Source of the DNA: Leptospiraceae bacterium | GTDB taxonomy: Bacteria; Spirochaetota; Leptospiria; Leptospirales; Leptospiraceae | Length of the DNA: 64,000 nucleotides | Direction: 5' to 3' | Assembly: GCA_015075105.1 (NCBI GenBank) | Contig: JABTUZ010000001.1 | Span: forward strand, 1,003,001 to 1,067,000 | Shown here: positions 1-64,000 of the stretch, one piece after another | Numbering within the stretch: position 1 is the stretch's first letter | How the letters are laid out: each line of letters starts with the position of its first letter | Made by a program: the position numbers and the translations under genes | Notes under the pieces: model-generated | Database searches by the model: none | What the model saw: the letters and a program-made list of their open reading frames with translations, nothing else | Told to the model about the DNA's origin: nothing

Positions 1-2
1 CA

Positions 3-794
3 CCTCTTGCAACACTACAAAACGCAGTGCAGTTTGCACAAAGTTATTTCGATAAGAATTCTTTAAAAATTACTTCAAGCCAAAGAAAGTCTCTTAGTTT
101 AAAAGCAGGGCAAGACCCGTTTTTTATTTATGAAACAGACACAAAAAGAATCTGGTTCTGGAATGGTTTGTCTATGACGCTTATTACAAACGACTTTGGA
201 GTTTGCGATATTAACGTTCTTAGGCTTGCGTCAAACGTAGCCGATACCGAAACCGTTACCATTGACGGCACTGTTTTCGAGTATGACAGGGCTAACAACG
301 GAGTAGTTTCTGGAAACATAGCAGTAACAGGTCATGCAGATGATACCCCTGCAAATGCGTCAACAGTGATTGTTGATAAAATCAACTCGCTAACAAGTCT
401 TGGATTTTCTGCAATCAGGCTTTCCGCAAATGAGATTTTAATTGTATGGAAAACTCCAGGCGTTTATGCAAAAGCATGTTCGGAAACACTTGCGGGAGTA
501 AACAATGGTTTTGCTTCAGCTACCAGCTTTGGAGGTAAAAATCCTGGCGAGAAAACAGAACATTCGATTGCACGTGTCCCTAATGCTCAAGAGGTAGTAC
601 TTGGAAATATGCACTTTCTTTTTGATTCAACCCCAACGTTATTAGAAGTTCGTGTTTTTGTAACGGCAACTCCGGGGGTAGCTAAGGCATGGGATGGGAC
701 TATAACAATTTCCGGAAATCGGCTTACGTTGGATAATACAGGCGGTACGGACTGGGCGGCCACTGACACAATAGTAGTAACTGTACTTCAATAG
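3..794 (+). CDS. phage surface/fibre-like protein, 5' end outside window
   Basis: The reading frame is open to the left edge and a GTG at 27 is the first start-like codon inside, so the gene very probably begins upstream of the window. The 255 residues visible from that GTG are rich in Thr, Gly, Asn and Val. They have the alternating beta-strand look of phage fibre or decoration proteins, including a DPFFIYETDTKRIWFWNG stretch of the kind seen in virion surface domains. It is directly coupled (TAGATG) to the next gene. It lies two small genes upstream of the prohead protease, so a head-surface or fibre role is inferred from context. The exact family is not recognised. Confidence 0.6.
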   Translation, partial: PLATLQNAVQFAQSYFDKNSLKITSSQRKSLSLKAGQDPFFIYETDTKRIWFWNGLSMTLITNDFGVCDINVLRLASNVADTETVTIDGTVFEYDRANNGVVSGNIAVTGHADDTPANASTVIVDKINSLTSLGFSAIRLSANEILIVWKTPGVYAKACSETLAGVNNGFASATSFGGKNPGEKTEHSIARVPNAQEVVLGNMHFLFDSTPTLLEVRVFVTATPGVAKAWDGTITISGNRLTLDNTGGTDWAATDTIVVTVLQ

Positions 795-1085
795 ATGAAA
801 TTTGTCCACCCAAACGACCAAGAGAGAGGTGAAATTCAAAATAATTTCACCCTTCAGGGTTCTGGTGGGGCTTTGGTCCTGAATGACAGAGACAAGCTCT
901 ACTTAATTACGGAAGTTCGAGCTTCAGGTGCTTGGTCGTGTAATTATACTAATTCAAAAGGGGAATCATATACCAGAAATGGAAGCGGAAATACATTGCT
1001 TCATCCGCCCTGGAGTGCAGAAATTTTAGTATTTTCAGGAATTTTAGAGGTGAGTGGGTATTTTATGGAAGTGGGAAATGTCTGA
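795..1085 (+). CDS. small phage structural protein, unknown
   Basis: This 96-aa protein has its ATG immediately after the TAG of the preceding gene, so translation is coupled. The composition is beta-rich with Gly and Ser (for example LQGSGGALVLNDRDKLYLI), without membrane segments or signal peptide. It ends inside the start of the next gene (ATGTCTGA overlap). Its place before the protease, scaffold and capsid genes suggests a minor head or fibre component, but no family is recognised. Confidence 0.55.
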   Translation: MKFVHPNDQERGEIQNNFTLQGSGGALVLNDRDKLYLITEVRASGAWSCNYTNSKGESYTRNGSGNTLLHPPWSAEILVFSGILEVSGYFMEVGNV

Positions 1086-1488
1086 TAAACTAAGAGTTTC
1101 AGTTCTCACAGAAAAAATTCTCGATAGCGGGGCAAAAATCCCTCTACCTGAATCTGTCCATTCCTACCAGTTCATAAATGGAGAGTTGGACGACGGATTC
1201 ATAATCGACAATACTGTTTCAGACACACAGGTCACGCCAGTAGCAATCGATATATCTCAATTTACAGGGATCAATGCAGTTTTAATACGAGGTTCGTATG
1301 TTGACGCTGATCCGGTAAATGGAATTTCTTCAGGCGACCCTGCAAAAATTCAGGTCCGTTTTAATGGCACAGGAATTTGGATGGAATTAGAGGAGTTAAA
1401 CCTTCTTGGATTTACTCCAACACAAATTGAAATAAAAGTCCAGGGAACGAAAAAAATTAAAGTTGGGAGGACTATCAGTGCAACCTAA
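1078..1488 (+). CDS. small phage structural protein, unknown
   Basis: The chosen start is the ATG at 1078 (MSDKLRV), which overlaps the previous stop by 8 bases; a longer reading from 1054 would overlap it by more than 30. The resulting 136-aa protein is mostly predicted beta, with a central QVTPVAIDISQFTGINAVLIRG segment. It has no signal peptide. It overlaps the protease gene by 11 bases, so the four genes form one translational unit. A head-decoration or fibre-associated role is possible from position only. Confidence 0.6.
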   Translation: MSDKLRVSVLTEKILDSGAKIPLPESVHSYQFINGELDDGFIIDNTVSDTQVTPVAIDISQFTGINAVLIRGSYVDADPVNGISSGDPAKIQVRFNGTGIWMELEELNLLGFTPTQIEIKVQGTKKIKVGRTISAT

Positions 1489-2347
1489 TTTTATCCCATT
1501 TATCAAAAGTTCGGCGATCGTTGAGGTTGAACGAAATGGCGATTACCTGAATACAATTATGCTTGTATCTACTCCGAAGAGAGATGAGCAGGGCGACATG
1601 GTTTTATCAGAGGCATGGCTAAATAAAACAGACATGGATTATTCCAGTAAAAAAGCAGTCATTGATTGGAATCATTACTCACGCCTATTACCATTTCAAA
1701 AGTCGTCATCAATTCAGGAAAAAGCAAACAATGAAAAACTCGGTAACGAGGCAATCATTGGAGTCCCATCAGGGAGAAAATTCTTTACAGAATCCGGAAA
1801 TCTATATTGCGAGAGCAAATGGAATGTCAAAAACCCTTATATTTCTCCATACGTTCCATTGATTAAAGCTGGCTATGAGGGGTTAGAGGCAAGCGCTGGC
1901 GGAGGTTTTTACAAACCTAAACCTGAAACAGTTGCAAAATATGGTGAGAAAACCTATGACCGTGCGAGAATTACACACGTTGCCATTTGCCCGGCCGGAG
2001 AAGCCATTAACGATGAAACTGAAATCAAAATGTTGAAATCGTCTATTGCAAACGAATTTGATATAGATTATTCGGATGTTCCAGTAACAGATTCTATGAT
2101 AATTCCGGTTAACGCGATTGAGAATATTTCAGAGAAAGCAGAGCAGAGAATTTTTGAATTCATTATCAACTCATTAGAATACAAACTCTGGGCTACAAAC
2201 AAGCTATTGGAAAAAATTCTTCCAAACCAACCGTTAGATTATGAATTTTATTATGACCATTTCCGTGATTATGGTTTTGGTCGGGATTATGCAAAAAGAC
2301 TGGCTACACAAATGATTATAGAACATGGAGGCGAAAGCAATGGATAA
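1478..2347 (+). CDS. prohead protease, XkdF-like
   Basis: This is a putative serine protease that would process the capsid assembly scaffold. The GTG at 1478 is preferred over the in-frame TTG at 1463 because GGGAGG lies 7 bases before it. The 289-aa protein has the family layout: an N-terminal beta region, a candidate catalytic His in KKAVIDWNHYSRLL (about residue 66), a candidate Ser in GLEASAGGGF (about 139), then the typical RITHVAICPAGEAIN strand. Catalytic assignment is by analogy with prohead proteases. It overlaps the scaffold start (ATGGATAA), and the scaffold and capsid genes follow as expected. Confidence 0.75.
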   Translation: MQPNFIPFIKSSAIVEVERNGDYLNTIMLVSTPKRDEQGDMVLSEAWLNKTDMDYSSKKAVIDWNHYSRLLPFQKSSSIQEKANNEKLGNEAIIGVPSGRKFFTESGNLYCESKWNVKNPYISPYVPLIKAGYEGLEASAGGGFYKPKPETVAKYGEKTYDRARITHVAICPAGEAINDETEIKMLKSSIANEFDIDYSDVPVTDSMIIPVNAIENISEKAEQRIFEFIINSLEYKLWATNKLLEKILPNQPLDYEFYYDHFRDYGFGRDYAKRLATQMIIEHGGESNG

Positions 2348-3113
2348 AGATAAAAAAGAAGGTTTAATGGATAAAATGACAAATTTTTTCAAATCGGAAA
2401 ACAGTAAGACAGAGGACAAGGTTGATAAAACTTCTCCAGTGGTCCCACCTTCAGACGAAAAACCACAAACAGACATCGACGATACTGTTTTGGACGAACT
2501 CATGCAGAAACTCGAATCAAACGAAGTTCAGGTAACTGAGGAGTCGATCAAGGCATTTTGTGCAAGCAAGAATTTAACCGATGAGCAATGCGCTCAAATC
2601 TGGGATGTTGTCTCAAGCGCTCTTGCAAAAGTAGAGGACGAGACCCAACCAGCACCAACTCCGGAAACGGAAGATAATCCAACTGAAGACATGAAAAAAA
2701 GCAAAGGAGAACATGAGATGTTAGAAGAAATGACTAAATTTATGAAATCAGTTACTGCATACAAGGAGGATGTTGCCTCTCAAAATGAAGCGGTTGCCGC
2801 TCTGATTATCGAAAACAAAAAACTTGGAGAATCAGTTACATCATTGAAAGGAGAGATTGATTTCTTGAAATCTCAGGTAACGAAACTTAGCGGTCAGCCA
2901 GTCGATGTAAAGACTCCGGCAAAAACACCGGACGATATTCCTATCACTCCTTTTCAGAAAAGTCGGTCAGAGATTGTTTCGATTCTTGGACAAGGAGTTC
3001 GAGCAAGAGAACTAAACCTAACGGATGTAACACGATACGAAAGCTCCGGGGTTCTTTCAGAAAACGCACAAAAGTATTTGGTAAATGTATCGTCTCAAGG
3101 AGGAAACAAATGA
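2340..3113 (+). CDS. capsid scaffold protein
   Basis: This gene encodes 257 aa starting at the ATG at 2340, which has GGAGG 7 bases upstream; an ATG at 2325 lacks a site. The protein is acidic and Lys/Glu-rich, with a long coiled coil around residues 140-185 (ENKKLGESVTSLKGEIDFLK region) and Pro/Thr linkers. That is the usual architecture of phage scaffolds. It sits between protease and capsid and is coupled to the capsid gene by ATGA. It is probably cleaved by the upstream protease during head maturation (inference). Function is assigned from architecture and position, not from a specific motif. Confidence 0.7.
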   Translation: MDKDKKEGLMDKMTNFFKSENSKTEDKVDKTSPVVPPSDEKPQTDIDDTVLDELMQKLESNEVQVTEESIKAFCASKNLTDEQCAQIWDVVSSALAKVEDETQPAPTPETEDNPTEDMKKSKGEHEMLEEMTKFMKSVTAYKEDVASQNEAVAALIIENKKLGESVTSLKGEIDFLKSQVTKLSGQPVDVKTPAKTPDDIPITPFQKSRSEIVSILGQGVRARELNLTDVTRYESSGVLSENAQKYLVNVSSQGGNK

Positions 3114-4654
3114 GGTACAAAAACAAAATTTTTACAACACTGGGGATCATTAGTGCCGTGCTTTTTTTTGCAGGTCTCCTGCTTGGAAACGGCTCACTAA
3201 TGATTATGGCGATTGCTCCGACATTCGGCAATTTGGAAGATGTTAGAGAATTTGCAAAATCGTTCAATGCAAATACATCCGGAGTTACGGATTTAACTGC
3301 ATTACAAAACGGTCAAGCACTCTCTATGCACAATTTGGATGAGACTATGGTCTTATTGGCACAGGATTCGGACGAGTACAATTTCTTGAATTCTATGTTT
3401 AATAAAGACACAAAGTCCACTCTTAATGTGTATGGACAAATTCTCGATTGGGGTGGAAACGGCGACTTCTCTTTTGTAGGTGAATCTGATGATGCTGAAT
3501 TCAAAGATGTAATTATCAAAAGAATTGCAAAATCGGTTTCATTTCTTGCGGAAGGTTATGCAATTTCTAAAGTTTTGAATGTTTCTGATACAGGGAATTA
3601 TGATCCTGAAGCCATTCAGATTCAAGGCGCGATCAATAGAATTATGAGAAGCCTTGCATATGGGACATGGTATGGGAACAAATCAATCAATCCACTTGAA
3701 TTTGACGGATTTGTAACTGAACTTGTTTCTAATGGACAGGTTTATGATGCCGGAGGTTCTTTTCCTGCAATCAGCTCACTCAAAGAATTGGTTGTAAATA
3801 TCAGGACAAAATTTGGTCTTGCCAACGAGTTATGGTTACATGACGGCGTTAAAAACGTACTGGATGCCTACTATATCGGCGCAAAAGAATTTGTGATGAA
3901 CGTGGCAAACCCAAGTCTTGGGTACAATATTCCTAATTTGATTGGGGCTCCTCTCAAAGACGGTAAATTGGAATTTAAAACTGATCTTTGGATGAATCGT
4001 CACATGGTGGAACTCCCATCTTACATGGACGCAAATAATGTAAAACAACCAGGTAAGACAAATCCAAATGCTCCGGATGCCCCAACGCTTACTGCGACTG
4101 TGACCGGAGGAACTATTTCAGGATCAAAATGGAGAGACAAGGATTGTAAAGATACTAACGGAGCGGACGCGGTAGTGTCCTATATCGTTGTGGCTTGCAA
4201 TAAATCCGGACGTTCTGCTCAATCTACAACTGTAATTACTGCAGGCGTTATGAGCAAAGGGAAGGCAATAAATCTTGTAATAACACCTGCCGGAACCGGA
4301 ACTGCCGCAACCTATTTCCAAATTTTCAGAGAATCTTATCCTGGAAGCGGAAAGTTTTATCTGACTGAAAGAATTTTGAAATCTGCTACTCCGACAACTG
4401 CATACCAAGACCTGAATGAATGGGTTCCAGGATGCACTGAAGCTGTAGTTGGCGATTTCAATTCTCGGTCTGCGGTTGACCAAAAAAGGACATACCACAT
4501 GCTGAGGTTATTGCCAATGCTACAAACCAAGTTTACTCCGAACGCTGTATATCAGAGAAAACTTGCTGGTATGGTAGAATGGTATGGCGGGCTTGCTGTC
4601 CTTCAACCACTCAGATTCTACCTCATCAAAAACCTTCCGACAACCTTGTCGTAG
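3110..4654 (+). CDS. major capsid protein, SU10-like
   Basis: This 514-aa protein is the likely shell subunit. It follows scaffold and protease and has a strong AAGGAGG site 6 bases before the ATG. The body from about residue 32 (MIMAIAPTFGNLEDV) reads like capsid proteins of the SU10 group. Residues about 315-430 form an Ig/FN3-like insertion (PDAPTLTATVTGG through PTTAYQDLNEW) before a C-terminal return to the core fold. Oddly, residues 8-32 are a hydrophobic membrane-like segment that the strong ribosome site forces into the product unless an internal start or processing removes it. A terminator lies just downstream. Confidence 0.78.
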   Translation: MRYKNKIFTTLGIISAVLFFAGLLLGNGSLMIMAIAPTFGNLEDVREFAKSFNANTSGVTDLTALQNGQALSMHNLDETMVLLAQDSDEYNFLNSMFNKDTKSTLNVYGQILDWGGNGDFSFVGESDDAEFKDVIIKRIAKSVSFLAEGYAISKVLNVSDTGNYDPEAIQIQGAINRIMRSLAYGTWYGNKSINPLEFDGFVTELVSNGQVYDAGGSFPAISSLKELVVNIRTKFGLANELWLHDGVKNVLDAYYIGAKEFVMNVANPSLGYNIPNLIGAPLKDGKLEFKTDLWMNRHMVELPSYMDANNVKQPGKTNPNAPDAPTLTATVTGGTISGSKWRDKDCKDTNGADAVVSYIVVACNKSGRSAQSTTVITAGVMSKGKAINLVITPAGTGTAATYFQIFRESYPGSGKFYLTERILKSATPTTAYQDLNEWVPGCTEAVVGDFNSRSAVDQKRTYHMLRLLPMLQTKFTPNAVYQRKLAGMVEWYGGLAVLQPLRFYLIKNLPTTLS

Positions 4655-4688
4655 GAATTTTCTTGAGATTAACTGAAAATAGAGGATG

Positions 4689-4714
4689 CCCCGGTGTAAA
4701 AGCCGGGGTTTTTT
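4689..4714 (+). terminator. rho-independent terminator after capsid gene
   Basis: The stem CCCCGG (4689-4694) pairs with CCGGGG (4703-4708) across an 8-base loop and is followed directly by six T residues. It lies 35 bases after the capsid stop. It would separate or attenuate transcription between the head genes and the polyvalent-protein genes. It also argues against the ATG at 4686, inside the hairpin, as the start of the next gene. Confidence 0.85.
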
Positions 4715-4739
4715 ATATTTATCTAAAAGAGATTGGAAC

Positions 4740-7589
4740 ATGCTGACTGCAAACTTAGGAAATACAGATATAGCAACCGTTACAAATGGAGGGGCATTAC
4801 AAAAGCCTGGCGGGATGTCAACGGAAAGACGGGGCTCTGAGAAATTTAACAAACTTGAAATCAGGCTAAAAGACTTTTTCAAAAAACTCCCAAGAATGAT
4901 GAAATCCAAGATAAAAATAAATCACTTAGACGTAAATCTTACACCATCACAGGGACAAAAAGAAGCAGGGAACTACAAAAAAGCTCACATAAAAATTCAT
5001 GGGTTAGACATTACAATTGAGAATCCTAAAGGATCATTTCGGTCAGGAATAGATAAAACCGGAAAGGAATGGAAAAGCAAACTTCACTCTCATTATGGAT
5101 ATATTAAAGGTACAACTGGTCGTGATGGAGACCATGTTGATTGCTTTATCGGACCTAATTCAAAATCCGAAATCGTCTATGTCGTAAATCAAATCAATCC
5201 TGAAACTGAAAGATTCGATGAACACAAAGCAATGATCGGCTACAATTCAGAGAATGACGCTGAAGAAGCATACATTGAAAACTATCATACCGGATGGCAA
5301 GGGCTGGATGAAATAATCCCTATGACAATTTCTCAATTCAAAGATTGGCTGAATAAATCCGACACTACAAAAAAAGCAAAGGAACTATTTCATAAATCAT
5401 CGTCGGTTGCCGGAATAGGCGAGGTTCACACATGGTCTGATGGATCGAAACATCGAAAAACTGCAATTGGTTGGGTTCTCGTATCTGAAGGAAAAAATTC
5501 CGGCTCAAATACATCATCCCAGGCAACACAAAAAAAAGATGAGAAATCAGGAAACATAGATCAAAAGGCCGTCTATGAAAAAAAAGCAGTAGAGGCATTA
5601 GGGCGATGGAAAGAATTTGAAGAAGAAGCAAAAAAGAAAGCCAGGGAACGAATTGCAAAAACTCCTCCCGAAAAACGGGCTCAAATGTTCGACATTAAAA
5701 ATGCTGAGCCTGGGGATATTGTTAGAGTTGAAAGACCGATTGACGGGCGTGTAAATCGGGGCCATTTGGCAAAAGTTTTGGATAAAGTGGAAGGGCATTT
5801 AAAAGTTATGTTACCGTCTGGTAGCATATTTTTGTTTTTAGCCGCAGATTTGGCATTTGCAAAATCAAACCGTGAGATAAAAATTTCACCTGATGGGACT
5901 ATCCCTTTCTTAAAAGGGAAAAAAGGAAATGTTGGAGAAATCAGAACTTGGGCTGATGGGAATAAATACAAAAAAGTTCGTGAGGGCGCTTGGCAAATGG
6001 TCGGAGAATCCGACACAAAGGGCGCACACCAAGCCGATCTGGAAGAATATACGAAAAAAACAGGGGGTGACAGGTCTGAACATCGAGCTTCGGTAGAGAA
6101 GGCAATGCAAAACAATGCTAAAATCCCGGTCAAAGTCATGCGGGAATATCCATCGCTTCTAGATAAATTCCCAGAATACAAAAAACGAGTATTGGCAATT
6201 GATTCAATCAAGGCGAGGAAAGAACATAAAGAAGTCAAAACAAATCAGAATATTATAAATCCAAACCCTGCAATAAAAGCCGTCGAATCTCTAAAATCGG
6301 GCAATGGAAGTAAAAAAGAATCTCAGATCAAAAGATTAGCCGATACTCTAAGGACATTAAATTTCGGGAAAACACCAAAAGGATTTCCACAGAAAACTTA
6401 CGATAAGCTATGGAATCTTGATTCAAAACTTGGAGAATTAAAATCCAAGGTATACAATTTAAAAAAGAAATCTCTACCTCAATCCTTACGAAAAGTTGGC
6501 AAAGATAAAGAGCGGAAAGAATTTTCTGTAAACAAAAATAAGAAGCTCAAAGAGTTCCAAAATAAAATTGGAGAATTGTTACGAAAAGGGCGCGGTTTAA
6601 AAAAAGAAGGGCTTTCAGATACATCGTCTGGTTTTAAATCGGGTCAGAAAATAGCAATAGACGCAATCAATTCTTTGAAATCATTAAAACATGGTGAGTT
6701 GCCTAATAAACAAGCCACTGGAGTAATTGATGCTATCGGAGAATTAAAAAAATCTCAGTCCAAAGAATTGAAAGCAAAGATGAAAATTGCTGAAGCAGAA
6801 GTAAAAATGGACAAAATGCCGGAACTCAAGCCTAATCCGACAGGTATGTGGGAAGACTCTATGAATGGACTACCGAATGAGACATGGGAATTACATTTTG
6901 ATGGTGATCCACAAAAAGGAGGGAAACCTAAACCGGAAAGACAAAAGTTACATGATTTTATAAAAGGGAAAAGTCTTGATCATGTGGAGCCCGTGAACGT
7001 AAATCAACAACCTTTTGCGCTTCTATTGATGGGCGGACCTGCTTCAGGTAAGAGTTCGATTATGAAAAATATGGGGATTAATAGCACGGAATTTGTATTC
7101 GCGGATGCGGACGAGATAAAGGAAAGGCTCCCTGAATATCGTGTAGGCGTAAAAAATCGAATTAGGAAAGCCGCCGCAATGGCTCACGAAGAAAGTTCTT
7201 ACATTGTAAAAAGCATTCGAGAACAGGCAATGGAAGACCGAAAAAATCTTGTGATAGATGCTGTTGGGAGTAATCCAGAATCCTACTTAAACAACATTGC
7301 CAAATTGAGAAAGCAAGGATACAGAATACATTTGGTAATGGCTGATTGTCCATTGGAAGTGGCACTGCCGAGAGCAATCGAAAGAAGTGAGGTAACCGGT
7401 CGATATATTCCAGAAAACTACATGAAAGACGCATATCCGAAAATACCGGATTCATTCAAGACGGTATCGCACGAATGCGATGAAGCGATAGTTGTTTCTA
7501 CAAATATTAAACCGTATGAAATACCTCCTATTCTTTACAAGAAAAGTGATGGACAAGCGAATGTGAATGACATAAAATGGAGTAAATAA
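4740..7589 (+). CDS. polyvalent protein: InPase domain plus zeta-toxin-like kinase
   Basis: This is a 949-aa multidomain phage protein. The ATG at 4740 is chosen because the earlier one lies in the terminator. Residues about 80-205 match the phage polyvalent InPase domain (HSHYGYIKGTTGRDGDHVDC, then HTGWQGLDEI). Two related WxDGxKxxK motifs occur near residues 220-245 and 395-420 (VHTWSDGSKHRK and IRTWADGNKYKK). A long Lys/Glu-rich helical middle follows. Residues about 755-940 resemble a zeta-toxin kinase, with P-loop LMGGPASGKSS and NLVIDAVGS. Such proteins are thought to be virion-packaged and injected (known for the class, not shown here). No obvious epsilon antitoxin is fused. Confidence 0.82.
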   Translation: MLTANLGNTDIATVTNGGALQKPGGMSTERRGSEKFNKLEIRLKDFFKKLPRMMKSKIKINHLDVNLTPSQGQKEAGNYKKAHIKIHGLDITIENPKGSFRSGIDKTGKEWKSKLHSHYGYIKGTTGRDGDHVDCFIGPNSKSEIVYVVNQINPETERFDEHKAMIGYNSENDAEEAYIENYHTGWQGLDEIIPMTISQFKDWLNKSDTTKKAKELFHKSSSVAGIGEVHTWSDGSKHRKTAIGWVLVSEGKNSGSNTSSQATQKKDEKSGNIDQKAVYEKKAVEALGRWKEFEEEAKKKARERIAKTPPEKRAQMFDIKNAEPGDIVRVERPIDGRVNRGHLAKVLDKVEGHLKVMLPSGSIFLFLAADLAFAKSNREIKISPDGTIPFLKGKKGNVGEIRTWADGNKYKKVREGAWQMVGESDTKGAHQADLEEYTKKTGGDRSEHRASVEKAMQNNAKIPVKVMREYPSLLDKFPEYKKRVLAIDSIKARKEHKEVKTNQNIINPNPAIKAVESLKSGNGSKKESQIKRLADTLRTLNFGKTPKGFPQKTYDKLWNLDSKLGELKSKVYNLKKKSLPQSLRKVGKDKERKEFSVNKNKKLKEFQNKIGELLRKGRGLKKEGLSDTSSGFKSGQKIAIDAINSLKSLKHGELPNKQATGVIDAIGELKKSQSKELKAKMKIAEAEVKMDKMPELKPNPTGMWEDSMNGLPNETWELHFDGDPQKGGKPKPERQKLHDFIKGKSLDHVEPVNVNQQPFALLLMGGPASGKSSIMKNMGINSTEFVFADADEIKERLPEYRVGVKNRIRKAAAMAHEESSYIVKSIREQAMEDRKNLVIDAVGSNPESYLNNIAKLRKQGYRIHLVMADCPLEVALPRAIERSEVTGRYIPENYMKDAYPKIPDSFKTVSHECDEAIVVSTNIKPYEIPPILYKKSDGQANVNDIKWSK

Positions 7590-7600
7590 GGAAGGTTGAT

Positions 7601-7792
7601 ATGAGCGAAAATGTTCAGAAAGAAATCAAAACAAGACAGGCTACCACTTCCGAAGAAATCACGAGAAGGATACAGGAAAACTTCGGGAAATTCTATGCTG
7701 AAGAATTGAAAGAATATGAAAATTTAAAAAGCCAGCCAAAAATTTGTGATCCATCAAAGCGCGAGGGGATTGAAATGATCCCAATCGAATAG
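7601..7792 (+). CDS. small helical protein between two toxin-bearing genes
   Basis: This encodes 63 aa, with AAGGAAGG ahead of the ATG and 11 bases separating it from the zeta-domain gene. It is charged and mostly helical (SEEITRRIQENFGKFYAEELKEYENL) with a short Pro-containing tail. There are no membrane segments. It is unrecognised. Its position between the zeta-kinase protein and the ParB/PBECR protein makes an antitoxin or loading-partner role conceivable, but nothing in the sequence proves it. Confidence 0.6.
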   Translation: MSENVQKEIKTRQATTSEEITRRIQENFGKFYAEELKEYENLKSQPKICDPSKREGIEMIPIE

Positions 7793-7851
7793 CTTCACAC
7801 ATTTTAAACTCTTGACAAAACAGTAAAATATCCTTTCCGTCCATTCTCTAT

Positions 7852-9675
7852 ATGGAATGGACTCATTCTCAAGTAATTCAGGAATTCTTGAAAGGTCGCA
7901 AAGGACAGCAAATGTCCGGAGCGAAGTATTACAAACGCGAGTGGGCAAATGACAGGTGGAAGTATTTTTATAGTCAGGCTTCGCATGACAAATATGTAGA
8001 GCGTGGAAAAAATGAATCAAACAATAAGCAAAATAACCTTTCCGAAAAAATAAAAAATATCCCTGCAAATCAAATTAAGACAATAGAGCAATATACTGAT
8101 AAAAAGCATTTTAACGAAAAAGTAATCTCAGGAATAAAGCAATCTATTTTGGCGAAAGGGTACGATGTTTCAGAGCCTCTAAAGGTCGATAAAGATGAGA
8201 GTGGAGAATATCGTGTAGTTGACGGACACCATAGATTTGAAGCGGTAAAACAACTTATTCAAGAAGGGCACCTTTCTGAAAATACTCCTATCCCGGTTGT
8301 CGAAGAAAAATACGACTCGGAGGCAGATCGTTTATTGGCTCAGGTTTCGTCGAATAAGAATCGACGTGAGGTCGAGCGTCTCGATGACGCTAAGGCATAT
8401 TCCCAGCTTATCGACCAGGGAAAAACAGTCCAGGAAATATCAGAAAGAACCGGAGAATCCCAGGAATATGTAAAAGGGACGATTGCTTTAAACAACCTTA
8501 TCCCTGAATTGAAAGAATTACTCAGGTCAGACGCAAAATATAACATTCGGAAAAAGGACGAAACAAATGACGGGTCAAAGGAGAAAAGAGATTCTTTGTC
8601 AGAGTCATTGGCAATTGTAATTGCAAAGAATGGATTGAACGAAGATGGGTCTCCAAACGGCACAATTCAGAGAAAAGCTTTTCAATGGTACAACCAGAAT
8701 AAATCAAAAGGTATCACTCCATCACAAGTACGTCTGTATATTTCTACCTTGAAATCACAAACTTTTTCTTTTGGCAATGTGGACTCGTCAGGTAGATCGG
8801 AAATTGAAAGAGAGGCAATGAAATTTTCCGGAGGCGAAGATGTAGCCAAAGCGACAACGGCAGGATTCGAAAACCTGTTAAAGAAAATTCAAAATCCAAT
8901 CCAGAAATTTCTGGGCGACACGATAACAAACCTTGACGAGAAAAAAACAAAAGAACTCGCGGCTTCGATTATCGCAACTAAGGGCGAGTCTGCATTAGAA
9001 ACAGAGCTTGAAAAACTTTCAGCAGTTCTAAATTCAATCTCACTTTTCAGGGATTCTTTAAAAAGAAAGTTTCAGGAAATTCAGGCAGACTCAATGACAC
9101 CGGAATTATTGTTTAAGTCCCGGCACGCAATTGTCATTATTCGTGAGTTTCTGAAAGCAAGATATGGAGAAGAAAAACCAGGTCATAAATATTTATATCG
9201 TAAATGGATAAATGGCAAATGGGAAAGATTTTATAAAAGATTTTCTTTTAAACAGTTTATAAAGGATGCTTTATCTTCAAAAACCGGATTTGGAAGATTT
9301 ATTTTTAAAGGTATATCACAAAAAGAATCTAAAATTTTATTCAGAATAGGAATCCCATACGACAAAATTGAATTATTTAGGCATTCAATAGATCATGACA
9401 CAATTAGAAAGATTGTAAACGATCACGGTCGAGCAAAGACAGAAATTCCAAGAGGGAATGTCCCAGTTACATTAGATGATATTAAAAAAATTCCTGAAAT
9501 CATTGCACATCCTGATACAATAACTTTAGATGAATCTGATAAAAAAACAGGTTTACCTGCACTTATTTATACAAAGAAAATCAACAATCAATATATTATT
9601 GTGGAGAAAGTTTTGACAGGGAAAAATCTTCTGTCAGTAAAAACAATGTATAAGACCAGGGGGCGAATACGATGA
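7852..9675 (+). CDS. polyvalent protein: ParB-like domain and C-terminal PBECR-like nuclease
   Basis: This is a 607-aa phage protein. Residues about 60-160 form a ParB/sulfiredoxin-type N domain with the signature VVDGHHRFEAVKQL. A ParB-like HTH follows (KTVQEISERTGESQEYVKG, about 180-205), then a helical region. Residues about 505-600 resemble the phage PBECR (Barnase/EndoU/ColicinE5/RelE-like) nuclease domain: IPEIIAHPDTITLD, YIIVEKVLTGKNLLSVKTMY. A duplicated motif, GAKYYKREWANDRWKYFY near 25-40 and GHKYLYRKWINGKWERFYK near 443-462, frames the ParB part. The gene has no good ribosome site. Like its neighbour it may be delivered with the virion (inference). Confidence 0.8.
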   Translation: MEWTHSQVIQEFLKGRKGQQMSGAKYYKREWANDRWKYFYSQASHDKYVERGKNESNNKQNNLSEKIKNIPANQIKTIEQYTDKKHFNEKVISGIKQSILAKGYDVSEPLKVDKDESGEYRVVDGHHRFEAVKQLIQEGHLSENTPIPVVEEKYDSEADRLLAQVSSNKNRREVERLDDAKAYSQLIDQGKTVQEISERTGESQEYVKGTIALNNLIPELKELLRSDAKYNIRKKDETNDGSKEKRDSLSESLAIVIAKNGLNEDGSPNGTIQRKAFQWYNQNKSKGITPSQVRLYISTLKSQTFSFGNVDSSGRSEIEREAMKFSGGEDVAKATTAGFENLLKKIQNPIQKFLGDTITNLDEKKTKELAASIIATKGESALETELEKLSAVLNSISLFRDSLKRKFQEIQADSMTPELLFKSRHAIVIIREFLKARYGEEKPGHKYLYRKWINGKWERFYKRFSFKQFIKDALSSKTGFGRFIFKGISQKESKILFRIGIPYDKIELFRHSIDHDTIRKIVNDHGRAKTEIPRGNVPVTLDDIKKIPEIIAHPDTITLDESDKKTGLPALIYTKKINNQYIIVEKVLTGKNLLSVKTMYKTRGRIR

Positions 9676-9738
9676 TGTTCTTTAGAACAGCCCCGCTCAG
9701 TCGTCCAAGACGTTCCCCCCAGCTAACAGGAAAGTAAT

Positions 9739-9852
9739 ATGAATCCAGAATATGTCAATCAATATTTTTATGTAGAAGAACTTAGAAAAATAATAATTTT
9801 ATTCCAAAAACATTATACAAAAGAAAAGGTAAGGATAGTGACGTTCAGATGA
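9739..9852 (+). CDS. microprotein, 37 aa
   Basis: This short frame starts MNPEYVNQYF, with GGAAAG seven bases before the ATG. It ends in ATGA, overlapping the next small frame, which in turn overlaps the neck gene by ATGA. That chain of couplings supports translation. The product is basic, with a hydrophobic KIIILF centre. Its first part shares an 18-base exact DNA repeat with the end of the next frame. Function is unknown. Confidence 0.4.
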   Translation: MNPEYVNQYFYVEELRKIIILFQKHYTKEKVRIVTFR

Positions 9853-10052
9853 TAAACCACCCCCCGAACTATACGTCCAATAACGCTCCACTATCTCACC
9901 CTAACGAAGGAGAAAGCGTAACGATGGGAAGTTGCATTCCCCCCGAAACTATACGTCCGAAACCGTTTCGATCTCCCTCTTATTTAGATTATCGCGTAAA
10001 ACTAAATTATGTCAATCAATATTTTAGTTTCATACTTGAAAATAAACTATGA
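9849..10052 (+). CDS. small phage protein, 67 aa
   Basis: The start ATG overlaps the previous stop (ATGATAA) and the stop overlaps the next start (ATGA). The protein is Pro/Ser/Asn-rich and not hydrophobic. It ends NYVNQYFSFILENKL, echoing the beginning of the upstream microprotein. The DNA contains two copies of CCCCCCGAACTATACGTCC-like sequence (9860-9878 and 9939-9958). No family is recognised. It could be a relic of a local duplication rather than a functional protein. Confidence 0.35.
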   Translation: MINHPPNYTSNNAPLSHPNEGESVTMGSCIPPETIRPKPFRSPSYLDYRVKLNYVNQYFSFILENKL

Positions 10053-10843
10053 ACATTGCAGATATTTTACCAAGAATCCAGTCGAATCCGAATGATTTCC
10101 GCAGATTTTGGACACTGTTTTTATCTGAAGCTATAAAAATTAAGAATCAGTGGGAATTCTTGGCAGGGAAACGAGCTGGTGTCAGGGTCAAAGATGGCGG
10201 TCTTGGGTGGTGGGGTAAGCAGTACCTCGTCAATGGTCAGATTGTAGTAAAAAGAGACAAGTTTGGATTCAGGATTTATTATGAGTCCACATCGAATAGA
10301 GACTATGAAAAGGTCATCGAAGATGGACGACCTGCGTATGACATGGTAGCCAATTTAATGCGGTCGAGGAAAGTGAGGATTAGTGCAAGGGGGAAAAAGT
10401 ATATAATCGTTCCGCTTTCTGCAAGAGAAAATAGTTCCGGCGGTATGTCAGCCCCGCAAGAAGTAGAAAGAAAGGTTCTCTCAATAATTGGAACTTACAG
10501 GGAAGAAAAAGAAGACGGTACGTTTGTTAAAAGAAATAAATACGCAACTTCAACCGTAAAGGTGAGGGATAAATATACCGGAGGAAAAAACACGGTTATT
10601 TTCCGTCAAAGTCACGAACGTGGCGGTTCGAGTTCCCAAACAAAAACACTCATCACAGTTACATCGGACTCCAACTGGAATCATTACCCTGCGGTCAAGC
10701 CTCAGAAATTTGTGGAGAAACTTCAACGGGTTGCTGACGCAGTAATGAATGACAGAAATGTAATGAAAAATCTAACTGAGGCATTATACGCGGATATTAT
10801 GGATTATGTGAATAAAAGAAAAGGGAAAAGAAAAAATGGCTGA
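10049..10843 (+). CDS. putative neck/tail-completion protein
   Basis: This 264-aa soluble protein is rich in Lys and Arg and has no signal peptide or membrane segment. It contains GGLGWWGKQYLVNGQ and a central RGKKYIIVPL stretch. It stands between the head block and the sheath/tube block, where contractile phages encode head-completion and tail-completion (Mu gpG or HK97 gp10 type) proteins. The assignment rests on position and size only. It overlaps the next gene by 8 bases (ATGGCTGA), so both are probably made in fixed ratio. Confidence 0.5.
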   Translation: MNIADILPRIQSNPNDFRRFWTLFLSEAIKIKNQWEFLAGKRAGVRVKDGGLGWWGKQYLVNGQIVVKRDKFGFRIYYESTSNRDYEKVIEDGRPAYDMVANLMRSRKVRISARGKKYIIVPLSARENSSGGMSAPQEVERKVLSIIGTYREEKEDGTFVKRNKYATSTVKVRDKYTGGKNTVIFRQSHERGGSSSQTKTLITVTSDSNWNHYPAVKPQKFVEKLQRVADAVMNDRNVMKNLTEALYADIMDYVNKRKGKRKNG

Positions 10844-11651
10844 TTCAAATTTAGATTATAAAAACGGAATAATTCTATCCATGTGGCAATGCGATCCTGA
10901 ATTTCGGATTATTGACGCTCTCAATCAATTTATCCCGATGACCGGACTTGAAGAACGTAAAATCAAGACAAAAAATCTTGTAACTTATGGGCATCCACTT
11001 TATACTTTCGCTCACAGTAACGATTCAAAAACAGATCCCGGAGAAGTCAGCATTGAAAGTGATAATTTTTTTCCGAAGATCGGAGTTGAATGGGAAAGCG
11101 ACGAACAGGCAGACGACATCGGAGGAAATACTAACTACTTTGGATTTGATTCCAGGATTAAGAGCAAAATTCAATATTACATGGAAAGGGAAAACAAAAG
11201 AGACTCCGAATACGAGAATATTTCCTACAATATTTTCAAAAAAGCCTTAGAATCAAAAGAATTTAAACAGGTTGAATCGTTCACTGGTCATATTCTATCG
11301 AATGTAATGATTTCTGGCTGGGCTGGTCCAAGTGGTACTTCCGGCAGAAAAACAGCACAGGAATTGTACAAAGCGGTCGATGCAGTATTTCCCTATATCA
11401 AAACAGATTTGCATAGAAGATTTAAGGTCACTGTTGGCATGGTTGGAACTCCACAGTTAAATATCGAAGCTCCTCAGATTGGAAGAGGGGCTTTCGGTTT
11501 TGAAATCAAACTGCAAGTCCGCCAAATCAGGCGATTATTTAAGCTCTCTGAAGAGTTATTGATCCGGAAAGCAGACGTGTCTCTTTCGGACAGGTCAAAG
11601 TCAAATCTTTCAGGGCTGAAGGGTTTTTCAGTGAATTCAGATAAGATTTGA
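10836..11651 (+). CDS. putative tail terminator/connector protein
   Basis: This 271-aa protein has a mixed alpha/beta composition without membrane segments (for example GFEIKLQVRQIRRLFKLSEELL near the C-terminus). It is coupled to the preceding neck-type gene by overlap and to the following zinc-ribbon gene by TTGA. Position before the sheath gene suggests a neck or tail-terminator role, but the family is not recognised. Confidence 0.5.
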   Translation: MADSNLDYKNGIILSMWQCDPEFRIIDALNQFIPMTGLEERKIKTKNLVTYGHPLYTFAHSNDSKTDPGEVSIESDNFFPKIGVEWESDEQADDIGGNTNYFGFDSRIKSKIQYYMERENKRDSEYENISYNIFKKALESKEFKQVESFTGHILSNVMISGWAGPSGTSGRKTAQELYKAVDAVFPYIKTDLHRRFKVTVGMVGTPQLNIEAPQIGRGAFGFEIKLQVRQIRRLFKLSEELLIRKADVSLSDRSKSNLSGLKGFSVNSDKI

Positions 11652-11842
11652 ATATTTTAAGTTCATCTAATAAAGCAAAGTGCTGGAATTGCGAGATTGT
11701 CGGGGAATATGAAGATGGTGAGTTTGAAATATTAGAACCATTTATGAAATCGAAAAAAGAAAGTAATTTACAAATATTTTCCGTCACTTGCAAGAAATGT
11801 GGATCGGAAATAATTATAGAGAGGGTCAATGAAGAAAAATAA
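11648..11842 (+). CDS. small zinc-ribbon protein
   Basis: This 64-aa protein starts with TTG inside the previous stop (TTGA). Two Cys pairs, CWNC near residue 11 and CKKC near residue 52, are about 38 residues apart and could bind one zinc ion. The intervening part is acidic. It may be a nucleic-acid-binding or structural zinc protein. Phages such as Mu carry a small zinc regulator (Com), but no specific similarity is claimed. It overlaps the next start by 14 bases. Confidence 0.55.
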   Translation: MNILSSSNKAKCWNCEIVGEYEDGEFEILEPFMKSKKESNLQIFSVTCKKCGSEIIIERVNEEK

Positions 11843-12257
11843 AGAAAAAATCTACGAATCTACTCCGCCAACACCCGAAATGAAATTTTATTGCGATTGG
11901 GCTTTACAGTTTCCGAAAGAAAGTCTTCAAATTCTGAATGATAGTCTCGGAAAACTGCTTACATTTTCAATTGCCATGTTTTCAATCCTTATTGCGATAA
12001 ACGATAAGCTTGAAGGATTCCCAGCCACACTCTATGTTGCAACTCTTATCAGTTTATTTGCGACAATGGTGCTTTCTTTTATTTCAATAATCCCAATTGA
12101 GAGAAAAGTCAGTAAACACATGCCATTTGAGATTAAGAAATCAATCGAAGAATTGTATAAGAGTAAAAAGCGTTACCTTTTCAGTATCTTCATCCTTATG
12201 AGCCTTAGCATTGTGATGATTTTAGCAGGAGTGATAAAGAAATTTCAATTATTTTAG
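11829..12257 (+). CDS. small membrane protein, three predicted TM helices
   Basis: This 142-aa protein has a soluble N-terminus of about 40 residues. Hydrophobic segments follow at about 45-63 (LLTFSIAMFSILIAI), 68-92 (TLYVATLISLFATMVLSFI) and 118-138 (LFSIFILMSLSIVMILAGVI). The start overlaps the zinc-ribbon gene. It is not a recognised holin, and its place in the neck region is odd for a lysis protein. A moron or superinfection-exclusion membrane protein is possible (inference). Confidence 0.55.
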   Translation: MKKNKEKIYESTPPTPEMKFYCDWALQFPKESLQILNDSLGKLLTFSIAMFSILIAINDKLEGFPATLYVATLISLFATMVLSFISIIPIERKVSKHMPFEIKKSIEELYKSKKRYLFSIFILMSLSIVMILAGVIKKFQLF

Positions 12258-12262
12258 GCAAA

Positions 12263-12502
12263 TTACTTTTCTTCAAATTCTATTTCGATTTCAAGCTGGT
12301 TGCTTTCCTGGAGGGCTTTGATTTCATGTAGGAGTCGGTGAGTATGACCGATAAATTCCGGTGGCGGATACGGTGGATCATATAAATCCCGCACTTCCAA
12401 CCGTTTATCCAAATTCAATTCTAATATTTTGCCGTCTTGTTTTAGAGTATAGCGAAGTTTCTTGATTTCTTTCAAATTGTATCTATTGAGTTTCATATTC
12501 AT
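12263..12502 (-). CDS. small acidic protein, paralogue of the gene at 24.7 kb
   Basis: This 79-aa protein is encoded against the surrounding late genes. Its N-terminus MNMKLNRYNLKEIKKLRY and its acidic C-terminus IEIEFEEK align with the protein at 24666-24920 (MNMRINRYTLNQIEKLRY and IKIEIDFNE). Several in-frame ATGs crowd the start, and GGAGAC lies just upstream. About 50 bases upstream it shares a 22-base identical operator-like sequence with its paralogue. This is probably a prophage-expressed accessory (moron) gene of unknown function. Confidence 0.65.
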   Translation of the reverse strand: MNMKLNRYNLKEIKKLRYTLKQDGKILELNLDKRLEVRDLYDPPYPPPEFIGHTHRLLHEIKALQESNQLEIEIEFEEK

Positions 12503-12550
12503 AGCATCGGTCTCCTGATAGGTTTCAGAGATAGGTTATTTTTTTAATAT

Positions 12551-12572
12551 AAAAAGTACAAATACTATTTCC
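12551..12572. promoter_or_regulatory. operator/promoter candidate, copy 1
   Basis: A 22-base sequence identical to 24964-24985 contains the dyad AGTA-CAAA-TACT. It lies 49 bases upstream of the minus-strand small gene. The same distance and the same following gene family at both sites suggest a shared regulator binding site or promoter. It also sits upstream of the divergent tail gene at 12689. Confidence 0.55.
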
Positions 12573-12655
12573 ATCATAATTCAATGATAGTTGGTTAAAG
12601 GTTTTTCTGTAAATATGATAAAAAATTTTATTGCTTTTTTTAGGGCTTATGTTTT

Positions 12656-12682
12656 CCGTCCAAACCTATCGAAATCGGACGG
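12656..12682 (+). promoter_or_regulatory. hairpin next to ribosome site
   Basis: CCGTCC (12656-12661) and GGACGG (12677-12682) form a perfect 6-bp stem with a 15-base loop, 6 bases before the ATG at 12689. The downstream arm occupies the usual ribosome-binding position, so folding could limit translation of the following gene. Confidence 0.4.
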
Positions 12683-12688
12683 TGAAAA

Positions 12689-12946
12689 ATGGCATTCGGT
12701 GACAAAAAGAATTCACAAACAGAAAACATTCAAGACGAGCCTTTAATTCCAAAAGAACAAACTCCACAAACTGATAAAGTCCCTTTGATGGAAAAATTCA
12801 TCGCAACGAAGCTTGAACTCGAACGATATTCCATGACTCAGGCGTTTAAAAATTTCTGCGTAAAAAATACATCGCGGTTAGGACTCAAAAACGAAGACGA
12901 TTTCGAAAAAGCATTTCAGGAATTTTACGGAGTCAAGGAGAAATAA
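12689..12946 (+). CDS. small phage protein upstream of tail sheath
   Basis: This 85-aa protein is hydrophilic. A disordered Gln/Pro-rich first 35 residues precede a helical half with SMTQAFKNFCVKNTSRLGLK. It immediately precedes the sheath gene, with its TAA abutting the sheath ATG (TAAATG), and is therefore co-translated. No family is recognised. A tail-assembly accessory role is suggested by position. Confidence 0.6.
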   Translation: MAFGDKKNSQTENIQDEPLIPKEQTPQTDKVPLMEKFIATKLELERYSMTQAFKNFCVKNTSRLGLKNEDDFEKAFQEFYGVKEK

Positions 12947-14731
12947 ATGGGCGTAACAGGAAAATCTTTTGAAGGTAGTTCGTATGTTAGTCCTGGAGCG
13001 AGAGGAAAATTCAAAGCTCCAAATGTAAGTCAAGGGGTCTCCATTGACGAATTCACACTTGTAATTATCGGGAAAGCTACAAATGGCGTATATTGCAATG
13101 ACTCAAATCTTACCGATGACGAAAGATATATGGTTTTTGCGAACTTTGATGACGCTAAAAAAGTTCTCGGAGGAGGAGAGCTACTTGAAGCAGTTTATTT
13201 AGCCGACTCTCCTTCAGGAGAGGACGATTTTGCAGGCGGTCCGCAACTATTCAAAATTCTGAATGTTTGTCCAAATACAAAAGCATTTTTTGATTTCCCT
13301 TCTTTAGAAACTGGAGAAACGCATAAGATTTCATACCCGATCCCTGGCCCGAATGGAAAGAAAGTCCGGATAAAAAAGAATGCTTCCGCAAAGACAATCG
13401 AAATCGGAAATGCCGATGGGTCTCAAACCTCTCCAAAACTCGAAAGAAAGATTCTCGATGTTACTTACACTGGTGACGGACAGTTTGCAAAAATCACAAT
13501 CGACGCAACAAAAATCAACATAACACTTTCCGGAACGGTTCCTACTGACGGGACTACCAACATTGACGTGTTGTTTGCCGACTACCCTTCAGTTGGCGAA
13601 GCGGTTGATTTTATCAATTCAAAACTTGGCTATGTTGCAAACCTGATAGACGCTCCGGAATTTTTATGTGCGAATCTCGACCATATCAAGGCTGTGGACA
13701 ATATTTCAGTGAAAACAACTGCCGCAACTTTGTATGCGAATCTTTACGAAGAAGAAATCTTCTTAAAAAATTCCGGGCTTGCAGAAATTACAGTCGGGGC
13801 AACGAGAAAGGCGCTTGCAGGCACAACAAACACAATCTTCTTAACGTCAGGCGGAGCAACTGGAACTCCAAGCGGTACGGATGTAAAGGACGCGATCACT
13901 TTCAGCAAAAAAGTTTCCGGTCTTTACAGAAACCTTCTTACATCAACTCTTTCCGACAAGATTTCATGGAAAACGGCAGGGTATGACAACATTTCACCAG
14001 ACGGACAAATGGAAACCATTTCCGGCTGTGGAGGCGATCTTGTCCAAACGGTTGACGAAAGACGTGCCGAGGCAAGAACTCTGGGCGTTTACTGGATGAC
14101 TTACGGAGTAGAAAAATTTGAATTTTTCGGTCTCGATGGAAATAAAAAAACCTATCCGGGATTCATGCTGTCTGTAATCGACAACGCAATTTCAGCCTCA
14201 AACTCCCCAAGGCATTCACCGACTTGGAAGCAGTTAAACATTCTGCGGTCTATGGAAAACCTTCACGGTCTTGTAGGAGACCAGTGTATCCGAGATGGTG
14301 GGTTGGTACTCAGGCAAAATCCAAGTAATCGCGCGTGGGTAATCGAGAGATCGGTTACAACCGAACTCAAAGACAACATCGTTCTGAATGAAAAACAATC
14401 CGTCGGTACTGCGCTTACAATGGTGAGACGTTTACGGGAAGGTTTTAATAGCAGGTTCATCGGACGCGCTCCGGTTGACGATCAGGCTCTTGTCCAGGGC
14501 GTGAAAGTATCAGATGTTATCGGGTATGTAGAACGCTCACTCCAAACGTTCGTAGAAGAAGGGTTTATGATGGGTTCTGCCGAGCTTGGAATCAAGGCGT
14601 TCAAGGAAGAAATCGGAATTCAGATAGACGGCGATACGTGGTCGTTCACAGACCTGCAAGGTAACGTGGTTCTACCGATCAATTTCATCTTTTATATTTT
14701 GAGCCTGAAACCGTTACAGGGTAAGGCGTAA
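12947..14731 (+). CDS. contractile tail sheath protein
   Basis: This 594-aa protein is the contractile sheath that surrounds the tail tube. The N-terminus reads SYVSPGARGKFKAPNVSQGV, followed by a DEFTLVIIGKATNG strand typical of sheath proteins. The C-terminal third carries the family pattern: RAWVIERSVTTELKDN, the GTALTMVRRLREGFNSRFIG region, then an acidic helix and a terminal beta arm. AAGGAG precedes the ATG. The tube gene follows 10 bases downstream, the standard sheath-tube order of myoviruses. Confidence 0.85.
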   Translation: MGVTGKSFEGSSYVSPGARGKFKAPNVSQGVSIDEFTLVIIGKATNGVYCNDSNLTDDERYMVFANFDDAKKVLGGGELLEAVYLADSPSGEDDFAGGPQLFKILNVCPNTKAFFDFPSLETGETHKISYPIPGPNGKKVRIKKNASAKTIEIGNADGSQTSPKLERKILDVTYTGDGQFAKITIDATKINITLSGTVPTDGTTNIDVLFADYPSVGEAVDFINSKLGYVANLIDAPEFLCANLDHIKAVDNISVKTTAATLYANLYEEEIFLKNSGLAEITVGATRKALAGTTNTIFLTSGGATGTPSGTDVKDAITFSKKVSGLYRNLLTSTLSDKISWKTAGYDNISPDGQMETISGCGGDLVQTVDERRAEARTLGVYWMTYGVEKFEFFGLDGNKKTYPGFMLSVIDNAISASNSPRHSPTWKQLNILRSMENLHGLVGDQCIRDGGLVLRQNPSNRAWVIERSVTTELKDNIVLNEKQSVGTALTMVRRLREGFNSRFIGRAPVDDQALVQGVKVSDVIGYVERSLQTFVEEGFMMGSAELGIKAFKEEIGIQIDGDTWSFTDLQGNVVLPINFIFYILSLKPLQGKA

Positions 14732-14741
14732 GGAGACTTAA

Positions 14742-15185
14742 ATGGAAGATATTTCAATTGGGCAAATCCCTGATACTTCGATTCTTGTAGGATCAAATGC
14801 AGTAGTTTATATTGACGACAAAGCAGTTGCGTATATGGACGATGTTGACATCGACGAGAACTACAACCAAACAGATATACGAGCAATCGGAGACTTTAAT
14901 CCGAAAGACGTGAAAGCTCTGTTTTTTGAAGGTTCATTTTCTTGCAAGTTGTGGATCATCACTGATTCAAAAGATCCCGGAAAAGTAAAACTACCAGACA
15001 TGCAAAATATACTTACAACAAAAGGACATCTTGTAGAGTTCAGAGAAAAATCTACCGGCAAAAGAATCATGAGAGTAATTGCAAAACTGAACACACAGAA
15101 AACCAATATATCTTCTACTCAGCCATCAAGCAGGAACTGCTCTTTCAAGATCGTTCGTGTCCAACACATGGAGGCGTTTAATTAG
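14742..15185 (+). CDS. tail tube protein
   Basis: This 147-aa protein forms the inner tube of the contractile tail, inferred from its place directly after the sheath and from a beta-rich sequence of tube type (NAVVYIDDKAVAYMDDVDID, then KDVKALFFEGSFSCKLW). The size matches common tube subunits. An AAGGAG site precedes the ATG. The tail-assembly chaperone gene starts 2 bases after its stop. Confidence 0.78.
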   Translation: MEDISIGQIPDTSILVGSNAVVYIDDKAVAYMDDVDIDENYNQTDIRAIGDFNPKDVKALFFEGSFSCKLWIITDSKDPGKVKLPDMQNILTTKGHLVEFREKSTGKRIMRVIAKLNTQKTNISSTQPSSRNCSFKIVRVQHMEAFN

Positions 15186-15187
15186 AA

Positions 15188-15616
15188 ATGTCTTTATTCC
15201 CTGGGTTAGAAAGAGCATTCACAATCGTAGTTGACGGTCTTAGATTTTCAGGAGAATTTCCAAGACCGTCAGATAAAATGAATATTTCAGTAAATATTTC
15301 GCGGAGGCTTGAAGGTCTTCCGGTAGCGTCTATTCAGGGTTCAATGTATGGTTACGCAAATTTAGTAGAAACGCTAAATTATGTAATGACTGAAAGACCT
15401 GAACAATTTAGAGGCGTGAACTTTTGGAATATTGAAGATGAAGAGTTTGTGGCGAGAATATATTTTGAGTTTGAGAAAAAATATGCGACTTACAAAGAGT
15501 CGCTAAAAAAAAATAACGACCGAGGAAGAGATAGACAAGCTCCTCCAGAGTCCAAGCCTTCTAATGAACCTGTACCTCATGCGAGAGTACAGGATATTGC
15601 CGAAAGGATACAATGA
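15188..15616 (+). CDS. tail assembly chaperone, short (unshifted) form
   Basis: This 142-aa protein lies between tube and tape measure, the conserved place of the tail-assembly chaperone (lambda G and GT type). Residues 1-107 are well structured. After a Lys run (LKKNN) the in-frame tail becomes low-complexity and Pro/Arg-rich. An A9 run at 15505-15513 lies where the downstream frame opens, so a fraction of ribosomes should shift and make a longer product. The chaperone is thought to coat the tape measure during tail assembly. Confidence 0.75.
   Translation: MSLFPGLERAFTIVVDGLRFSGEFPRPSDKMNISVNISRRLEGLPVASIQGSMYGYANLVETLNYVMTERPEQFRGVNFWNIEDEEFVARIYFEFEKKYATYKESLKKNNDRGRDRQAPPESKPSNEPVPHARVQDIAERIQ
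15505..15513 (+). promoter_or_regulatory. A9 ribosomal frameshift site
   Basis: Nine consecutive A residues follow CT in the chaperone gene. In the downstream frame the last stop (TAA) is at 15504-15506, and the frame is then open to 15869. A +1 shift, or a -2 shift as reported for Mu, on the AAA codons gives an in-frame fusion of about 226-227 aa. The downstream frame has no ribosome site of its own. Confidence 0.75.
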
Positions 15617-15869
15617 CTTAGGTGACTTCGAGCCGGAGGAGAAATATGGAATTTTTCTGGCAGACTCTCTTTTTAAAGATTTTAAAGACATCAAAAGTTA
15701 CATCGAGCTTACGCACAAACTTGAAAAAGCCAAGAAAGCCGATCCTATGGAATTTATCGGGAAAGGCGATGCTGTCGGATTTGAGAATGTTCGCAAAAAA
15801 ATTGCTGATGCAAAAAAAGCTGATTATATCCAGCAACTTGAAAACCAAATAAAATCAGAGAGAGGGTAG
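15507..15869 (+). CDS. tail assembly chaperone, frameshift extension (T-like)
   Basis: This is the downstream reading frame joined to the chaperone by the shift on the A9 run. It encodes KITTEEEIDKLLQSPSLL, then MNLYLMREYRILPKG and about 85 further charged, helical residues up to KSERG. The ATG at 15564 has no ribosome site, and the residues before it read as normal protein, so independent initiation is unlikely. It lies directly before the tape measure gene, as in other phages with a G/GT pair. About 119 residues would be added to the short form. Confidence 0.72.
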   Translation, partial: KKITTEEEIDKLLQSPSLLMNLYLMREYRILPKGYNDLGDFEPEEKYGIFLADSLFKDFKDIKSYIELTHKLEKAKKADPMEFIGKGDAVGFENVRKKIADAKKADYIQQLENQIKSERG

Positions 15870-15873
15870 AAAT

Positions 15874-17757
15874 ATGTCAGAACAAAAATCCGTAGAGATG
15901 ATGGCAGATAGGGTAATGGCACTTTTATCCGATGAATTAAGAAAAAAATTATCAGAAAACCCATTCGACATGCCAAATCTAAATCAAAAGAAAAAATCTT
16001 CTTCAGGTTCCAGAGGCTCATCGTCGTCCTCTAAATCAAAGACGGCTTCATTTCAGGAAGGGAATAGAGAAGGGCAGGAAGTGGGAAGCCAGATCAGGTC
16101 AGATGCCGATGAACTGAAATCAGGAGAATTTGCAGGCGTAATCAATCGCAAGATCGAGTCTGCCAAAAAATTAAAAGACAGGTTTACATCTAAAAAGAAA
16201 TCCGCAGGGGACGATCAGGGAGGCGGAGTTATGGGTTTTGATCTATCAGGATTATCGAAAAAACAACGACAGAATTTAGTTTTTGGTAGCGCAGTTTTTA
16301 AAAACGTAAAAATCGAGAAAATGATGGGAGGCGGTTTTGGAGGGGGAGGAGCCGGAGGTTTTGCTGGAATTGGCATAGGGGGGAAATCACCAGAATTCCA
16401 GAAAATTATGGCAAAACAACAAAGAGAGAACGCCCAAGCTGGTATGATCCTCCCATCAGGTAGCACTTTACAAAACATCCCAAGGTCAATGGATTTAGGG
16501 GTTAATCTTAGAGGGAATCAGAATCAGAATGCGCCAGCCGGATCACATGCAAGTGATATTGGTAATCCATTATCAAAACTATCTCTCTCAGCAAATTCAT
16601 TTTTAGGTGGTATAGGTGCTATTATGGGGGCAACATTAGCTGCTGGATCTTCTATGGCAGGTATGCATCAACAGGCCATGCAAGGACAAGATTCAACGTT
16701 GGATGTATATGGAAAATATGTAAATGGTGGCGGGAGTCTGGTAAGCAATGCGGAGTTGGCCAAAATAGGTATTGCAAGAGCTAAAATATCAGGTGGAGAC
16801 CACACAACAAATTTATATGAGAAGGACACTGGGGCACATTACAAAAAGGGAGATCTTTATCAATGGAAAGACGAAAAAACAGGGAAAGAATATCTTGACG
16901 TGCGAAAAGAAGACGAAAAGCAAAGGTACAAATTGAAACAAAATAATAAAGATGTACTCGGTATCCAATTCGGTCTCTCACAGGGAATTGGAGGAACTGC
17001 CGGAGCTGAACTTTTCGCAAAACTCGAAAAATATGGTCAATTTGGAGGGTCAAAAAACGACATGAAAAAAATCATGTCAGATGCCATTCACTCCGGATTT
17101 ACGGGTCTACGACAATCCGAATTCTTCCAAACAGTATCCGGAATTTCTGAAAAATCCTACAATTCTGGCATGGGAATTCAAACGGCCGCGGATGTGTCAA
17201 ATACACTCGCTGGTATCAAAATGACAGGTGTTCGGGATAACCGTATTAGCTCAGTTTATGGAGCTATGGATTCCGGATTTAAAACGTCTGGTAATATCAT
17301 GAATTCAATTGCAATGGCAGGGCATTTGTCTTCCGGGAAAGGAATTCTTGAGTCGATGAAAGAATCTGAAAAAGGCGTTACCAGTAAACAGAACATGGGA
17401 TTTATGAAAGAACTCCTCGGTGGTCTTGACCCGGAAACTCGCGGGATACTTGAAAAACAGTGGGGAATCAGTACTGCAACCGAGGCTCAGGAACGAGTCG
17501 TAAATGGAAAAAATCTATGGGAGGTAAACGAACAAATTAATCGCCAAGCTACTGGAACTGATGCGGCTGTAAATAAGGTTGAGGGAACAACAGGGCAATC
17601 GTATAGGTCAACACAGAATGCGATTGACACAATGGCTGCCACAGATAAAACTTTTCAACAAGCATTTCAATTGCAACAAGATGTTGCTATTGGATTATTG
17701 CATCTCGCAAAAAATCTATCAAAGGAATTTCAAGAGTTAAAGAAAAAAATAGAGTAA
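15874..17757 (+). CDS. tail tape measure protein
   Basis: This 627-aa protein follows the chaperone pair. It begins with a helical N-terminus (VEMMADRVMALLSDELRKKL), then a Ser/Lys-rich linker and a Gly-rich stretch (residues about 148-172). A hydrophobic segment lies near 247-268 (FLGGIGAIMGATLAAGSSMAG) and a helical C-terminus follows. This layout and place fit a tape measure, which sets tail length and helps DNA passage. At 627 aa it would specify a fairly short tail. Its stop is 3 bases from the stop of a convergent gene, marking the abrupt left edge of the accessory block. Confidence 0.68.
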   Translation: MSEQKSVEMMADRVMALLSDELRKKLSENPFDMPNLNQKKKSSSGSRGSSSSSKSKTASFQEGNREGQEVGSQIRSDADELKSGEFAGVINRKIESAKKLKDRFTSKKKSAGDDQGGGVMGFDLSGLSKKQRQNLVFGSAVFKNVKIEKMMGGGFGGGGAGGFAGIGIGGKSPEFQKIMAKQQRENAQAGMILPSGSTLQNIPRSMDLGVNLRGNQNQNAPAGSHASDIGNPLSKLSLSANSFLGGIGAIMGATLAAGSSMAGMHQQAMQGQDSTLDVYGKYVNGGGSLVSNAELAKIGIARAKISGGDHTTNLYEKDTGAHYKKGDLYQWKDEKTGKEYLDVRKEDEKQRYKLKQNNKDVLGIQFGLSQGIGGTAGAELFAKLEKYGQFGGSKNDMKKIMSDAIHSGFTGLRQSEFFQTVSGISEKSYNSGMGIQTAADVSNTLAGIKMTGVRDNRISSVYGAMDSGFKTSGNIMNSIAMAGHLSSGKGILESMKESEKGVTSKQNMGFMKELLGGLDPETRGILEKQWGISTATEAQERVVNGKNLWEVNEQINRQATGTDAAVNKVEGTTGQSYRSTQNAIDTMAATDKTFQQAFQLQQDVAIGLLHLAKNLSKEFQELKKKIE

Positions 17758-17759
17758 TT

Positions 17760-18743
17760 TTAATCTTGTAAATAGAACGTAAATGCAGGTGTCCCAATAA
17801 CAGTCTCGGACTTAATATTTCGAATTTTGGAATTGATTTCGTATACATACTTCTTTTTAAACTTTATTGCTTTTGACTTATCATTTGTTGTATAAATTAA
17901 ATCAGCATATATCAAGTCACATGTACCACCTATCTGGTTTTTTTCACAATAATTATCGATATAGAGATCATCTTTTTTTATCTTCCCGCCCCATTTTATT
18001 CCTTTATTGTATTCATCAAAAGGGATAAAAATTTTAAAAGTGACTTTATATTCCCCAGTTCCTACGTCACAATCCTTACAACCCCACAGAGCAAATGCTA
18101 AATACATTCTAAGTGCAGACCGAGGTTCTGAATAATAATATTGATTATAATCTAACCCGACCAAATATGCAGATTTTGATTTATCTTTTTTAAGATCACG
18201 AATCAATCGCTTAATTTTTTTTTCTCCTTCTTGGGACAATTTTTTAATTTCTTCTACGTTTTCAACAATCGCACGTTTGATGTTAATATTCTTACCTTCA
18301 TTGTTTTTATTTATTTTCGAGAGTCTATTTTTGATTATTGTTTTATTTTCATCTTTCTGAATTTCAGTTTCATCTCTTGATTCGTAAGAAATTGGAATTA
18401 GCTCCCCTATAATATCCGAGATTGTCTTTGAGTCACTTTCCCAGACTGCTATTGCTTCTTTGCGTTCTTTCTCGAATCGTGCCTTTTCTTCTGCCTCTTT
18501 CTTTTGCTCTGCAATTTTTTCTTGCTCTTCAGGCGTGAGTGCAGGCTTTACCTGCTTGGCTGGTTCTGGCTTGGGCTGTGCAGGAGTGTCATGGGACTGT
18601 GGTTGTGTGTCAGGCGACTGGGGGAGCGTAGCTTTTTCCTGAGCATTGTTATTTAGCTCATCAGGATTTGCATTTTGCGGGAATATATATGTTGTGTTTG
18701 ATAGTGACACGATGGTGATAAACAGGATTGTTTTTAGCTTCAT
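17760..18743 (-). CDS. secreted proline-rich coiled-coil protein (moron)
   Basis: The start is the ATG at 18743 (MKLKTILFITIVSLSN); a TTG 9 bases earlier is also possible. The 327-aa product has a signal peptide cleaved near residue 23. A Pro/Gln-rich segment follows (residues about 40-68, three QSPDTQPQSHDTPAQ-like units), then a Lys/Glu coiled coil (70-100) and a folded C-terminal domain with paired Cys (GCKDC). It is oriented against the tail operon and convergent with the tape measure. It resembles host-type envelope proteins more than virion proteins, so a lysogen-expressed surface or periplasmic factor is likely. No family is recognised. Confidence 0.6.
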   Translation of the reverse strand: MKLKTILFITIVSLSNTTYIFPQNANPDELNNNAQEKATLPQSPDTQPQSHDTPAQPKPEPAKQVKPALTPEEQEKIAEQKKEAEEKARFEKERKEAIAVWESDSKTISDIIGELIPISYESRDETEIQKDENKTIIKNRLSKINKNNEGKNINIKRAIVENVEEIKKLSQEGEKKIKRLIRDLKKDKSKSAYLVGLDYNQYYYSEPRSALRMYLAFALWGCKDCDVGTGEYKVTFKIFIPFDEYNKGIKWGGKIKKDDLYIDNYCEKNQIGGTCDLIYADLIYTTNDKSKAIKFKKKYVYEINSKIRNIKSETVIGTPAFTFYLQD

Positions 18744-18892
18744 AATGACCAAAAAATAATACTTAGAAAATTACTGTCAACGTGAAATATGAATATTTAG
18801 AAAATAAATTATGTATCCAAAAGAAAAATAATTCTCTAAAAGTCCTCCCAATGGCTTGTTATTTTTTTGTAAGTGCAAAATCACATAAAATA

Positions 18893-19750
18893 CTATAGTA
18901 ATGATCTTTTTATCGATTCAATATTTGCACTGATCCAATTGCTTGCAGTCAATAGGTCATCTTCCATTGGGTCAGAAGTTATAATGAAAATATCTTTTTC
19001 AGTATTGAAAATTCTTTCATTTTTAAATTCATCCATATAATTCATAGAGAATTTACCGTATCCGGCAATTGCAAGGTTTATCGAATGCAGGATAGTTTCA
19101 TCAGATTCAGGTTCTATCACATATTCATCGGACTGTAGGGATAATTTTATTCTTTCTGCTTTGGAATTTTCAAAGATAGCTTTTATAGCAGATATGTTTT
19201 CAGGGTCAATTGGGTTTGGCTTACTAAGATTAATTTCGACTGATTTTATCTTTTTACTTTCGATTATGGAATCGATGTCAGATTCAAAAATCGGTTCAAT
19301 CGCAAGAGTGTTTTTTCCAATAACCTTTTCAATCCCGTGATTGAAGAAAATTTGTAGCTGTTGATGATTTAAGGAAATGTTCTCTTGTACGAAAAGAATT
19401 TTTTCGTTAAAATAGTATAAGAAATTAGTAAATGAGGCTCCTTCTGCGCCATCGACCGTCACTTCTACCGTTTCGAATGACTTACTTGTATTATTATAAA
19501 TTTGTTCCGTAATTTTTGCTTTTGTTTTTCCAATCCTACCGGAAACAAAACGATTTTTCCCATCTTCCCTAATGGAAAAATCACCTTCAGAAATAATATA
19601 ATCGTTTCGTCCGTGAGGTATTCTGATTGGACGGCTTACGAGTTCTTTAAAAAAATATTCAATATTTTTATCTGATAACTGATAGTCTGGAGATGCTGAT
19701 GCACTTTTGATAAATTTATAAAGCAAAAATCTTCTTGGATAGCCTGCCAT
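18893..19750 (-). CDS. unknown 285-aa protein behind structured GC-rich element
   Basis: The ATG at 19750 (MAGYPRRFLLYKFIK) has GGAGAA just upstream. The open frame continues upstream through the GC-rich hairpin element, but those residues look spurious. The protein has no signal peptide or membrane segment. It is mixed alpha/beta, with a C-terminal part containing SVEINLSKPNPIDPENI and ERIFNTEKDIFIITSDP. No family is recognised. It lies in the accessory block beside an IS, a restriction-modification system and a toxin-antitoxin pair, so a defence or cargo role is plausible from neighbourhood only. Confidence 0.6.
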   Translation of the reverse strand: MAGYPRRFLLYKFIKSASASPDYQLSDKNIEYFFKELVSRPIRIPHGRNDYIISEGDFSIREDGKNRFVSGRIGKTKAKITEQIYNNTSKSFETVEVTVDGAEGASFTNFLYYFNEKILFVQENISLNHQQLQIFFNHGIEKVIGKNTLAIEPIFESDIDSIIESKKIKSVEINLSKPNPIDPENISAIKAIFENSKAERIKLSLQSDEYVIEPESDETILHSINLAIAGYGKFSMNYMDEFKNERIFNTEKDIFIITSDPMEDDLLTASNWISANIESIKRSLL

Positions 19751-19770
19751 TTTTTCTCCGTTTTCAATAG

Positions 19771-19908
19771 CTATTATCGACCCGCGGCTGTGCGACGTTT
19801 TCTTTTTGCGCCGATTAAAGCGAAGCAGGCGCGAAAAGAAAATGTGCCGAAGGCCAAGCCGGTATTCCGGCGCAGCGCACCGCCGCTGTTCTGGCTGTCG
19901 AAAAATAG
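19771..19908. repeat. GC-rich multibranched inverted-repeat element
   Basis: A 138-base island much richer in GC than its surroundings folds as nested inverted repeats. The outer arms 19771-19781 and 19897-19908 nearly match, and 19784-19794 pairs with 19876-19886 (10 of 11). Inside, an 18-bp arm at 19795-19812 pairs with 19828-19845 (16 of 18), and GCCGG-TATT-CCGGC stands at 19858-19871. It lies between the unknown gene and the transposase. It may be a structured RNA, a folded recombination site or an IS-associated repeat. Confidence 0.6.
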
Positions 19909-19957
19909 TACCCATTTAACACATACTATTTCATAAGTAAAAAAGGGGTATCAAAAA

Positions 19958-21445
19958 ATGGGAAAATTCAAGAATACAGAACCTTCACAGGGACTAATCC
20001 TTGCAGTAAATCTAAAAGATCAGATCATTGAAGGAAGTTTTGAACATACACTTTCAGTTCTTTTCGAAAAAGATAAAATCGATTTAAGTAAATTAATTTT
20101 GAAATACCATAATGACGTGATCGGCAGAAAGGCATACAACCCCAAGATTCTACTAAAAATTATTTTATTTGCTTATTACAAAGGAATTACTTCGTCTAGA
20201 GAAATTGAAATTGCCTGTAACAAAAATCTCACGTTTATGGCACTGGCAGAAAATGAAAAACCGGATCATTCTACAATTGCAAATTTTGTTTCCTCGATGG
20301 ATAAAGAAGTCAAAGACATATTTGAGCAGGTAGTTCTGATTTGTTTTGAGCTTGGACTAATCAAATCCGGAACTCTTGCAATTGACGGATGTAAGATTTC
20401 GTCTAACGCATCAAAGGAATGGAGCGGAACAATTTCAGAGCTTGAGAGCAAGAAAAGTAAAATAAAAGCAAAAATCAGGGAGATCATGGAAGAACACAAA
20501 AACTCTGATCCAGATGAAAATAATTTCAAGCGGATTGATAAATTGGACAAGAAAATGGAGAAGATCACAGATTTTCTTGCAAATAATGAAAAGAAAATGG
20601 GTAAGCGAAATCATGAAAAGCAAAGTAACATAACGGACAATGATTCATCTAAAATGAAAACATCACACGGAGTTATTCAGGGTTACAATGGAGTAGCTGT
20701 AGCTGATTCTGAAAATCAGATAATCGTAGAGGCTGAAGCATTCGGCGAGGGTCAGGAATATGATCTCTTAAAGCCAATGATTGAAGGAGCAGAAAAAATA
20801 ATCAATCAAATGAACAGAAAAATAAGTGATACAAAAATTCTTGCAGATAACGGCTATTTCAAGGAGTCGAATCTTGAATATCTTGCAGAGAAAAAAATCG
20901 ACGCATATATTCCGGATCAGAATGCCAGGAAAAGAGATCCCAAATTTAAAACCCGTGACAGACATCGCGAAGAAAAAAATCCGAGAGAATACAAGAGATA
21001 TATCGAAAAGGATTTTACATATGTTTCGGAAAAGGACGAATACATTTGTCCGAATGGAGAGTCACTAAATCGTTGGGGAGGATTTACAAATGGTCACAGC
21101 TACGGACGTCGTTACGGCACAAAAAAAGCATCCTGTTCTGCATGTCCATTGAAATCGAATTGTATTTCAGAAAATCAGGATAGACGCGAACTTAATATTT
21201 ATGATGGGGTAAATGTTCCGGAAACAGAAAAGATGCGTGAAAAAATAGATTCAAAAGAGGGCAGGAAAATTTATTCGAAGCGGATGAGTATAATCGAGCC
21301 GGTATTCGGAAATATACGGTTTAACAAGGGGCTGGATTATTTCAGCTTGCGGACAAAAGCAAAGGTCAATATTCAGTGGCTTTTGTGGTGCATGGTTCAC
21401 AACATTGAAAAGATAGTGACTAAAGGGAAATTTAATCTACTTTGA
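19958..21445 (+). mobile_element. IS1182-type transposase gene and element core
   Basis: A 495-aa DDE transposase of the IS1182/IS5 kind. The N-terminal half has HNDVIGRKAYNPKILLKIIL and the NLTFMALAENEKPDHSTI region. A catalytic-type LAIDGCKISSNASKEWSG follows, then KILADNGYF, a Cys cluster (SCSACPLKSNCIS) and the terminal RMSIIEPVFGNIRFNKGLD with WLLWCMVHNIEKI. AAAAGGGGT precedes the ATG. The gene looks intact. Terminal inverted repeats and target duplication could not be fixed by eye; the element probably runs from about 19.9 to 21.5 kb. It inserts beside the GC-rich element, upstream of the opposing 285-aa gene. Confidence 0.85.
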
Positions 21446-21585
21446 GACCTTGAAACTAATGATAGGGTAAAAGAGCAATCATCAGATTTAAAAAAGTGCG
21501 TTAGGTGAAATCGAAATCTAAAAATTTGTAAAAATCTTTAAAGGCAGCCTTTATTGATGTAAATTTTACTATTATTCAACAGCTA

Positions 21586-21606
21586 CGTTATATGCAGTGT
21601 TTGGCA
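21586..21606 (+). repeat. inverted repeat flanking RM module, left copy
   Basis: A 21-base sequence beginning CGTTATATGCAGTGTTTGG matches 20 of 21 bases of the reverse complement at 23928-23948. It lies 48 bases past the end of the methyltransferase gene. The GTTATATGC core recalls integron attC R' boxes, but no full attC is visible. Confidence 0.7.
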
Positions 21607-21619
21607 TAAATACAGAAAG

Positions 21620-21645
21620 CCCAAAGTACAAGGACGTACTTTGGG
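21620..21645 (-). terminator. terminator of the RM operon
   Basis: A perfect 10-bp inverted repeat (CCCAAAGTAC, 6-base loop, GTACTTTGGG) begins 9 bases after the methyltransferase stop. On the minus strand it is followed by a moderately T-rich stretch (CTTTCTGTATTT). It is well placed to end the restriction-modification transcript and might also stop readthrough from the IS. Confidence 0.65.
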
Positions 21646-21653
21646 TAAGACTA

Positions 21654-23165
21654 CTAACCAACTTTATATTTCTTTTTCTTGTCAAATACTAACAAAGCTT
21701 GATCGTCTTTGCTGTTCTCGTATGGATTTGAAAGAAAACTGTGAAGCTTATTGTATTTATTTTTTATTCGTGACAACTCACTCAAACTTATACGTTTTAG
21801 GATATCTACAGTGATTGGTCTTTTAGAATCAAAAAATATTAATGAATTTAGAAATTCTTTAGACTCATAAGAATTTAAAATCATCTCTAGCAATGCAGCT
21901 TCATCACTAGTTCTACATGGAATAAAATAACACGTATCATCGACCATTACGGGTTTATTGTTGAATGGTGGAATAGCTATAAAATTAATATTCTTATATA
22001 ATCCAGATATCGCGATTTTATAATCAGAAAAACTATAGTCCCCAACTCCAAACATTGAAAATCTATATCGATTATTATATATGGAACTGCCCCGATTATC
22101 TAATACATTTGAATGCTTTTCTAAATAGTTCCATGTTTTAGGGTACAACTCTTTAATTGAGCTTGTATCTTCTCCTACATTTTTCTGTGTTATAATTACA
22201 AACTTTCTTGGAATAATGCGGCCATTTCCAAGATCAGACGACTTTAACAAAGGATAAACGCAATCATCTTCAATATCTACAAATTCGCCAAACCCATTAA
22301 TCAGTTTATTATCAACAATACTTAACTCCATTACTTGAGCAGCATCATGTTTTACTCCAGACCGCCATTTACAGTTGGAAAAACCATCTAGGTTTTTATA
22401 TTTTATATAATTATCCAAATTAGAAATCAATTCATTGTTCAAAATTCCGAATTTAGATGAATATTCCTTTTGATAAATATCATCATACACTTCAGCCGTA
22501 TTACTTGAAGATTCATTTTTTGTCAGAAACAATAAACAGGCATCAACGCTAACATTAAATATTTCTTTTGAATTGATTGTGTAAATTTTTGCATTTTGAA
22601 CACCAATTTTATTCTTCCAAAAGTGCATTAATGCTTTTCTAGCTGTGGAAGTTTTGCATAGCATTGCAAGGGAATTGCCATAATTCATCGACTGAACTAA
22701 TTTAATAATCATCCATTCTGCAATGTCAAAGTTTGCTTTTCCAGTTTTTGCATCAAAGCCACGATGTTTTTGAAAATTATTTTTTTTGGGTAGATTATTA
22801 CTATTCAAACTTCCTAACTTTGCGTTTGTAACCCAAGGGGGATTACCTAAAACTAAAGCATTTTTTTCTGACTTAATAATTGTTTCCCAATCAGTATTGA
22901 AAAAGTCTGTTTTACAGACTAATATTGATTCATTTTTTTCAAATCTTGAGCATGCTGACTTATAATATTCATCATTAATCTCATATCCACGATACTGGAC
23001 TTGATCCCCCCAAAGATTGAACGCGGCATTGATAAAACTGCCAACCCCTGATGTAGGTTCAATTACCAATGATGGTTTATCAATTAGTTTTCCAATCAAA
23101 TTCACAACATCATTAGCAAAAATATCTGGGGTTTGAAAGTCACCAAATTCTATTTTTTTTGACAT
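21654..23165 (-). CDS. N6-adenine DNA methyltransferase of a type II RM system
   Basis: This 503-aa protein methylates adenine in the recognition site to protect host DNA. Motif I is near residues 34-46 (VIEPTSGVGSFINAAF) and motif IV is NPPW near residue 106 (ALVLGNPPWVTNAK), typical of the Eco57I-like class. A long C-terminal target-recognition region follows. The start ATG overlaps the stop of the nuclease gene (TAATG), so the two are co-translated with the nuclease first. That order is risky for a newly infected host unless expression is controlled. A terminator-like hairpin follows. Confidence 0.85.
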   Translation of the reverse strand: MSKKIEFGDFQTPDIFANDVVNLIGKLIDKPSLVIEPTSGVGSFINAAFNLWGDQVQYRGYEINDEYYKSACSRFEKNESILVCKTDFFNTDWETIIKSEKNALVLGNPPWVTNAKLGSLNSNNLPKKNNFQKHRGFDAKTGKANFDIAEWMIIKLVQSMNYGNSLAMLCKTSTARKALMHFWKNKIGVQNAKIYTINSKEIFNVSVDACLLFLTKNESSSNTAEVYDDIYQKEYSSKFGILNNELISNLDNYIKYKNLDGFSNCKWRSGVKHDAAQVMELSIVDNKLINGFGEFVDIEDDCVYPLLKSSDLGNGRIIPRKFVIITQKNVGEDTSSIKELYPKTWNYLEKHSNVLDNRGSSIYNNRYRFSMFGVGDYSFSDYKIAISGLYKNINFIAIPPFNNKPVMVDDTCYFIPCRTSDEAALLEMILNSYESKEFLNSLIFFDSKRPITVDILKRISLSELSRIKNKYNKLHSFLSNPYENSKDDQALLVFDKKKKYKVG

Positions 23166-23821
23166 TATGATACCCTATGAATTCCTGATATTGTGCCAGC
23201 AACATCAATAACTCTGGAATATTGAAGTCTCCATTGTAATGCATTTGATATTGTAAGATAACCCAATTGCGGATGATTTTTCAATACTTCTTCAGCAAGC
23301 TCTTGAGCTTGGATTTCATCGACAGGTAATAAACGTTCTTCAAAGAAGGCTTTGATATCATCAATATTTCCCTGATTCTCAATTATAGCAATTAAGCCAG
23401 AGGTAGTTTGAAAATCACCAGTTCTAGAATCATCCACATAGATTGTGTGAAGTATATTTAATCTTCCTGTATGATTTTCTTCATTGTCTTGCTTATCATA
23501 AACAAAGACCAATAAAGAATAACCAAGGCCATAAATTTTTTGTCTCGCAGATTTAAAAGGGCAAGATGATTGGGGTTGTTTGATACTCGTAACTTTTATA
23601 TCAACAAAAAGACCAGGAAAATCCATGCCTTTTGCAGAAGATCCTTCAACGTAATCATAATTCTCATGCAAATACTTTTGAAATTTGTGTTCTAAGTATG
23701 TACCTACGGCTTTTCCATCAGTTACGCCGAACAAAGATGGTTCATCATATTGCGATTCTATCTGAGAAAAACGTTTAGCTTCTTCTTTTAATTTTTGAAT
23801 AGTCAATTTGACCTTTTTCAT
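23165..23821 (-). CDS. type II restriction endonuclease, PD-(D/E)XK fold
   Basis: This 218-aa nuclease is upstream of and coupled to the methyltransferase. Residues about 63-80 contain the likely active site, SSAKGMDFPGLFVDIKVT, matching the D-x(n)-(D/E)xK pattern; a nearby Glu in GTYLEHKF may complete the metal site. The N-terminus is a Lys-rich helix. The recognition sequence cannot be read from the protein. The pair is likely a functional type II system carried by the prophage. Confidence 0.75.
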   Translation of the reverse strand: MKKVKLTIQKLKEEAKRFSQIESQYDEPSLFGVTDGKAVGTYLEHKFQKYLHENYDYVEGSSAKGMDFPGLFVDIKVTSIKQPQSSCPFKSARQKIYGLGYSLLVFVYDKQDNEENHTGRLNILHTIYVDDSRTGDFQTTSGLIAIIENQGNIDDIKAFFEERLLPVDEIQAQELAEEVLKNHPQLGYLTISNALQWRLQYSRVIDVAGTISGIHRVS

Positions 23822-23927
23822 AATATCCTCTAAAAACTGCTTATGTATTATTTCTAACTACTCTGCATACCGTCAATTCTTTTAATATCGCCGAGCCAAG
23901 GATGGCGAGGCTCTCTTGATGATGTGT

Positions 23928-23948
23928 TGCCAAACATTGCATATAACG
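23928..23948 (-). repeat. inverted repeat flanking RM module, right copy
   Basis: Reverse-complement copy of the 21-base sequence at 21586-21606, with one difference. It lies 107 bases upstream of the restriction endonuclease gene. Two short nested inverted repeats, TCGCC/GGCGA and GAGCC/GGCTC, occur beside it (23888-23913). Together the two copies enclose the RM genes in a segment of about 2.36 kb. Confidence 0.7.
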
Positions 23949-24061
23949 GTTGATTCATGTTAATACAATGCAAAATATATAAAAAAGTACAAGGAATAAA
24001 TTTTTCTAAATTCAGTTGTAAAGAACTACTTAACAACTGAGCCAAAAGACTTTGAAATATA

Positions 24062-24271
24062 TCACTTCCAAACAAAATCCAGTTTCTTGTGCTTAACAGC
24101 ACATTCTGATAGATACAGATTAATTAGGTTCTGATATGGGATTCCAGTCTCTTTTGTCAAGTTCTTGAAATACTCAATAGTTTCCAAATCCAATCGTATA
24201 GTTATTGGCTTCTTTAATTTTTTCGTGTATGGATTTTTTCTTGAATGAACGAAACTATATTCTTTTCTCAT
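24062..24271 (-). CDS. brnA: BrnA-type antitoxin
   Basis: This 69-aa protein is the DNA-binding antitoxin of a BrnT/BrnA pair. After a basic N-terminal stretch it has a ribbon-helix-helix region, ITIRLDLETIEYFKNL then ETGIPYQNLINLYLSEC, characteristic of BrnA/CopG-like antitoxins. Its ATG overlaps the toxin stop by 4 bases (ATGA), the usual toxin-first BrnTA order. It should neutralise BrnT and repress the operon by binding the promoter region near 24.57 kb. Confidence 0.82.
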   Translation of the reverse strand: MRKEYSFVHSRKNPYTKKLKKPITIRLDLETIEYFKNLTKETGIPYQNLINLYLSECAVKHKKLDFVWK

Positions 24272-24558
24272 AATAACTCCTCATATTCTTTAATCTCTTG
24301 CTTTGTAGCTTTTCTTGCGGATATTATCCTGATTGTTTCATCTGACAATTTGTAGCAATGGCATACAGTTAATAATTGAAATTTGTAACTTCTACCTAAG
24401 ATTATAAATCTCTCTTCCTTAACAGAATGATCCGGATCGTCAATAATTCTTGCATTTTCGTCATAGAAAATTGTTTTAGCTTCCTCAAATGACACTCTAT
24501 GTTTTCTTATATTTGCTTGGTTTTTCTTTTCATCCCACTCAAATTGAATTTCATACAT
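24268..24558 (-). CDS. brnT: BrnT-type ribonuclease toxin
   Basis: This 96-aa toxin is of the BrnT (RelE-like fold) family. It starts IQFEWDEKKNQANIRKHRVSFEEA, the strongly conserved BrnT N-terminus, followed by ERFIILGRSYKF and the C-terminal IRIISARKATKQEIKEYEE. The ATG at 24558 fits the family length; an upstream TTG would add seven residues. The known activity of the family is RNA cleavage under stress. The predicted -10 box is so close that the messenger would be almost leaderless. Confidence 0.85.
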   Translation of the reverse strand: MYEIQFEWDEKKNQANIRKHRVSFEEAKTIFYDENARIIDDPDHSVKEERFIILGRSYKFQLLTVCHCYKLSDETIRIISARKATKQEIKEYEELL

Positions 24559-24567
24559 ACAATATAC

Positions 24568-24596
24568 ATATATTAGCAATATGAATATCTTGTCAA
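24568..24596 (-). promoter_or_regulatory. brnTA promoter with overlapping dyad
   Basis: On the minus strand TTGACA (24591-24596) and ATATAT (24568-24573) are 17 bases apart. A CATAT-N7-ATATG dyad overlaps the -10 region. This fits the autoregulated design of brnTA operons, where BrnA binds over the promoter. Confidence 0.55.
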
Positions 24597-24665
24597 GAAA
24601 AATGTTTTGATTGCAGATAAGCTAACCGTATGAGAAATCTAACTGTTTTTTGGAGTAGAGGTAAA

Positions 24666-24920
24666 TCAATCAGATTCGTTAAAGTCTATTTCAATCTTTA
24701 TATTATAGTCTTCAAGTTGCTGGACTTTTAGAAGTGCTTCCCTGAAATTATTTAGTACATGAACCGGATGTCTTTCGCCTTCAAGTGAAGGAGGGGCATT
24801 TGTTTTAAACTCGAAAAACGGGAGCTCGTTTTTTAAATCAAGTTCAAGTACTTTGGTTTCAGACCTATAACGAAGTTTTTCAATCTGATTTAATGTATAT
24901 CTGTTTATTCTCATATTCAT
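24666..24920 (-). CDS. small acidic protein, paralogue of the gene at 12.3 kb
   Basis: This 84-aa protein has the same ends as the 12.3 kb paralogue: MNMRINRYTLNQIEKLRY at the start and an acidic IKIEIDFNESD at the end. The middle (FKTNAPPSLEGERHPVHVL versus a Pro-rich DPPYPPPEF region) differs. It is separated from brnTA by about 107 bases and has its own operator-like site 44 bases upstream, identical to the other copy. Function is unknown; a phage-encoded small regulator or host modulator is possible. Confidence 0.65.
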   Translation of the reverse strand: MNMRINRYTLNQIEKLRYRSETKVLELDLKNELPFFEFKTNAPPSLEGERHPVHVLNNFREALLKVQQLEDYNIKIEIDFNESD

Positions 24921-24963
24921 AGTATCGGAGTCCTTTTACTTTGATAGATTCAAAAAAAGGCTT

Positions 24964-24985
24964 AAAAAGTACAAATACTATTTCC
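24964..24985. promoter_or_regulatory. operator/promoter candidate, copy 2
   Basis: Twenty-two bases identical to 12551-12572, centred on AGTA-CAAA-TACT and 44 bases upstream of the paralogous small gene. Strict identity over a stretch that is otherwise diverged intergenic sequence suggests selection for a binding site rather than simple common descent. Confidence 0.55.
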
Positions 24986-25046
24986 TGCGGGAGTTAATCT
25001 AAAACGTATTTTACGAACCAGTTTGGGACTTTATCTGGACTGAAAA

Positions 25047-25250
25047 TTATGCGGACAAAAATCCGTGCACTTTTCCTTTTGGGATATTTTTTATTCGTTT
25101 AAAAAATTCTGTCTCAGTGATTTCCATCGGCCATTGAAGATTTATTTTAAGCAAATATCCATGAGGGTCAGTTAACTTAGTTGCCGTAACAGCCCGAAGA
25201 TTTATCAAATAATTTAAGTCACGGATAAGTGCCTTGTATTGTATTGTCAT
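25047..25250 (-). CDS. possible small protein, 67 aa
   Basis: This short minus-strand frame encodes MTIQYKALIRDLNYLINLR and a Pro/Lys-containing end. A normal amino-acid composition and the same direction as its neighbours speak for it. There is no clear ribosome site and no recognised family. A faint resemblance of its ISRDLNYL-like helix to the RYTLNQIEKLRY of the neighbouring gene is too weak to rely on. Confidence 0.35.
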   Translation of the reverse strand: MTIQYKALIRDLNYLINLRAVTATKLTDPHGYLLKINLQWPMEITETEFFKRIKNIPKGKVHGFLSA

Positions 25251-25300
25251 CTATATAACTATTCGACTTGTCGTAAGTAAAGGTCAAGGTTTATTTCCCT

Positions 25301-25380
25301 GTTATTTCCAGAAAATATGCGTTTTTATTATGGATTTATCGCTTTTTAAAAATTTCATTTCCAAGTTATTTCCAGAAAAT
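25301..25380. repeat. direct repeats before the baseplate genes
   Basis: GTTATTTCCAGAAAAT occurs exactly at 25301-25316 and 25365-25380, 64 bases apart. Each copy is preceded by a second TTATTTCC or TCATTTCC unit. The region 25251-25489 otherwise holds no gene. Placement between the accessory block and the late baseplate operon suggests a regulator binding array. Confidence 0.5.
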
Positions 25381-25489
25381 TTCCACAATATTTCAAGCAA
25401 AAAAAGTTTAAATTCGATGGAATACTATTTTTAATCTTGTAAAATTAACTCTTGAAATTTATTCAATTCTGTTAATTTAGTCCAATCTC

Positions 25490-26221
25490 GTGTCCGATTT
25501 ATTCAAATCATTCAGACCAGTGCAAAAAGTCCAGTGGGGTAGTTCCAACCCTTCAATGCCGTCGGCTTTGAATGGGGCAGAACCAGGTCAGATTTGGAAA
25601 CTCTATCCGAAAATAAAATACCGTGCAGATGTGAAACTCCATACAGGACAGATTTTAGAAAAAGTAAGGCTTCCGGGTCCTTATTATGGTAGCAAAGGAT
25701 TTCAGTCCGGTTTCAAGCATGGGTTTGTGGTAGGGCAATTTGTTCTCGTGGAGTTTTTGCAAAACAGACGAGACAATCCGATTGTCACAAAAGTCTATCC
25801 GTTCCCGGGTAACAACAAAACCAAGAAAAATCTTGAATCGAATAATGATTATGACCCGGCTGAAATATCAGTAGGGCATGAGTCGGGTCACAAAACTATT
25901 TGGGCAGATCAGGGAGTTTTAAAACACATCGACAAAACAAAAGCCGTAAGATTTCAAATTGATGTGAATAATGCTCCAACCGTAAATTCTCTCGAAAAGT
26001 GCGTTCAAGGGCAAACTCTGAAATCACAGTTGGAAACACTGATTGATACCTTAAAAGCAATGAACGATGCGATAAAGTTAATAACAGTGACATGCTCTTC
26101 CCCAGGAAATCCGTCCAGCGTTCCTGTCAATTCAGCTACATTCACGTCTCTCAATTCGGACCTTACGACCTCAAAAAATAATCTTTCGAAAATTCTCTCC
26201 GAAGTGGTAAAGCACTTTTGA
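25490..26221 (+). CDS. baseplate spike/assembly protein, gpV-like
   Basis: This 243-aa protein starts at GTG 25490. The central OB-type region (PGPYYGSKGFQSGFKHGFVVGQFVLVEFLQNRRDNP) and the ensuing Gly/Asn-rich part fit the gpV or gp5-like spike assembly family that caps the tail tube. The C-terminal 70 residues are helical and may trimerise. It is the first gene of the baseplate block after the accessory insertion. No convincing ribosome site is seen, so the exact start is uncertain. Confidence 0.68.
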   Translation: MSDLFKSFRPVQKVQWGSSNPSMPSALNGAEPGQIWKLYPKIKYRADVKLHTGQILEKVRLPGPYYGSKGFQSGFKHGFVVGQFVLVEFLQNRRDNPIVTKVYPFPGNNKTKKNLESNNDYDPAEISVGHESGHKTIWADQGVLKHIDKTKAVRFQIDVNNAPTVNSLEKCVQGQTLKSQLETLIDTLKAMNDAIKLITVTCSSPGNPSSVPVNSATFTSLNSDLTTSKNNLSKILSEVVKHF

Positions 26222-26589
26222 GCTTCCTCGATTTCTATAAAGATGAACCTGAAATTCACACTCACGAATTTTTGAAATCTAAAAAACGGGTTTCCTGTGA
26301 ATTTTGCTCCGCTCATTGGGGGACAATAATAAGAGTTTTTGAAGATGAAAAAGAATTTGAGGAGTCTCCATATTATGGAGGAGGGGACACTGTTATCAAT
26401 GATCCGAACGGGGTCAAGATTGCAGTTTGGGCAGGGAAAAATAATATAGGCAGGTCTCCGGAAGACTTTTGGCTATGTGCTCCGGTTCATGTTTATTGTG
26501 GTTGCGAGTTCACAAACAATGCGTTTAGAAACAGTAAGTCCTCAAACGAAGAACTTGAAGACTGGTATTCAACTTTGGAATTTGACTGA
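26218..26589 (+). CDS. Cys-rich baseplate-region protein
   Basis: This 123-aa protein starts with TTG in the previous stop (TTGA). Cys residues occur in VSCEFCSAHWG (about 31-34) and WLCAPVHVYCGCEF (about 90-99), which could bind a metal. The rest is acidic with a GGGDTVINDPNG turn. It may be a zinc- or iron-binding baseplate or tail component, since spike tips often carry metal. No family is recognised. The stop lies 32 bases from the convergent hub gene. Confidence 0.55.
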   Translation: MSFLDFYKDEPEIHTHEFLKSKKRVSCEFCSAHWGTIIRVFEDEKEFEESPYYGGGDTVINDPNGVKIAVWAGKNNIGRSPEDFWLCAPVHVYCGCEFTNNAFRNSKSSNEELEDWYSTLEFD

Positions 26590-26621
26590 CAAAATCAGTG
26601 ACAAAAAGCACGTATTAATTG

Positions 26622-28112
26622 TCACAATCCTGACTCTTCGCTTCTATCGGATTTCCTGCCCCATTTAACAGACAACAACATGTCAGCCATTCCACTATCA
26701 GGCGACCAGGTAACGCTAACCCCAGTTACATAAAAATGCGGGTCATATCGCCTTAATCTTTTTGGCAAAGAATCAAATTCGGAAAGCGGCACGATTTGAA
26801 TATATTGCCCTTTGCAAACACCTCTCCAATATGTTGCGTTTAATGTACCGGAAACAATTCTATCTCCTTTCCCGAAAACATCATAGATTAGATTCTGAAT
26901 TGTCGTGATTTTGTCTTTCAATGGAGCCTGGTCTCCGTCACTTGTTGCATCTTTTGGAAAACCTACTCCGTCGAGGGTAATTTGAAAAATCCTCTGTCCA
27001 AAACGTCCAAGAAGTTCCGGATTATAGGTTACCGGATTAATGATTAGCGAGGACATATTATCAAGTATCCCAAGCCCCACATGAACGCCGGAGAAAATGT
27101 CATTAGTCGAAGAAGATAATGAAAATGAATTGATTATGTTTACTGGAATTTTATTTGAAAATCCATCCAATTCCAGATCACTGCTTATTTCAGCTAATGG
27201 AGTTTTTCTAAAAACAAGTGTCCCTATCGGATCAGAGATATTGCTATCGGATTCGCTAAAATTTTCTGGTGCTTTTTCGATTGAATTATTGATGTTGATA
27301 TACATAGACGATGATTCATCATAATGTACAAATAATTCATAGAGAGGCGGTTTTGCTACAGAGTGCATCATGTTCCAAAATGAAATTGTATTCCCGAATT
27401 GAGGAAGATTTAAAAACTGTAACGTATGTATAAAATTATTTGTATATACATCTTTAGAAAGTGTCTTTGAATATGATAATAGATTTTTGAATGGATATCC
27501 TCCATAGCTACCATTAGATAATAATTGATTGATTGCGGCTTCGCATAAACTTTCCAAAAGAAGAGTAGGGTCTTTTGCATTCTTAACTACCTTTGCGATC
27601 TCCTTAATTACTGCTTTAATTTTACCTGCAAAATTGGACGCAACCGCAGGGGTTTTCTCAAGAGTTGATTTTGTATCATCAGAAAAATCAATAAAAATTG
27701 TTTGCTCGCTGATTGCAGTTTCAAGCCCCCCACCTGAAATTTTGTAATTTTCATCGCCCTCGACGTTTCCGGAATCGGATACAGAGTTTATTCTCCCTGC
27801 AAATTTTTTTTGTCCTCTTTCAGTAATTAAAATAATTGTCCCTTCAATTAAAATTTCCCGCAAACGAATTTTTCCGGAAAAAGTATCAATATATTTCATT
27901 CCACCATCTACGATATTAACCGAAAATGAACTGCTTTCCAAATTGTCCGAATAGGAAAGAGAATCTATGAATTCAACAGGAATTTTGATTGTTGATGTTG
28001 TTGCCTCAACTTCAGGCATGTTTAATCTTTTGCTTACATTCTGAAAATTTACCGGATAAAACGGAAACGCAATTACCTCAAATTTCGTTTTTGTAGCGTA
28101 AACATCATTCAA
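26622..28112 (-). CDS. baseplate hub protein, gpD-like
   Basis: This 496-aa protein has the features of the phage late control D/hub family: an N-terminal strand region with VEFIDSLSYSDNLESSSFSVNIVDGG, then ITERGQKKFAGRINSVSDSG and the ENYKISGGGLETAISEQ domain that in the family forms the tail hub. It is coupled to the upstream LysM gene by a 4-base overlap (ATGA). It is transcribed against all other structural genes of this phage. The hub joins spike, tube and wedges of the baseplate. Confidence 0.7.
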   Translation of the reverse strand: MNDVYATKTKFEVIAFPFYPVNFQNVSKRLNMPEVEATTSTIKIPVEFIDSLSYSDNLESSSFSVNIVDGGMKYIDTFSGKIRLREILIEGTIILITERGQKKFAGRINSVSDSGNVEGDENYKISGGGLETAISEQTIFIDFSDDTKSTLEKTPAVASNFAGKIKAVIKEIAKVVKNAKDPTLLLESLCEAAINQLLSNGSYGGYPFKNLLSYSKTLSKDVYTNNFIHTLQFLNLPQFGNTISFWNMMHSVAKPPLYELFVHYDESSSMYININNSIEKAPENFSESDSNISDPIGTLVFRKTPLAEISSDLELDGFSNKIPVNIINSFSLSSSTNDIFSGVHVGLGILDNMSSLIINPVTYNPELLGRFGQRIFQITLDGVGFPKDATSDGDQAPLKDKITTIQNLIYDVFGKGDRIVSGTLNATYWRGVCKGQYIQIVPLSEFDSLPKRLRRYDPHFYVTGVSVTWSPDSGMADMLLSVKWGRKSDRSEESGL

Positions 28113-29977
28113 TCCTGAATACCTCTAACACGTCGAAGTTTAAACGTCTTGAATCCCCCGATTGGAGTAATCTGTACAGTGTATTCTATTTTGTCGGCAT
28201 CAACCGAAATAGATGTAATGCTTGCCGTTTGTACGCCAAGGTCGGATTCTATATTTTGAAGAATTTTCTTTGGAATGACAAGATTAAGAAAATTGTCAGG
28301 AACTGACCCTGGCTTTTCCATTGCTCCGATGTCTGGATGTGCAGGAATCTGCCCTGGCATGATTCGCATTTTATCCAGAGTATTATCAACAAGGCAGTCC
28401 AATCCTACCGTTGTCCCAATATCTCCATTCTTAACCTCTATATCTCTCGTTGCATCTGTAAGTGCCAAGTCCTCCCCGAAATACCATGATTCAAGAGTTT
28501 CCTGCACTTTCAAAGAATCTGATTCATTCAAAATTCGTTGCTCTGTAATTACTCCGGTATCTACCATATTATAGGATTTTTTGGACGGGATTCTAATTTT
28601 CTGTCCGTAAAGCTCCTCTAATTTTTTCCCGACAAATAATTTTCCATTGTCCTGAATTAGCTGTGTAATTCCGCCAACGGAACCATAATATTTTATCGCA
28701 ATGTTTTCCAGCGTCATGCCAGGTTTTAATTCCTGATAAGTGAAATTTTGGGAAAGGTTACTATTTTCGAGTAGTATTAACGCGGCGTTTAGGTTTTCGA
28801 TTTCCATTTGTAAAATGACAACATCTTGCATCGTCTGGTCTAATGCTATATCAGTTTCGATTTCATTTCCTGCACCGGTTGGATCTGTAAGGACATTGTC
28901 GGTAAGGCTTTCAGGAACTCCCTTATCCCCTGCCGCAATTTCTGCTGGGGACGACGACGTTGTAAGCGGAGTGGACGGCTGATCGATTCCGGCTAACGAC
29001 GGGGTAGTCTGACCTGCGAAAAACAACTGTGTAACAAGCTCCTGAAACTGATTGCATTTTTTTCTTATTGGACCGCCTGCTTTCTGTAATGCTCTGATAT
29101 TCTCCTTGTTTGTCGGTTCAAATACCCGTAAATCTTTTTTCAGACTTTCGGCTAAACTGGCAATATCTTTGTAGAGGTCTGCAACACTTGAAAGGTATTT
29201 TAACGGCTCTGAAAGATCGGAAAACAAGTCATTCACCACTGTAAGAACATTTCTGATAATTGATTTTGGGTCAGGGAGAGGTGCTCTGCGAAAAGGAGCA
29301 ATTGTTGAAACGTCTTTTACGCCAATTAAACTCAAAGAAAAAAGATAGGTAAACGGGTCATCTTTTGATTGGGATATTTTGAATCCACCTTTAGTAGCGA
29401 ATACTACTTCCCAATGCGCGTCACGGTCGTAGTCGTGGAAGACCATTTGAATATCTTCAAAATTAAAGCCTCCTGAAGAAATTCCAAGCATAATGGATTC
29501 AGAAAATATATCAAAAGCAGTAGGGTAAAAAAATGAAAATCCAGGCACACGGGAAAAAACTTTATCTTCGTCTCTGATTTCCTGCATAAGATACACGAGG
29601 TCAAGAAAATCCAAAAATCCTGATTTTTTGAATGGATTTATCTTTTCCAGCTCTCCAAGCGCGGCTCCGGCAATTCCAAGTAAGCCGCCCATCGGTTTTC
29701 TAACGGGCGCTCCGGTATAATGCCCCCAGAACTGACCAGACAAATTGATGTCTGACGTACTATTTCCATTATCTACAATTGCAGTCCCGCCGTAGGTTGG
29801 TTTTACAGAAATTTTGTAATTGTAGGATTGATCCATTCGTTCGAGTCCGAGAAGGAAAAAATATTCTCCGACCGAAATTGAATAGAAGCTCGACCTAGTT
29901 AAAAATTCTAAGGAGTATATTCCAGTAGGGGCATATCCACCTGTTGCCCGTGTTACTGCATCTGCCATTGATCCCAT
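28109..29977 (-). CDS. baseplate protein with LysM domain
   Basis: This 622-aa protein begins MGSMADAVTRATGGYAP. A LysM-type region is visible around residues 413-460 (YQELKPGMTLENIAIKYYG, then QLIQDNGKLF and LYGQKIRIPSKK). That is typical of phage baseplate/tail-hub proteins such as gp53 or gpX types. A second possible start lies 9 bases in. A helical central third contains a Lys-rich segment. It is transcribed against the flanking baseplate genes, and its start abuts that of the divergent gpJ-like gene, leaving no room for separate promoters outside coding sequence. Confidence 0.7.
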   Translation of the reverse strand: MGSMADAVTRATGGYAPTGIYSLEFLTRSSFYSISVGEYFFLLGLERMDQSYNYKISVKPTYGGTAIVDNGNSTSDINLSGQFWGHYTGAPVRKPMGGLLGIAGAALGELEKINPFKKSGFLDFLDLVYLMQEIRDEDKVFSRVPGFSFFYPTAFDIFSESIMLGISSGGFNFEDIQMVFHDYDRDAHWEVVFATKGGFKISQSKDDPFTYLFSLSLIGVKDVSTIAPFRRAPLPDPKSIIRNVLTVVNDLFSDLSEPLKYLSSVADLYKDIASLAESLKKDLRVFEPTNKENIRALQKAGGPIRKKCNQFQELVTQLFFAGQTTPSLAGIDQPSTPLTTSSSPAEIAAGDKGVPESLTDNVLTDPTGAGNEIETDIALDQTMQDVVILQMEIENLNAALILLENSNLSQNFTYQELKPGMTLENIAIKYYGSVGGITQLIQDNGKLFVGKKLEELYGQKIRIPSKKSYNMVDTGVITEQRILNESDSLKVQETLESWYFGEDLALTDATRDIEVKNGDIGTTVGLDCLVDNTLDKMRIMPGQIPAHPDIGAMEKPGSVPDNFLNLVIPKKILQNIESDLGVQTASITSISVDADKIEYTVQITPIGGFKTFKLRRVRGIQD

Positions 29978-29978
29978 A

Positions 29979-31226
29979 GTGGTATTGGACAGATTGACGA
30001 TTTGCTTTATTATTCAAGCACAAAAAAAATCCTTGCAATCATATATTGAGTCTGATTTTCGTCCTTTACTCGTGGCGGCTTCTCCATATACACCAAAAAG
30101 TTTTCTTGGCTATTTATCAGCAATGGTCGGATTTATTGTCGGTCGCAAAATTCGCCTGACAAACTGGAAACCAGGGTCAAGAATTCGCACTTTAATTGAA
30201 GCAATCGCTTTTGCTTTAGCGAGAAGTTCTGCTGAATTTTTTGCGGGATACCAATATGCAAGAAATTTTAATTGCTATGAGTCGTTCGGTTTTGATTTAC
30301 TCCCTGGACTGAAAGCGTCCGGATTCATTCGCTACCAAAACACTGGTCATATTTCCAACATCTCAATTCCGATTTTAACAATTTCACTTTTCGGTCTGAC
30401 ATATCACACAATAGCGGCAACCACACTCAATACCGGAGATACGTTTGTTGATATAGACGTTGTTGCAGGCGATGTAGGGACAGATTACAATTTAGACGCT
30501 CTTGCAATTGATACTGATAATGGCAACGGGGACATTTTTTCTGAAACCGGAGAAGAGCTAACATTTGAGAGAATTTTTAATCCGTTTGAAATTTCCGGAG
30601 GAACGGAGATTGAATCAGAGCAATCCAGACAAGCACGTTGGAAAGATTTTATCAACAATCTGGCTCGTTCAACTATGTCTGGGATTCGGTCAGGCGTAAA
30701 AACAGTTGCAGGGGTTGTAGATTCCTACGTCACAGAAAACATCAATCCATATACAGGTGATCCTGAAACCGGATGGATCAATATTTACGTTTCCGATGGT
30801 ACAGCTGTTGTTTCTCCCGCAATTCTCCAGGCAGTTGAGGACAGAATTTCCGGTGTTCTCGGAACAGACGAACTTGGATATAGGGCTGGCGGGACAAGAT
30901 TGTATGTCAGCACTATCGCAGTCCAGGCAATCAATATCAACTACGAACTTGATGTTCTCGACTCGTCATTATTAACCGATCCGCAAATTGAAGCACTCGC
31001 AAGTATTGCAATTACAAAATATGTCAACCGTCAACCTAATGGCGGAGACGTTTTATTGGATTTAGTGAAAAGTGCAGGGATCAGCGCTCATCCTGATTTT
31101 TTAAGAATCCGGCTTGTTGGATTAGTTTCCGATATTTCCGTTCCTGATGGGAGTGTCCCAAAAATCGGAGGAACTGGAGGAGGCACGATAACATGTAGCC
31201 TGATTGCGAGGATTCCAAGACCATGA
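29979..31226 (+). CDS. baseplate wedge protein, gpJ-like
   Basis: This protein of up to 415 aa is of the baseplate J type that forms the wedges around the hub. Supporting features are ASGFIRYQNTGHISNISIP followed by the AATTLNTGDTFVDIDVVAG strand, the ERIFNPFEISGGTEIESEQSRQARW segment, and GVVDSYVTENINPYTGDPET followed by WINIYVSDGT. The GTG at 29979 is the furthest start. It directly follows the divergent LysM-gene start, and no ribosome site marks the true one. It overlaps the gpI-like gene by ATGA. Confidence 0.75.
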   Translation: MVLDRLTICFIIQAQKKSLQSYIESDFRPLLVAASPYTPKSFLGYLSAMVGFIVGRKIRLTNWKPGSRIRTLIEAIAFALARSSAEFFAGYQYARNFNCYESFGFDLLPGLKASGFIRYQNTGHISNISIPILTISLFGLTYHTIAATTLNTGDTFVDIDVVAGDVGTDYNLDALAIDTDNGNGDIFSETGEELTFERIFNPFEISGGTEIESEQSRQARWKDFINNLARSTMSGIRSGVKTVAGVVDSYVTENINPYTGDPETGWINIYVSDGTAVVSPAILQAVEDRISGVLGTDELGYRAGGTRLYVSTIAVQAININYELDVLDSSLLTDPQIEALASIAITKYVNRQPNGGDVLLDLVKSAGISAHPDFLRIRLVGLVSDISVPDGSVPKIGGTGGGTITCSLIARIPRP

Positions 31227-31861
31227 TCTTCGATTACCTAAGTCTATTCGGTCGGTTTGGAGAAAATTTCAAAGGAATTGTTTTTGATACAGACTCAACC
31301 GAAAAAACAGAAATCAAAAATATCAATGACATCAATAAAGGCGCAATTCACAACTCAGTCGAGTGGCATAATAGACTCGTTCAGAGAATTGTCGATGAAT
31401 TCCCGCTAACAAAAGCGTCTGGATTTTTACTCCGTGACTGGGGAGAGTTTGTTGGGATCCCTAATGATACCGAATTGCCAGATACAGAATACAGAGCAAA
31501 AATATTTTCTAAAATTCTTAGCGTGATAGGCACAATTTCGATTATCCGTTCACTACTTCCGCCATCAGGGAATGTGGTCGTCAAAGAAGCAATCGATCTT
31601 GGATGTTTTTTGGATGCTTGCTTCTTTGACGTTCCAGTTATGAAAACAAAAATTGCAGGCGCAGTAATGACATATCCGACGAATGCTCTTTATATTATTT
31701 TCAACTCATCGGACGATATTAACCCGATTTTGATGAGAACAATTGCAGAACTGAAAGCGGCTGGTGTTGCAGTATTTGCAGGGGTAATTACGGATACCAC
31801 TCTCGCAGACAATTTATACTTAGATTTGGATTATTTGGATAAGGATTTCTTAGGAGAGTAA
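31223..31861 (+). CDS. baseplate/tail protein, gpI-like
   Basis: This 212-aa protein follows gpJ with an ATGA overlap, the standard J-I order. Residues 60-110 contain a helical GFLLRDWGEFVGIPNDTELP region with RAKIFSKILSVIGTIS. The C-terminus has RTIAELKAAGVAVFAGV, which resembles tail-protein I/gp48-type folds. It should link wedges to the fibres. The fibre gene begins 1 base after its TAA. Confidence 0.65.
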   Translation: MIFDYLSLFGRFGENFKGIVFDTDSTEKTEIKNINDINKGAIHNSVEWHNRLVQRIVDEFPLTKASGFLLRDWGEFVGIPNDTELPDTEYRAKIFSKILSVIGTISIIRSLLPPSGNVVVKEAIDLGCFLDACFFDVPVMKTKIAGAVMTYPTNALYIIFNSSDDINPILMRTIAELKAAGVAVFAGVITDTTLADNLYLDLDYLDKDFLGE

Positions 31862-31862
31862 A

Positions 31863-32702
31863 ATGTCACAGGGAACGCAGACAATAACAATGACTTCCGC
31901 TTCGACTCAGAAGCGTGTAAAATATAACGCAAATCAGAGATTGAATTCAAAAACGATTGGAAGCATTTATGGATTAGAGGATGATATTATAAGTTTTCCT
32001 GAATCAATTGTAATGGCAATTCGAGATTTATTTGACGCTTCTGTAACGGATAAGGTATTGTTGGGCGGTACTGTTTTGAGTTTTACGAGTTCTGTCATAA
32101 ATACGAGAAGAGCTTCTTTAATTCTCAATAATAATATTTATAGCATTGAACCGCTTGCGATAACACCGACCCCTGCCGGATATTGGGGAATTATAGAAAT
32201 CGAACTTGAACAAATAGACTCAGACTCGGCTTCGTTACAATTTTTCGATGTTTCCGCAGGTAATAAATACCAGGCAAACGCAACTCAACGAAAGTCTTAC
32301 AACGTAAAAGTTTTCGAAAAATACGACACATCAGCCGCTTATCCTTCGGTCACTGCTGGTAGGATTGAATGGTTGCGGTTTAAAAAAGACGCGGCATTTG
32401 GAAATATCATTGAGGTAACAAAAACTGCAATGGATACAATTTTTTTCCCAAAAGCTAAATCAGGAACGGTTGCATTGATTGAAGATTTACCGATCGGGAA
32501 AGTGGTTGGAGAGTTTTTTCCTCACCCAAAACACCCATCACTCTGCCCTCCAAGTGTAAATTTCCCGAATCTGTGTATATCGCGTCTTCATCCAGCAGAC
32601 TCAAAAACTGTAAATTTGCTTCAAGCAAACTGGACATCTCTGGTGCCTGAACTAAGAAGCCAGACTCTTTTTTTCGGTACGTCAGACGCAATAGAATATT
32701 AA
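31863..32702 (+). CDS. tail fibre, N-terminal part ending at an in-frame stop
   Basis: This 279-aa product begins with a Thr/Ser-rich segment (MSQGTQTITMTSASTQKR) and continues as beta-rich fibre sequence. GGAGAG lies upstream of the ATG. It ends at TAA 32700-32702, but the same frame continues open for 209 codons as similar fibre sequence. The two pieces thus look like one gene of about 488 residues with a nonsense codon. Either the gene is broken or the stop is read through. Confidence 0.65.
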   Translation: MSQGTQTITMTSASTQKRVKYNANQRLNSKTIGSIYGLEDDIISFPESIVMAIRDLFDASVTDKVLLGGTVLSFTSSVINTRRASLILNNNIYSIEPLAITPTPAGYWGIIEIELEQIDSDSASLQFFDVSAGNKYQANATQRKSYNVKVFEKYDTSAAYPSVTAGRIEWLRFKKDAAFGNIIEVTKTAMDTIFFPKAKSGTVALIEDLPIGKVVGEFFPHPKHPSLCPPSVNFPNLCISRLHPADSKTVNLLQANWTSLVPELRSQTLFFGTSDAIEY

Positions 32703-33329
32703 GGATTCACTCCCGGAAATCCGACGACCATTCAACTTGATACATCAGGTTCAAAAAATACAGACGTAAACGATCCACTTATCGAGCTATTGAATTGGAT
32801 GGTTCGCTATCACGATTCTATTGATTTTGGTGATTCGATTTTATCTGCAAACTGGACGAGTCTGAATTTAGTTTGTTCGTTTAGCGGTAGCGACTATCGT
32901 ATTATAGATTTTGATGCAATCAATCGAACGATTACAATAGATTACGATTCGACAAGCGACACAAGCGCACCAGGAACAATCAAAATTTATCCTCACCGGA
33001 TACGGACATCAGACGCAAATGCAAGCACGACAGCGCAAATTCGAAAACTAAAACCGGAAACGACTCTTGCGAGTGCATACCAATCTGGAATTCTATTGCC
33101 GTTTCAATTTCAAGGATTTAATGTCTCTCTTGCAGATCGCGCAGCTGATAATCTCGGCGGACCATTCTCTTACTTTGTCGGAACAAATCAATCAAATTCA
33201 AGCCCTGGGTTTATAGTAACTGATTTCGTCGATGATGGCGCTCATGGAACTCCGCAAGTCGGGAAATCAGTACGCTCAAATCAATTAGGAACATATATTT
33301 ATATCGCAGGGGGAACATACACACCATGA
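32703..33329 (+). pseudogene. tail fibre, C-terminal part beyond the in-frame TAA
   Basis: The reading frame resumes right after the stop with GFTPGNPTTIQLDTSGSKN and runs to TGA at 33327-33329. The first ATG is at 32790 and has no good ribosome site, so independent translation would lose about 29 residues of what reads as continuous protein. The C-terminal end is Gly/Ser/Asn-rich, as in receptor-binding tips. It overlaps the following assembly gene by ATGA, which argues that ribosomes normally reach it. Confidence 0.6.
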
Positions 33330-33877
33330 AAACGATTTATTGTTTTAATGAAACTGGATTAAAATTTCATACGTCGAATGAAGCCGAATTTTCTATTTAT
33401 GAAATGCAGGCACGAGCCGAAGGATTACAAATTTTCACAGGTGAATTTTTTCCTTATCAGACAAATGCAAACGGAAGTTTGAAAATTAATTCAAGCGGAG
33501 TTTTCATTCCGCTTTCAGACAGCCAGCTTTTTGATCTTGGTAAAATCACAATCGAAGAAGTTCGGGCAAAAAAAATCAGTGAGATTGTCGCAAAGCACGA
33601 TGCAGATATTTCTGCTGGTTGCACGTTTGAAGGAAAAATTTTCAAATGCGATGGTGATACTCGCAGAATGCTTGAAGAAGCAATTTCGATTGGGGAATTT
33701 CCTATTACATGGCTTACGAAATTTCGTGAAGGATTTTCTTTAGATGCTACAATGGCACAGTCATTATTGAATGCGATGCGAGCTTTTGTGAAACCTATTA
33801 AGCTTTTCCGATATGAAAAAGAGGCTCTCGTGTATTCAAAAAATTCAATATCAGATATTGCGGGTATAACTCCATAA
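33326..33877 (+). CDS. tail fibre assembly-type protein with DUF4376-like domain
   Basis: This 183-aa protein is coupled by ATGA to the fibre gene. The N-terminal half resembles a fibre tip or assembly region (IYCFNETGLKFHTSNEAEF). Residues about 85-165 resemble DUF4376, often found at the end of fibre or fibre-assembly proteins: RAKKISEIVAKHDADISAGC, then EGKIFKCDGDTRRMLEEAIS. The role would be chaperoning or capping of the fibre. Assignment is by domain resemblance plus position. Confidence 0.65.
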   Translation: MKTIYCFNETGLKFHTSNEAEFSIYEMQARAEGLQIFTGEFFPYQTNANGSLKINSSGVFIPLSDSQLFDLGKITIEEVRAKKISEIVAKHDADISAGCTFEGKIFKCDGDTRRMLEEAISIGEFPITWLTKFREGFSLDATMAQSLLNAMRAFVKPIKLFRYEKEALVYSKNSISDIAGITP

Positions 33878-33917
33878 CAATGCGAAAAAATAAGGATACA
33901 TATAAAGTGGGTGGAAA

Positions 33918-34178
33918 ATGCCAAACGAGATAAACGAAAAAACAAAAATAGGTGTAACTATCGGGGTATGGTTTTCATCTGTAGGGGTATTGATTATTCT
34001 GATCTTCGGTGCAGGAATAATCTATTCGGACCATAAGGATTTACCAGTGAAAATCAGGGACCGAGATAGGCGGTTACAAAAACTTGAAACTAGGTCCAAA
34101 GAAGAATATAGAGTGATTAAGCTTTTGCAAAACCAAATTGTTCCGGAAAGATACAGGGAGCCCATTAACTGTGATTAG
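33918..34178 (+). CDS. small membrane protein with coiled coil, lysis region
   Basis: This 86-aa protein has one membrane helix at about residues 14-37 (FSSVGVLIILIFGAGIIY) followed by a charged coiled coil (IRDRDRRLQKLETRSKEE). GGTGG lies before the ATG. The topology suits a holin/antiholin accessory or an inner-membrane anchor. It opens the lysis cassette and overlaps the next small gene by 8 bases (GTGATTAG). Confidence 0.6.
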   Translation: MPNEINEKTKIGVTIGVWFSSVGVLIILIFGAGIIYSDHKDLPVKIRDRDRRLQKLETRSKEEYRVIKLLQNQIVPERYREPINCD

Positions 34179-34362
34179 AATAATCACAAATCTTGGTTGG
34201 ATTTTCGTGGTCGCACTATTTGGATTTGCCTGCATTACGTTTACAATAGACGTTGGACTCGGCAGTTGTTATAAAATGTGCGAAAATGAAGGAAAGGAAT
34301 TTTCCAATTTCGGATGGGACATTGACAGAAAACCTGTTTGTACATGCAAGGAAAGAAAATGA
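34171..34362 (+). CDS. small single-TM protein with Cys-rich tail
   Basis: A GTG start at 34171 overlaps the previous stop; the ATG at 34138 would overlap by 41 bases and is less likely. The 63-aa product has a membrane segment near residues 8-30 (WIFVVALFGFACITFTIDV) and a C-terminal part with four Cys (SCYKMCENEG and VCTCKERK). A lipoprotein signal is not clear. A holin-like or envelope-modifying role is possible. Confidence 0.5.
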   Translation: MIRIITNLGWIFVVALFGFACITFTIDVGLGSCYKMCENEGKEFSNFGWDIDRKPVCTCKERK

Positions 34363-34544
34363 GCTTTGTTTACTTATATGAAAAATCTATTCAGATTTTA
34401 GAAGAAAATTCGGATACATCTGAATCTGTAAAGCTATTGATTGAGGAATTATTAAGAACAATCAGGCGCTATGAATCAGACGAAGACCAGAGAAAAAAAG
34501 AAGACAATGATTCTATTTCAATAAAGAGAATAAAGGGAAAATAA
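34359..34544 (+). CDS. small helical lysis-cassette protein
   Basis: The start ATG at 34359 overlaps the previous TGA (ATGA); the in-frame ATG at 34338 is further into the upstream gene. The 61-aa protein is acidic at first and basic at the end, wholly helical (YEKSIQILEENSDTSESVK). No membrane segment is present. It may be an antiholin-like or regulatory partner, by position only. Confidence 0.5.
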   Translation: MSFVYLYEKSIQILEENSDTSESVKLLIEELLRTIRRYESDEDQRKKEDNDSISIKRIKGK

Positions 34545-34546
34545 AA

Positions 34547-35086
34547 ATGAATCTTATCGTTGACCATATAGAAAAAAATCCTTTTTCTCGTCCAGGGGAA
34601 AAACTCGTAAAAGTAAAAGCTATTATTTGGCATTATACAGCTTGTCCGAAAGCGAGTGCAAAAAACATTCGAGATTATTTCAATAATTTGAAAAAACAAA
34701 CAGAATATAAATCAAGATATGCTTCTGCACACTATGCGATTGACGAAAAAGAAATTATCGAGATCATACCAACGGACGAGGTCGCTTACCATGTAGGAGC
34801 TCCGAAAAATAAATATACTGAAATTGCAAAATCATTCGGAAACATTAGCCCGAATTATTACACAATCGGAATTGAGCTTTGTCACGATAGAGATGACGGA
34901 TATATTAACAACGCAACACTTGTAAATGCTGTTTTATTGACTCAAGAACTTTTAAGCAAATTCAATTTAACGACTGAAAATCTTTTTCGACATTATGATA
35001 TTACTGGTAAAAATTGCCCTAAATATTTTGTAGAGAATATTATTGAGTGGAAGAACATTAAAGAGGTTATTAATGGAAGTAGGTAA
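34547..35086 (+). CDS. endolysin, N-acetylmuramoyl-L-alanine amidase
   Basis: This 179-aa amidase is of the zinc-dependent amidase_2/PGRP type and cuts the peptide from the glycan of peptidoglycan. Zinc ligands are visible as H29 (AIIWHYTA), H149 (LFRHYDITG) and C157 (GKNCPKYF). A conserved YTIGIELCHDRDDGY strand lies between. There is no signal peptide, so export should depend on the holin. It is two bases after the preceding gene, and the following holin-like gene begins inside its end. Confidence 0.82.
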   Translation: MNLIVDHIEKNPFSRPGEKLVKVKAIIWHYTACPKASAKNIRDYFNNLKKQTEYKSRYASAHYAIDEKEIIEIIPTDEVAYHVGAPKNKYTEIAKSFGNISPNYYTIGIELCHDRDDGYINNATLVNAVLLTQELLSKFNLTTENLFRHYDITGKNCPKYFVENIIEWKNIKEVINGSR

Positions 35087-35351
35087 TTTTATTTCAATCA
35101 TTTCAATTATTACCGGTGCGGTAACTATTTTTTTTGCGCTAAAAGCGCAAGTAGATAAATTATCTATTCTTGTAGAAAATACTACGGAAGAATTAAGAAA
35201 TTTCAGAAAAACAATCGAATCAGTATCAAAGAATTTAGACTCTGAAATCATAATAATTAAAACAAGATTTGAAGATTTTTCCAGAAAAATAAAATCTTTA
35301 AATAATAGAGTTTCAGAAATTGAAGAGAATGGATGCAAGAGAAAAAAATGA
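35073..35351 (+). CDS. holin-like or anchor protein
   Basis: The ATG at 35073 (MEVGNFISIISIITG) overlaps the amidase gene by 14 bases. The 92-aa product has one N-terminal membrane segment (residues about 4-24) followed by a coiled coil through its full length (DKLSILVENTTEELRNF to LNNRVSEIEENG). This architecture is seen in phage inner-membrane lysis proteins. It is coupled to the next gene by ATGA. Confidence 0.55.
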   Translation: MEVGNFISIISIITGAVTIFFALKAQVDKLSILVENTTEELRNFRKTIESVSKNLDSEIIIIKTRFEDFSRKIKSLNNRVSEIEENGCKRKK

Positions 35352-35686
35352 AACTTAGTGATATAACTGCACAGATTATAATCGAGAAAAGACCTGATAT
35401 TGCAAAAAAAATAATTGAAAATGCGGTCAAAAGAAGTTTTTTCAGACCATCGAATATTTGGCGATTTATCGGACTACTGATTTCGGTTGCTGGTCTCTAT
35501 GTTAAGACGATCATCGTCTATGATTTTAATAACGGTAGGCAAATTACGTCCAATGCTCTGTACTTTTCAGCAGGACTATTTCTTGCTTTGCTTCCAACCT
35601 TAAAAGAATTTCTTCCGTATGCTACCAATTTCGTTAGTGCGTTTCGAGGAAATAAACGCAGTTCAATTCACGAGGAAGATTTATAA
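35348..35686 (+). CDS. holin candidate, two membrane segments
   Basis: The ATG at 35348 overlaps the previous TGA. The 112-aa protein has two hydrophobic segments, WRFIGLLISVAGLYVKTII (about 39-57) and ALYFSAGLFLALLPTL (about 71-87), and a basic C-terminus. The length, topology and place between amidase and spanin suggest a holin, although no holin family motif is claimed. It is coupled by its final TAATG to the spanin gene. Confidence 0.55.
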   Translation: MKLSDITAQIIIEKRPDIAKKIIENAVKRSFFRPSNIWRFIGLLISVAGLYVKTIIVYDFNNGRQITSNALYFSAGLFLALLPTLKEFLPYATNFVSAFRGNKRSSIHEEDL

Positions 35687-36168
35687 TGATTTTGAAGAAT
35701 TTATACAGCAATGATTTTTTATTGATCCTCCTAAAAATAAAAACAACGACCATCTTAGCCGTGATGCTTACGGCTTTTTCTTGCACTACGATTCCTCACA
35801 AAAACACGAGTGCTATTGATATTCAACCAGTTAAGAATGCAGTGAAAAGCTCGCCTGAACTCAATTCATCGCAACAGGGTAGGGCATTGTCAGGCTGGAT
35901 CCAAGACAAGCTAAATGAATGCGAATCCAATATAAAAGGCAAATCTGAATACCAGAAAGATTTAGAAAATAAACTCCAGAAAAAAGATGAGGAAATATCT
36001 ATAAACAAAAAACGTATAGAAGAATATGCCGAACTTGCCGGAAAATATGAGACCCTTCGAAATATTGCAATCATTGCAGGTCTTTCTGCAATCGGTATGT
36101 TTCTCTGGAAAATAATCCCTATGGTATTGGAGAAAATTCCTACAATTCCTAAAATACCGTTTGGTTAG
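35686..36168 (+). CDS. probable unimolecular spanin (u-spanin)
   Basis: This 160-aa protein starts with a basic N-terminus and hydrophobic signal ending in the lipobox LTAFSC (Cys near residue 31), so the mature end should be lipidated and go to the outer membrane. A Lys/Glu coiled coil follows (about 80-120). A C-terminal membrane helix (IAIIAGLSAIGMFLWKIIPMVL) would anchor it in the inner membrane. Lipobox, periplasmic coil and C-terminal TM in one chain is the layout of T1 gp11-type u-spanins, which disrupt the outer membrane. It stands right after the amidase and holin-like genes. Confidence 0.7.
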   Translation: MILKNLYSNDFLLILLKIKTTTILAVMLTAFSCTTIPHKNTSAIDIQPVKNAVKSSPELNSSQQGRALSGWIQDKLNECESNIKGKSEYQKDLENKLQKKDEEISINKKRIEEYAELAGKYETLRNIAIIAGLSAIGMFLWKIIPMVLEKIPTIPKIPFG

Positions 36169-36324
36169 CAGTTCATACTTTTTTTCTTCGAGTAATTTAT
36201 AATACTCATCATCAGAGAGAGTGCATTCTATTAATTTAGAAAAATTGTCATTTGATATTCTGAGTGACCTGGCAATTTTTTTTGTTTTCTCATTGCTGAA
36301 ATGAAATAATTCACTAAAAGTAAA
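36163..36324 (-). pseudogene. possible gene remnant
   Basis: On the minus strand an open frame without a start codon reads FTFSELFHFSNEKTKKIARS, then [20 protein letters not shown]. It has natural amino-acid composition although it lies mostly in intergenic sequence. It begins right after a TAA and runs into the antisense of the spanin gene, so it may be the 3' remnant of a small helical DNA-binding protein. There is no start or ribosome site. Confidence 0.25.
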
Positions 36325-36447
36325 TTATTTACTTGACACAAAATTAGGCATGGTCAAAAGTGTGGTAATGCTGGTTGATGTAGCTAAAAATAATTTGAGT
36401 GAACGCAATCCTATTTCGGAGGTCAAATCGTATATGAAGGCGACAAA
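36324..36447 (+). repeat. conserved leader of small-gene cassette, copy 1
   Basis: This segment, from the TTGACA at 36333-36338 through the shared 5' region to the ATG at 36434, is almost identical to 36738-36870. The copies differ by a 9-base indel and scattered changes. It precedes a 56-aa gene. The same two genes also share their 3' flank. Confidence 0.7.
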
Positions 36448-36604
36448 TAAAGTCGAAATTCCGCGGGAGCTAATTGAAAAAGCTCGTGTAATAATTTCAA
36501 AAGTGGACGAAAAAATCCCAAGCAAAATAGAAGCTGTTGAAATTGCATTGAACTTCTTTAACAGTAACTACAAGAACAGTGTCGCCGGAAAGAAAGCCGG
36601 TTAA
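36434..36604 (+). CDS. small RHH-like protein, cassette copy 1
   Basis: The inner start at 36434 (MKATNKVEIPRELIEKAR) has GGAGG 11 bases upstream and gives a compact 56-aa protein with ribbon-helix-helix character, likely DNA-binding. An in-frame ATG at 36350 would add MVKSVVMLVDVAKNNL and more; that segment is conserved in frame with the second copy, so the longer form cannot be excluded. The C-terminus VAGKKAG matches the second copy. No toxin partner is visible. Confidence 0.55.
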   Translation: MKATNKVEIPRELIEKARVIISKVDEKIPSKIEAVEIALNFFNSNYKNSVAGKKAG

Positions 36605-36737
36605 TCAAGTCTTCCCATAATGTGATTGTTGCTACGAAATGCTGGGAACGGAGGGGGCGAAAGTCACTTTTTTGTGTATGAATAGAGTCGGTTGATTTAT
36701 ATAATTTAAGACAAAAAAAAAAAAACATAATAAACAT

Positions 36738-36870
36738 ATTATTTACTTGACACAAAAAAAGGCATGGTCAAAATCGTGGTAATGCTGGTTGATGTAGCTA
36801 AAAATAATTTGATTGAAAATAGTGACTGCAATCCTGAAATTGGAGGATATTCGTATATGAAGGCGACTAC
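36738..36870 (+). repeat. conserved leader of small-gene cassette, copy 2
   Basis: Second copy of the leader at 36324-36447, beginning at ATTATTTACTTGACAC with the same shared TTGACA (36747-36752) and the same GGAGG site before an ATG. The downstream gene differs in its core but shares its 3' end and the CTTCCCATAAT that follows it. Confidence 0.7.
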
Positions 36871-37048
36871 ACCTATTAGAAGCTCCGTAGCATTTAAGAA
36901 GGATGAAATTGAAGAAATAATCACGATTGTAAAAAATGCCACTGGGTTAAAACCAAATTTGTCAGAATTTGTAAGAACTGCTGTGAATGAAAAACTTGAG
37001 TTTTACAGAAACGCAAAATTGCAAGTCGCCGGAAGAAAAGCCGGTTAA
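36857..37048 (+). CDS. small RHH-like protein, cassette copy 2
   Basis: Starting at 36857 (MKATTPIRSSVAFKKDEIEE), preceded by GGAGG, this encodes 63 aa. It has a helical C-terminal half (GLKPNLSEFVRTAVNEKLEF) that looks like an antitoxin-type or phage-type RHH. A longer in-frame start at 36764 gives MVKIVVMLVDVAKNNL, as in copy 1. The core differs from copy 1, but the end VAGRKAG and the following bases match. Function is unknown; it may be a duplicated repressor or antitoxin cassette. Confidence 0.55.
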   Translation: MKATTPIRSSVAFKKDEIEEIITIVKNATGLKPNLSEFVRTAVNEKLEFYRNAKLQVAGRKAG

Positions 37049-37054
37049 TCAAGT

Positions 37055-37135
37055 CTTCCCATAATTATATTTGTGTTCTGCGATATGCGACAAAATACTG
37101 CAAAATCGTAGCGACATAATATACATTATGGGAAG
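37055..37135. repeat. 11-bp inverted repeat near prophage end
   Basis: CTTCCCATAAT at 37055-37065 pairs with ATTATGGGAAG at 37125-37135. The same CTTCCCATAAT follows cassette copy 1 at 36611-36621. The intervening bases hold no gene. It may be a recombination or regulatory site; no att core could be recognised. Confidence 0.4.
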
Positions 37136-37295
37136 TTCAAATTGTTTCCCAAAACAAATAAATATCGTTTTTTTTGTTAGACTGAAATGAATTTTTTTTA
37201 TTATAAAAAATCACCTCTCATTTATTGCAAAGTTTTGGAAATTTGTACTAAAAATTTTTTCATTTTTACGATTGGAAATGGTTCTACCTAAAAGA

Positions 37296-37323
37296 TTGAC
37301 TTATAACTAGGTATTTTTAATCT
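37296..37323 (+). promoter_or_regulatory. tRNA promoter
   Basis: TTGACT (37296-37301) and TAATCT (37318-37323) are 16 bases apart. The start point would fall about 7 bases before the mature tRNA. This is a near-consensus arrangement that fits a stable RNA gene. Confidence 0.55.
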
Positions 37324-37334
37324 GGCATTGCTAA

Positions 37335-37407
<73 letters not shown>

Positions 37408-37421
37408 CAGCTTGTAGCCTA

Positions 37422-37829
37422 TCAAGCTCGATGAACCTCTTCCCTCCTCACCAAATCCTGATTTTTTAAAGGCAAGCGAATATCTCCGACAAAAACATAT
37501 TTAATTTTCCCTTTGTTCATCATCTTATGAATAGACTGACGAGTAATTTTCAATTTCTTTGCCATTTGATCTACACTTACTAGGTCTGCGGCTACTACAG
37601 AATTTGCATTTTTTTTCGCCTTAAACTCAGCGACCATCGAATTAATCATATTTTGTGACTTGAAATTGTAAATTCCATTCTTGCAAGTTTTACAAAAGTG
37701 ACCTTCAAGTCTGATGATCTTTAAATTTCCATAATCCTTTATATAATAATTTTCAGACAGGTTTGATTTAAAAACCATACTACCCTTTGCCCCGCATGAA
37801 GGACAATCAATCCATTTTTTCTCTTTCAT
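37422..37829 (-). CDS. zinc-finger plus HTH DNA-binding protein
   Basis: This 135-aa protein has an N-terminal zinc ribbon with CPSCGAKGS (about 9-12) and a second CKTC (about 46-49), as in MqsA/YgiT-type proteins. A C-terminal excisionase-like HTH follows (LVSVDQMAKKLKITRQSIHK, about 83-105) with a wing KIKYVFVGDIRLPLKN. It is most likely a regulator of nearby genes or an antitoxin lacking a visible toxin. It lies 14 bases from the tRNA in convergent orientation. It could be a phage or a host gene. Confidence 0.7.
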   Translation of the reverse strand: MKEKKWIDCPSCGAKGSMVFKSNLSENYYIKDYGNLKIIRLEGHFCKTCKNGIYNFKSQNMINSMVAEFKAKKNANSVVAADLVSVDQMAKKLKITRQSIHKMMNKGKIKYVFVGDIRLPLKNQDLVRREEVHRA

Positions 37830-37930
37830 AATTCGACCTCATTTTTAAAAGATATTACTACTGAACTATCGTTTGTTATCTGAACTTTTATATTTGCTTT
37901 GCCCCTTTTATCTGTTTTTTTGTAAACGTC

Positions 37931-38041
37931 TTACCAAAGAGTGTGATCCAAATGAGAAGTCATCGACTTGTAAAAATTATTGTTGCTCAAAGAAAGGACT
38001 TCCCTTAATATATCTGCTTCCAGAAAAGAAAAATCTTTCAT
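37931..38041 (-). CDS. possible 36-aa protein
   Basis: On the minus strand ATG at 38041 opens MKDFSFLEADILREVLSL, a natural-looking helical peptide, and ends at TAA 37931-37933. There is no clear ribosome site. A consensus promoter about 100 bases upstream points toward it and on to the zinc-finger/HTH gene. It could be a leader peptide or a small partner protein. Confidence 0.28.
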   Translation of the reverse strand: MKDFSFLEADILREVLSLSNNNFYKSMTSHLDHTLW

Positions 38042-38144
38042 CGCTGTTTAAATGGCAGACCTTGCAATACAATATTAGTCTTCAAGAATCAAATTCTTAA
38101 TTTTATTCAAAGGGTAATGATTAACTCTTTTTTCCAATTATTAG

Positions 38145-38173
38145 ACTATAATTAATGCGGGTGACAATGTCAA
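38145..38173 (-). promoter_or_regulatory. strong sigma70-type promoter with operator dyad
   Basis: On the minus strand TTGACA (38168-38173) and TATAGT (38145-38150) are exactly 17 bases apart. The perfect palindrome TGACAATGTCA (38162-38172) overlaps the -35 box. It would drive the zinc-finger/HTH gene 316 bases downstream and the possible small frame between, so autoregulation by that protein is a natural hypothesis. Confidence 0.6.
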
Positions 38174-38437
38174 CCTTATAATATTTTAGAAAAGTATTAT
38201 CAAATTATTCCCTCCAACCCGGCCTTACACTGTAAAAAAGCTTTCATCCAACCGCCATCGGATTAGGGGAGATGGGTATCCTTCGCGAGTTCTACATTAA
38301 TGTTTGGTATTACTGGTTTTTCAATTTCTAAATAAATTTCTTTTGGAATTTAGAAATATTCTGAAAGTAAACTTTGGAAATAGTGAAAAAAATAAATTTT
38401 TAGATTTTTCTGAGAGAGCCTCTTTCTTTTAATGAAA
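38174..38437. other. intergenic region without gene
   Basis: Bases 37830-38530 hold no certain gene. In this part the only clear structure is a perfect 10-bp inverted repeat ATTTCTAAAT/ATTTAGAAAT at 38324-38333 and 38348-38357. It could be a hairpin in the leader of the downstream phosphofructokinase gene or a regulator site. Confidence 0.4.
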
Positions 38438-38479
38438 ATTGTATTTTTCTGTATAAAAATATTACCGTAAAAATACAAT
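38438..38479. promoter_or_regulatory. inverted repeat upstream of pfp
   Basis: ATTGTATTTTT (38438-38448) is perfectly inverted as AAAAATACAAT (38469-38479) with a 20-base loop containing TATAAA. It lies about 50 bases before the phosphofructokinase start. It may be an operator around the promoter or a leader hairpin. Confidence 0.4.
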
Positions 38480-38530
38480 CGTAGTGTAAATGTAAGAATT
38501 TTAAAATATTGAATCAAAAGAGGGTTAAAA

Positions 38531-39748
38531 ATGAAATTAGAAGGAAAGGTAGTAATAGCTCAAGGAGGAGGTCCAACTGCAGTAATCAATCAGTCTTTAG
38601 TTGGTGCAGTGTTAGAATCAAGAAAATTTTCGCAAGTCACTAGAGTTTATGGAGCTGTCAATGGAGTTACAGGAATTTTAAACGAGGACTTTGTTGATTT
38701 AACTCAAGAAACCACCCATAACTTGGAACAGGTAGCGACCACCCCTTCTTCTGCTTTGTTTTCTACCAGAGAAAAGCCCGATGAAAAATATTGCAAAGAA
38801 ATGTTCAATGTAATGAAAGCCCATGATGTAAGGTATTTTTTTTATATTGGTGGTAATGATTCATCAGAAACACTTAGAATTGTAAACGAAGAAGCAAAAA
38901 ATGCTAACTATGAATTTCGGGCAATCCATATTCCAAAAACTATTGATAACGATCTTGTTTTGAATGATCATACCCCGGGTTATGGTTCTGCTGCAAGATT
39001 TGTCGCTCAAGCCTTTATTGGAGCTAATTTAGATAACATGGCTTTATCGGGTGTATATATCGGTGTTGTGATGGGAAGACAGTCCGGGTTTTTAACAGCA
39101 TCTTCAGCATTAGCACAAAAATATTTGGACGATGGTCCTCATTTGATATATCTTCCAGAAAGAAAATTTAGCTTAGATAAATTTCTCTTAGATGTAAAAA
39201 ACGTTTATGAAAAATACGGACGATGTGTCGTTGCTATTTCAGAGGGAATTTGTGATGAAAATGGTAAGTTGATTATTACAAAACTACTCAGCGATATAGA
39301 AAAAGATGCCCATGGCAATATTCAGCTATCAGGTACAGGCTTGCTTGGAGATTTACTTGCAAAGCATATCAGAGAAAAATTAAAAATCAAACGTGTCAGA
39401 GCAGACACACTTGGGTATTTACAAAGATCTTTTATTGGTGTTGTATCCGATGTGGATCAACAAGAGGCAAGAGAGGTTGGAGAAAAAGCCGCGCAGTATG
39501 CGATCTGGCATAACGTAGATGGATCTGTTGCAATAAAAAGAACTGGTTTTTATTCTGTGGATTATGAGTTAGTGTCTTTGAAGGATATAGCAGGCAAGAC
39601 AAGACTCATGCCTGATGAATATATTAATTACGAAGGAAATGGAGTTACGGATGCTTTTAAGTTTTATCTAAGACCGTTAGTAGGCTCTGGCTTCCCGAAT
39701 TCGTATAGGATCAGAGTGCCTCGTGTTCAGAAAATTTTAAAGGCTTAA
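38531..39748 (+). CDS. pfp: pyrophosphate-dependent 6-phosphofructokinase
   Basis: This 405-aa enzyme phosphorylates fructose 6-phosphate with pyrophosphate (reversible) in glycolysis. The N-terminal nucleotide loop GGGPTAVINQS, the FYIGGNDSSE motif (GGND rather than the ATP-type GGDD region), and the catalytic PKTIDNDL are diagnostic for the PPi-using group. GGSG-type C-terminal residues are also present. GAGGG precedes the ATG. Many spirochaetes use this PPi form. It is followed convergently by the PilZ-like gene. Confidence 0.9.
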   Translation: MKLEGKVVIAQGGGPTAVINQSLVGAVLESRKFSQVTRVYGAVNGVTGILNEDFVDLTQETTHNLEQVATTPSSALFSTREKPDEKYCKEMFNVMKAHDVRYFFYIGGNDSSETLRIVNEEAKNANYEFRAIHIPKTIDNDLVLNDHTPGYGSAARFVAQAFIGANLDNMALSGVYIGVVMGRQSGFLTASSALAQKYLDDGPHLIYLPERKFSLDKFLLDVKNVYEKYGRCVVAISEGICDENGKLIITKLLSDIEKDAHGNIQLSGTGLLGDLLAKHIREKLKIKRVRADTLGYLQRSFIGVVSDVDQQEAREVGEKAAQYAIWHNVDGSVAIKRTGFYSVDYELVSLKDIAGKTRLMPDEYINYEGNGVTDAFKFYLRPLVGSGFPNSYRIRVPRVQKILKA

Positions 39749-39757
39749 TTGAAAATT

Positions 39758-40498
39758 TTATTTTGAAAGAAAATCTTCTAAGGCTTGGGATTCTTCATGT
39801 GTATGAATTGAAAAATCACAACTGATTGCATAATCTGTATCAGTTGGTTTTATTCCCTTTATCACTCCTCTAACAGATTTTCTCAGTCCGCTTTTTGCTA
39901 CAATATCAAAGATGATAGTCCCCCCCATTGAGAAAATTTTACTCGCAAGTCTTGTAGGCGGATGCAGGAACTGAATTCCAGATGTACTAAGTTCAGTAAT
40001 TAAATAATTTCCTCTTGATTCTTCAAAAGCTCCAGAATTGTGTATATCTTTTGATATGGAAGCAGAAATTAGTCGAAAAGTATTATAAGAATTAAAATCC
40101 AATCTTGTAGAGTGCATTGCGTGGACATACCCAATCATAGCAATATTTTTGTATTTTATGGGAACACAGATCTCGGATTTGTATTTGTCGAGGAAGTTGC
40201 TGTTTTTTGTAAGAATATAATAATCTCTGAAAGGTACAAATCCTTCCGGTACTATATCCGGGTTAGTGATATCGGGTATAAAGATCGGCTTATCAAAAGA
40301 ATTCATTAGTCTCATCCTGCTATTCATTCTTTCATTGATAAAAATCTCAAAAAAGTGGAACATAGAATTTACAATTGGAGGCTTTTTCACAATTTGGTTG
40401 ATCCTATCGTCACCCAAGGATTTAAAAATATCTGTATAGCTGATAATATTCGATACAATATATTCGTGAATCTGATTTTCTCCGGCTTCTTTTGTCAT
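39758..40498 (-). CDS. DUF1577/PilZ-like protein
   Basis: The ATG at 40498 (MTKEAGENQIHEYIVSN) is preferred because the open frame upstream would overlap the Crp/Fnr gene by 77 bases. The 246-aa protein ends in a beta-barrel-like region, FDIVAKSGLRKSVRGVIKGIKPTDTDYAISCDFS, that resembles PilZ. It recalls the leptospiral DUF1577 group. The Arg cluster needed for c-di-GMP is not obvious. It shares the strand with, and lies 25 bases from, the upstream regulator. Confidence 0.6.
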   Translation of the reverse strand: MTKEAGENQIHEYIVSNIISYTDIFKSLGDDRINQIVKKPPIVNSMFHFFEIFINERMNSRMRLMNSFDKPIFIPDITNPDIVPEGFVPFRDYYILTKNSNFLDKYKSEICVPIKYKNIAMIGYVHAMHSTRLDFNSYNTFRLISASISKDIHNSGAFEESRGNYLITELSTSGIQFLHPPTRLASKIFSMGGTIIFDIVAKSGLRKSVRGVIKGIKPTDTDYAISCDFSIHTHEESQALEDFLSK

Positions 40499-40523
40499 AA
40501 TAAAAATATCTGTCTTTTTCGGG

Positions 40524-41207
40524 TTATTTAACTTCGTTGTTAGCAATTTCAGATAATTGCTTATAATCTTTAAATATGATTTTATTCTTTTGAATACCAA
40601 TCCAGTCTCTTGCCTTAAAGTCAGACAAGGCTCGTATTACTGATTCTGTAGTTGTGCCTATAATAGATGCAATAATTTCACGAGTGATTTTCAATTCTAT
40701 TTCAGGTGAATTTCCTGAAGAGCTGTGGAGAGACAAGAGCAATTCTGCAAGTTTGCTGTGTATTTGTTTTGTGCCTAGAGAAAAAATCTGATTTTCGGAG
40801 TCTCTCCATTCCAGTGCGAGTAAATTCAAAAGCTCCATCTGGAATTCTCTTTCAGATTTTAGTGTTTCATTGATTAAGTCTTTTTTCCAAAAACAAGCCA
40901 ATGTATCTTCCAAACAAACTGCAGAATGGTTGTATTCTAAACCTACGAGAGAATCTCTTAATCCGACCCATGAGCCTGCTTCTTTTAAGCTAAATGTCTG
41001 CTCTCTACCGACTTCAGAAATCTTAAAAGTTCTCACAATTCCACTCTGTAAAATATAAATTCCATCTGCACTCTCTCCTGCTGTAAATAGATAGTCTCCT
41101 TTTTTAAAAGATGAGAACTTCTTCTGGGAATTAATTTTTTCTAAAGTCTCTGGACTTACACAACGATAGAGACCAAGAGAAAGAGTATTGCAATGTTTGC
41201 AGTCCAT
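40524..41207 (-). CDS. Crp/Fnr-family transcription regulator
   Basis: This 227-aa protein has an N-terminal cyclic-nucleotide-like sensory barrel (DYLFTAGESADGIYILQSGIVRTF) and a C-terminal Crp HTH (LKITREIIASIIGTTTESVIR, about 171-191). Three Cys at the N-terminus (C3, C6, C16) and one further in (SAVCLED) recall the cluster-binding pattern of FNR, but spacing differs. The cAMP-contact Arg motif is absent in the barrel, so the ligand is probably not cAMP. The operon continues into the PilZ-like gene. Confidence 0.75.
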   Translation of the reverse strand: MDCKHCNTLSLGLYRCVSPETLEKINSQKKFSSFKKGDYLFTAGESADGIYILQSGIVRTFKISEVGREQTFSLKEAGSWVGLRDSLVGLEYNHSAVCLEDTLACFWKKDLINETLKSEREFQMELLNLLALEWRDSENQIFSLGTKQIHSKLAELLLSLHSSSGNSPEIELKITREIIASIIGTTTESVIRALSDFKARDWIGIQKNKIIFKDYKQLSEIANNEVK

Positions 41208-41374
41208 AGAATTCTTCCCCCGTTTTATATACTAAGAACAACTTTCAGGAGAGTAATCCCCCTCTTCCACTTTTAAAATTCTTAGATTCTTTTACAATTC
41301 TTTTTATTTAAAATTCTAAAAAATGCCGACTTTTAGAATAGCAAATATTCTTATAAAGTTTTTTCTATCGTATA

Positions 41375-42121
41375 ATGGATTTAAAAAAAATTAATTTTCG
41401 CAATATATTGGGATTTTTAGATGAATTAGCAAATAAAGTTCCAGAGAATATTGCATCTATTATTACTAAAGCTGTGATCGCTATATTTGCTGTTATACTC
41501 ATTGCTGCTGCATACTACGGATGGAGTATTGGTAAAGAAAATGCACCGGAAGAAGGGCAATCTTTGGCGGATGATGCGAGAGCCTTATTTTATGAAGATA
41601 TTCAAAGAGAATACAACCGAAAAAGAAGGGACGTAAGAATGCCCGACTTGAATCCTGCTTTACTTGAGTCAAGAAATGAAAGCTCGATGCAATACGAATA
41701 TTCTTTGAAAAATCCAGATAATTCTAAAAGAGAAATTTTAAAAGAAGAAAATAAAAATCTTGAGAATGAAAAAAGTTTAAGATCTATTCAGAGAAATTAC
41801 AATTCACCACCCATTCTTGAAGAAAAAGAAATGAATACGATCCGCAATTCTTCAGACAATATACCGGGTAGAAAAACTCCAGATAAAGAAGCCCCTTCTC
41901 AATCTGAAGACCTAATAAAAAATTCCAATACTATAAACACAGGGAGACTTTTAAAAAAGCAAGATACAGGAATGCCTAAATCTGAAATTAAAAAATCAAA
42001 TTTGAAAAGGAATGAAGATACTGTTGAAGATAGCGGTTATTTAAGAAAAAGAAATCCTGATGATGAATCACCCAAAGATATTAAAGCTAAGAACAGGCAA
42101 TTGATAAAAAGAAAAAAATGA
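41375..42121 (+). CDS. membrane-anchored charged protein
   Basis: This 248-aa protein has a short cytoplasmic N-terminus. A membrane helix at about residues 28-51 (TKAVIAIFAVILIAAAYYGWSIG) is followed by a long Lys/Glu/Asn-rich, probably disordered tail. The tail contains repeated short motifs (GRLLKKQD, GYLRKRNP, RQLIKRKK). It overlaps the next gene by ATGA. Function is unknown; it may be an envelope or cell-division scaffold. Confidence 0.6.
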   Translation: MDLKKINFRNILGFLDELANKVPENIASIITKAVIAIFAVILIAAAYYGWSIGKENAPEEGQSLADDARALFYEDIQREYNRKRRDVRMPDLNPALLESRNESSMQYEYSLKNPDNSKREILKEENKNLENEKSLRSIQRNYNSPPILEEKEMNTIRNSSDNIPGRKTPDKEAPSQSEDLIKNSNTINTGRLLKKQDTGMPKSEIKKSNLKRNEDTVEDSGYLRKRNPDDESPKDIKAKNRQLIKRKK

Positions 42122-43077
42122 ATAAAATAATTTTTATAACTTTTTTATTGAATTGTATTCTAAATAGCAGAATTTTTTCACAAGAAAACGAAATTACCCT
42201 TCCATTTCCAGATTTGGTGAATGAAGTAAAAAAAGAAGAATCCCAAAAAAATGAAATTCTTTCGGATGATTTTCAAAATGAATTAAAAAAAATCGAAGCA
42301 AACGAAAAAGCCAAAATAAATCAAGCTAAAAATAATGATACAAATAAAGAGCCTTCACCTCAAAAATCAGAAGAGAAGAAGAGTGCCAATCTCCCGAATA
42401 CACAAGAAAAGTCAAACTTAAAAAAGTTAAAGAAAAAGTCTTCCAAAGGCTCAGAGAATTCAATAGATGAATCTGAGCCTTCTTACGAGAGAGGAACGAT
42501 CCAATTGCAAAGAGGAAAAATAGAAAACTCGAAGCTGGAATTTAAAGATTCCGTTTCTAAAGAAAAAGAATTTTCTTTTAAATCGAAGTTGGAGGAGATA
42601 CGCATCCTTGCTTTGGAAAAAAAAATTGAAGAAGCAAAAAATCTTGCACAAAATTTAGAAAATCCTGATGAGAAATTTCAAGCTCTTTTTGAATTGGCGC
42701 GATCTTTAGATAATAATAGCGAAACTTCAAAAGAAGATTCAGTTTCGATTTACATGACTATTATCACTGAATCACCAAAAACAGAAAAAATAAGACAAAG
42801 AAGTCTTTGGTCAATATCCCACTTACTTTATAGAGTTTCCGATTTCCAAACATCTTTATACTTTCTATCAGATATTATAAAAAATCACAAGGATTCGGAA
42901 TATTATAAAAATGCGTTATATCTATGTGGAAAAATATACGAAAAACCATGGAATGGAAAAGATATAGAAAAGTCGAAAAGATTTTTTTCGGCATATATAA
43001 ATACGAAACTAAAAGATAACTTCCTGAATTCGGATTATTCCAAAGAAGCGAACGAAAAAATTCAGGATACTTTTTAA
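42118..43077 (+). CDS. exported TPR-like protein
   Basis: This 319-aa protein has a signal peptide (MNKIIFITFLLNCILNSRIFS, cleavage near 21). A Lys/Ser/Asn-rich linker to about residue 140 follows, then a helical repeat domain resembling TPRs (ALEKKIEEAKNLAQNLENPD, and YFLSDIIKNHKDSEYYKNAL near the end). It is coupled to the membrane-anchored protein by ATGA. The pair likely works at the periplasmic face of the membrane. Confidence 0.6.
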   Translation: MNKIIFITFLLNCILNSRIFSQENEITLPFPDLVNEVKKEESQKNEILSDDFQNELKKIEANEKAKINQAKNNDTNKEPSPQKSEEKKSANLPNTQEKSNLKKLKKKSSKGSENSIDESEPSYERGTIQLQRGKIENSKLEFKDSVSKEKEFSFKSKLEEIRILALEKKIEEAKNLAQNLENPDEKFQALFELARSLDNNSETSKEDSVSIYMTIITESPKTEKIRQRSLWSISHLLYRVSDFQTSLYFLSDIIKNHKDSEYYKNALYLCGKIYEKPWNGKDIEKSKRFFSAYINTKLKDNFLNSDYSKEANEKIQDTF

Positions 43078-43116
43078 AAAATTTTTAAACTATGGATTGA
43101 AAAGACTCAGCTCTGC

Positions 43117-43575
43117 CTAAGTAAGAGAAATATTAACTTCTAAAGAGCCGAGTTTTGAATACAGATTGACCGACAGAGTTGTTTTCTTTCCAAACTTAAC
43201 AGAATTGTCCTTTGTTTCTACAATATTGGGAGTTGTAATGTCTATGAATTGTCCGGTTGCGTTGAATATACTCATTGCATTTCCTGTTACCATATTGGCA
43301 ATTTCTCCAATTATATCTTTGTACTCATTTTCGACTTCACCATCTTTTAAAGAAGGAACTAATTTTTTTGCCATCTTGAATGCAGTGTCAAAATTCAAGC
43401 TATAAATTACTTCACCATTAGCCGGACCTATCACTCCAACGATGATTGCCAATTCATGAGAAGGAGCTGGAGACTCTAAAATTCTAAGTTTTCCACGGAT
43501 AAGCTCTGTGCCTAAAACATCTCTGTAAACCAGAGTGGCGGCTTCAAGAAAAGGATTTACAAATTCAGCTCTCAA
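43117..43575 (-). CDS. cheX: chemotaxis phosphatase CheX
   Basis: This 152-aa protein is of the CheC/CheX/FliY phosphatase family that removes phosphate from CheY. The conserved ENEYKDIIGEIANMVTGNAMS segment carries the catalytic E-x2-N pattern (E and N in GEIANM). There is no membrane segment. The start is TTG, 6 bases after the foldase gene, with a poor ribosome site, so coupling is likely. In spirochaetes CheX is the usual CheY phosphatase of the motility system. Confidence 0.88.
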   Translation of the reverse strand: MRAEFVNPFLEAATLVYRDVLGTELIRGKLRILESPAPSHELAIIVGVIGPANGEVIYSLNFDTAFKMAKKLVPSLKDGEVENEYKDIIGEIANMVTGNAMSIFNATGQFIDITTPNIVETKDNSVKFGKKTTLSVNLYSKLGSLEVNISLT

Positions 43576-43581
43576 TCTTGT

Positions 43582-44817
43582 TTAATCTTTTTGTTTTTCG
43601 ATTTTTCGATATATTGGATTTGCATTGCTAATCACTTGGATAATCTCTGAATAAAAAGAAACAAGATAGGAGTTGTCGTCTCTTTTGGTTTCTTTCTTTT
43701 CTTTTTTATCACCCATATCAGTACTTATAAATTCAACATAAATTGTTTGACCTGAATCGTTATAAGGTCCACCGACTTGATTCTTTTTCCCTTCTCCGAG
43801 GGTCAGGTCTTTTAAAAAAGCAGAACTTGTACCAAACTTAAAAGGTTTTCCTGAAGGTGTGGAGAACCCAGCAAGAGAAGAAATGGGCAGTCCTCGGATT
43901 TCTTCTATTTTAGATCCTGTCATAGATGAAATTTCAGTAAGTGTATTTTGTTTAGAAGAATTTTTTATGTTTTGAATATTTGATTTCAGCTCAGCTAATT
44001 TTTTTTGTTTTAACTCAACCTTTAACTTATTTTTTAAAAAAGCTTTTCTTGTAGAGTAATCTTCTACCTTACCTTTTGAGTCTTTTGGGAGTTTATCATT
44101 TTTCAGATCGTTCTCGTACTCTTTTTTCAATTCTTCTTCCGGGATTTGAATCTTTTTATCTATTTCATTCAATAAATTTTCGTCATTGAATGCAAGAATA
44201 TGAAAACTAATCTTCGTACTTATGGCTTCTTCAGTTTTTTGAACTTCATCTTCAGTTTTTTTGATTTCTGAATTTAGAAAATTTGGAAAGAGGCTATAAG
44301 CGATGACTGAATCGAGTCTGTAATTTAAGGGAATGCTCGTCATTAGACTTTTGTATATTTCATCAGCGCTTTTTACTTCATCAGGAGAATATCCGGCAGA
44401 GGTGTTACTTTGTTTGTGAATGTCTCTGGCTTGCTTGGATAGCTCTTCTTTGATTCCGTTTACAGAAACTGAATACCCTACTCTATCTGCGATCATCCCT
44501 GCAACTTTTATAGATCGAATAGATTGGTATGCACAAGAATCTAAGGTAGAAGAGTCATTTGCCATGGATGGTAGATATTCCTTGTAACGAAAATAGCATT
44601 CTCTTCTTGCGGCTTGAAAATAATCAAATGGAATTGACTCTCCGCCAATCTTCCCGACGTTAAGTGAGCCTTCTCCGGATAAGGCTTGAAATAGGGTCTT
44701 TTCTGCATCGCCCGGAAGAAAAGTAATTGCAAGCATAGCCACAAGAATAAATAAAAATAACCCTCCGATTGTCTTAAAAATCTTTTCTTTTATTGTAGTT
44801 GGCTCTTCTTGAAACAC
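43582..44817 (-). CDS. SurA/PpiD-like periplasmic foldase
   Basis: This 411-aa protein has an N-terminal membrane anchor (FKTIGGLFLFILVAMLAITF, about 14-33). A SurA_N-type helical domain follows, including the VGKIGGESIPFDYFQAARREC start and a long Lys/Glu-rich helical region. No parvulin signature is obvious in the C-terminus (KPFKFGTSSAFLKDLTLGEG resembles a degenerate one). It would help outer-membrane or exported proteins fold. CheX is the next gene of the operon. Confidence 0.65.
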   Translation of the reverse strand: MFQEEPTTIKEKIFKTIGGLFLFILVAMLAITFLPGDAEKTLFQALSGEGSLNVGKIGGESIPFDYFQAARRECYFRYKEYLPSMANDSSTLDSCAYQSIRSIKVAGMIADRVGYSVSVNGIKEELSKQARDIHKQSNTSAGYSPDEVKSADEIYKSLMTSIPLNYRLDSVIAYSLFPNFLNSEIKKTEDEVQKTEEAISTKISFHILAFNDENLLNEIDKKIQIPEEELKKEYENDLKNDKLPKDSKGKVEDYSTRKAFLKNKLKVELKQKKLAELKSNIQNIKNSSKQNTLTEISSMTGSKIEEIRGLPISSLAGFSTPSGKPFKFGTSSAFLKDLTLGEGKKNQVGGPYNDSGQTIYVEFISTDMGDKKEKKETKRDDNSYLVSFYSEIIQVISNANPIYRKIEKQKD

Positions 44818-44986
44818 AATTTTACACCTTTCTATTTATCTAAATATATCGTTTTTTTGCCAAGTATTCTGTAAAGTAATAAACTTGTAAAACCGACATG
44901 GTTCACTCATTTCTTATTCATAAATAACAAATTGGATTAAAAAAAAACTATAGAGAAAGTAAGAATGTTCAGATATTTTAAATAGA

Positions 44987-45667
44987 ATGCTTATAATCGC
45001 CATTACAATGATTGTTTTAGGGTTGCTGTGCTTTATTTACGCTTCATTTGGCAGTGAGAAATCCAACCAATTTTCAGAAAAAGCTCAAAACTCAGTTAGA
45101 AAAAAACAAGGAAAAGTTCTGGAAGACAGATTATTCAACGTAAAATACAAGGATTCCAAAAATCCATTGATTGAGAAAAAGGTAATGGAAGAGAGAAACA
45201 TTCCAGAAGTTCAAATGAAAACATCAAGTGAGATTCCATCGTTTCAGGATATTTCAAAATCGATGCCTTCTCCGATTGTTGTATTGGAAGAAAAGCCCGA
45301 GTCGGTGAAACTAAATTCCAAAGTGGAAATAGAATTTCATTTGGAAGGTGTACTTTATCAGGATCAAGGCAAGAAGATTCCTTTTGATTGGAAAAATTTG
45401 AAGGAAAAGCAATTGCCCGAAAACCTATTTGCAGACTTCAAAAGAATCGGTCCGGGGCTATTATGCGAAGAAGGAAAAAAGTTCATCTTTAAAGTAAACA
45501 ACGCTAATTACTACTATGATTCGGAAGATCTGGATCAAATCGTATTTTTTGACGAAGCACTTGTGTTTATACCTTCCAATCCTGAAATAGATATACCTGT
45601 ATTTTTTACCGATGGGATAGAAGAGTTTCGCCAGTTTTTACGAGAGCGATCCGAAGAAAAAATTTAA
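44987..45667 (+). CDS. membrane-anchored protein of unknown function
   Basis: This 226-aa protein has one N-terminal membrane helix (MLIIAITMIVLGLLCFIYASF). A Lys/Glu-rich linker and a C-terminal folded domain follow, with FKRIGPGLLCEEGKKFIFKV and NPEIDIPVFFTDGIEEFRQF. It is divergent from the foldase gene. It overlaps the convergent gene at 45664 by only 4 bases. No family is recognised. Confidence 0.6.
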   Translation: MLIIAITMIVLGLLCFIYASFGSEKSNQFSEKAQNSVRKKQGKVLEDRLFNVKYKDSKNPLIEKKVMEERNIPEVQMKTSSEIPSFQDISKSMPSPIVVLEEKPESVKLNSKVEIEFHLEGVLYQDQGKKIPFDWKNLKEKQLPENLFADFKRIGPGLLCEEGKKFIFKVNNANYYYDSEDLDQIVFFDEALVFIPSNPEIDIPVFFTDGIEEFRQFLRERSEEKI

Positions 45668-46167
45668 TTAAACTTAGGTGACTGTACTGAAAAATTTTCC
45701 TGAAATCGAAGGATGGGTATTTTCGTAGAGTTCAGATGCAAATAGTATTCACCATCAATTTCCTTTAAATAACTCGAAATAAAATTTAAAAAGTCTCTAC
45801 TGAATCCGTATTTTAAAAACTTTTGGTTTTTTCTGATTCCAAAAATTCTTTCATCTATTGGACGAAAATAAAAAATCCATTCTTTTATAGGAACACATTC
45901 TGAATTATTTCCTCTCAAGAAAAGTTCATCCTCATCCTTTACAAAGTTTGTAATATGAAGTGGAAATCCTAAAGCAGTAATATAACCGTTTTCTTTTAGA
46001 TTTTTATAAGTATTTTGAATAAAAATACCATTCTCGTCTTCAAATAAATTTTTACGAAAAAAATCTAGAACCTTTTCTTGTGTAATTTGATCCCCTCTAT
46101 AATACCAATCGTCGTTCTCTCGAACTGTGATTTCGCTATCGTATTTCCTAATTTTTCCTGTTTCCAT
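45664..46167 (-). CDS. unknown protein, downstream of lipoprotein gene
   Basis: The ATG at 46167 (METGKIRKYDSEITVREND) overlaps the lipoprotein gene by 20 bases; an upstream start at 46230 would overlap far more. The 167-aa product is soluble and alpha/beta, with an aromatic-rich middle (KEWIFYFRPIDERIFGIRKN). No signal peptide is present with this start. It is probably co-translated with the lipoprotein, so the two may act together at the envelope. Unrecognised family. Confidence 0.55.
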   Translation of the reverse strand: METGKIRKYDSEITVRENDDWYYRGDQITQEKVLDFFRKNLFEDENGIFIQNTYKNLKENGYITALGFPLHITNFVKDEDELFLRGNNSECVPIKEWIFYFRPIDERIFGIRKNQKFLKYGFSRDFLNFISSYLKEIDGEYYLHLNSTKIPILRFQENFSVQSPKFN

Positions 46168-46582
46168 TTTTATACCGAAAGACAAGACCTGTAATCTTCG
46201 CCATTTCCTTATTCGATTCGTAGTAAGCAACCGGTAAGCCTTCCCTATTTTGTGTTCGTATAATCATCGGGTCAACTTCTTGTATTTTTCCAGATGTAAG
46301 CCATACGCCATCCACTTTGAGGTTGAACATTTCTTTTTGTAATCGGTTTCTATCGTTTTCTAGGTTTAAATTTCCTTCAAAGTTGCGGATTACTATAGAC
46401 CCCAGAATTCTGAAAGGTTTTTTAGGTTTAGAAGTATGAATTTCAGTTTCTCTGTAACTTTGCTTTGCATAACCCTCATAAATAGTATCGTAATCGGAAT
46501 CAGGAATGAATTCAATTGTAGTGCAATTAATTAGAAAAATAGAAATAGCGGCAAAACCTATGGGAATGAGTATATGGTTCAT
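46148..46582 (-). CDS. lipoprotein
   Basis: The ATG at 46582 gives a 144-aa protein; a TTG 12 bases upstream is the alternative. A hydrophobic signal (MNHILIPIGFAAISIFLINC) ends in a lipobox Cys at residue 20. The mature protein starts with acidic residues and contains ILGSIVIRNFEGNLNLENDR and a mixed C-terminal domain ending in RYKNGNRKN. Outer-membrane location is likely for a spirochaete lipoprotein. It is followed by the overlapping unknown gene. Confidence 0.65.
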   Translation of the reverse strand: MNHILIPIGFAAISIFLINCTTIEFIPDSDYDTIYEGYAKQSYRETEIHTSKPKKPFRILGSIVIRNFEGNLNLENDRNRLQKEMFNLKVDGVWLTSGKIQEVDPMIIRTQNREGLPVAYYESNKEMAKITGLVFRYKNGNRKN

Positions 46583-46704
46583 GTTTTTATACAATAATCT
46601 AATTTTAAACTATTGCAATGAATTTTTTAAGTTTTTTTAAACAAATTTATTGTTTGGAATTTAGCATAATTTAGAATAGGATTTCATTCAAAGAAAAAGG
46701 AATT

Positions 46705-47397
46705 ATGGAAGAGTCAGACGTAAGTAAAAAAACCCGTGAAAATATCTTAAAAATCGGACAGTGTACACTCGATGAGATTGAAGAAAAAGTGAAAGCATTT
46801 CGTGTTATGAACCAACACGCTGCGAAAAAAAGGTATTTGATCACAAGGGAAGATGTTTATGATCCATTTGCTCCCGGAAAAGTTATAATTCCAAAAGCAT
46901 CCGAGATAGATATATCTGTGGCAAAATTATTGAGAAGACATTTTAAAGGAGAGCATTCTTTTAAAGTTTTCCAACCTGACGAGGGAATTGTAATTATCTC
47001 AGATATGGGATCTATGGAAGGTGTGTCTTTGTCCATGGATTTAGTAACTCAAATCATGAATCTCGGAGGCGGAGCTTATGAGGGGTTTATTGACAGGGTG
47101 GATAGTTTTACAGATTTTATAAACCACTTAAAAAAAGCCCTTTTCCCTAAATTGATCATCATCGGGTACATCCCCAAAGAGAGGATTCAAAGTGAAATTA
47201 TCAATTTTGTAAGAGTGAAAAAGATAGATAATTATTTAAGAACTATTGAAATTACGCATTCCGTTTTGAAACCACAAAGTTTTTTTCCAAAAGTAAGACA
47301 AGTACCGATAACCCAAGAAGACCCGAAAAGCTGGGGAAGATTTGTAGTGGACATTGTGAGGGAATACACAAAACCTTACTTAATTGAAGATGTATGA
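46705..47397 (+). CDS. soluble protein of unknown function
   Basis: This 230-aa protein starts with a good AAGGA site. It is alpha/beta, with [20 protein letters not shown] and a Met/Gly-rich [20 protein letters not shown] stretch. No signal or membrane segment is seen. It has its own upstream region and stands alone between envelope genes. No family is recognised. Confidence 0.6.
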
Positions 47398-47569
47398 TTG
47401 CATGACAATTCTATAAAATTAAAATGAGTTTTTTCATTTGAAATTAGTAATTTCTCAAATTTTTATAATAAAAATAAGAATTGAAAATTAAAAAAATTAT
47501 TTACATCTGGTAATTTATAATAGAATAGTAGTTAAGAATTTTGAGATGAAACGGGAATAGCTATAAGTT

Positions 47570-49384
47570 ATGGGTGAATTTGACAGAACAAAAAAAGCAA
47601 TCGGCGTAGGCTCAATGGATGATAAATCTAAAGCAGAAATGTTTAAGAAATTTCAAACTGCAGGCGGCAAAGTTGTAAAAGATAAGCCCCAAACAGAAAA
47701 ACAGGACAATTCTAAAATTAGCTCTAATCAAAGACAGGGCACTTCTCCCAATCGTCAAAGGTCTCAGTCGGATGATAAAAATTCCAAGTCAAAAGAAAAA
47801 GCAGAAATTAAATTAACTCCAAAAGAACTCCAAAAATTGCAAGAAGCAGAAATGGAGAATTTCTTAAATCGTTTTATTGTGAAATTCAAGTGTTGGATGA
47901 GTAAGGTGACTTCCTTTGGTTCATCGGATTTGCTGCCTCAATTTATGTCTGAGATGAATTTGAATGGAAAGAAAGCTCTAATGGAGCTGAACATGGTGGG
48001 TAACGATATCTTCGGCAATCCCGACACCGGAAATAAAATTACTAAAGAGTTAGATAAGGTCACTCCTCTCTATGTAGAGCTACTCGCCAGAGGTCATAAA
48101 CTTTATGACAGTAGCGAATTGACAGATTTCTTTGAGTCTTACCTTGCAGCTACCGACCTTTCGATTCCAATTTCCAAAGTGTCAGCTCCACTGTATTCTA
48201 TATTTAAAAAATTATACTATATGTACCCGTTTCAGTCAAATTACAGAAAGGCAGTCATTGCAGCTTATGAAGCACTTCAAAAAATTGAAGGGAAGCCTGC
48301 ACTTATTTATACTACCAAAAAGAAAAAAGTGAATCAAGAAATCGACACTTTATTTGGTCCAATTTTTGACAAACTGTACTTAGCGATTCTTAGGAATGAA
48401 AATAAAAATATTCCTTTAAATTCTTCTTATTTGGAAGATTTACTCGGCATTGTTCAAGAAGAAAAACCGGGAGTCCGTCAAATTGGAGAAGGAATTCCTG
48501 AAAGTGCGGGAGGAGTTGTTGAAGAAAAAATTGAGGACACTGTTCAAGACGAGAAAAAAGAAGAAGCCCCTCAGACACTAAGTAAGGAGCTTATGCACGG
48601 TAACAAGCTCATGGCAATGTACACTCTGGAGCAATTGAGAAAAAAGCATGATCCAAAGGGAGAATATTCTGAAATAGTTGATAACGATAAAGCATTATTA
48701 TCTTATTTGTATTTTAAAGAATTTGATTACGAATATTCCTTTGTTTTGACTACTAAAAAAATAGATTTAAAGCCCACCCAAATTAATGGGGCGAAAGTTG
48801 ATTTCAGGCAAAAATTACTGGATATTTACGAATTAACTAGAAATTGTATGGAGCAGTTTAAAATCTATTTAGATGTATGCAAAGAGCTTACCAAACACAA
48901 GCAAAACCCGGGTTCGAATTATATTGAATCTTCTAAAAAAACGACTGCAATCGAACAGAAAAAAAGTATGCAATCTCGCTCTGTGCGATACTCAATAAAG
49001 GAATTTCTTGAAAAATCAAAGGATAGTCTTATTGTATTAATCAGTGATATGAAGGGAAAGAAAGAAATTGTAGGAAATATGGATGCTACGCTAACCTTTG
49101 ATGCGATGGAGTCTAAAAAGAGACTCAATAAAAAACAAGTTAAAAATTGCATCATTGAAGCCTATTGTTATTCTGCAGCTCTATTTCAAAGAATTAGTGA
49201 AGGTGATTTATTTGGTGGAGTTGTGGAACTTTCCGATGAAGAAATGGAAAAGTCTTATGGAATCAAACAAAAGGACTCGATACCATCCAAATCTGAAAAT
49301 TCATTAGATTCTCCGATGGATTCGATTTCCGAGAATACGGAAGATTCTACAAGAAGTAACGATGAATTAGATTCCATACAGTAA
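47570..49384 (+). CDS. large charged helical protein
   Basis: This 604-aa protein has no signal peptide. Residues 1-90 are a basic, Gln/Ser-rich and likely disordered arm. Residues 100-330 hold a helical domain (FIVKFKCWMSKVTSFGSSDL onward), and the rest is helical with an acidic, Ser-rich tail. It is a leptospiral-style cytoplasmic protein of unknown function. Located between unrelated genes with its own AT-rich promoter region. Confidence 0.55.
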   Translation: MGEFDRTKKAIGVGSMDDKSKAEMFKKFQTAGGKVVKDKPQTEKQDNSKISSNQRQGTSPNRQRSQSDDKNSKSKEKAEIKLTPKELQKLQEAEMENFLNRFIVKFKCWMSKVTSFGSSDLLPQFMSEMNLNGKKALMELNMVGNDIFGNPDTGNKITKELDKVTPLYVELLARGHKLYDSSELTDFFESYLAATDLSIPISKVSAPLYSIFKKLYYMYPFQSNYRKAVIAAYEALQKIEGKPALIYTTKKKKVNQEIDTLFGPIFDKLYLAILRNENKNIPLNSSYLEDLLGIVQEEKPGVRQIGEGIPESAGGVVEEKIEDTVQDEKKEEAPQTLSKELMHGNKLMAMYTLEQLRKKHDPKGEYSEIVDNDKALLSYLYFKEFDYEYSFVLTTKKIDLKPTQINGAKVDFRQKLLDIYELTRNCMEQFKIYLDVCKELTKHKQNPGSNYIESSKKTTAIEQKKSMQSRSVRYSIKEFLEKSKDSLIVLISDMKGKKEIVGNMDATLTFDAMESKKRLNKKQVKNCIIEAYCYSAALFQRISEGDLFGGVVELSDEEMEKSYGIKQKDSIPSKSENSLDSPMDSISENTEDSTRSNDELDSIQ

Positions 49385-49432
49385 ATAAATTCTTATTGTT
49401 TTTTTATCAAATTTTGTAAGTTTGACAGTGAA

Positions 49433-50143
49433 ATGCCAATATTGAAAGTTACTGTTTTTCAAAAAAACATACATACCCAGATTACAAAAGATCAAAAGCA
49501 AAAGTTAGCAACTGCAAAATCGGATTTTTTACTTTTACCTGAATTGTTTCCCTCTTTTCATTCTGAGGACAAGTCAGTAGCTGACAAATCTAAAAGAAAG
49601 AATGCTTACTTAGATAAGATATTGGAAATATCGGAATACTATAAAGGTGTGATTTTGGGTGGCAGCATAGTCCGTGAACTGGAAGGAAAATATTACTATT
49701 CCACTCCTATTGTACAAAACATCAATCTAATCGATTGGTATGATCAAAATAATCCAAGCGAAAAAGATTTCAGTCAAGGAAGTAGTGATGGGATTTATAT
49801 TTTGAGTGGTTTAAGATTTTCTCTTTTTACCGGAGAGGATTTGAATATAAACAATCAATTAAAGGTGATGAAAATTTTAAAAGATGAGAAAATTCCAATT
49901 GCATTTCATATTAATTCAATTTCAAATTTTTCAGGGTACGATGATGATATGAGTTTCTATTCAAAATTATCCAAAGAAAATGACTTACAGATAGTCAAAT
50001 GTTCTGGTATAGGATCGCACAACGATAAAAGATTAGACGGTAGAAGTTTATTTGCAACCAAAACCGGTTTGAACTGGAAGGTGGCTCCTTTTGAAAATGA
50101 AGCAGAGATTATTAAAACTCTATCTGTAAGCTCAGTTACCTGA
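49433..50143 (+). CDS. nitrilase-like protein lacking catalytic Lys and Cys
   Basis: This 236-aa protein has the fold signature of carbon-nitrogen hydrolases: SDFLLLPELFPSF (E37, the general base), GVILGGSIVRELEGKYYYST, and GLRFSLFTGEDLNI where the nucleophilic Cys is expected. That position carries no Cys. In the preceding IDWYDQNN the usual Lys is Gln. It therefore looks catalytically inactive, or shifted in chemistry. Its stop overlaps that of the convergent cyclase gene by 12 bases. Confidence 0.65.
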   Translation: MPILKVTVFQKNIHTQITKDQKQKLATAKSDFLLLPELFPSFHSEDKSVADKSKRKNAYLDKILEISEYYKGVILGGSIVRELEGKYYYSTPIVQNINLIDWYDQNNPSEKDFSQGSSDGIYILSGLRFSLFTGEDLNINNQLKVMKILKDEKIPIAFHINSISNFSGYDDDMSFYSKLSKENDLQIVKCSGIGSHNDKRLDGRSLFATKTGLNWKVAPFENEAEIIKTLSVSSVT

Positions 50144-51295
50144 TTTTTGAAGCACTTCGTGTAAAACGTATAGTCCGGATTTTCCTCTAATCTCTGTTCT
50201 GAATTTTTTTCCAAATTCAAATAACCCTAGATCTTTTACGCTTTGGTAAGTTGAATCAGAAATTAAAAAGTTGGAATGGGTTTTTTTTGTCATCCCTTCT
50301 ATTCTTGAAGCCATGTTGACCGTGTCTCCGATTGCAGTAAATTGCATTTTCAATTTATAGCCAATTTCACCGATGAGTACATTTCCGTAATCTATCCCTA
50401 TTCCAATTTTAAATTCAATATGAAAGTTTTTTCTTAGATAGGAATTTATGTTTTCTAAAGAATTTAAAATACCAAGCCCGGCTTGAATTGCATGTACTGA
50501 AGGGTTTCCTTTTTTGGGATTCAATCCAAACAAAACCATGATTCCGTCTCCCATATACTTATCTATATATCCAGAATTCTCATCTATTTCCTTTCCTATC
50601 TCGTTAAAATATCTGTTTAGCATGTGAATAACATCATAAGGATAATTTTTTTCTGAAAAGTTCGTAAAAGAACGAATATCACAAAAAAGAATCGCTAGTT
50701 TTTCTTCTCGTTTGGGAATTGCGTTATGCGCCACTCCTTCATTTACAGCAGTCTCTATATCTTGTTTATCTAAAACTAATCTTCTTAATTTCAGATTTCC
50801 GGATGAATATGTTTGACAAGCCAATCGAATTTCTTCACTGAAAGATTTCTTCTTGGCAAGCTCCGTCTCAGCTAAATTTCGAGGTAAACAGTTTTCAATT
50901 CCTTCTAATACAATAATACGACACGTGGAACACCTTGCATTTCCTCCGCACTCGTGTTTGCATTCTATACCCGCATTCAATAAATTTTCAAGAATTGATT
51001 TTGTGTTATTTGCTTGAATCTTTTTGTCATCTACAACGTCTAACTCAATAGTTTTTTTATTTATAGGATGGCTTTCTTCTGAGGAAATTTTCACTTCTTC
51101 GTATTCAATTTTGGGAAGAAATCTAGAAAGATAAGTTTCTGTTTTTACAGATTTTTCATTTAGTTTAGTTTGATTTTTGATTTCATCGAATTGGGAAGAA
51201 AGTTTGTGTAATTTCTTTGATTGAATAAAAAGTTTTAGTATAAGCAAGATGATTGTAATAATTAAAAGAATGAAAACGATATGTTCTTGGTGCAT
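50132..51295 (-). CDS. membrane adenylate/guanylate cyclase with 2Fe-2S ferredoxin domain
   Basis: This 387-aa protein has an N-terminal membrane helix (residues about 6-24). A plant-type 2Fe-2S ferredoxin domain follows with GIECKHECGGNARCSTC (about 110-127) and a fourth Cys in RLACQTYSSG. A class III cyclase catalytic domain is next (LFCDIRSFTNFSEKN, YIDKYMGDGIMVLFG, QFTAIGDTVNMASRIEG), with both metal-binding Asp residues present. The iron-sulphur domain suggests redox control of cyclic-nucleotide synthesis. It lies downstream of the permease and the cNMP-binding gene. Confidence 0.88.
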   Translation of the reverse strand: MHQEHIVFILLIITIILLILKLFIQSKKLHKLSSQFDEIKNQTKLNEKSVKTETYLSRFLPKIEYEEVKISSEESHPINKKTIELDVVDDKKIQANNTKSILENLLNAGIECKHECGGNARCSTCRIIVLEGIENCLPRNLAETELAKKKSFSEEIRLACQTYSSGNLKLRRLVLDKQDIETAVNEGVAHNAIPKREEKLAILFCDIRSFTNFSEKNYPYDVIHMLNRYFNEIGKEIDENSGYIDKYMGDGIMVLFGLNPKKGNPSVHAIQAGLGILNSLENINSYLRKNFHIEFKIGIGIDYGNVLIGEIGYKLKMQFTAIGDTVNMASRIEGMTKKTHSNFLISDSTYQSVKDLGLFEFGKKFRTEIRGKSGLYVLHEVLQKSGN

Positions 51296-51315
51296 AAATC
51301 CCTCACATAATTTAA

Positions 51316-52377
51316 CTATATAATTTGATGATTTTTCAATGAAGTGTAGAGTATCGTAATACTGACTTTTAGAATAGACAATATTGGAATAGAAAATAGC
51401 ATCCCCGGCAGCCCAAAAAGTTCACCCCCCGCAACCACTCCAAAAATCATAATGAGTGGATGAAGTGAAACTGATTTTGCAATTATTGTAGGCTGAACTA
51501 TTATATTATCAAATAACTGTGCAAAAATAATTACACCCAAAACTCCAGATACGCCTGTAGATGGATTGTTATCTAAAATAGAAAAAATCGCAGGGAGGAC
51601 AGCTCCGAGAATAGGTCCTATGTATGGGATTGAATTTGTTATGCCCACAAATATTCCGAAAATTAAAAAGTATTCCATTCCTATTAGATAGAATCCAATG
51701 GAAACGATCACAGTCATTATCCCCCCTTGTATTACAAGACTTTTTAAATAACTTGTGATTTGTTCATTGATCTTATGCGTAATCATTAAAGTCATTTCAA
51801 AAAATCTATTGGGCACAACAACAATAAGATTTTTATATAATTTATCTCCTTCCAGAAGAAGAAAAAAAGAAATGATTGGGGTGATGATTAAGTAGGTAAT
51901 TAGTTTAGGAATAAAATTCATAAAAGTGTTGAGTGCAGTTTTTATATACTCGACTAACTTAATAAGGATTACTTCAGGTTTAATAATTTCTGCCCAGTTG
52001 AAATCTTTATCGTTAATTTTTATAGCAATGTTCAGATTCATAAACTTAAATTTATTTTCGTTTGGAAGATTTGTCCAATCAGTCAATAAAGGATAGAACT
52101 TGGAATACAAAGGGGGTAGAATTTTAAAAAGCAGTAAAGAAACTCCACCACCTAAAATAAAAAATATTATTAAAATACTCGCAATACGCGGGATACCGAT
52201 TCCTTCTGCATAATCAACTAACGCATTAAATAAATAAAAAACTAAAGCCGAAAATACAATCGGAAATATAAGGGTATGAATTCCAAATATTGTGACTACA
52301 ATAGTCACTGATATCAATAAATAGAAAGAATATTTTACAAGTCTTACAGAAATCGGAAGAGATTTAAACACTGTCAC
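51316..52377 (-). CDS. AI-2E family transporter
   Basis: This 353-aa polytopic membrane protein is of the AI-2E/PerM family. It has several membrane helices (for example YLFNALVDYAEG preceded by TLIFPIVFSALVF) and the family segments YFLIFGIFVGITNSIPYIGP and a C-terminal GVVAGGELFGLPGMLFSIP. Substrate is unknown; family members export autoinducer-like molecules or act as Na/H antiporters. Its start overlaps the end of the cNMP-binding gene by 14 bases, so the two are co-translated. Confidence 0.85.
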   Translation of the reverse strand: MTVFKSLPISVRLVKYSFYLLISVTIVVTIFGIHTLIFPIVFSALVFYLFNALVDYAEGIGIPRIASILIIFFILGGGVSLLLFKILPPLYSKFYPLLTDWTNLPNENKFKFMNLNIAIKINDKDFNWAEIIKPEVILIKLVEYIKTALNTFMNFIPKLITYLIITPIISFFLLLEGDKLYKNLIVVVPNRFFEMTLMITHKINEQITSYLKSLVIQGGIMTVIVSIGFYLIGMEYFLIFGIFVGITNSIPYIGPILGAVLPAIFSILDNNPSTGVSGVLGVIIFAQLFDNIIVQPTIIAKSVSLHPLIMIFGVVAGGELFGLPGMLFSIPILSILKVSITILYTSLKNHQII

Positions 52378-52888
52378 GTTTTACTTTCCCTTTAAAATAC
52401 GCTTTTTCTAAAACCTGATTTGTTTTGCTCAACCTTTGGGCTATCACTGAGGCAATGCTCATTACAATTTCTATCCCTACTTTTGGTTTGCGTTCTATTA
52501 ATTTTTTTAAATCGGGCTGAAAAAATCCGATTAGAATACTGTCTTCTGTTGCAGTTGCGGTAGCCGTTCTTACTTCATCTGTGAAAAGTGACAATTCTCC
52601 GAAAAATGCACCCTTAGGTAGATCAGCAAGATTCATACTGACACCTTCCATTTTTGATGCAATCAATACCCTGCCCTCTTGAATCAGATAGAGTCCAGAG
52701 CCAACCTCACCTTGACGAAAGATTTCTTCTCCAGCTTTGTAATTTCTAATATGAACTAATGAAGCTACTTCTTTAAGAATTCGTCTGCTCAGGTTTTCAA
52801 ATAAAGCGGTATCAGAAAGAAACCGGGTGATTTCTTCCTTGAAAGTTTCTTTCTTCTTTAGAATAGCTTTCCAATAAGGTATTTCCAT
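52364..52888 (-). CDS. cyclic nucleotide-binding domain protein
   Basis: This 174-aa protein consists of a short helical N-terminus and one cNMP-binding barrel. The phosphate-binding cassette reads FGELSLFTDEVRTATATA, with the Glu and Arg that contact cyclic nucleotide, so it should bind. It has no HTH, kinase or membrane domain. It is a stand-alone receptor in the same operon as an AI-2E permease and a cyclase, which suggests a shared signalling task. Confidence 0.82.
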   Translation of the reverse strand: MEIPYWKAILKKKETFKEEITRFLSDTALFENLSRRILKEVASLVHIRNYKAGEEIFRQGEVGSGLYLIQEGRVLIASKMEGVSMNLADLPKGAFFGELSLFTDEVRTATATATEDSILIGFFQPDLKKLIERKPKVGIEIVMSIASVIAQRLSKTNQVLEKAYFKGKVKRDSV

Positions 52889-52932
52889 GCTTTAAATATC
52901 GGCAAAGAAATATCCGAAAATAATAGATTCAT

Positions 52933-53505
52933 TCAACGGGACTTCTTATCTTGCGTGGAATTCATAGTAAATATTAAGATTACAAGACCTATTGTGACAC
53001 AAGAGTCAGCATAATTGAAAGCTGGCCAACGTCTGAAAAGCAAAAAGTCCGGCCAATCGAAACTAAGGAAATCCACAACACCGATAAATTCACCTGGGTT
53101 TTTAGCGGTAAATCCAATTTTGACTCCTCCACCAGGCGGCATTTTTACAAAAAATTTATCTATAAAGTTACCAAAGGCACCAGTCATAACCAAATTCCAG
53201 CCCCATGGATTTCCTATATCATAATTTTTCCATCTATATCCTATTAAAAATACAATAGCGATAGCAGTGAATATTAAAGAAATAATAGAATTGTCTTGAA
53301 ACATTCCGAATACAAACCCGGTATTAAAAGTAAGAGCCATCCAAAAAAAATCTCCCAACACCGGATACACTACCTCAGCAGAATAATTTTGAATAACCCA
53401 ATACTTCGTAGATAGGTCAATCATCACACCTACCAGTATAAAAAGGATGTAAGAAGGTTTCACTACTTCTAAGAATTTTTTTTCAAAATATTCTGATAAT
53501 TTCAT
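52933..53505 (-). CDS. lspA: lipoprotein signal peptidase
   Basis: This 190-aa inner-membrane aspartyl protease removes signal peptides from prolipoproteins. Family motifs are [28 protein letters not shown] with the first catalytic Asp, and [11 protein letters not shown] with the second. Four membrane helices are predicted. Loops near residues 122-140 ([18 protein letters not shown]) are longer than usual. It fits the many lipoproteins around. Confidence 0.88.
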
Positions 53506-53635
53506 GGTTTTCCTTTATCTATGGTTTAATATCAATAATATGAAAGTCTATTACACTACAAAATACGATTGAATTTTGTAAACTTTTATCTTTTCTACTA
53601 ATTCATACTTAAAAAATCCTGATACAAATTTTTGG

Positions 53636-54670
53636 CTAAAAATTTATAATTTGTCTTTTTCCATTTTTACGAATAGTTTCAAGAATTTCCATAATTTCAA
53701 GATTGTCTTTTAAAGAGCCTGTAATTGTTTCAATTTTCCCTGTAGCTTTTTTATAAATTTCATCGTATAAAATGATCCATGGATTGGAATGAGACTTTAC
53801 TGGATTTTTTGCTGGAAATAAACTATAAAAATTTTTATAAAGAGTGGACTTTCCTATTTCATAAAATCTATGTCCGTCGTTACTTAGCACAATTCTATTG
53901 GAAGTAGTTTCTATATCAATTTCAAACTGAAAATATTTTCTACCTCCACCGACTTCTAAGAATACAATCTCACCATTCAGATATTGAAACATAGCAATGA
54001 TTCTTTCGGCGTAATTCGATTTTTTACTTCTCACCCAATACTTAGATTCTATTTTTTGAGGGCTTCCTATAAGCCAGTGAATATAATCTACTGCATGGGT
54101 TCCATCGTGCAAGAGATGGCCTATGTAACTACTCGTTGGGTCGTTGTTTGAATTGGTTAAAACGCTTGCTTTGATAGTTTTGATTTTCCCTAATTGATTT
54201 TCAAGATATAGTTTTCTTACTTTGGAATAAACAGGGTGGTGTCTTCTTTCGTGATTTACCCAAATATTGATATTTTTCTTTTTTGACAAAGAATAAATTT
54301 TTTTTAATTCGTCTAAATTTAAACATACCGGTTTTTCTATGAGTATGTGTTGAATGTTTTTCTGTATCGCAAAAATTGCATTTTCATAATGGCTTATTGA
54401 CGAGCTTGCAATTATGCAAAGATCGAACATTGAGTTTTGGATTTCTTTTAAATCAGAAATTATTTTTCTACTTTGAATCTTCCAGTACTTAGAAAAATCT
54501 TTTATCTTTTCCGTTTGAGTATCGTATATCCCTGTTAGTTCAAATCTTTGTTTTCCAAATTTACTGTATAACACTCCTGAATGAGTGCAGGGATGAGTTC
54601 TATATGTATCTTTTTCTAATAAATAGGAAATTCTTCCAAGACCCAAAATAAGGGTTTTCAATTTTCTCAT
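53636..54670 (-). CDS. Gfo/Idh/MocA-family oxidoreductase
   Basis: This 344-aa protein starts with a Rossmann loop (KTLILGLGRISYLL) and has the family EKPVCLNLDELKKIY lysine motif (about 113-128), followed by GHLLHDGTHAVDYIHWLIGSP. Such enzymes oxidise or reduce sugars or their derivatives with NAD(P). It overlaps the glycosyltransferase gene by ATGA, which suggests a role in building a nucleotide sugar or a glycan. Confidence 0.82.
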   Translation of the reverse strand: MRKLKTLILGLGRISYLLEKDTYRTHPCTHSGVLYSKFGKQRFELTGIYDTQTEKIKDFSKYWKIQSRKIISDLKEIQNSMFDLCIIASSSISHYENAIFAIQKNIQHILIEKPVCLNLDELKKIYSLSKKKNINIWVNHERRHHPVYSKVRKLYLENQLGKIKTIKASVLTNSNNDPTSSYIGHLLHDGTHAVDYIHWLIGSPQKIESKYWVRSKKSNYAERIIAMFQYLNGEIVFLEVGGGRKYFQFEIDIETTSNRIVLSNDGHRFYEIGKSTLYKNFYSLFPAKNPVKSHSNPWIILYDEIYKKATGKIETITGSLKDNLEIMEILETIRKNGKRQIINF

Positions 54671-55806
54671 CTGCTTAGAACTCTGTCAAATACTTCTTTG
54701 GTAATTTCTGAAGACCTCTTCCAGCTGAATTTTTTAGGATCAAATTTGACTCTATTCGGTTTATTTTGGTATTGGATGATTTTTTTTGCCCAAAGGGAAG
54801 GGTCGGTAAGCGGTAAATACAAAATTTCTTTTCCACCAATTTCTCTAAAAGTTGGAATATCGGAAACAATAGAAAATTTTTTATGGAGCAAGGCTTCTAC
54901 TAATGGAATTCCAAATCCTTCATACAAGGAAGCAAACAAAAAAAGTGAGGCTCGGTGGTACAGGTGCTGCAATTCGTGGTCGTCTGGTGATTCAATAAAT
55001 ATTAATGAAGAATCAGATTGTAATCTTTCTTGAAACTGAACTAAGAAATCTTCTGATTCCCAGCCGATTTTTCCTGCAATTACCCAAGATAATTTATTTT
55101 TACCTTTGTATTGTTTTGAATATTCTTCATACACTTTGAGTAAAAAAGGATAATTTTTTCTAGGCTCGATTGTGGATACAGTAAGAAAATATGAAGATGG
55201 AATATTTAAAATTCTTTTTGAAACCGGAAAAGATTGAAAATATTTAATTGAGTTTGGGTCAATCCCCGGATAGGCAACTCTTGTTTTATCCTTGTCAAAA
55301 TGAAACAATTGAATCATGTCGTCGTTAGTTTGTTTTGAAATCGAAATTATAAAATTTGCTCTTTTTACAGAAAGTTTTTGAAACAGTCTTTGCTGGATTG
55401 CAGCAATTTTTCGCATAGTGTTCGGAAAAAAATAGGAGACCAGATCGTAAAAGGTGAGCACTACAGGAAGTGCCTTAGGTAAAAATGGACATATAACTTG
55501 TTGTGAACCCCAAAATAAATCCAAGCCAATTTTTCTGACTAATAGTGGAAGATAGAGGTTAAAATAAATTCCTCCTTTCCAAGCAAAAATTCCGGTGGAC
55601 TGAATCACTTTCACATTTTTAAGTTCGAGTAAAGAAATATGAGATTGGTGGATGGTTCTATGAGTGAAAAGATAAAACTCAAAACTTTCTTTTTCTGGAA
55701 AGAATCGAATTGTTTCTGCAATCACCCTTCCAACACCGGAAATTCCAGTAGATAGAGGTCGGGCATCTACACCTATTTTATATACTCTACTTTTTTTATT
55801 CTTCAT
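54667..55806 (-). CDS. glycosyltransferase, GT4 (group 1) family
   Basis: This 379-aa enzyme has the GT-B fold features: an N-terminal SGVGRVIAET region, the ISKQTNDDMIQLF helix, the conserved STIEPRKNYPFLLKVYEEY donor-binding motif, and FLFASLYEGFGIPLVEAL with the E-x7-E pair. It would transfer a sugar in lipopolysaccharide or exopolysaccharide assembly. It sits between CysQ-like and oxidoreductase genes with 4-base overlaps on both sides, so the three make one operon. Confidence 0.86.
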   Translation of the reverse strand: MKNKKSRVYKIGVDARPLSTGISGVGRVIAETIRFFPEKESFEFYLFTHRTIHQSHISLLELKNVKVIQSTGIFAWKGGIYFNLYLPLLVRKIGLDLFWGSQQVICPFLPKALPVVLTFYDLVSYFFPNTMRKIAAIQQRLFQKLSVKRANFIISISKQTNDDMIQLFHFDKDKTRVAYPGIDPNSIKYFQSFPVSKRILNIPSSYFLTVSTIEPRKNYPFLLKVYEEYSKQYKGKNKLSWVIAGKIGWESEDFLVQFQERLQSDSSLIFIESPDDHELQHLYHRASLFLFASLYEGFGIPLVEALLHKKFSIVSDIPTFREIGGKEILYLPLTDPSLWAKKIIQYQNKPNRVKFDPKKFSWKRSSEITKEVFDRVLSR

Positions 55807-56651
55807 CGAATTTTAGAATGTTCTTGAATCTCTTCTATATGAGAATTTAGCAGATGAAAAACCTCATTTTTTTCTCCAGCTAAAATTCCGTATCTTTTGG
55901 AATCCATTCTATTGAATGTAAAATTTTCTTTTGTAGTCAATTCAATTGCAATTAAACCGTTGGCTTCGATTAAAGCAACACCCGCGCAAATATCCCATTC
56001 ATTTTTTGGACGAAGTGAAATCGTGAAAGAATAAATGCCAGTGGCGACTAAAGCGAGTTTGTAAGCTATTGAACCAATCGGTTTTAATGTATAATCCTTT
56101 TCCCAGAAATCATTTTTAGAAAATAGCTTAGATTCATATTCAGATCGAGAAACAACCAATTCTTTTTTATCGGAATACTTTTTTAAGTTTTGTTGAAAAC
56201 GAATAGAAGATTTTTGAATAGAAAATTCTTCTCCTACAATTGTATAGAAAACTCCCTGCCCTACTATACCCATAAATAGCTCTTTTGTGGCTGGATTCAA
56301 AATAATTCCAAATTCTGCAATATGGTTTACAGATAGACCTACACTGATACAGAACTCATTTCTCTTTGCTACAAATTCTCTGGTTCCATCTATCGGGTCA
56401 ATGATCCAGACTTTATTGTTTTGAATTCTATTTGAGTTATCAAATATTTCTTCTGAAAAAATCCCGTCGTCTGGAAAATATTTATTTATCCCTTGAACAA
56501 TAATTGAATTCGCTTCGATGTCTGCGTTCGTAAGAGGGTCATCAGCCTTTTTCATCTGGACAGTAAAATTGGAATGAAATATTTCGTGAACTCTTTTTCC
56601 TGCTTGAAGTACAATATCAATAATAGGATAAATTTCAGAAAGTTGAATCAC
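55803..56651 (-). CDS. cysQ: CysQ-type 3'(2'),5'-bisphosphate nucleotidase / inositol monophosphatase family
   Basis: This 282-aa phosphatase has the metal-binding pattern of the FIG superfamily: SEEIFDNSNRIQ, then VWIIDPIDGTREFVAKRNEFC, whose FVAKRNEF resembles CysQ, and a C-terminal WDICAGVALIEANGLIA. It would hydrolyse PAP or inositol-type phosphates. It begins the glycan operon and may instead act on a sugar phosphate there. The CysQ label is by motif resemblance. Confidence 0.8.
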   Translation of the reverse strand: MIQLSEIYPIIDIVLQAGKRVHEIFHSNFTVQMKKADDPLTNADIEANSIIVQGINKYFPDDGIFSEEIFDNSNRIQNNKVWIIDPIDGTREFVAKRNEFCISVGLSVNHIAEFGIILNPATKELFMGIVGQGVFYTIVGEEFSIQKSSIRFQQNLKKYSDKKELVVSRSEYESKLFSKNDFWEKDYTLKPIGSIAYKLALVATGIYSFTISLRPKNEWDICAGVALIEANGLIAIELTTKENFTFNRMDSKRYGILAGEKNEVFHLLNSHIEEIQEHSKIR

Positions 56652-56660
56652 GAAAATATA

Positions 56661-57140
56661 TTATTTTTTAGATTCAGTCTCTGCTGGTTTTTGTTCCGTT
56701 TTTGTCTTAGTTTCGTTTTGGTGATTTGGATCACTACTCGTATTCAAATTTGCATTTTCCGGTTTTATGTAAAATCTTTCTTCAATCGGAGTTTGCAAAT
56801 ATAATGAAGGATCTGTAGCATACATTAAAAATATATAGAATTGTTTGTATTTTACGTAGCAGTTGAAAGTGCCCGGAGCCATTTCGTATCCGATAGTAGA
56901 TGAGCTTAAATCTTTCAAGATAGATTCATGATCTATGTATTTCTTGATTAAAGAAATTTTAATTGCAGACATAAGATTTTTTTCTAGAGTTTTCTTCTTC
57001 TGCTCATCTGAGGCAGGGGGATTTCTGTAGTATTCTTCGACTTTGGTAAACTCATCCATAGTGCCCGGTGCTTTTTCTGCCAATACAGAAAATTGAAATC
57101 CAACAAAAATCGCAAATGAGATGAAAATTATATATTTCAT
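56661..57140 (-). CDS. exported protein of unknown function
   Basis: The ATG at 57140 has GGGGG directly upstream and starts the signal peptide MKYIIFISFAIFVGFQFSVLA; an earlier ATG adds 9 residues. The mature part of the 159-aa protein has TMDEFTKVEEYYRNPPASDE and a core, then a Lys/Glu/Thr-rich tail (NETKTKTEQKPAETESKK). It is periplasmic or surface. No family is recognised. Its stop is 9 bases from the CysQ start. Confidence 0.6.
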   Translation of the reverse strand: MKYIIFISFAIFVGFQFSVLAEKAPGTMDEFTKVEEYYRNPPASDEQKKKTLEKNLMSAIKISLIKKYIDHESILKDLSSSTIGYEMAPGTFNCYVKYKQFYIFLMYATDPSLYLQTPIEERFYIKPENANLNTSSDPNHQNETKTKTEQKPAETESKK

Positions 57141-57209
57141 ATATCCCCCTATACATACTATCGGCATGACAAAAACGAATATTACTGTCTATCTTAATAT
57201 TTTTTTAAA

Positions 57210-59411
57210 TCAAAGAAAATCTAACTTAGTATAGGCAAGTAAAAAATTCTTATCAATATTTCCAAATCGAATTTTGGCTTTTCTGTTATCTCCTGCGCCA
57301 GTTAAGGAAAGTATATCTCCTTTGCCGTAATCTTTATGTATTACTTTTTGACCGATATAAATGTCAGATTTGTCATTCATGGTGGATTTGCTTTTATCCA
57401 TCTGCACTAAAGGGATACTATCTGAACTTAGGGGAGGATGCAATGGGGTTCTTCTATAGGAAAAAGAGTTGTCAGTGTTTTCTTGAATCAATTCTTTAGG
57501 GATTTCATTTAAAAATCTGGATGGCTCCCTTGTTTCATACATTCCTGATCCAAATTTTCTTTTTCTTGTAACGTGAGTTAAAAAAAGTTTTTTTCTTGCA
57601 CGAGTGATTGCAACATAACAAAGCCTTCTTTCTTCTTCTAAATCCCCTTTCCCGTCTATCACCATAAAATGAGGAAAAGTCCCTTCTTCTAATCCGGCAA
57701 TAAAAACAATTTCGTATTCTAAGCCTTTTGAATTGTGCATGGTCATTAATGTCACATAATCTGAAAGATCGCTTTTTTCTTCTTCACTCGTAAGTAGGCT
57801 AATAGAATTTAGGTATTCATCTAAAGTTGCATTTTCGTTTTCATCTTCGTAATCTAAAAGAGAGTTTACGAATTCTTGTAAGTTTTCTAATCTATTCAAA
57901 GATTCTAAGCTGTCATCTTTTTGGAAATATTCTTTAAAACCAGCCCTAATTATCAGATCGTTTAGAATAGAAGAAGGAAGGATTTTTTTATTATTTTTTT
58001 CTATTAAATCGAGCATCATAAGGTAGAATTCTTTTACTTTGGAAAGTGTTCCCTTTTTTAAATCCAAATTTTCTTTGTTCAATACTTCAAAAAGAGAGAT
58101 TCCTTTAATTCTTGAAACATCCTTTAATTTTTCAAGTGAGGTATCTCCGATTCCTCTTGGTGGAGAATTGATAATTCTAAGTAACGAGGTTGAGTCCAAA
58201 GGGTTGACTATCACATTTAAGTAAGCGATAACATCTTTTATTTCAGCTCTATCAAAAAAGCGAAAGCCTCCGAATATTTTATAAGGAATACCATGGGATC
58301 TAAGTGCCTCTTCAATGTATCTACTTTGAGAATTTGTTCTATAAAAAACTGCAAAATCAGAATAGGAACTTGTATTTTTGTAAAGCTCTTTGATTTTTTT
58401 AATTATACCGTGGGCTTCATCAAACTCGCTTTCAAATACATTTAAACTGATTTTGTCTCCGTCCGGGTTGTTTGTGAAAATAGTTTTTTCTGTTCTGACG
58501 GAATTGTATGAGATTAGATTTGATGCCGCACGTATTATATTTCCTGAAGATCTGTAATTTTCTTCTAACTTAACTATAAATGTATCTGGGAAATCTTTTT
58601 CAAATTCTAAAATATTTCTTACATCGGCACCCCTCCAAGAATAGATGGATTGATCGTCATCTCCGACAACGCAAAGGTTTTTTAAATCTCCCGCAAGCTG
58701 TTTTGATAAAAGATATTGCGCATGGTTGGTATCTTGGAATTCATCTACCATGATATACTTCCAGCGAAGGTTGTATCTGGCTAAAAGTTCTTTATCGTTA
58801 TCAAATATTTGAACAGTTTTAAAAATCAAATCTCCAAAATCGAGTGCGTTTTGTTTTTCTTTATATGATTCATATCTTTCAAAAATTTTTAATACATTTT
58901 CATAGTATCTTCCAATTAAGCTTTCGTCTAACGTATTAAACCAATTCGATGGAGTCAACATTTCGTCTTTTGCTCTATTGATGATAGTCGAGATAGAATT
59001 TGACTTGAATTCTTTACTATCTAATTTCAAACTCTTCACTACCTCAGTAATCAAAGACTCTTGTAACGAGGAATCATAAACAGTAAAATTAGAACTAAAC
59101 CCAAGCCTATCCCAATTGGATCTTAGAATAAATAAACAAAGAGAGTGAAATGTTCTAACCATGATTTCTCCGGAAAATTTTGGAAGAAGAGAAATCACTC
59201 TTTCTTTCATCTCATTTGCAGCTTTGTTTGTGAAAGTCATTGCACAAATCGAGTAAGGAGAGATATTTTCATTTGTAATCAAATTTGCAATTCTGTGGGT
59301 AATCACCCTAGTCTTGCCCGATCCGGCACCCGCAAGGATTAAAAGTGGACCATGGATTTTTTTTACTGCTTTTATTTGGGCTTCATTTAAATGACTAAAA
59401 TCCAAGTTCAT
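57210..59411 (-). CDS. UvrD/PcrA-family DNA helicase
   Basis: The ATG at 59411 (MNLDFSHLNEAQIKAVKK) is right because the open frame upstream runs into the bamA gene. The 733-aa superfamily 1A helicase shows all motifs: LAGAGSGKTRVITHRIA, VDEFQDTNHAQYLL, VGDDDQSIYSWRGAD, MTMHNSKGLEYEIVFIAGLE and VAITRARKKL. A C-terminal Tudor-like domain (GQKVIHKDYGKGDILSL) is present, as in PcrA. It functions in repair and replication. It starts one base after the bamA stop (TGATATG), so it may be translationally coupled. Confidence 0.9.
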   Translation of the reverse strand: MNLDFSHLNEAQIKAVKKIHGPLLILAGAGSGKTRVITHRIANLITNENISPYSICAMTFTNKAANEMKERVISLLPKFSGEIMVRTFHSLCLFILRSNWDRLGFSSNFTVYDSSLQESLITEVVKSLKLDSKEFKSNSISTIINRAKDEMLTPSNWFNTLDESLIGRYYENVLKIFERYESYKEKQNALDFGDLIFKTVQIFDNDKELLARYNLRWKYIMVDEFQDTNHAQYLLSKQLAGDLKNLCVVGDDDQSIYSWRGADVRNILEFEKDFPDTFIVKLEENYRSSGNIIRAASNLISYNSVRTEKTIFTNNPDGDKISLNVFESEFDEAHGIIKKIKELYKNTSSYSDFAVFYRTNSQSRYIEEALRSHGIPYKIFGGFRFFDRAEIKDVIAYLNVIVNPLDSTSLLRIINSPPRGIGDTSLEKLKDVSRIKGISLFEVLNKENLDLKKGTLSKVKEFYLMMLDLIEKNNKKILPSSILNDLIIRAGFKEYFQKDDSLESLNRLENLQEFVNSLLDYEDENENATLDEYLNSISLLTSEEEKSDLSDYVTLMTMHNSKGLEYEIVFIAGLEEGTFPHFMVIDGKGDLEEERRLCYVAITRARKKLFLTHVTRKRKFGSGMYETREPSRFLNEIPKELIQENTDNSFSYRRTPLHPPLSSDSIPLVQMDKSKSTMNDKSDIYIGQKVIHKDYGKGDILSLTGAGDNRKAKIRFGNIDKNFLLAYTKLDFL

Positions 59412-59412
59412 A

Positions 59413-62328
59413 TCAAAATCTGAAATCTCCAATCCCGAATACAAATTTGAAACCTTTGTCTGCCTCGTAAGTAGTGAATGGGTGTCCATTCCATCCACCA
59501 CCGTCTCCACCAGTGTATCGCAGTTTTTGAGCAAAATACAATCGCAACGGAAGAACCGGAATTTGAATTCTAAGACCGAACCCCCAAGAAAACCGAAATC
59601 TGTCGAGTGCAATATTATTTACAGACAAAACCAACCTACCCGGATCTTCTGTTCTAAAAGGGCTTTCCGGAGTTTTCTTGCCTGAAGAATCAAAATGCTC
59701 GTATAAATATAAATTCATTGCAGCTTCTGGATTTATAAGCGGGTTTGCAAGTGCCCTTTGTTGTCTCACTAATCCGTCAAAGTCTTTAAATGATTTTGCT
59801 CTTTCACCCACCGAACGATTGATTTCCTCATACATAGCTCCTGCATCAAAGAAAACTACAAACCAAAGTAGGCTCGGCTCAATTGGGAATCTAAGCTCTG
59901 AGCCAAACAAGACTCTGGAGGCAGAACCATTTCTCCATTCTGTAGGATAGAATCTATCGTCAAACCTCCAGCCTCGCAAGGATTCATAGCCTCCTAAATA
60001 ATTCAAATCCATGATTTGAATGTATGGGTTTGTTTGCTTGTCTTGCTTGTGATAGACAGGTACTCTTTCATAAGTAAAAACACTGGATGTGCGAAATTCT
60101 TGAACTACTCTCCACCTTCGTAAAGCATTACTCCGAATCAATCCGAATAGGGTGTAATCAAACCAAGTGTGAAAAAACTCAAACATAGGTCGAATTTGAT
60201 CGAAGTGACTTTGACCGCCTAAGTATTGTCCTACATTGTCAACAGAAAAAACAAAGGAAGTACCCGATGTAGAGTTAAAAATATTGTCTCGATTGTCAAA
60301 GGAAATCCCATTGGTTAACTGAGACCGGAATTGCCATCCGTGGCTTACCTCTGCCAGAACTTGATCCGATACCAAGGAAGTTGGTCTAGAAGAAATAAAA
60401 AAACTGGGAGAGTATCTATGAAAATGGCTCCAGTTTATAAAAAACCTGTGACCAATTCCCGCCGAAACCCCTACTCTTGATCTCTCAAAGGATGCGCTTT
60501 CTTTTATGGATTGATTGTTGTTTTCTGTGATCGCCGCAGCCCCAACATTTAAAACCTGAGATGTATAAAATAGGCTCATAGTCAATGACCAAGGTTTATC
60601 AAAAATCCAAGGCTCAGTCCATGTAAGCTGAAACATTTTTCGTAAAGGCCCAAATTCCAAACGACCAGAAACTTTTTGTCCTGTTCCGTTTAAATTATTT
60701 TCTCCTAGTTCTGTAAAAATTGAAAAACCGGTAATTGTTCCATACCCTCCACCCATGGAAATAGTTCCAGTAGGTTGCTCTACAACTTCTACAATCAAGT
60801 TCATTTTAGTTTCATCAGAGCCAGGTCTCATATTAAAATTGACTTCTTTGAAATAGCCAAGATTAAAAATTCTTTCTCTAGATCTGTTTACTAACTGTGA
60901 ATTAAAAAGATCTCCCGTTTTAAATAACAACTCTCTTCGGATTACTTTTTCAAGAGTCTTTTTGTTTCCCTTAATGATAATATTTTCAACATAAGCTAAA
61001 TTATTTTCTCGAATTAAAAAATCAACGTGTACGAATTTTTTTCCTTTTGACTCGGGGTCTTCAGTTAATAGTTTTCTTAATTTTTTTATATTTAAAATTT
61101 CTGCGTCTTCCTCACATTCTTTTACATCAGCAGGACTTCTTCGAGAAGAGCAGTTTTCGTATTGCTTCAAGTCTTCATCCGATAAATTCAAATACCTTCT
61201 TTTCGGCGCAACTTGAGCAAATAGATACCCTTTGCCGCTGTAAAGCTCGTTTATCATAGCTCTATCTCTAACGAACTTTCCTTCATCAAAAATTTCTCCA
61301 ACATCATCATTTGTAAATTCATACAACCCTTCTAAATATTTTACTTCAAATACAGGCTTGAAATTTTCTTTAAGAGTTCCGGCAGGGTTGTTTTCTTTAT
61401 TCAAAAACATAGGTTGTCCGTTTGGCTCTACACTTAAATCGTGTGCTGTGCTATATCCGTTAAAAAAGTATAAATCTCCTTCATTGATTTTAAAATTTAC
61501 AATGATTACCCTTTTATTTTTTATTCTTGGATTCTCCCAGTGGATTTCCCAGTTCGTTCCTTCATTAATAAGTTCTGCATCAAGATACCCTTTAGATTTT
61601 AAGTAGGCTACAATTTTTTGCTTATCTGTTTCGTAAGTAGTTTCTTTAAAATTTCCACTTTCAATAAAGCCGGCTTCTTTTAATTCTAAAATACCTTGCA
61701 ACTCGGCTGAATCAATATTTTTCGTACCCATAATATTTATTTTCGATACAGGAATTTCATCGCCTTCGTCTATGATGAATTTGATTTTGACGAGATTTGT
61801 TTTTGGGTTTAACTTTCCGATTTCAAATTTTACATAAGCGTGAAAAAATCCTTCATCACGATATTTCTTTAAAATCATTTCTTTTGCAGTATTGATTTTT
61901 TCTGGAGACACTACTTCATTTTCTTTTAAGGGCATTTTATCTCTAAGGTCGGAAGGAAATACTTCATCGGCTCCGATGAATTCAATTTCTTCTACACGAG
62001 GCCTTTCGTTTAGCTCAAATATAACTTTCACCCCATTTGAGGTAATTTCCCCTTGAATGTCTATATTGTAGAAATACCCGGTTGAGAATAGAGAAGATAA
62101 ATCTTTATTTAAAAGTTTTTCAGTGAGAGGCATTCCTTTACGCATTTCAATTTTTGCATAAATATCCTCAGGTAGAGTATTTTTATTACCACGAAATACA
62201 ATATCCGTAATTTGTTTCCCTATATAATCTGTTCTTTTTGACAATAGATCAGTGACAGTAGAATAAGAGAGTATGAATAGTACGAGAATACTCGATATGA
62301 CTGCTTGATAAGATTTACGAATTTTCAA
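59413..62328 (-). CDS. bamA: outer-membrane assembly protein BamA
   Basis: This 971-aa protein inserts beta-barrel proteins into the outer membrane. It has a signal region, five POTRA-type repeats (from TDIVFRGNKNTLPEDIYAKI through the long insertions around residues 280-420) and a C-terminal 16-stranded barrel beginning at GTISMGGGYGTITGFS. The conserved loop LGGYESLRGWRFDDR is the family RGF/W-type lid region, and the chain ends in GFKFVFGIGDFRF, a Phe-terminated beta signal. It is longer than the enterobacterial protein mainly from POTRA insertions. The UvrD-like gene follows. Confidence 0.93.
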   Translation of the reverse strand: MKIRKSYQAVISSILVLFILSYSTVTDLLSKRTDYIGKQITDIVFRGNKNTLPEDIYAKIEMRKGMPLTEKLLNKDLSSLFSTGYFYNIDIQGEITSNGVKVIFELNERPRVEEIEFIGADEVFPSDLRDKMPLKENEVVSPEKINTAKEMILKKYRDEGFFHAYVKFEIGKLNPKTNLVKIKFIIDEGDEIPVSKINIMGTKNIDSAELQGILELKEAGFIESGNFKETTYETDKQKIVAYLKSKGYLDAELINEGTNWEIHWENPRIKNKRVIIVNFKINEGDLYFFNGYSTAHDLSVEPNGQPMFLNKENNPAGTLKENFKPVFEVKYLEGLYEFTNDDVGEIFDEGKFVRDRAMINELYSGKGYLFAQVAPKRRYLNLSDEDLKQYENCSSRRSPADVKECEEDAEILNIKKLRKLLTEDPESKGKKFVHVDFLIRENNLAYVENIIIKGNKKTLEKVIRRELLFKTGDLFNSQLVNRSRERIFNLGYFKEVNFNMRPGSDETKMNLIVEVVEQPTGTISMGGGYGTITGFSIFTELGENNLNGTGQKVSGRLEFGPLRKMFQLTWTEPWIFDKPWSLTMSLFYTSQVLNVGAAAITENNNQSIKESASFERSRVGVSAGIGHRFFINWSHFHRYSPSFFISSRPTSLVSDQVLAEVSHGWQFRSQLTNGISFDNRDNIFNSTSGTSFVFSVDNVGQYLGGQSHFDQIRPMFEFFHTWFDYTLFGLIRSNALRRWRVVQEFRTSSVFTYERVPVYHKQDKQTNPYIQIMDLNYLGGYESLRGWRFDDRFYPTEWRNGSASRVLFGSELRFPIEPSLLWFVVFFDAGAMYEEINRSVGERAKSFKDFDGLVRQQRALANPLINPEAAMNLYLYEHFDSSGKKTPESPFRTEDPGRLVLSVNNIALDRFRFSWGFGLRIQIPVLPLRLYFAQKLRYTGGDGGGWNGHPFTTYEADKGFKFVFGIGDFRF

Positions 62329-62443
62329 ATTGATAAATAAAACCCTTAAATTATTCTAAAACCCACAATATATAGCTAAGTTTCCTTATTTTAAACTTTT
62401 ACAACAATCTTTCAAATAGACTCTGAATTGAAAAGCTACTATT

Positions 62444-63166
62444 TTAATCAGTGTTTCCTTTTAATCTAAAAATATATTCTCTAAAAAACTCGGAATTTTC
62501 GTTTTTTTCATCTTTTTCAAATCTCATGGATCTAATTTGTTTTGATACACTAATATCCAATAGTGAAAACCCACTCCTTTGGATAAATTCAACACCAAAA
62601 ACTTTTCCGCTTGGATCAACTTTTGCTCTTATCTTTACGATAGCCGACACTCCAATATTTTTGACTGATGAAGGAAAGTGGAGAGGTGGGTCGAAAAGGA
62701 TTTCTCTTTTGGGCTTTCCATGCTTCCATAAAGGATTTTTTTTTTCTTCATCGAATACGATTTTTCTTTCTTTTTCAACTTCAATTTTTTTGGATAAAAA
62801 TTCATTTTTAGGATTTTTTCCTGATTCCTTATACTTTATGCTTCTACCCTCTGTAAGCTCTTCTTCTCTATCAACCGTTTTATTTTTAGTTGAAGATGTT
62901 TTAAAACCAGACAGTAAATTATTCGTATCTCGATTTTTTTTGGATTGCTTTTTTGAAATTTTAGTGTCTTTCGTATTCTTTGTCTTTTTAAGCTCGTTGT
63001 TTTGCAAAGTTTGTTCATTTGTGATTGAATGAATCTCTCTGTTTTTTGTAATTTCTATAAAGATTGTTTCGTTATCTATAGCTTTAGCAAAAAAAAGAGA
63101 ATAGCCAACTAAGATCAAATGAAAAGATAGACTTAGAGAAAATGCAAATTTTAGTCTTATATCCAA
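62444..63166 (-). CDS. tonB: TonB-family energy transducer
   Basis: This 240-aa protein starts with a short cytoplasmic end and a membrane helix (FAFSLSLSFHLILVGYSLFF). A Lys-rich linker follows, and a C-terminal TonB domain (SAIVKIRAKVDPSGKVFGVE, followed by FIQRSGFSLLDISVSKQIRSMRF) completes it. The linker is Lys/Glu rather than Pro rich. It lies 3 bases after exbD and completes an ExbB-ExbD-TonB set for active transport across the outer membrane. Confidence 0.85.
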   Translation of the reverse strand: MDIRLKFAFSLSLSFHLILVGYSLFFAKAIDNETIFIEITKNREIHSITNEQTLQNNELKKTKNTKDTKISKKQSKKNRDTNNLLSGFKTSSTKNKTVDREEELTEGRSIKYKESGKNPKNEFLSKKIEVEKERKIVFDEEKKNPLWKHGKPKREILFDPPLHFPSSVKNIGVSAIVKIRAKVDPSGKVFGVEFIQRSGFSLLDISVSKQIRSMRFEKDEKNENSEFFREYIFRLKGNTD

Positions 63167-63169
63167 ATT

Positions 63170-63610
63170 TTATTTATCTGAAGAATTTCCCTTTACCATT
63201 GCAAGATTGAACTTTATTACACCGGCAGCGTTTACCTGATCAATTACTTTTACGATTACTTGATAGCTTGCTCCGGAATCTCCTCTGATGATTACTCTAT
63301 TTTTCTTTGGGTCTCTATTTTTTTCAGGACCCAAAAATGTAGTTATTTTTTCGGTTAGTTTATCAATAGGTACAGGGTCAGTATCTTTATCTAAAAAAAC
63401 TTTTCCTTCTTTATTTACTGTTATCACCAATTCATCGGGATTTTTCTCTTGCGAAACACTCGAAGAGGATCGGGGAAGCTCGATTTTAATTTTAGTTCCT
63501 TTCTCCATCGTTGCATTAATTAAAAAATAAATTACTAAAAAGGAAACTACGTCGATTAGAGAAGTCAGGTCAACCCTATCGAATGTTTTCATGGTTCTTC
63601 TAAATTTCAT
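63170..63610 (-). CDS. exbD: ExbD/TolR-family protein
   Basis: This 146-aa protein has one N-terminal membrane helix ([18 protein letters not shown]) containing the conserved Asp of the family within it. A periplasmic domain with [20 protein letters not shown] and the [21 protein letters not shown] strand follows. It forms the proton channel with ExbB. It is coupled to exbB by a 4-base overlap and precedes tonB. Confidence 0.88.
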
Positions 63611-63999
63611 TTTTTATCAGCCCGAAAAATTTGAATGGCTTGATTGGAAAGATTTTCTATTTCGTTCAACCTCTCTTCTTTTTTACGAACTAGGTAGTTA
63701 TAAAAAATATATGCAGGAATTGAAATAAATAATCCCATCGCAGTTGTAATTAATGCCTCACTAATTCCAACCTCTGCTCCTTTTGTTCCGGCCCCTTCAC
63801 CAAATGAGCGTATCATTCCTACAACGGTTCCGAGGACTCCAAGCAAAGGTCCAATCGTTGCAATAGTTCCAAGACCTGTGAGAAATTTTTCCATCTGATG
63901 AATTTGTCTATACCCTTCAGTTTCCATTTCATCTTCTACATACTTTGAGCCTCTTCTTTTAAAATCCAATCCAACTTGCAAGACGGAAGATGCAGGGGA
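63607..63999 (-). CDS. exbB: ExbB/TolQ-family protein, 5' end outside window
   Basis: The frame is open to the right edge; the 131 residues seen are the C-terminal part. They include two membrane helices ([22 protein letters not shown] and [22 protein letters not shown]) and the Thr/Gly pattern [10 protein letters not shown] of MotA/TolQ/ExbB proton-channel proteins. It pairs with ExbD. The true start lies beyond 64,000. An internal TTG at 63981 is not a start. Confidence 0.9.
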
Positions 64000-64000
64000 A

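Follow-up and report, generated by a model that had tools for sequence, protein, structure and literature searches.

An invariant run of nine adenines at the probable frame change of a tail assembly chaperone in LE1-like prophages of spirochaetes

Introduction

Tail chaperone genes of the lambda gpG/gpGT type, with equivalents in Mu, P2 and HK97, are small genes located between tube and tape measure that encode an N-terminal chaperone domain and, in another frame, a C-terminal part, which is expressed when slippage takes place close to the end of G. The shift of lambda is -1; a -2 shift is known for Mu (PMC5009743), and a +1 shift for some tail genes (PMC5009743). In an annotated set of actinophages the distance from slip site to 0-frame stop averages 26 nt (PMC10885494). 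Tail G/GT frameshifting is among the most widespread phage recoding events and is treated as ribosomal; none of the literature searched describes a tail chaperone that uses polymerase slippage.

Slippage of RNA polymerase is a second means of changing frame. A long homopolymer is the main cis element in Thermus thermophilus dnaX (9 Ts) and Citrobacter rodentium tssM (11 As). Runs of A9 or T9 slip efficiently in vivo (PMC5009743), and at the A11 run of tssM a +1 restoration of about 20% takes place via polymerase slippage (PMC4256274). As a rule of thumb, a constant shift direction among relatives is read as ribosomal (PMC3711429).

Here we describe a tail chaperone locus of a Leptospiraceae prophage, located at 15188-15869 of a 64,000-nucleotide stretch (the window) of contig JABTUZ010000001.1. 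A previous sequence-only reading of this stretch had placed a programmed frameshift on a run of nine As in a tail chaperone gene and pointed to the -2 shift of Mu. All features of the locus given below are on the plus strand.

Methods

Homologues were collected from LE1 and other Leptospira phages, IMG/VR contigs, Leptospira plasmids and two further genomes, G018, with 51% GC and from the same taxonomic order, and G049, a MAG labelled Brevinema. The site was compared over 35 loci, some of which are the same phage in two collections, and over the 18 representatives that share less than 95% nucleotide identity. A distant set was reached by similarity of the tail sheath, followed by a search with the ST4 chaperone, which resulted in six distinct proteobacterial phages that share the gene order. 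G and T were modelled as separate chains. The names tube and tape measure derive from weak matches, position and length.

Results

The run and its reading frames

The 0 frame starts at 15188, preceded by a Shine-Dalgarno-like GGAGG, and ends at 15616, which corresponds to an unshifted product of 142 aa that consists of the chaperone G and a 0-frame tail. It crosses nine As (15505-15513), flanked by T on both sides, as ...TCG CTA AAA AAA AAT AAC. In the downstream frame the last stop is a TAA at 15504-15506 that overlaps the first two As of the run; this frame continues as AAA AAA ATA ACG and remains open until the TAG at 15867-15869. This T part, at 15507-15869 in the +1 frame, has 120 codons, is homologous in all relatives and shares 76% identity with that of relative L042. 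The ORFs of the 0 frame (15188-15616) and the +1 frame (15507-15869) thus overlap, and in 15514-15616 the 0-frame tail ...RVQDIAERIQ is encoded together with T. Fusion of G after Lys108 to T would yield a GT of 226 aa (108 residues of G and 118 of T), or 227 aa with one more Lys, as in a -2 shift or in A11.

The sequence-only reading had located the run, the last downstream stop and the opening up to 15869 correctly, and the +1/-2 relation that it gave is that of the two frames. It had counted 18 residues ahead of the first ATG of the T frame where there are 19 (KKITTEEEIDKLLQSPSLL), the ATG being at 15564; that this ATG lacks a ribosome site is borne out by the absence of a Shine-Dalgarno sequence at 15564 (TCCAGAGTCCAAGCCTTCTA).

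Since the AT-rich host genome of 3.42 Mb contains 604 exact A9 runs on both strands, the presence of the run is weak evidence and it is its conservation that forms the argument. The exact coincidence of A9 with the opening of the second frame, together with its invariance in 35 loci and 18 representatives, is above chance.

Gene context

The tail sheath (12947-14731) matches phrog_279 tail sheath (1.4e-57) and is 57% identical to that of LE1 and 25-33% to the sheaths of Aeromonas ST4, Bordetella PHB04 and Pseudomonas Dolphis. In the LE1 record the corresponding gene (NC_048892.1, 33005-34789), of that same 57% identity, carries the name 'protein kinase C binding protein'. The tail tube (14742-15185) matches phrog_365 tail protein (0.006) and Pfam DUF2001 tail tube (0.04), both weakly, and shares 77% identity with LE1 and 94% with L042. 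A large ORF (15874-17757) of 627 aa is the putative tape measure protein, based on its place after G/T and its length; its match, phrog_3763, has no named function. The order sheath, tube, G/T (15188-15869) and large ORF agrees with the earlier placement of the pair exactly between tube and tape measure, and is the same in LE1 and the six distant phages.

Tape measure proteins correspond to 0.15 nm of tail length per residue. At this rate the 627 aa predict a tail of about 94 nm and the 568 aa of the LE1 homologue one of about 85 nm. The contractile tail of LE1, the best relative among phages, measures 75-115 nm (PMC6078989). The prophage that carries the locus is closest to Leptospira phages, and the best explanation of the locus is a G/GT tail assembly chaperone of a contractile-tailed, LE1-like prophage.

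The region 17760-24579, which separates the tape measure from the baseplate genes, contains minus-strand genes. Reading of the sequence identifies a putative transposase (19958-21445), at 21654-23821 a probable methyltransferase together with a restriction-like partner, and at 24062-24579 a pair that resembles a toxin-antitoxin system. A tRNA-Phe (GAA) at 37335-37408 may be phage-encoded or an attachment site.

Identity of G and T

The profile phrog_1038 'tail assembly chaperone' is matched by 11 of 20 members of the G family (best 9e-4) and phrog_25000, with the same name, by one of the 20 (0.0025). The AlphaFold model of G (pLDDT 83, pTM 0.74) retrieves viral tail assembly chaperones in Foldseek with E-values of 3e-4 to 6e-3 and TM-scores of 0.58-0.64, including those of Lactobacillus phage 521B (3e-4) and Bacillus phage JL (6e-3). 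Its top structural match in the PDB is the HK97 tail chaperone 2OB9, a weak match below significance. No convincing family was obtained for G in Pfam, and its sequence had only a chance match among solved structures. As judged by its modelled fold and the weak profile matches, the first half can be assigned to the tail assembly chaperones (G). Together with gene order and the conservation of the second frame, these matches agree with the G/GT pair of the sequence-only reading.

The model of T is helical and has no clear structural relative. A profile of 226 positions, phrog_21489, aligns colinearly with G at 1-110 and T at 106-220, and its length is that of the predicted fusion, which argues for GT. 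The source of this fused profile was looked for and not found.

Conservation of the site

In all 35 loci and all 18 representatives the site reads YTA AAA AAA AAT, with Leu as CTA in three and TTA in 15 representatives, and the two Lys (AAA) and the Asn (AAT) identical in 18/18; all wobble bases of the run are thus fixed. The other conserved columns of G (16/16) use two to five wobble bases. Neither A8 nor A10 occurs in close relatives, the run length being always exactly nine, and the TAA of the +1 frame is at the same place in 18/18. Even between the close relatives window and L042 the Leu codon switches between CTA and TTA while its wobble A is unchanged. Chance retention of this A in five distant lineages has a probability of about 0.005 as product of codon fractions. 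In G018 the run is the sole A- or T-run of six or more within 3.5 kb, and its codon usage alone would give NTA AAA AAA AAT with a probability of about 0.008. The MAG G049 has GCC AAA AAA AAA TAT, exactly A9, starting at codon position 1 rather than 3 and with T still at +1. In all relatives except G049, T opens at the TAA that overlaps A9, followed by K-K-I.

Frames that do not overlap at the run in close relatives had been named by the sequence-only reading as evidence against a shift; there are none, every close relative overlapping there. Given the invariance of the site and the conservation of both frames, a programmed frame change at A9 that makes GT is very probable, as the same reading had proposed.

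LE1 gp32/gp33 (YP_009860171/YP_009860172) and the corresponding genes of LE1-like Leptospira prophages and plasmids are direct homologues with the same A9 and the same frame relation; they differ in annotation, the records showing either a pair of hypothetical proteins with no relation to each other or a single long unshifted ORF. The Leptospira phage papers that were checked make no mention of a frameshift. A scan of the genome contigs with the Leptospira chaperones gave no matches, and one with the T part of G049 returned the G049 record only.

That T is a separate protein with its own ribosome site, A9 being incidental, fits the in-frame ATG at 15564 and the separate annotation of the second gene in the LE1 and LinZ_10 records. 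However, 15564 lacks a Shine-Dalgarno sequence and is not conserved, LE1 and other relatives having no Met there; no start codon is common to the relatives, K-K-I is invariant upstream of every ATG and A9 is invariant in 35 loci. Hence, for want of a conserved start or Shine-Dalgarno sequence, separate translation of T was rejected as very improbable. In the LinZ_10 record (KF114880.1; L005:3935-4558) the G gene is missing and the T part alone is listed.

Phase variation or a homopolymer sequencing error, the true gene being a single fused ORF with A8 or A11, is hardly credible: homopolymers are error-prone and phrog_21489 has the fused length, but exactly A9 is found in 35 loci from different sequencing projects and the 0-frame tail is itself constrained. 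It was rejected since the run is always A9.

A second A9 (TAC AAA AAA AAA GAG or GAA) is found about ten codons upstream in L012, L015, L017, L022, L024 and L054 (e.g. L054:472-480). Slippage at this upstream run would merely truncate the product.

Routes to the T frame

The T frame can be reached from the 0 frame in three ways, namely by an mRNA that loses one A (or gains two), by a ribosomal -2 shift or by a ribosomal +1 shift. On balance the conservation pattern favours RNA-polymerase slippage as the route to GT. We infer the production of GT, the G:GT ratio and the roles of G and T as follows. The majority product would be G, in which translation continues in the 0 frame past A9 to a short tail of its own (142 aa), and slipping of A9 would give GT (226 aa, ...SLKK-ITTEEE...) as minority product. 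RNA polymerase would drop one A (A9 to A8), upon which the altered mRNA would be translated normally into the T frame; two extra As (A11) would lead to the same frame with one more Lys. The slip rate would set the G:GT ratio and, by analogy with lambda, G would coat the tape measure and T would recruit tube subunits.

Since the wobble A of Leu lies upstream of both the coding of T and any tRNA re-pairing, run length is the only easy explanation of its fixation. In a ribosomal -2 shift, in the direction of Mu, peptidyl-tRNA-Lys on the last AAA would slip back onto A3-A5, resulting in an extra Lys (KKK-I). This fits the frame relation and the tendency of lysine runs to shift; in the common phase (TTA AAA AAA AAT), however, re-pairing does not need the first A, yet this A never varies. 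A-runs moreover favour -1, which here hits TAA or TAG at once in most relatives. The probability of chance retention, about 0.005 over five distant lineages, is modest and to that extent limits the case for polymerase slippage. The lineage of G049 can be read in two ways: it keeps the length of A9 and not its codon phase, as polymerase slippage would have it, and in its phase both tRNAs could re-pair perfectly, which suits a -2 shift; the other codon phase is, furthermore, found in this lineage only. We consider a -2 shift unlikely.

The ribosomal +1 shift, with tRNA-Lys on AAA moving one base forward onto AAA, would have the direction of the apparent UUU_CGN site of the distant relatives described below, such that ribosomal +1 may be ancestral. 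The next codon, AAT (TAT in G049), is neither a stop nor obviously slow, four or five As would be enough where nine are invariant, and in the A9 clade the TAA with which the run begins closes off the old UUU site. We regard this route as distinctly unlikely.

Polymerase slippage is supported by the fact that the relatives share A9 and no other element; a hairpin or downstream structure common to them was not found and is not required. It is further supported by the slipping of A9/T9 in vivo (PMC5009743) and by the A11 precedent of tssM (PMC4256274). Against it, all relatives need the same direction, which the rule of thumb reads as ribosomal (PMC3711429); a constant direction would be equally expected from common ancestry. 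The second A9 of several relatives, at which slippage would only truncate, likewise counts against it. Of the mechanism given by the sequence-only reading, the frame change and its direction stand. The implied ribosomal -2 after the Mu model is not supported, as nothing here shows -2, which is one of three routes and not the best backed; RNA-polymerase slippage, which that reading overlooked, fits at least equally well.

Structures near the run

An 8-bp hairpin (TGCGACTTacaaaGAGTCGCT; 15484-15504) abuts A9 in the window (-9.5 kcal/mol, p=0.014 within the locus), and a strong hairpin is found in this position in the window and L042. In Roseiflexus IS elements a nascent-RNA hairpin abuts the run as well; in the A9 family it is present in the window but not family-wide. 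Slippage stimulated by a stem-loop was rejected as a family rule (Fisher p=0.24 over 12 lineages, 0.58 without the window). A downstream pseudoknot or stem for a ribosomal shift was also rejected, there being no consistent structure within 60 nt of the run, and the lack of a conserved stimulatory Shine-Dalgarno sequence or downstream structure speaks against -2. A further hairpin, CCTGTACCTC..GAGAGTACAGG at 15569-15593, about 55 nt past the run, is kept in L042 and was not seen in LE1.

The unshifted tail

Past the run the 0 frame is open for 36-38 codons in the clade of the window and LE1 and for 96-108 codons in other Leptospira phages and G018. The short open frames are unremarkable (simulated probability 0.06-0.20), whereas for each of the long ones simulation conditioned on the T protein and codon usage gives a probability between 0 (of 5000) and 0.024. 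Long dual coding is found for instance in L006:4276-4573, L010:4282-4600 and L030:1824-2106, mostly longer than expected. In the short overlap T-synonymous changes are suppressed, with 6/29 in the first 38 codons against 30/61 in the rest between the window and L042 (p=0.012) and 9/37 against 31/66 between LE1 and L044 (p=0.035); suppression in the long overlaps is inconsistent between pairs. Because of the substitution pattern in the window/LE1 clade and the openness in the other clade, the unshifted tail is probably a selected product.

The site in distant phages

In the six distant phages (ST4, Dolphis, PHB04, Touem01, fHe-Yen8-01 and phiT5282EW) T is also at +1 to G, without A9. They and the spirochaetal genome G244 all (7/7) carry NNN TTT CGN as G-frame codons at the point where the +1 frame is open (L059:6402, L060:7378, L061:7584, L062:898, L063:895, L064:895 and L034:1789); the product of TTT codon fractions for its carriers is 3e-4. 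The +1 site of influenza PA-X is UCC UUU CGU (PMC8310308). NNN_UUU_CGN is a likely +1 ribosomal site in these genomes. Their annotation lists G and T as two separate hypothetical proteins or gives only one of them. Profiles of the two G groups align colinearly to the end with an E-value of 0.0017 and a probability of only 15%; homology of the G of the A9 clade and that of the distant phages is likely. In a distant spirochaetal tail module, G389, G and T are joined by an apparent classical -1 site, A AAA AAC (L041:2191, reverse complement of L041).

Discussion

In the A9 clade a +1 shift at the old UUU place would meet the TAA at the run, and the simplest history we infer is that A9, about six codons further downstream, took over from the ribosomal +1 site. 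Taken together, we tentatively propose, as a possibility short of probable, that a clade of spirochaete phages sets its chaperone ratio by polymerase slippage on A9, having replaced an ancestral UUU_CGN, and has a selected unshifted tail over up to about 90% of T. A clade in which a run of nine As is the sole conserved signal, apparently in any codon phase, makes it possible to test cleanly if RNA polymerase can take the place of the ribosome in tail G/GT recoding, and how a recoding site can move and change its mechanism while its function is preserved. The annotation of LE1 and of many Leptospira prophages and plasmids is corrected as well, G and T having been recorded there as hypothetical proteins with no relation to each other.

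Compared with described systems, the locus resembles lambda gpG/gpGT and its equivalents in its place between tube and tape measure, its N-terminal chaperone domain and a conserved second frame, joined to the first by a conserved slippery site towards the end of G. It differs in that the shift is +1/-2 where that of lambda is -1, and in that the 0 frame runs 36-108 codons beyond the slip site. The -2 re-pairing of Mu is possible at the A9 site but leaves the wobble A of Leu unexplained. UUU_CGN of the distant phages is like the influenza PA-X site as a motif resemblance only, and is absent or dead in the A9 clade. As to Thermus dnaX and tssM, the locus shares the conserved homopolymer of about nine or more, A9 being present in 18/18 representatives and G049, and, as with tssM, a +1 restoration is needed. 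Both are cellular genes for which slippage has been demonstrated, whereas at the A9 locus of these phages slippage is proposed from the conservation of the run.
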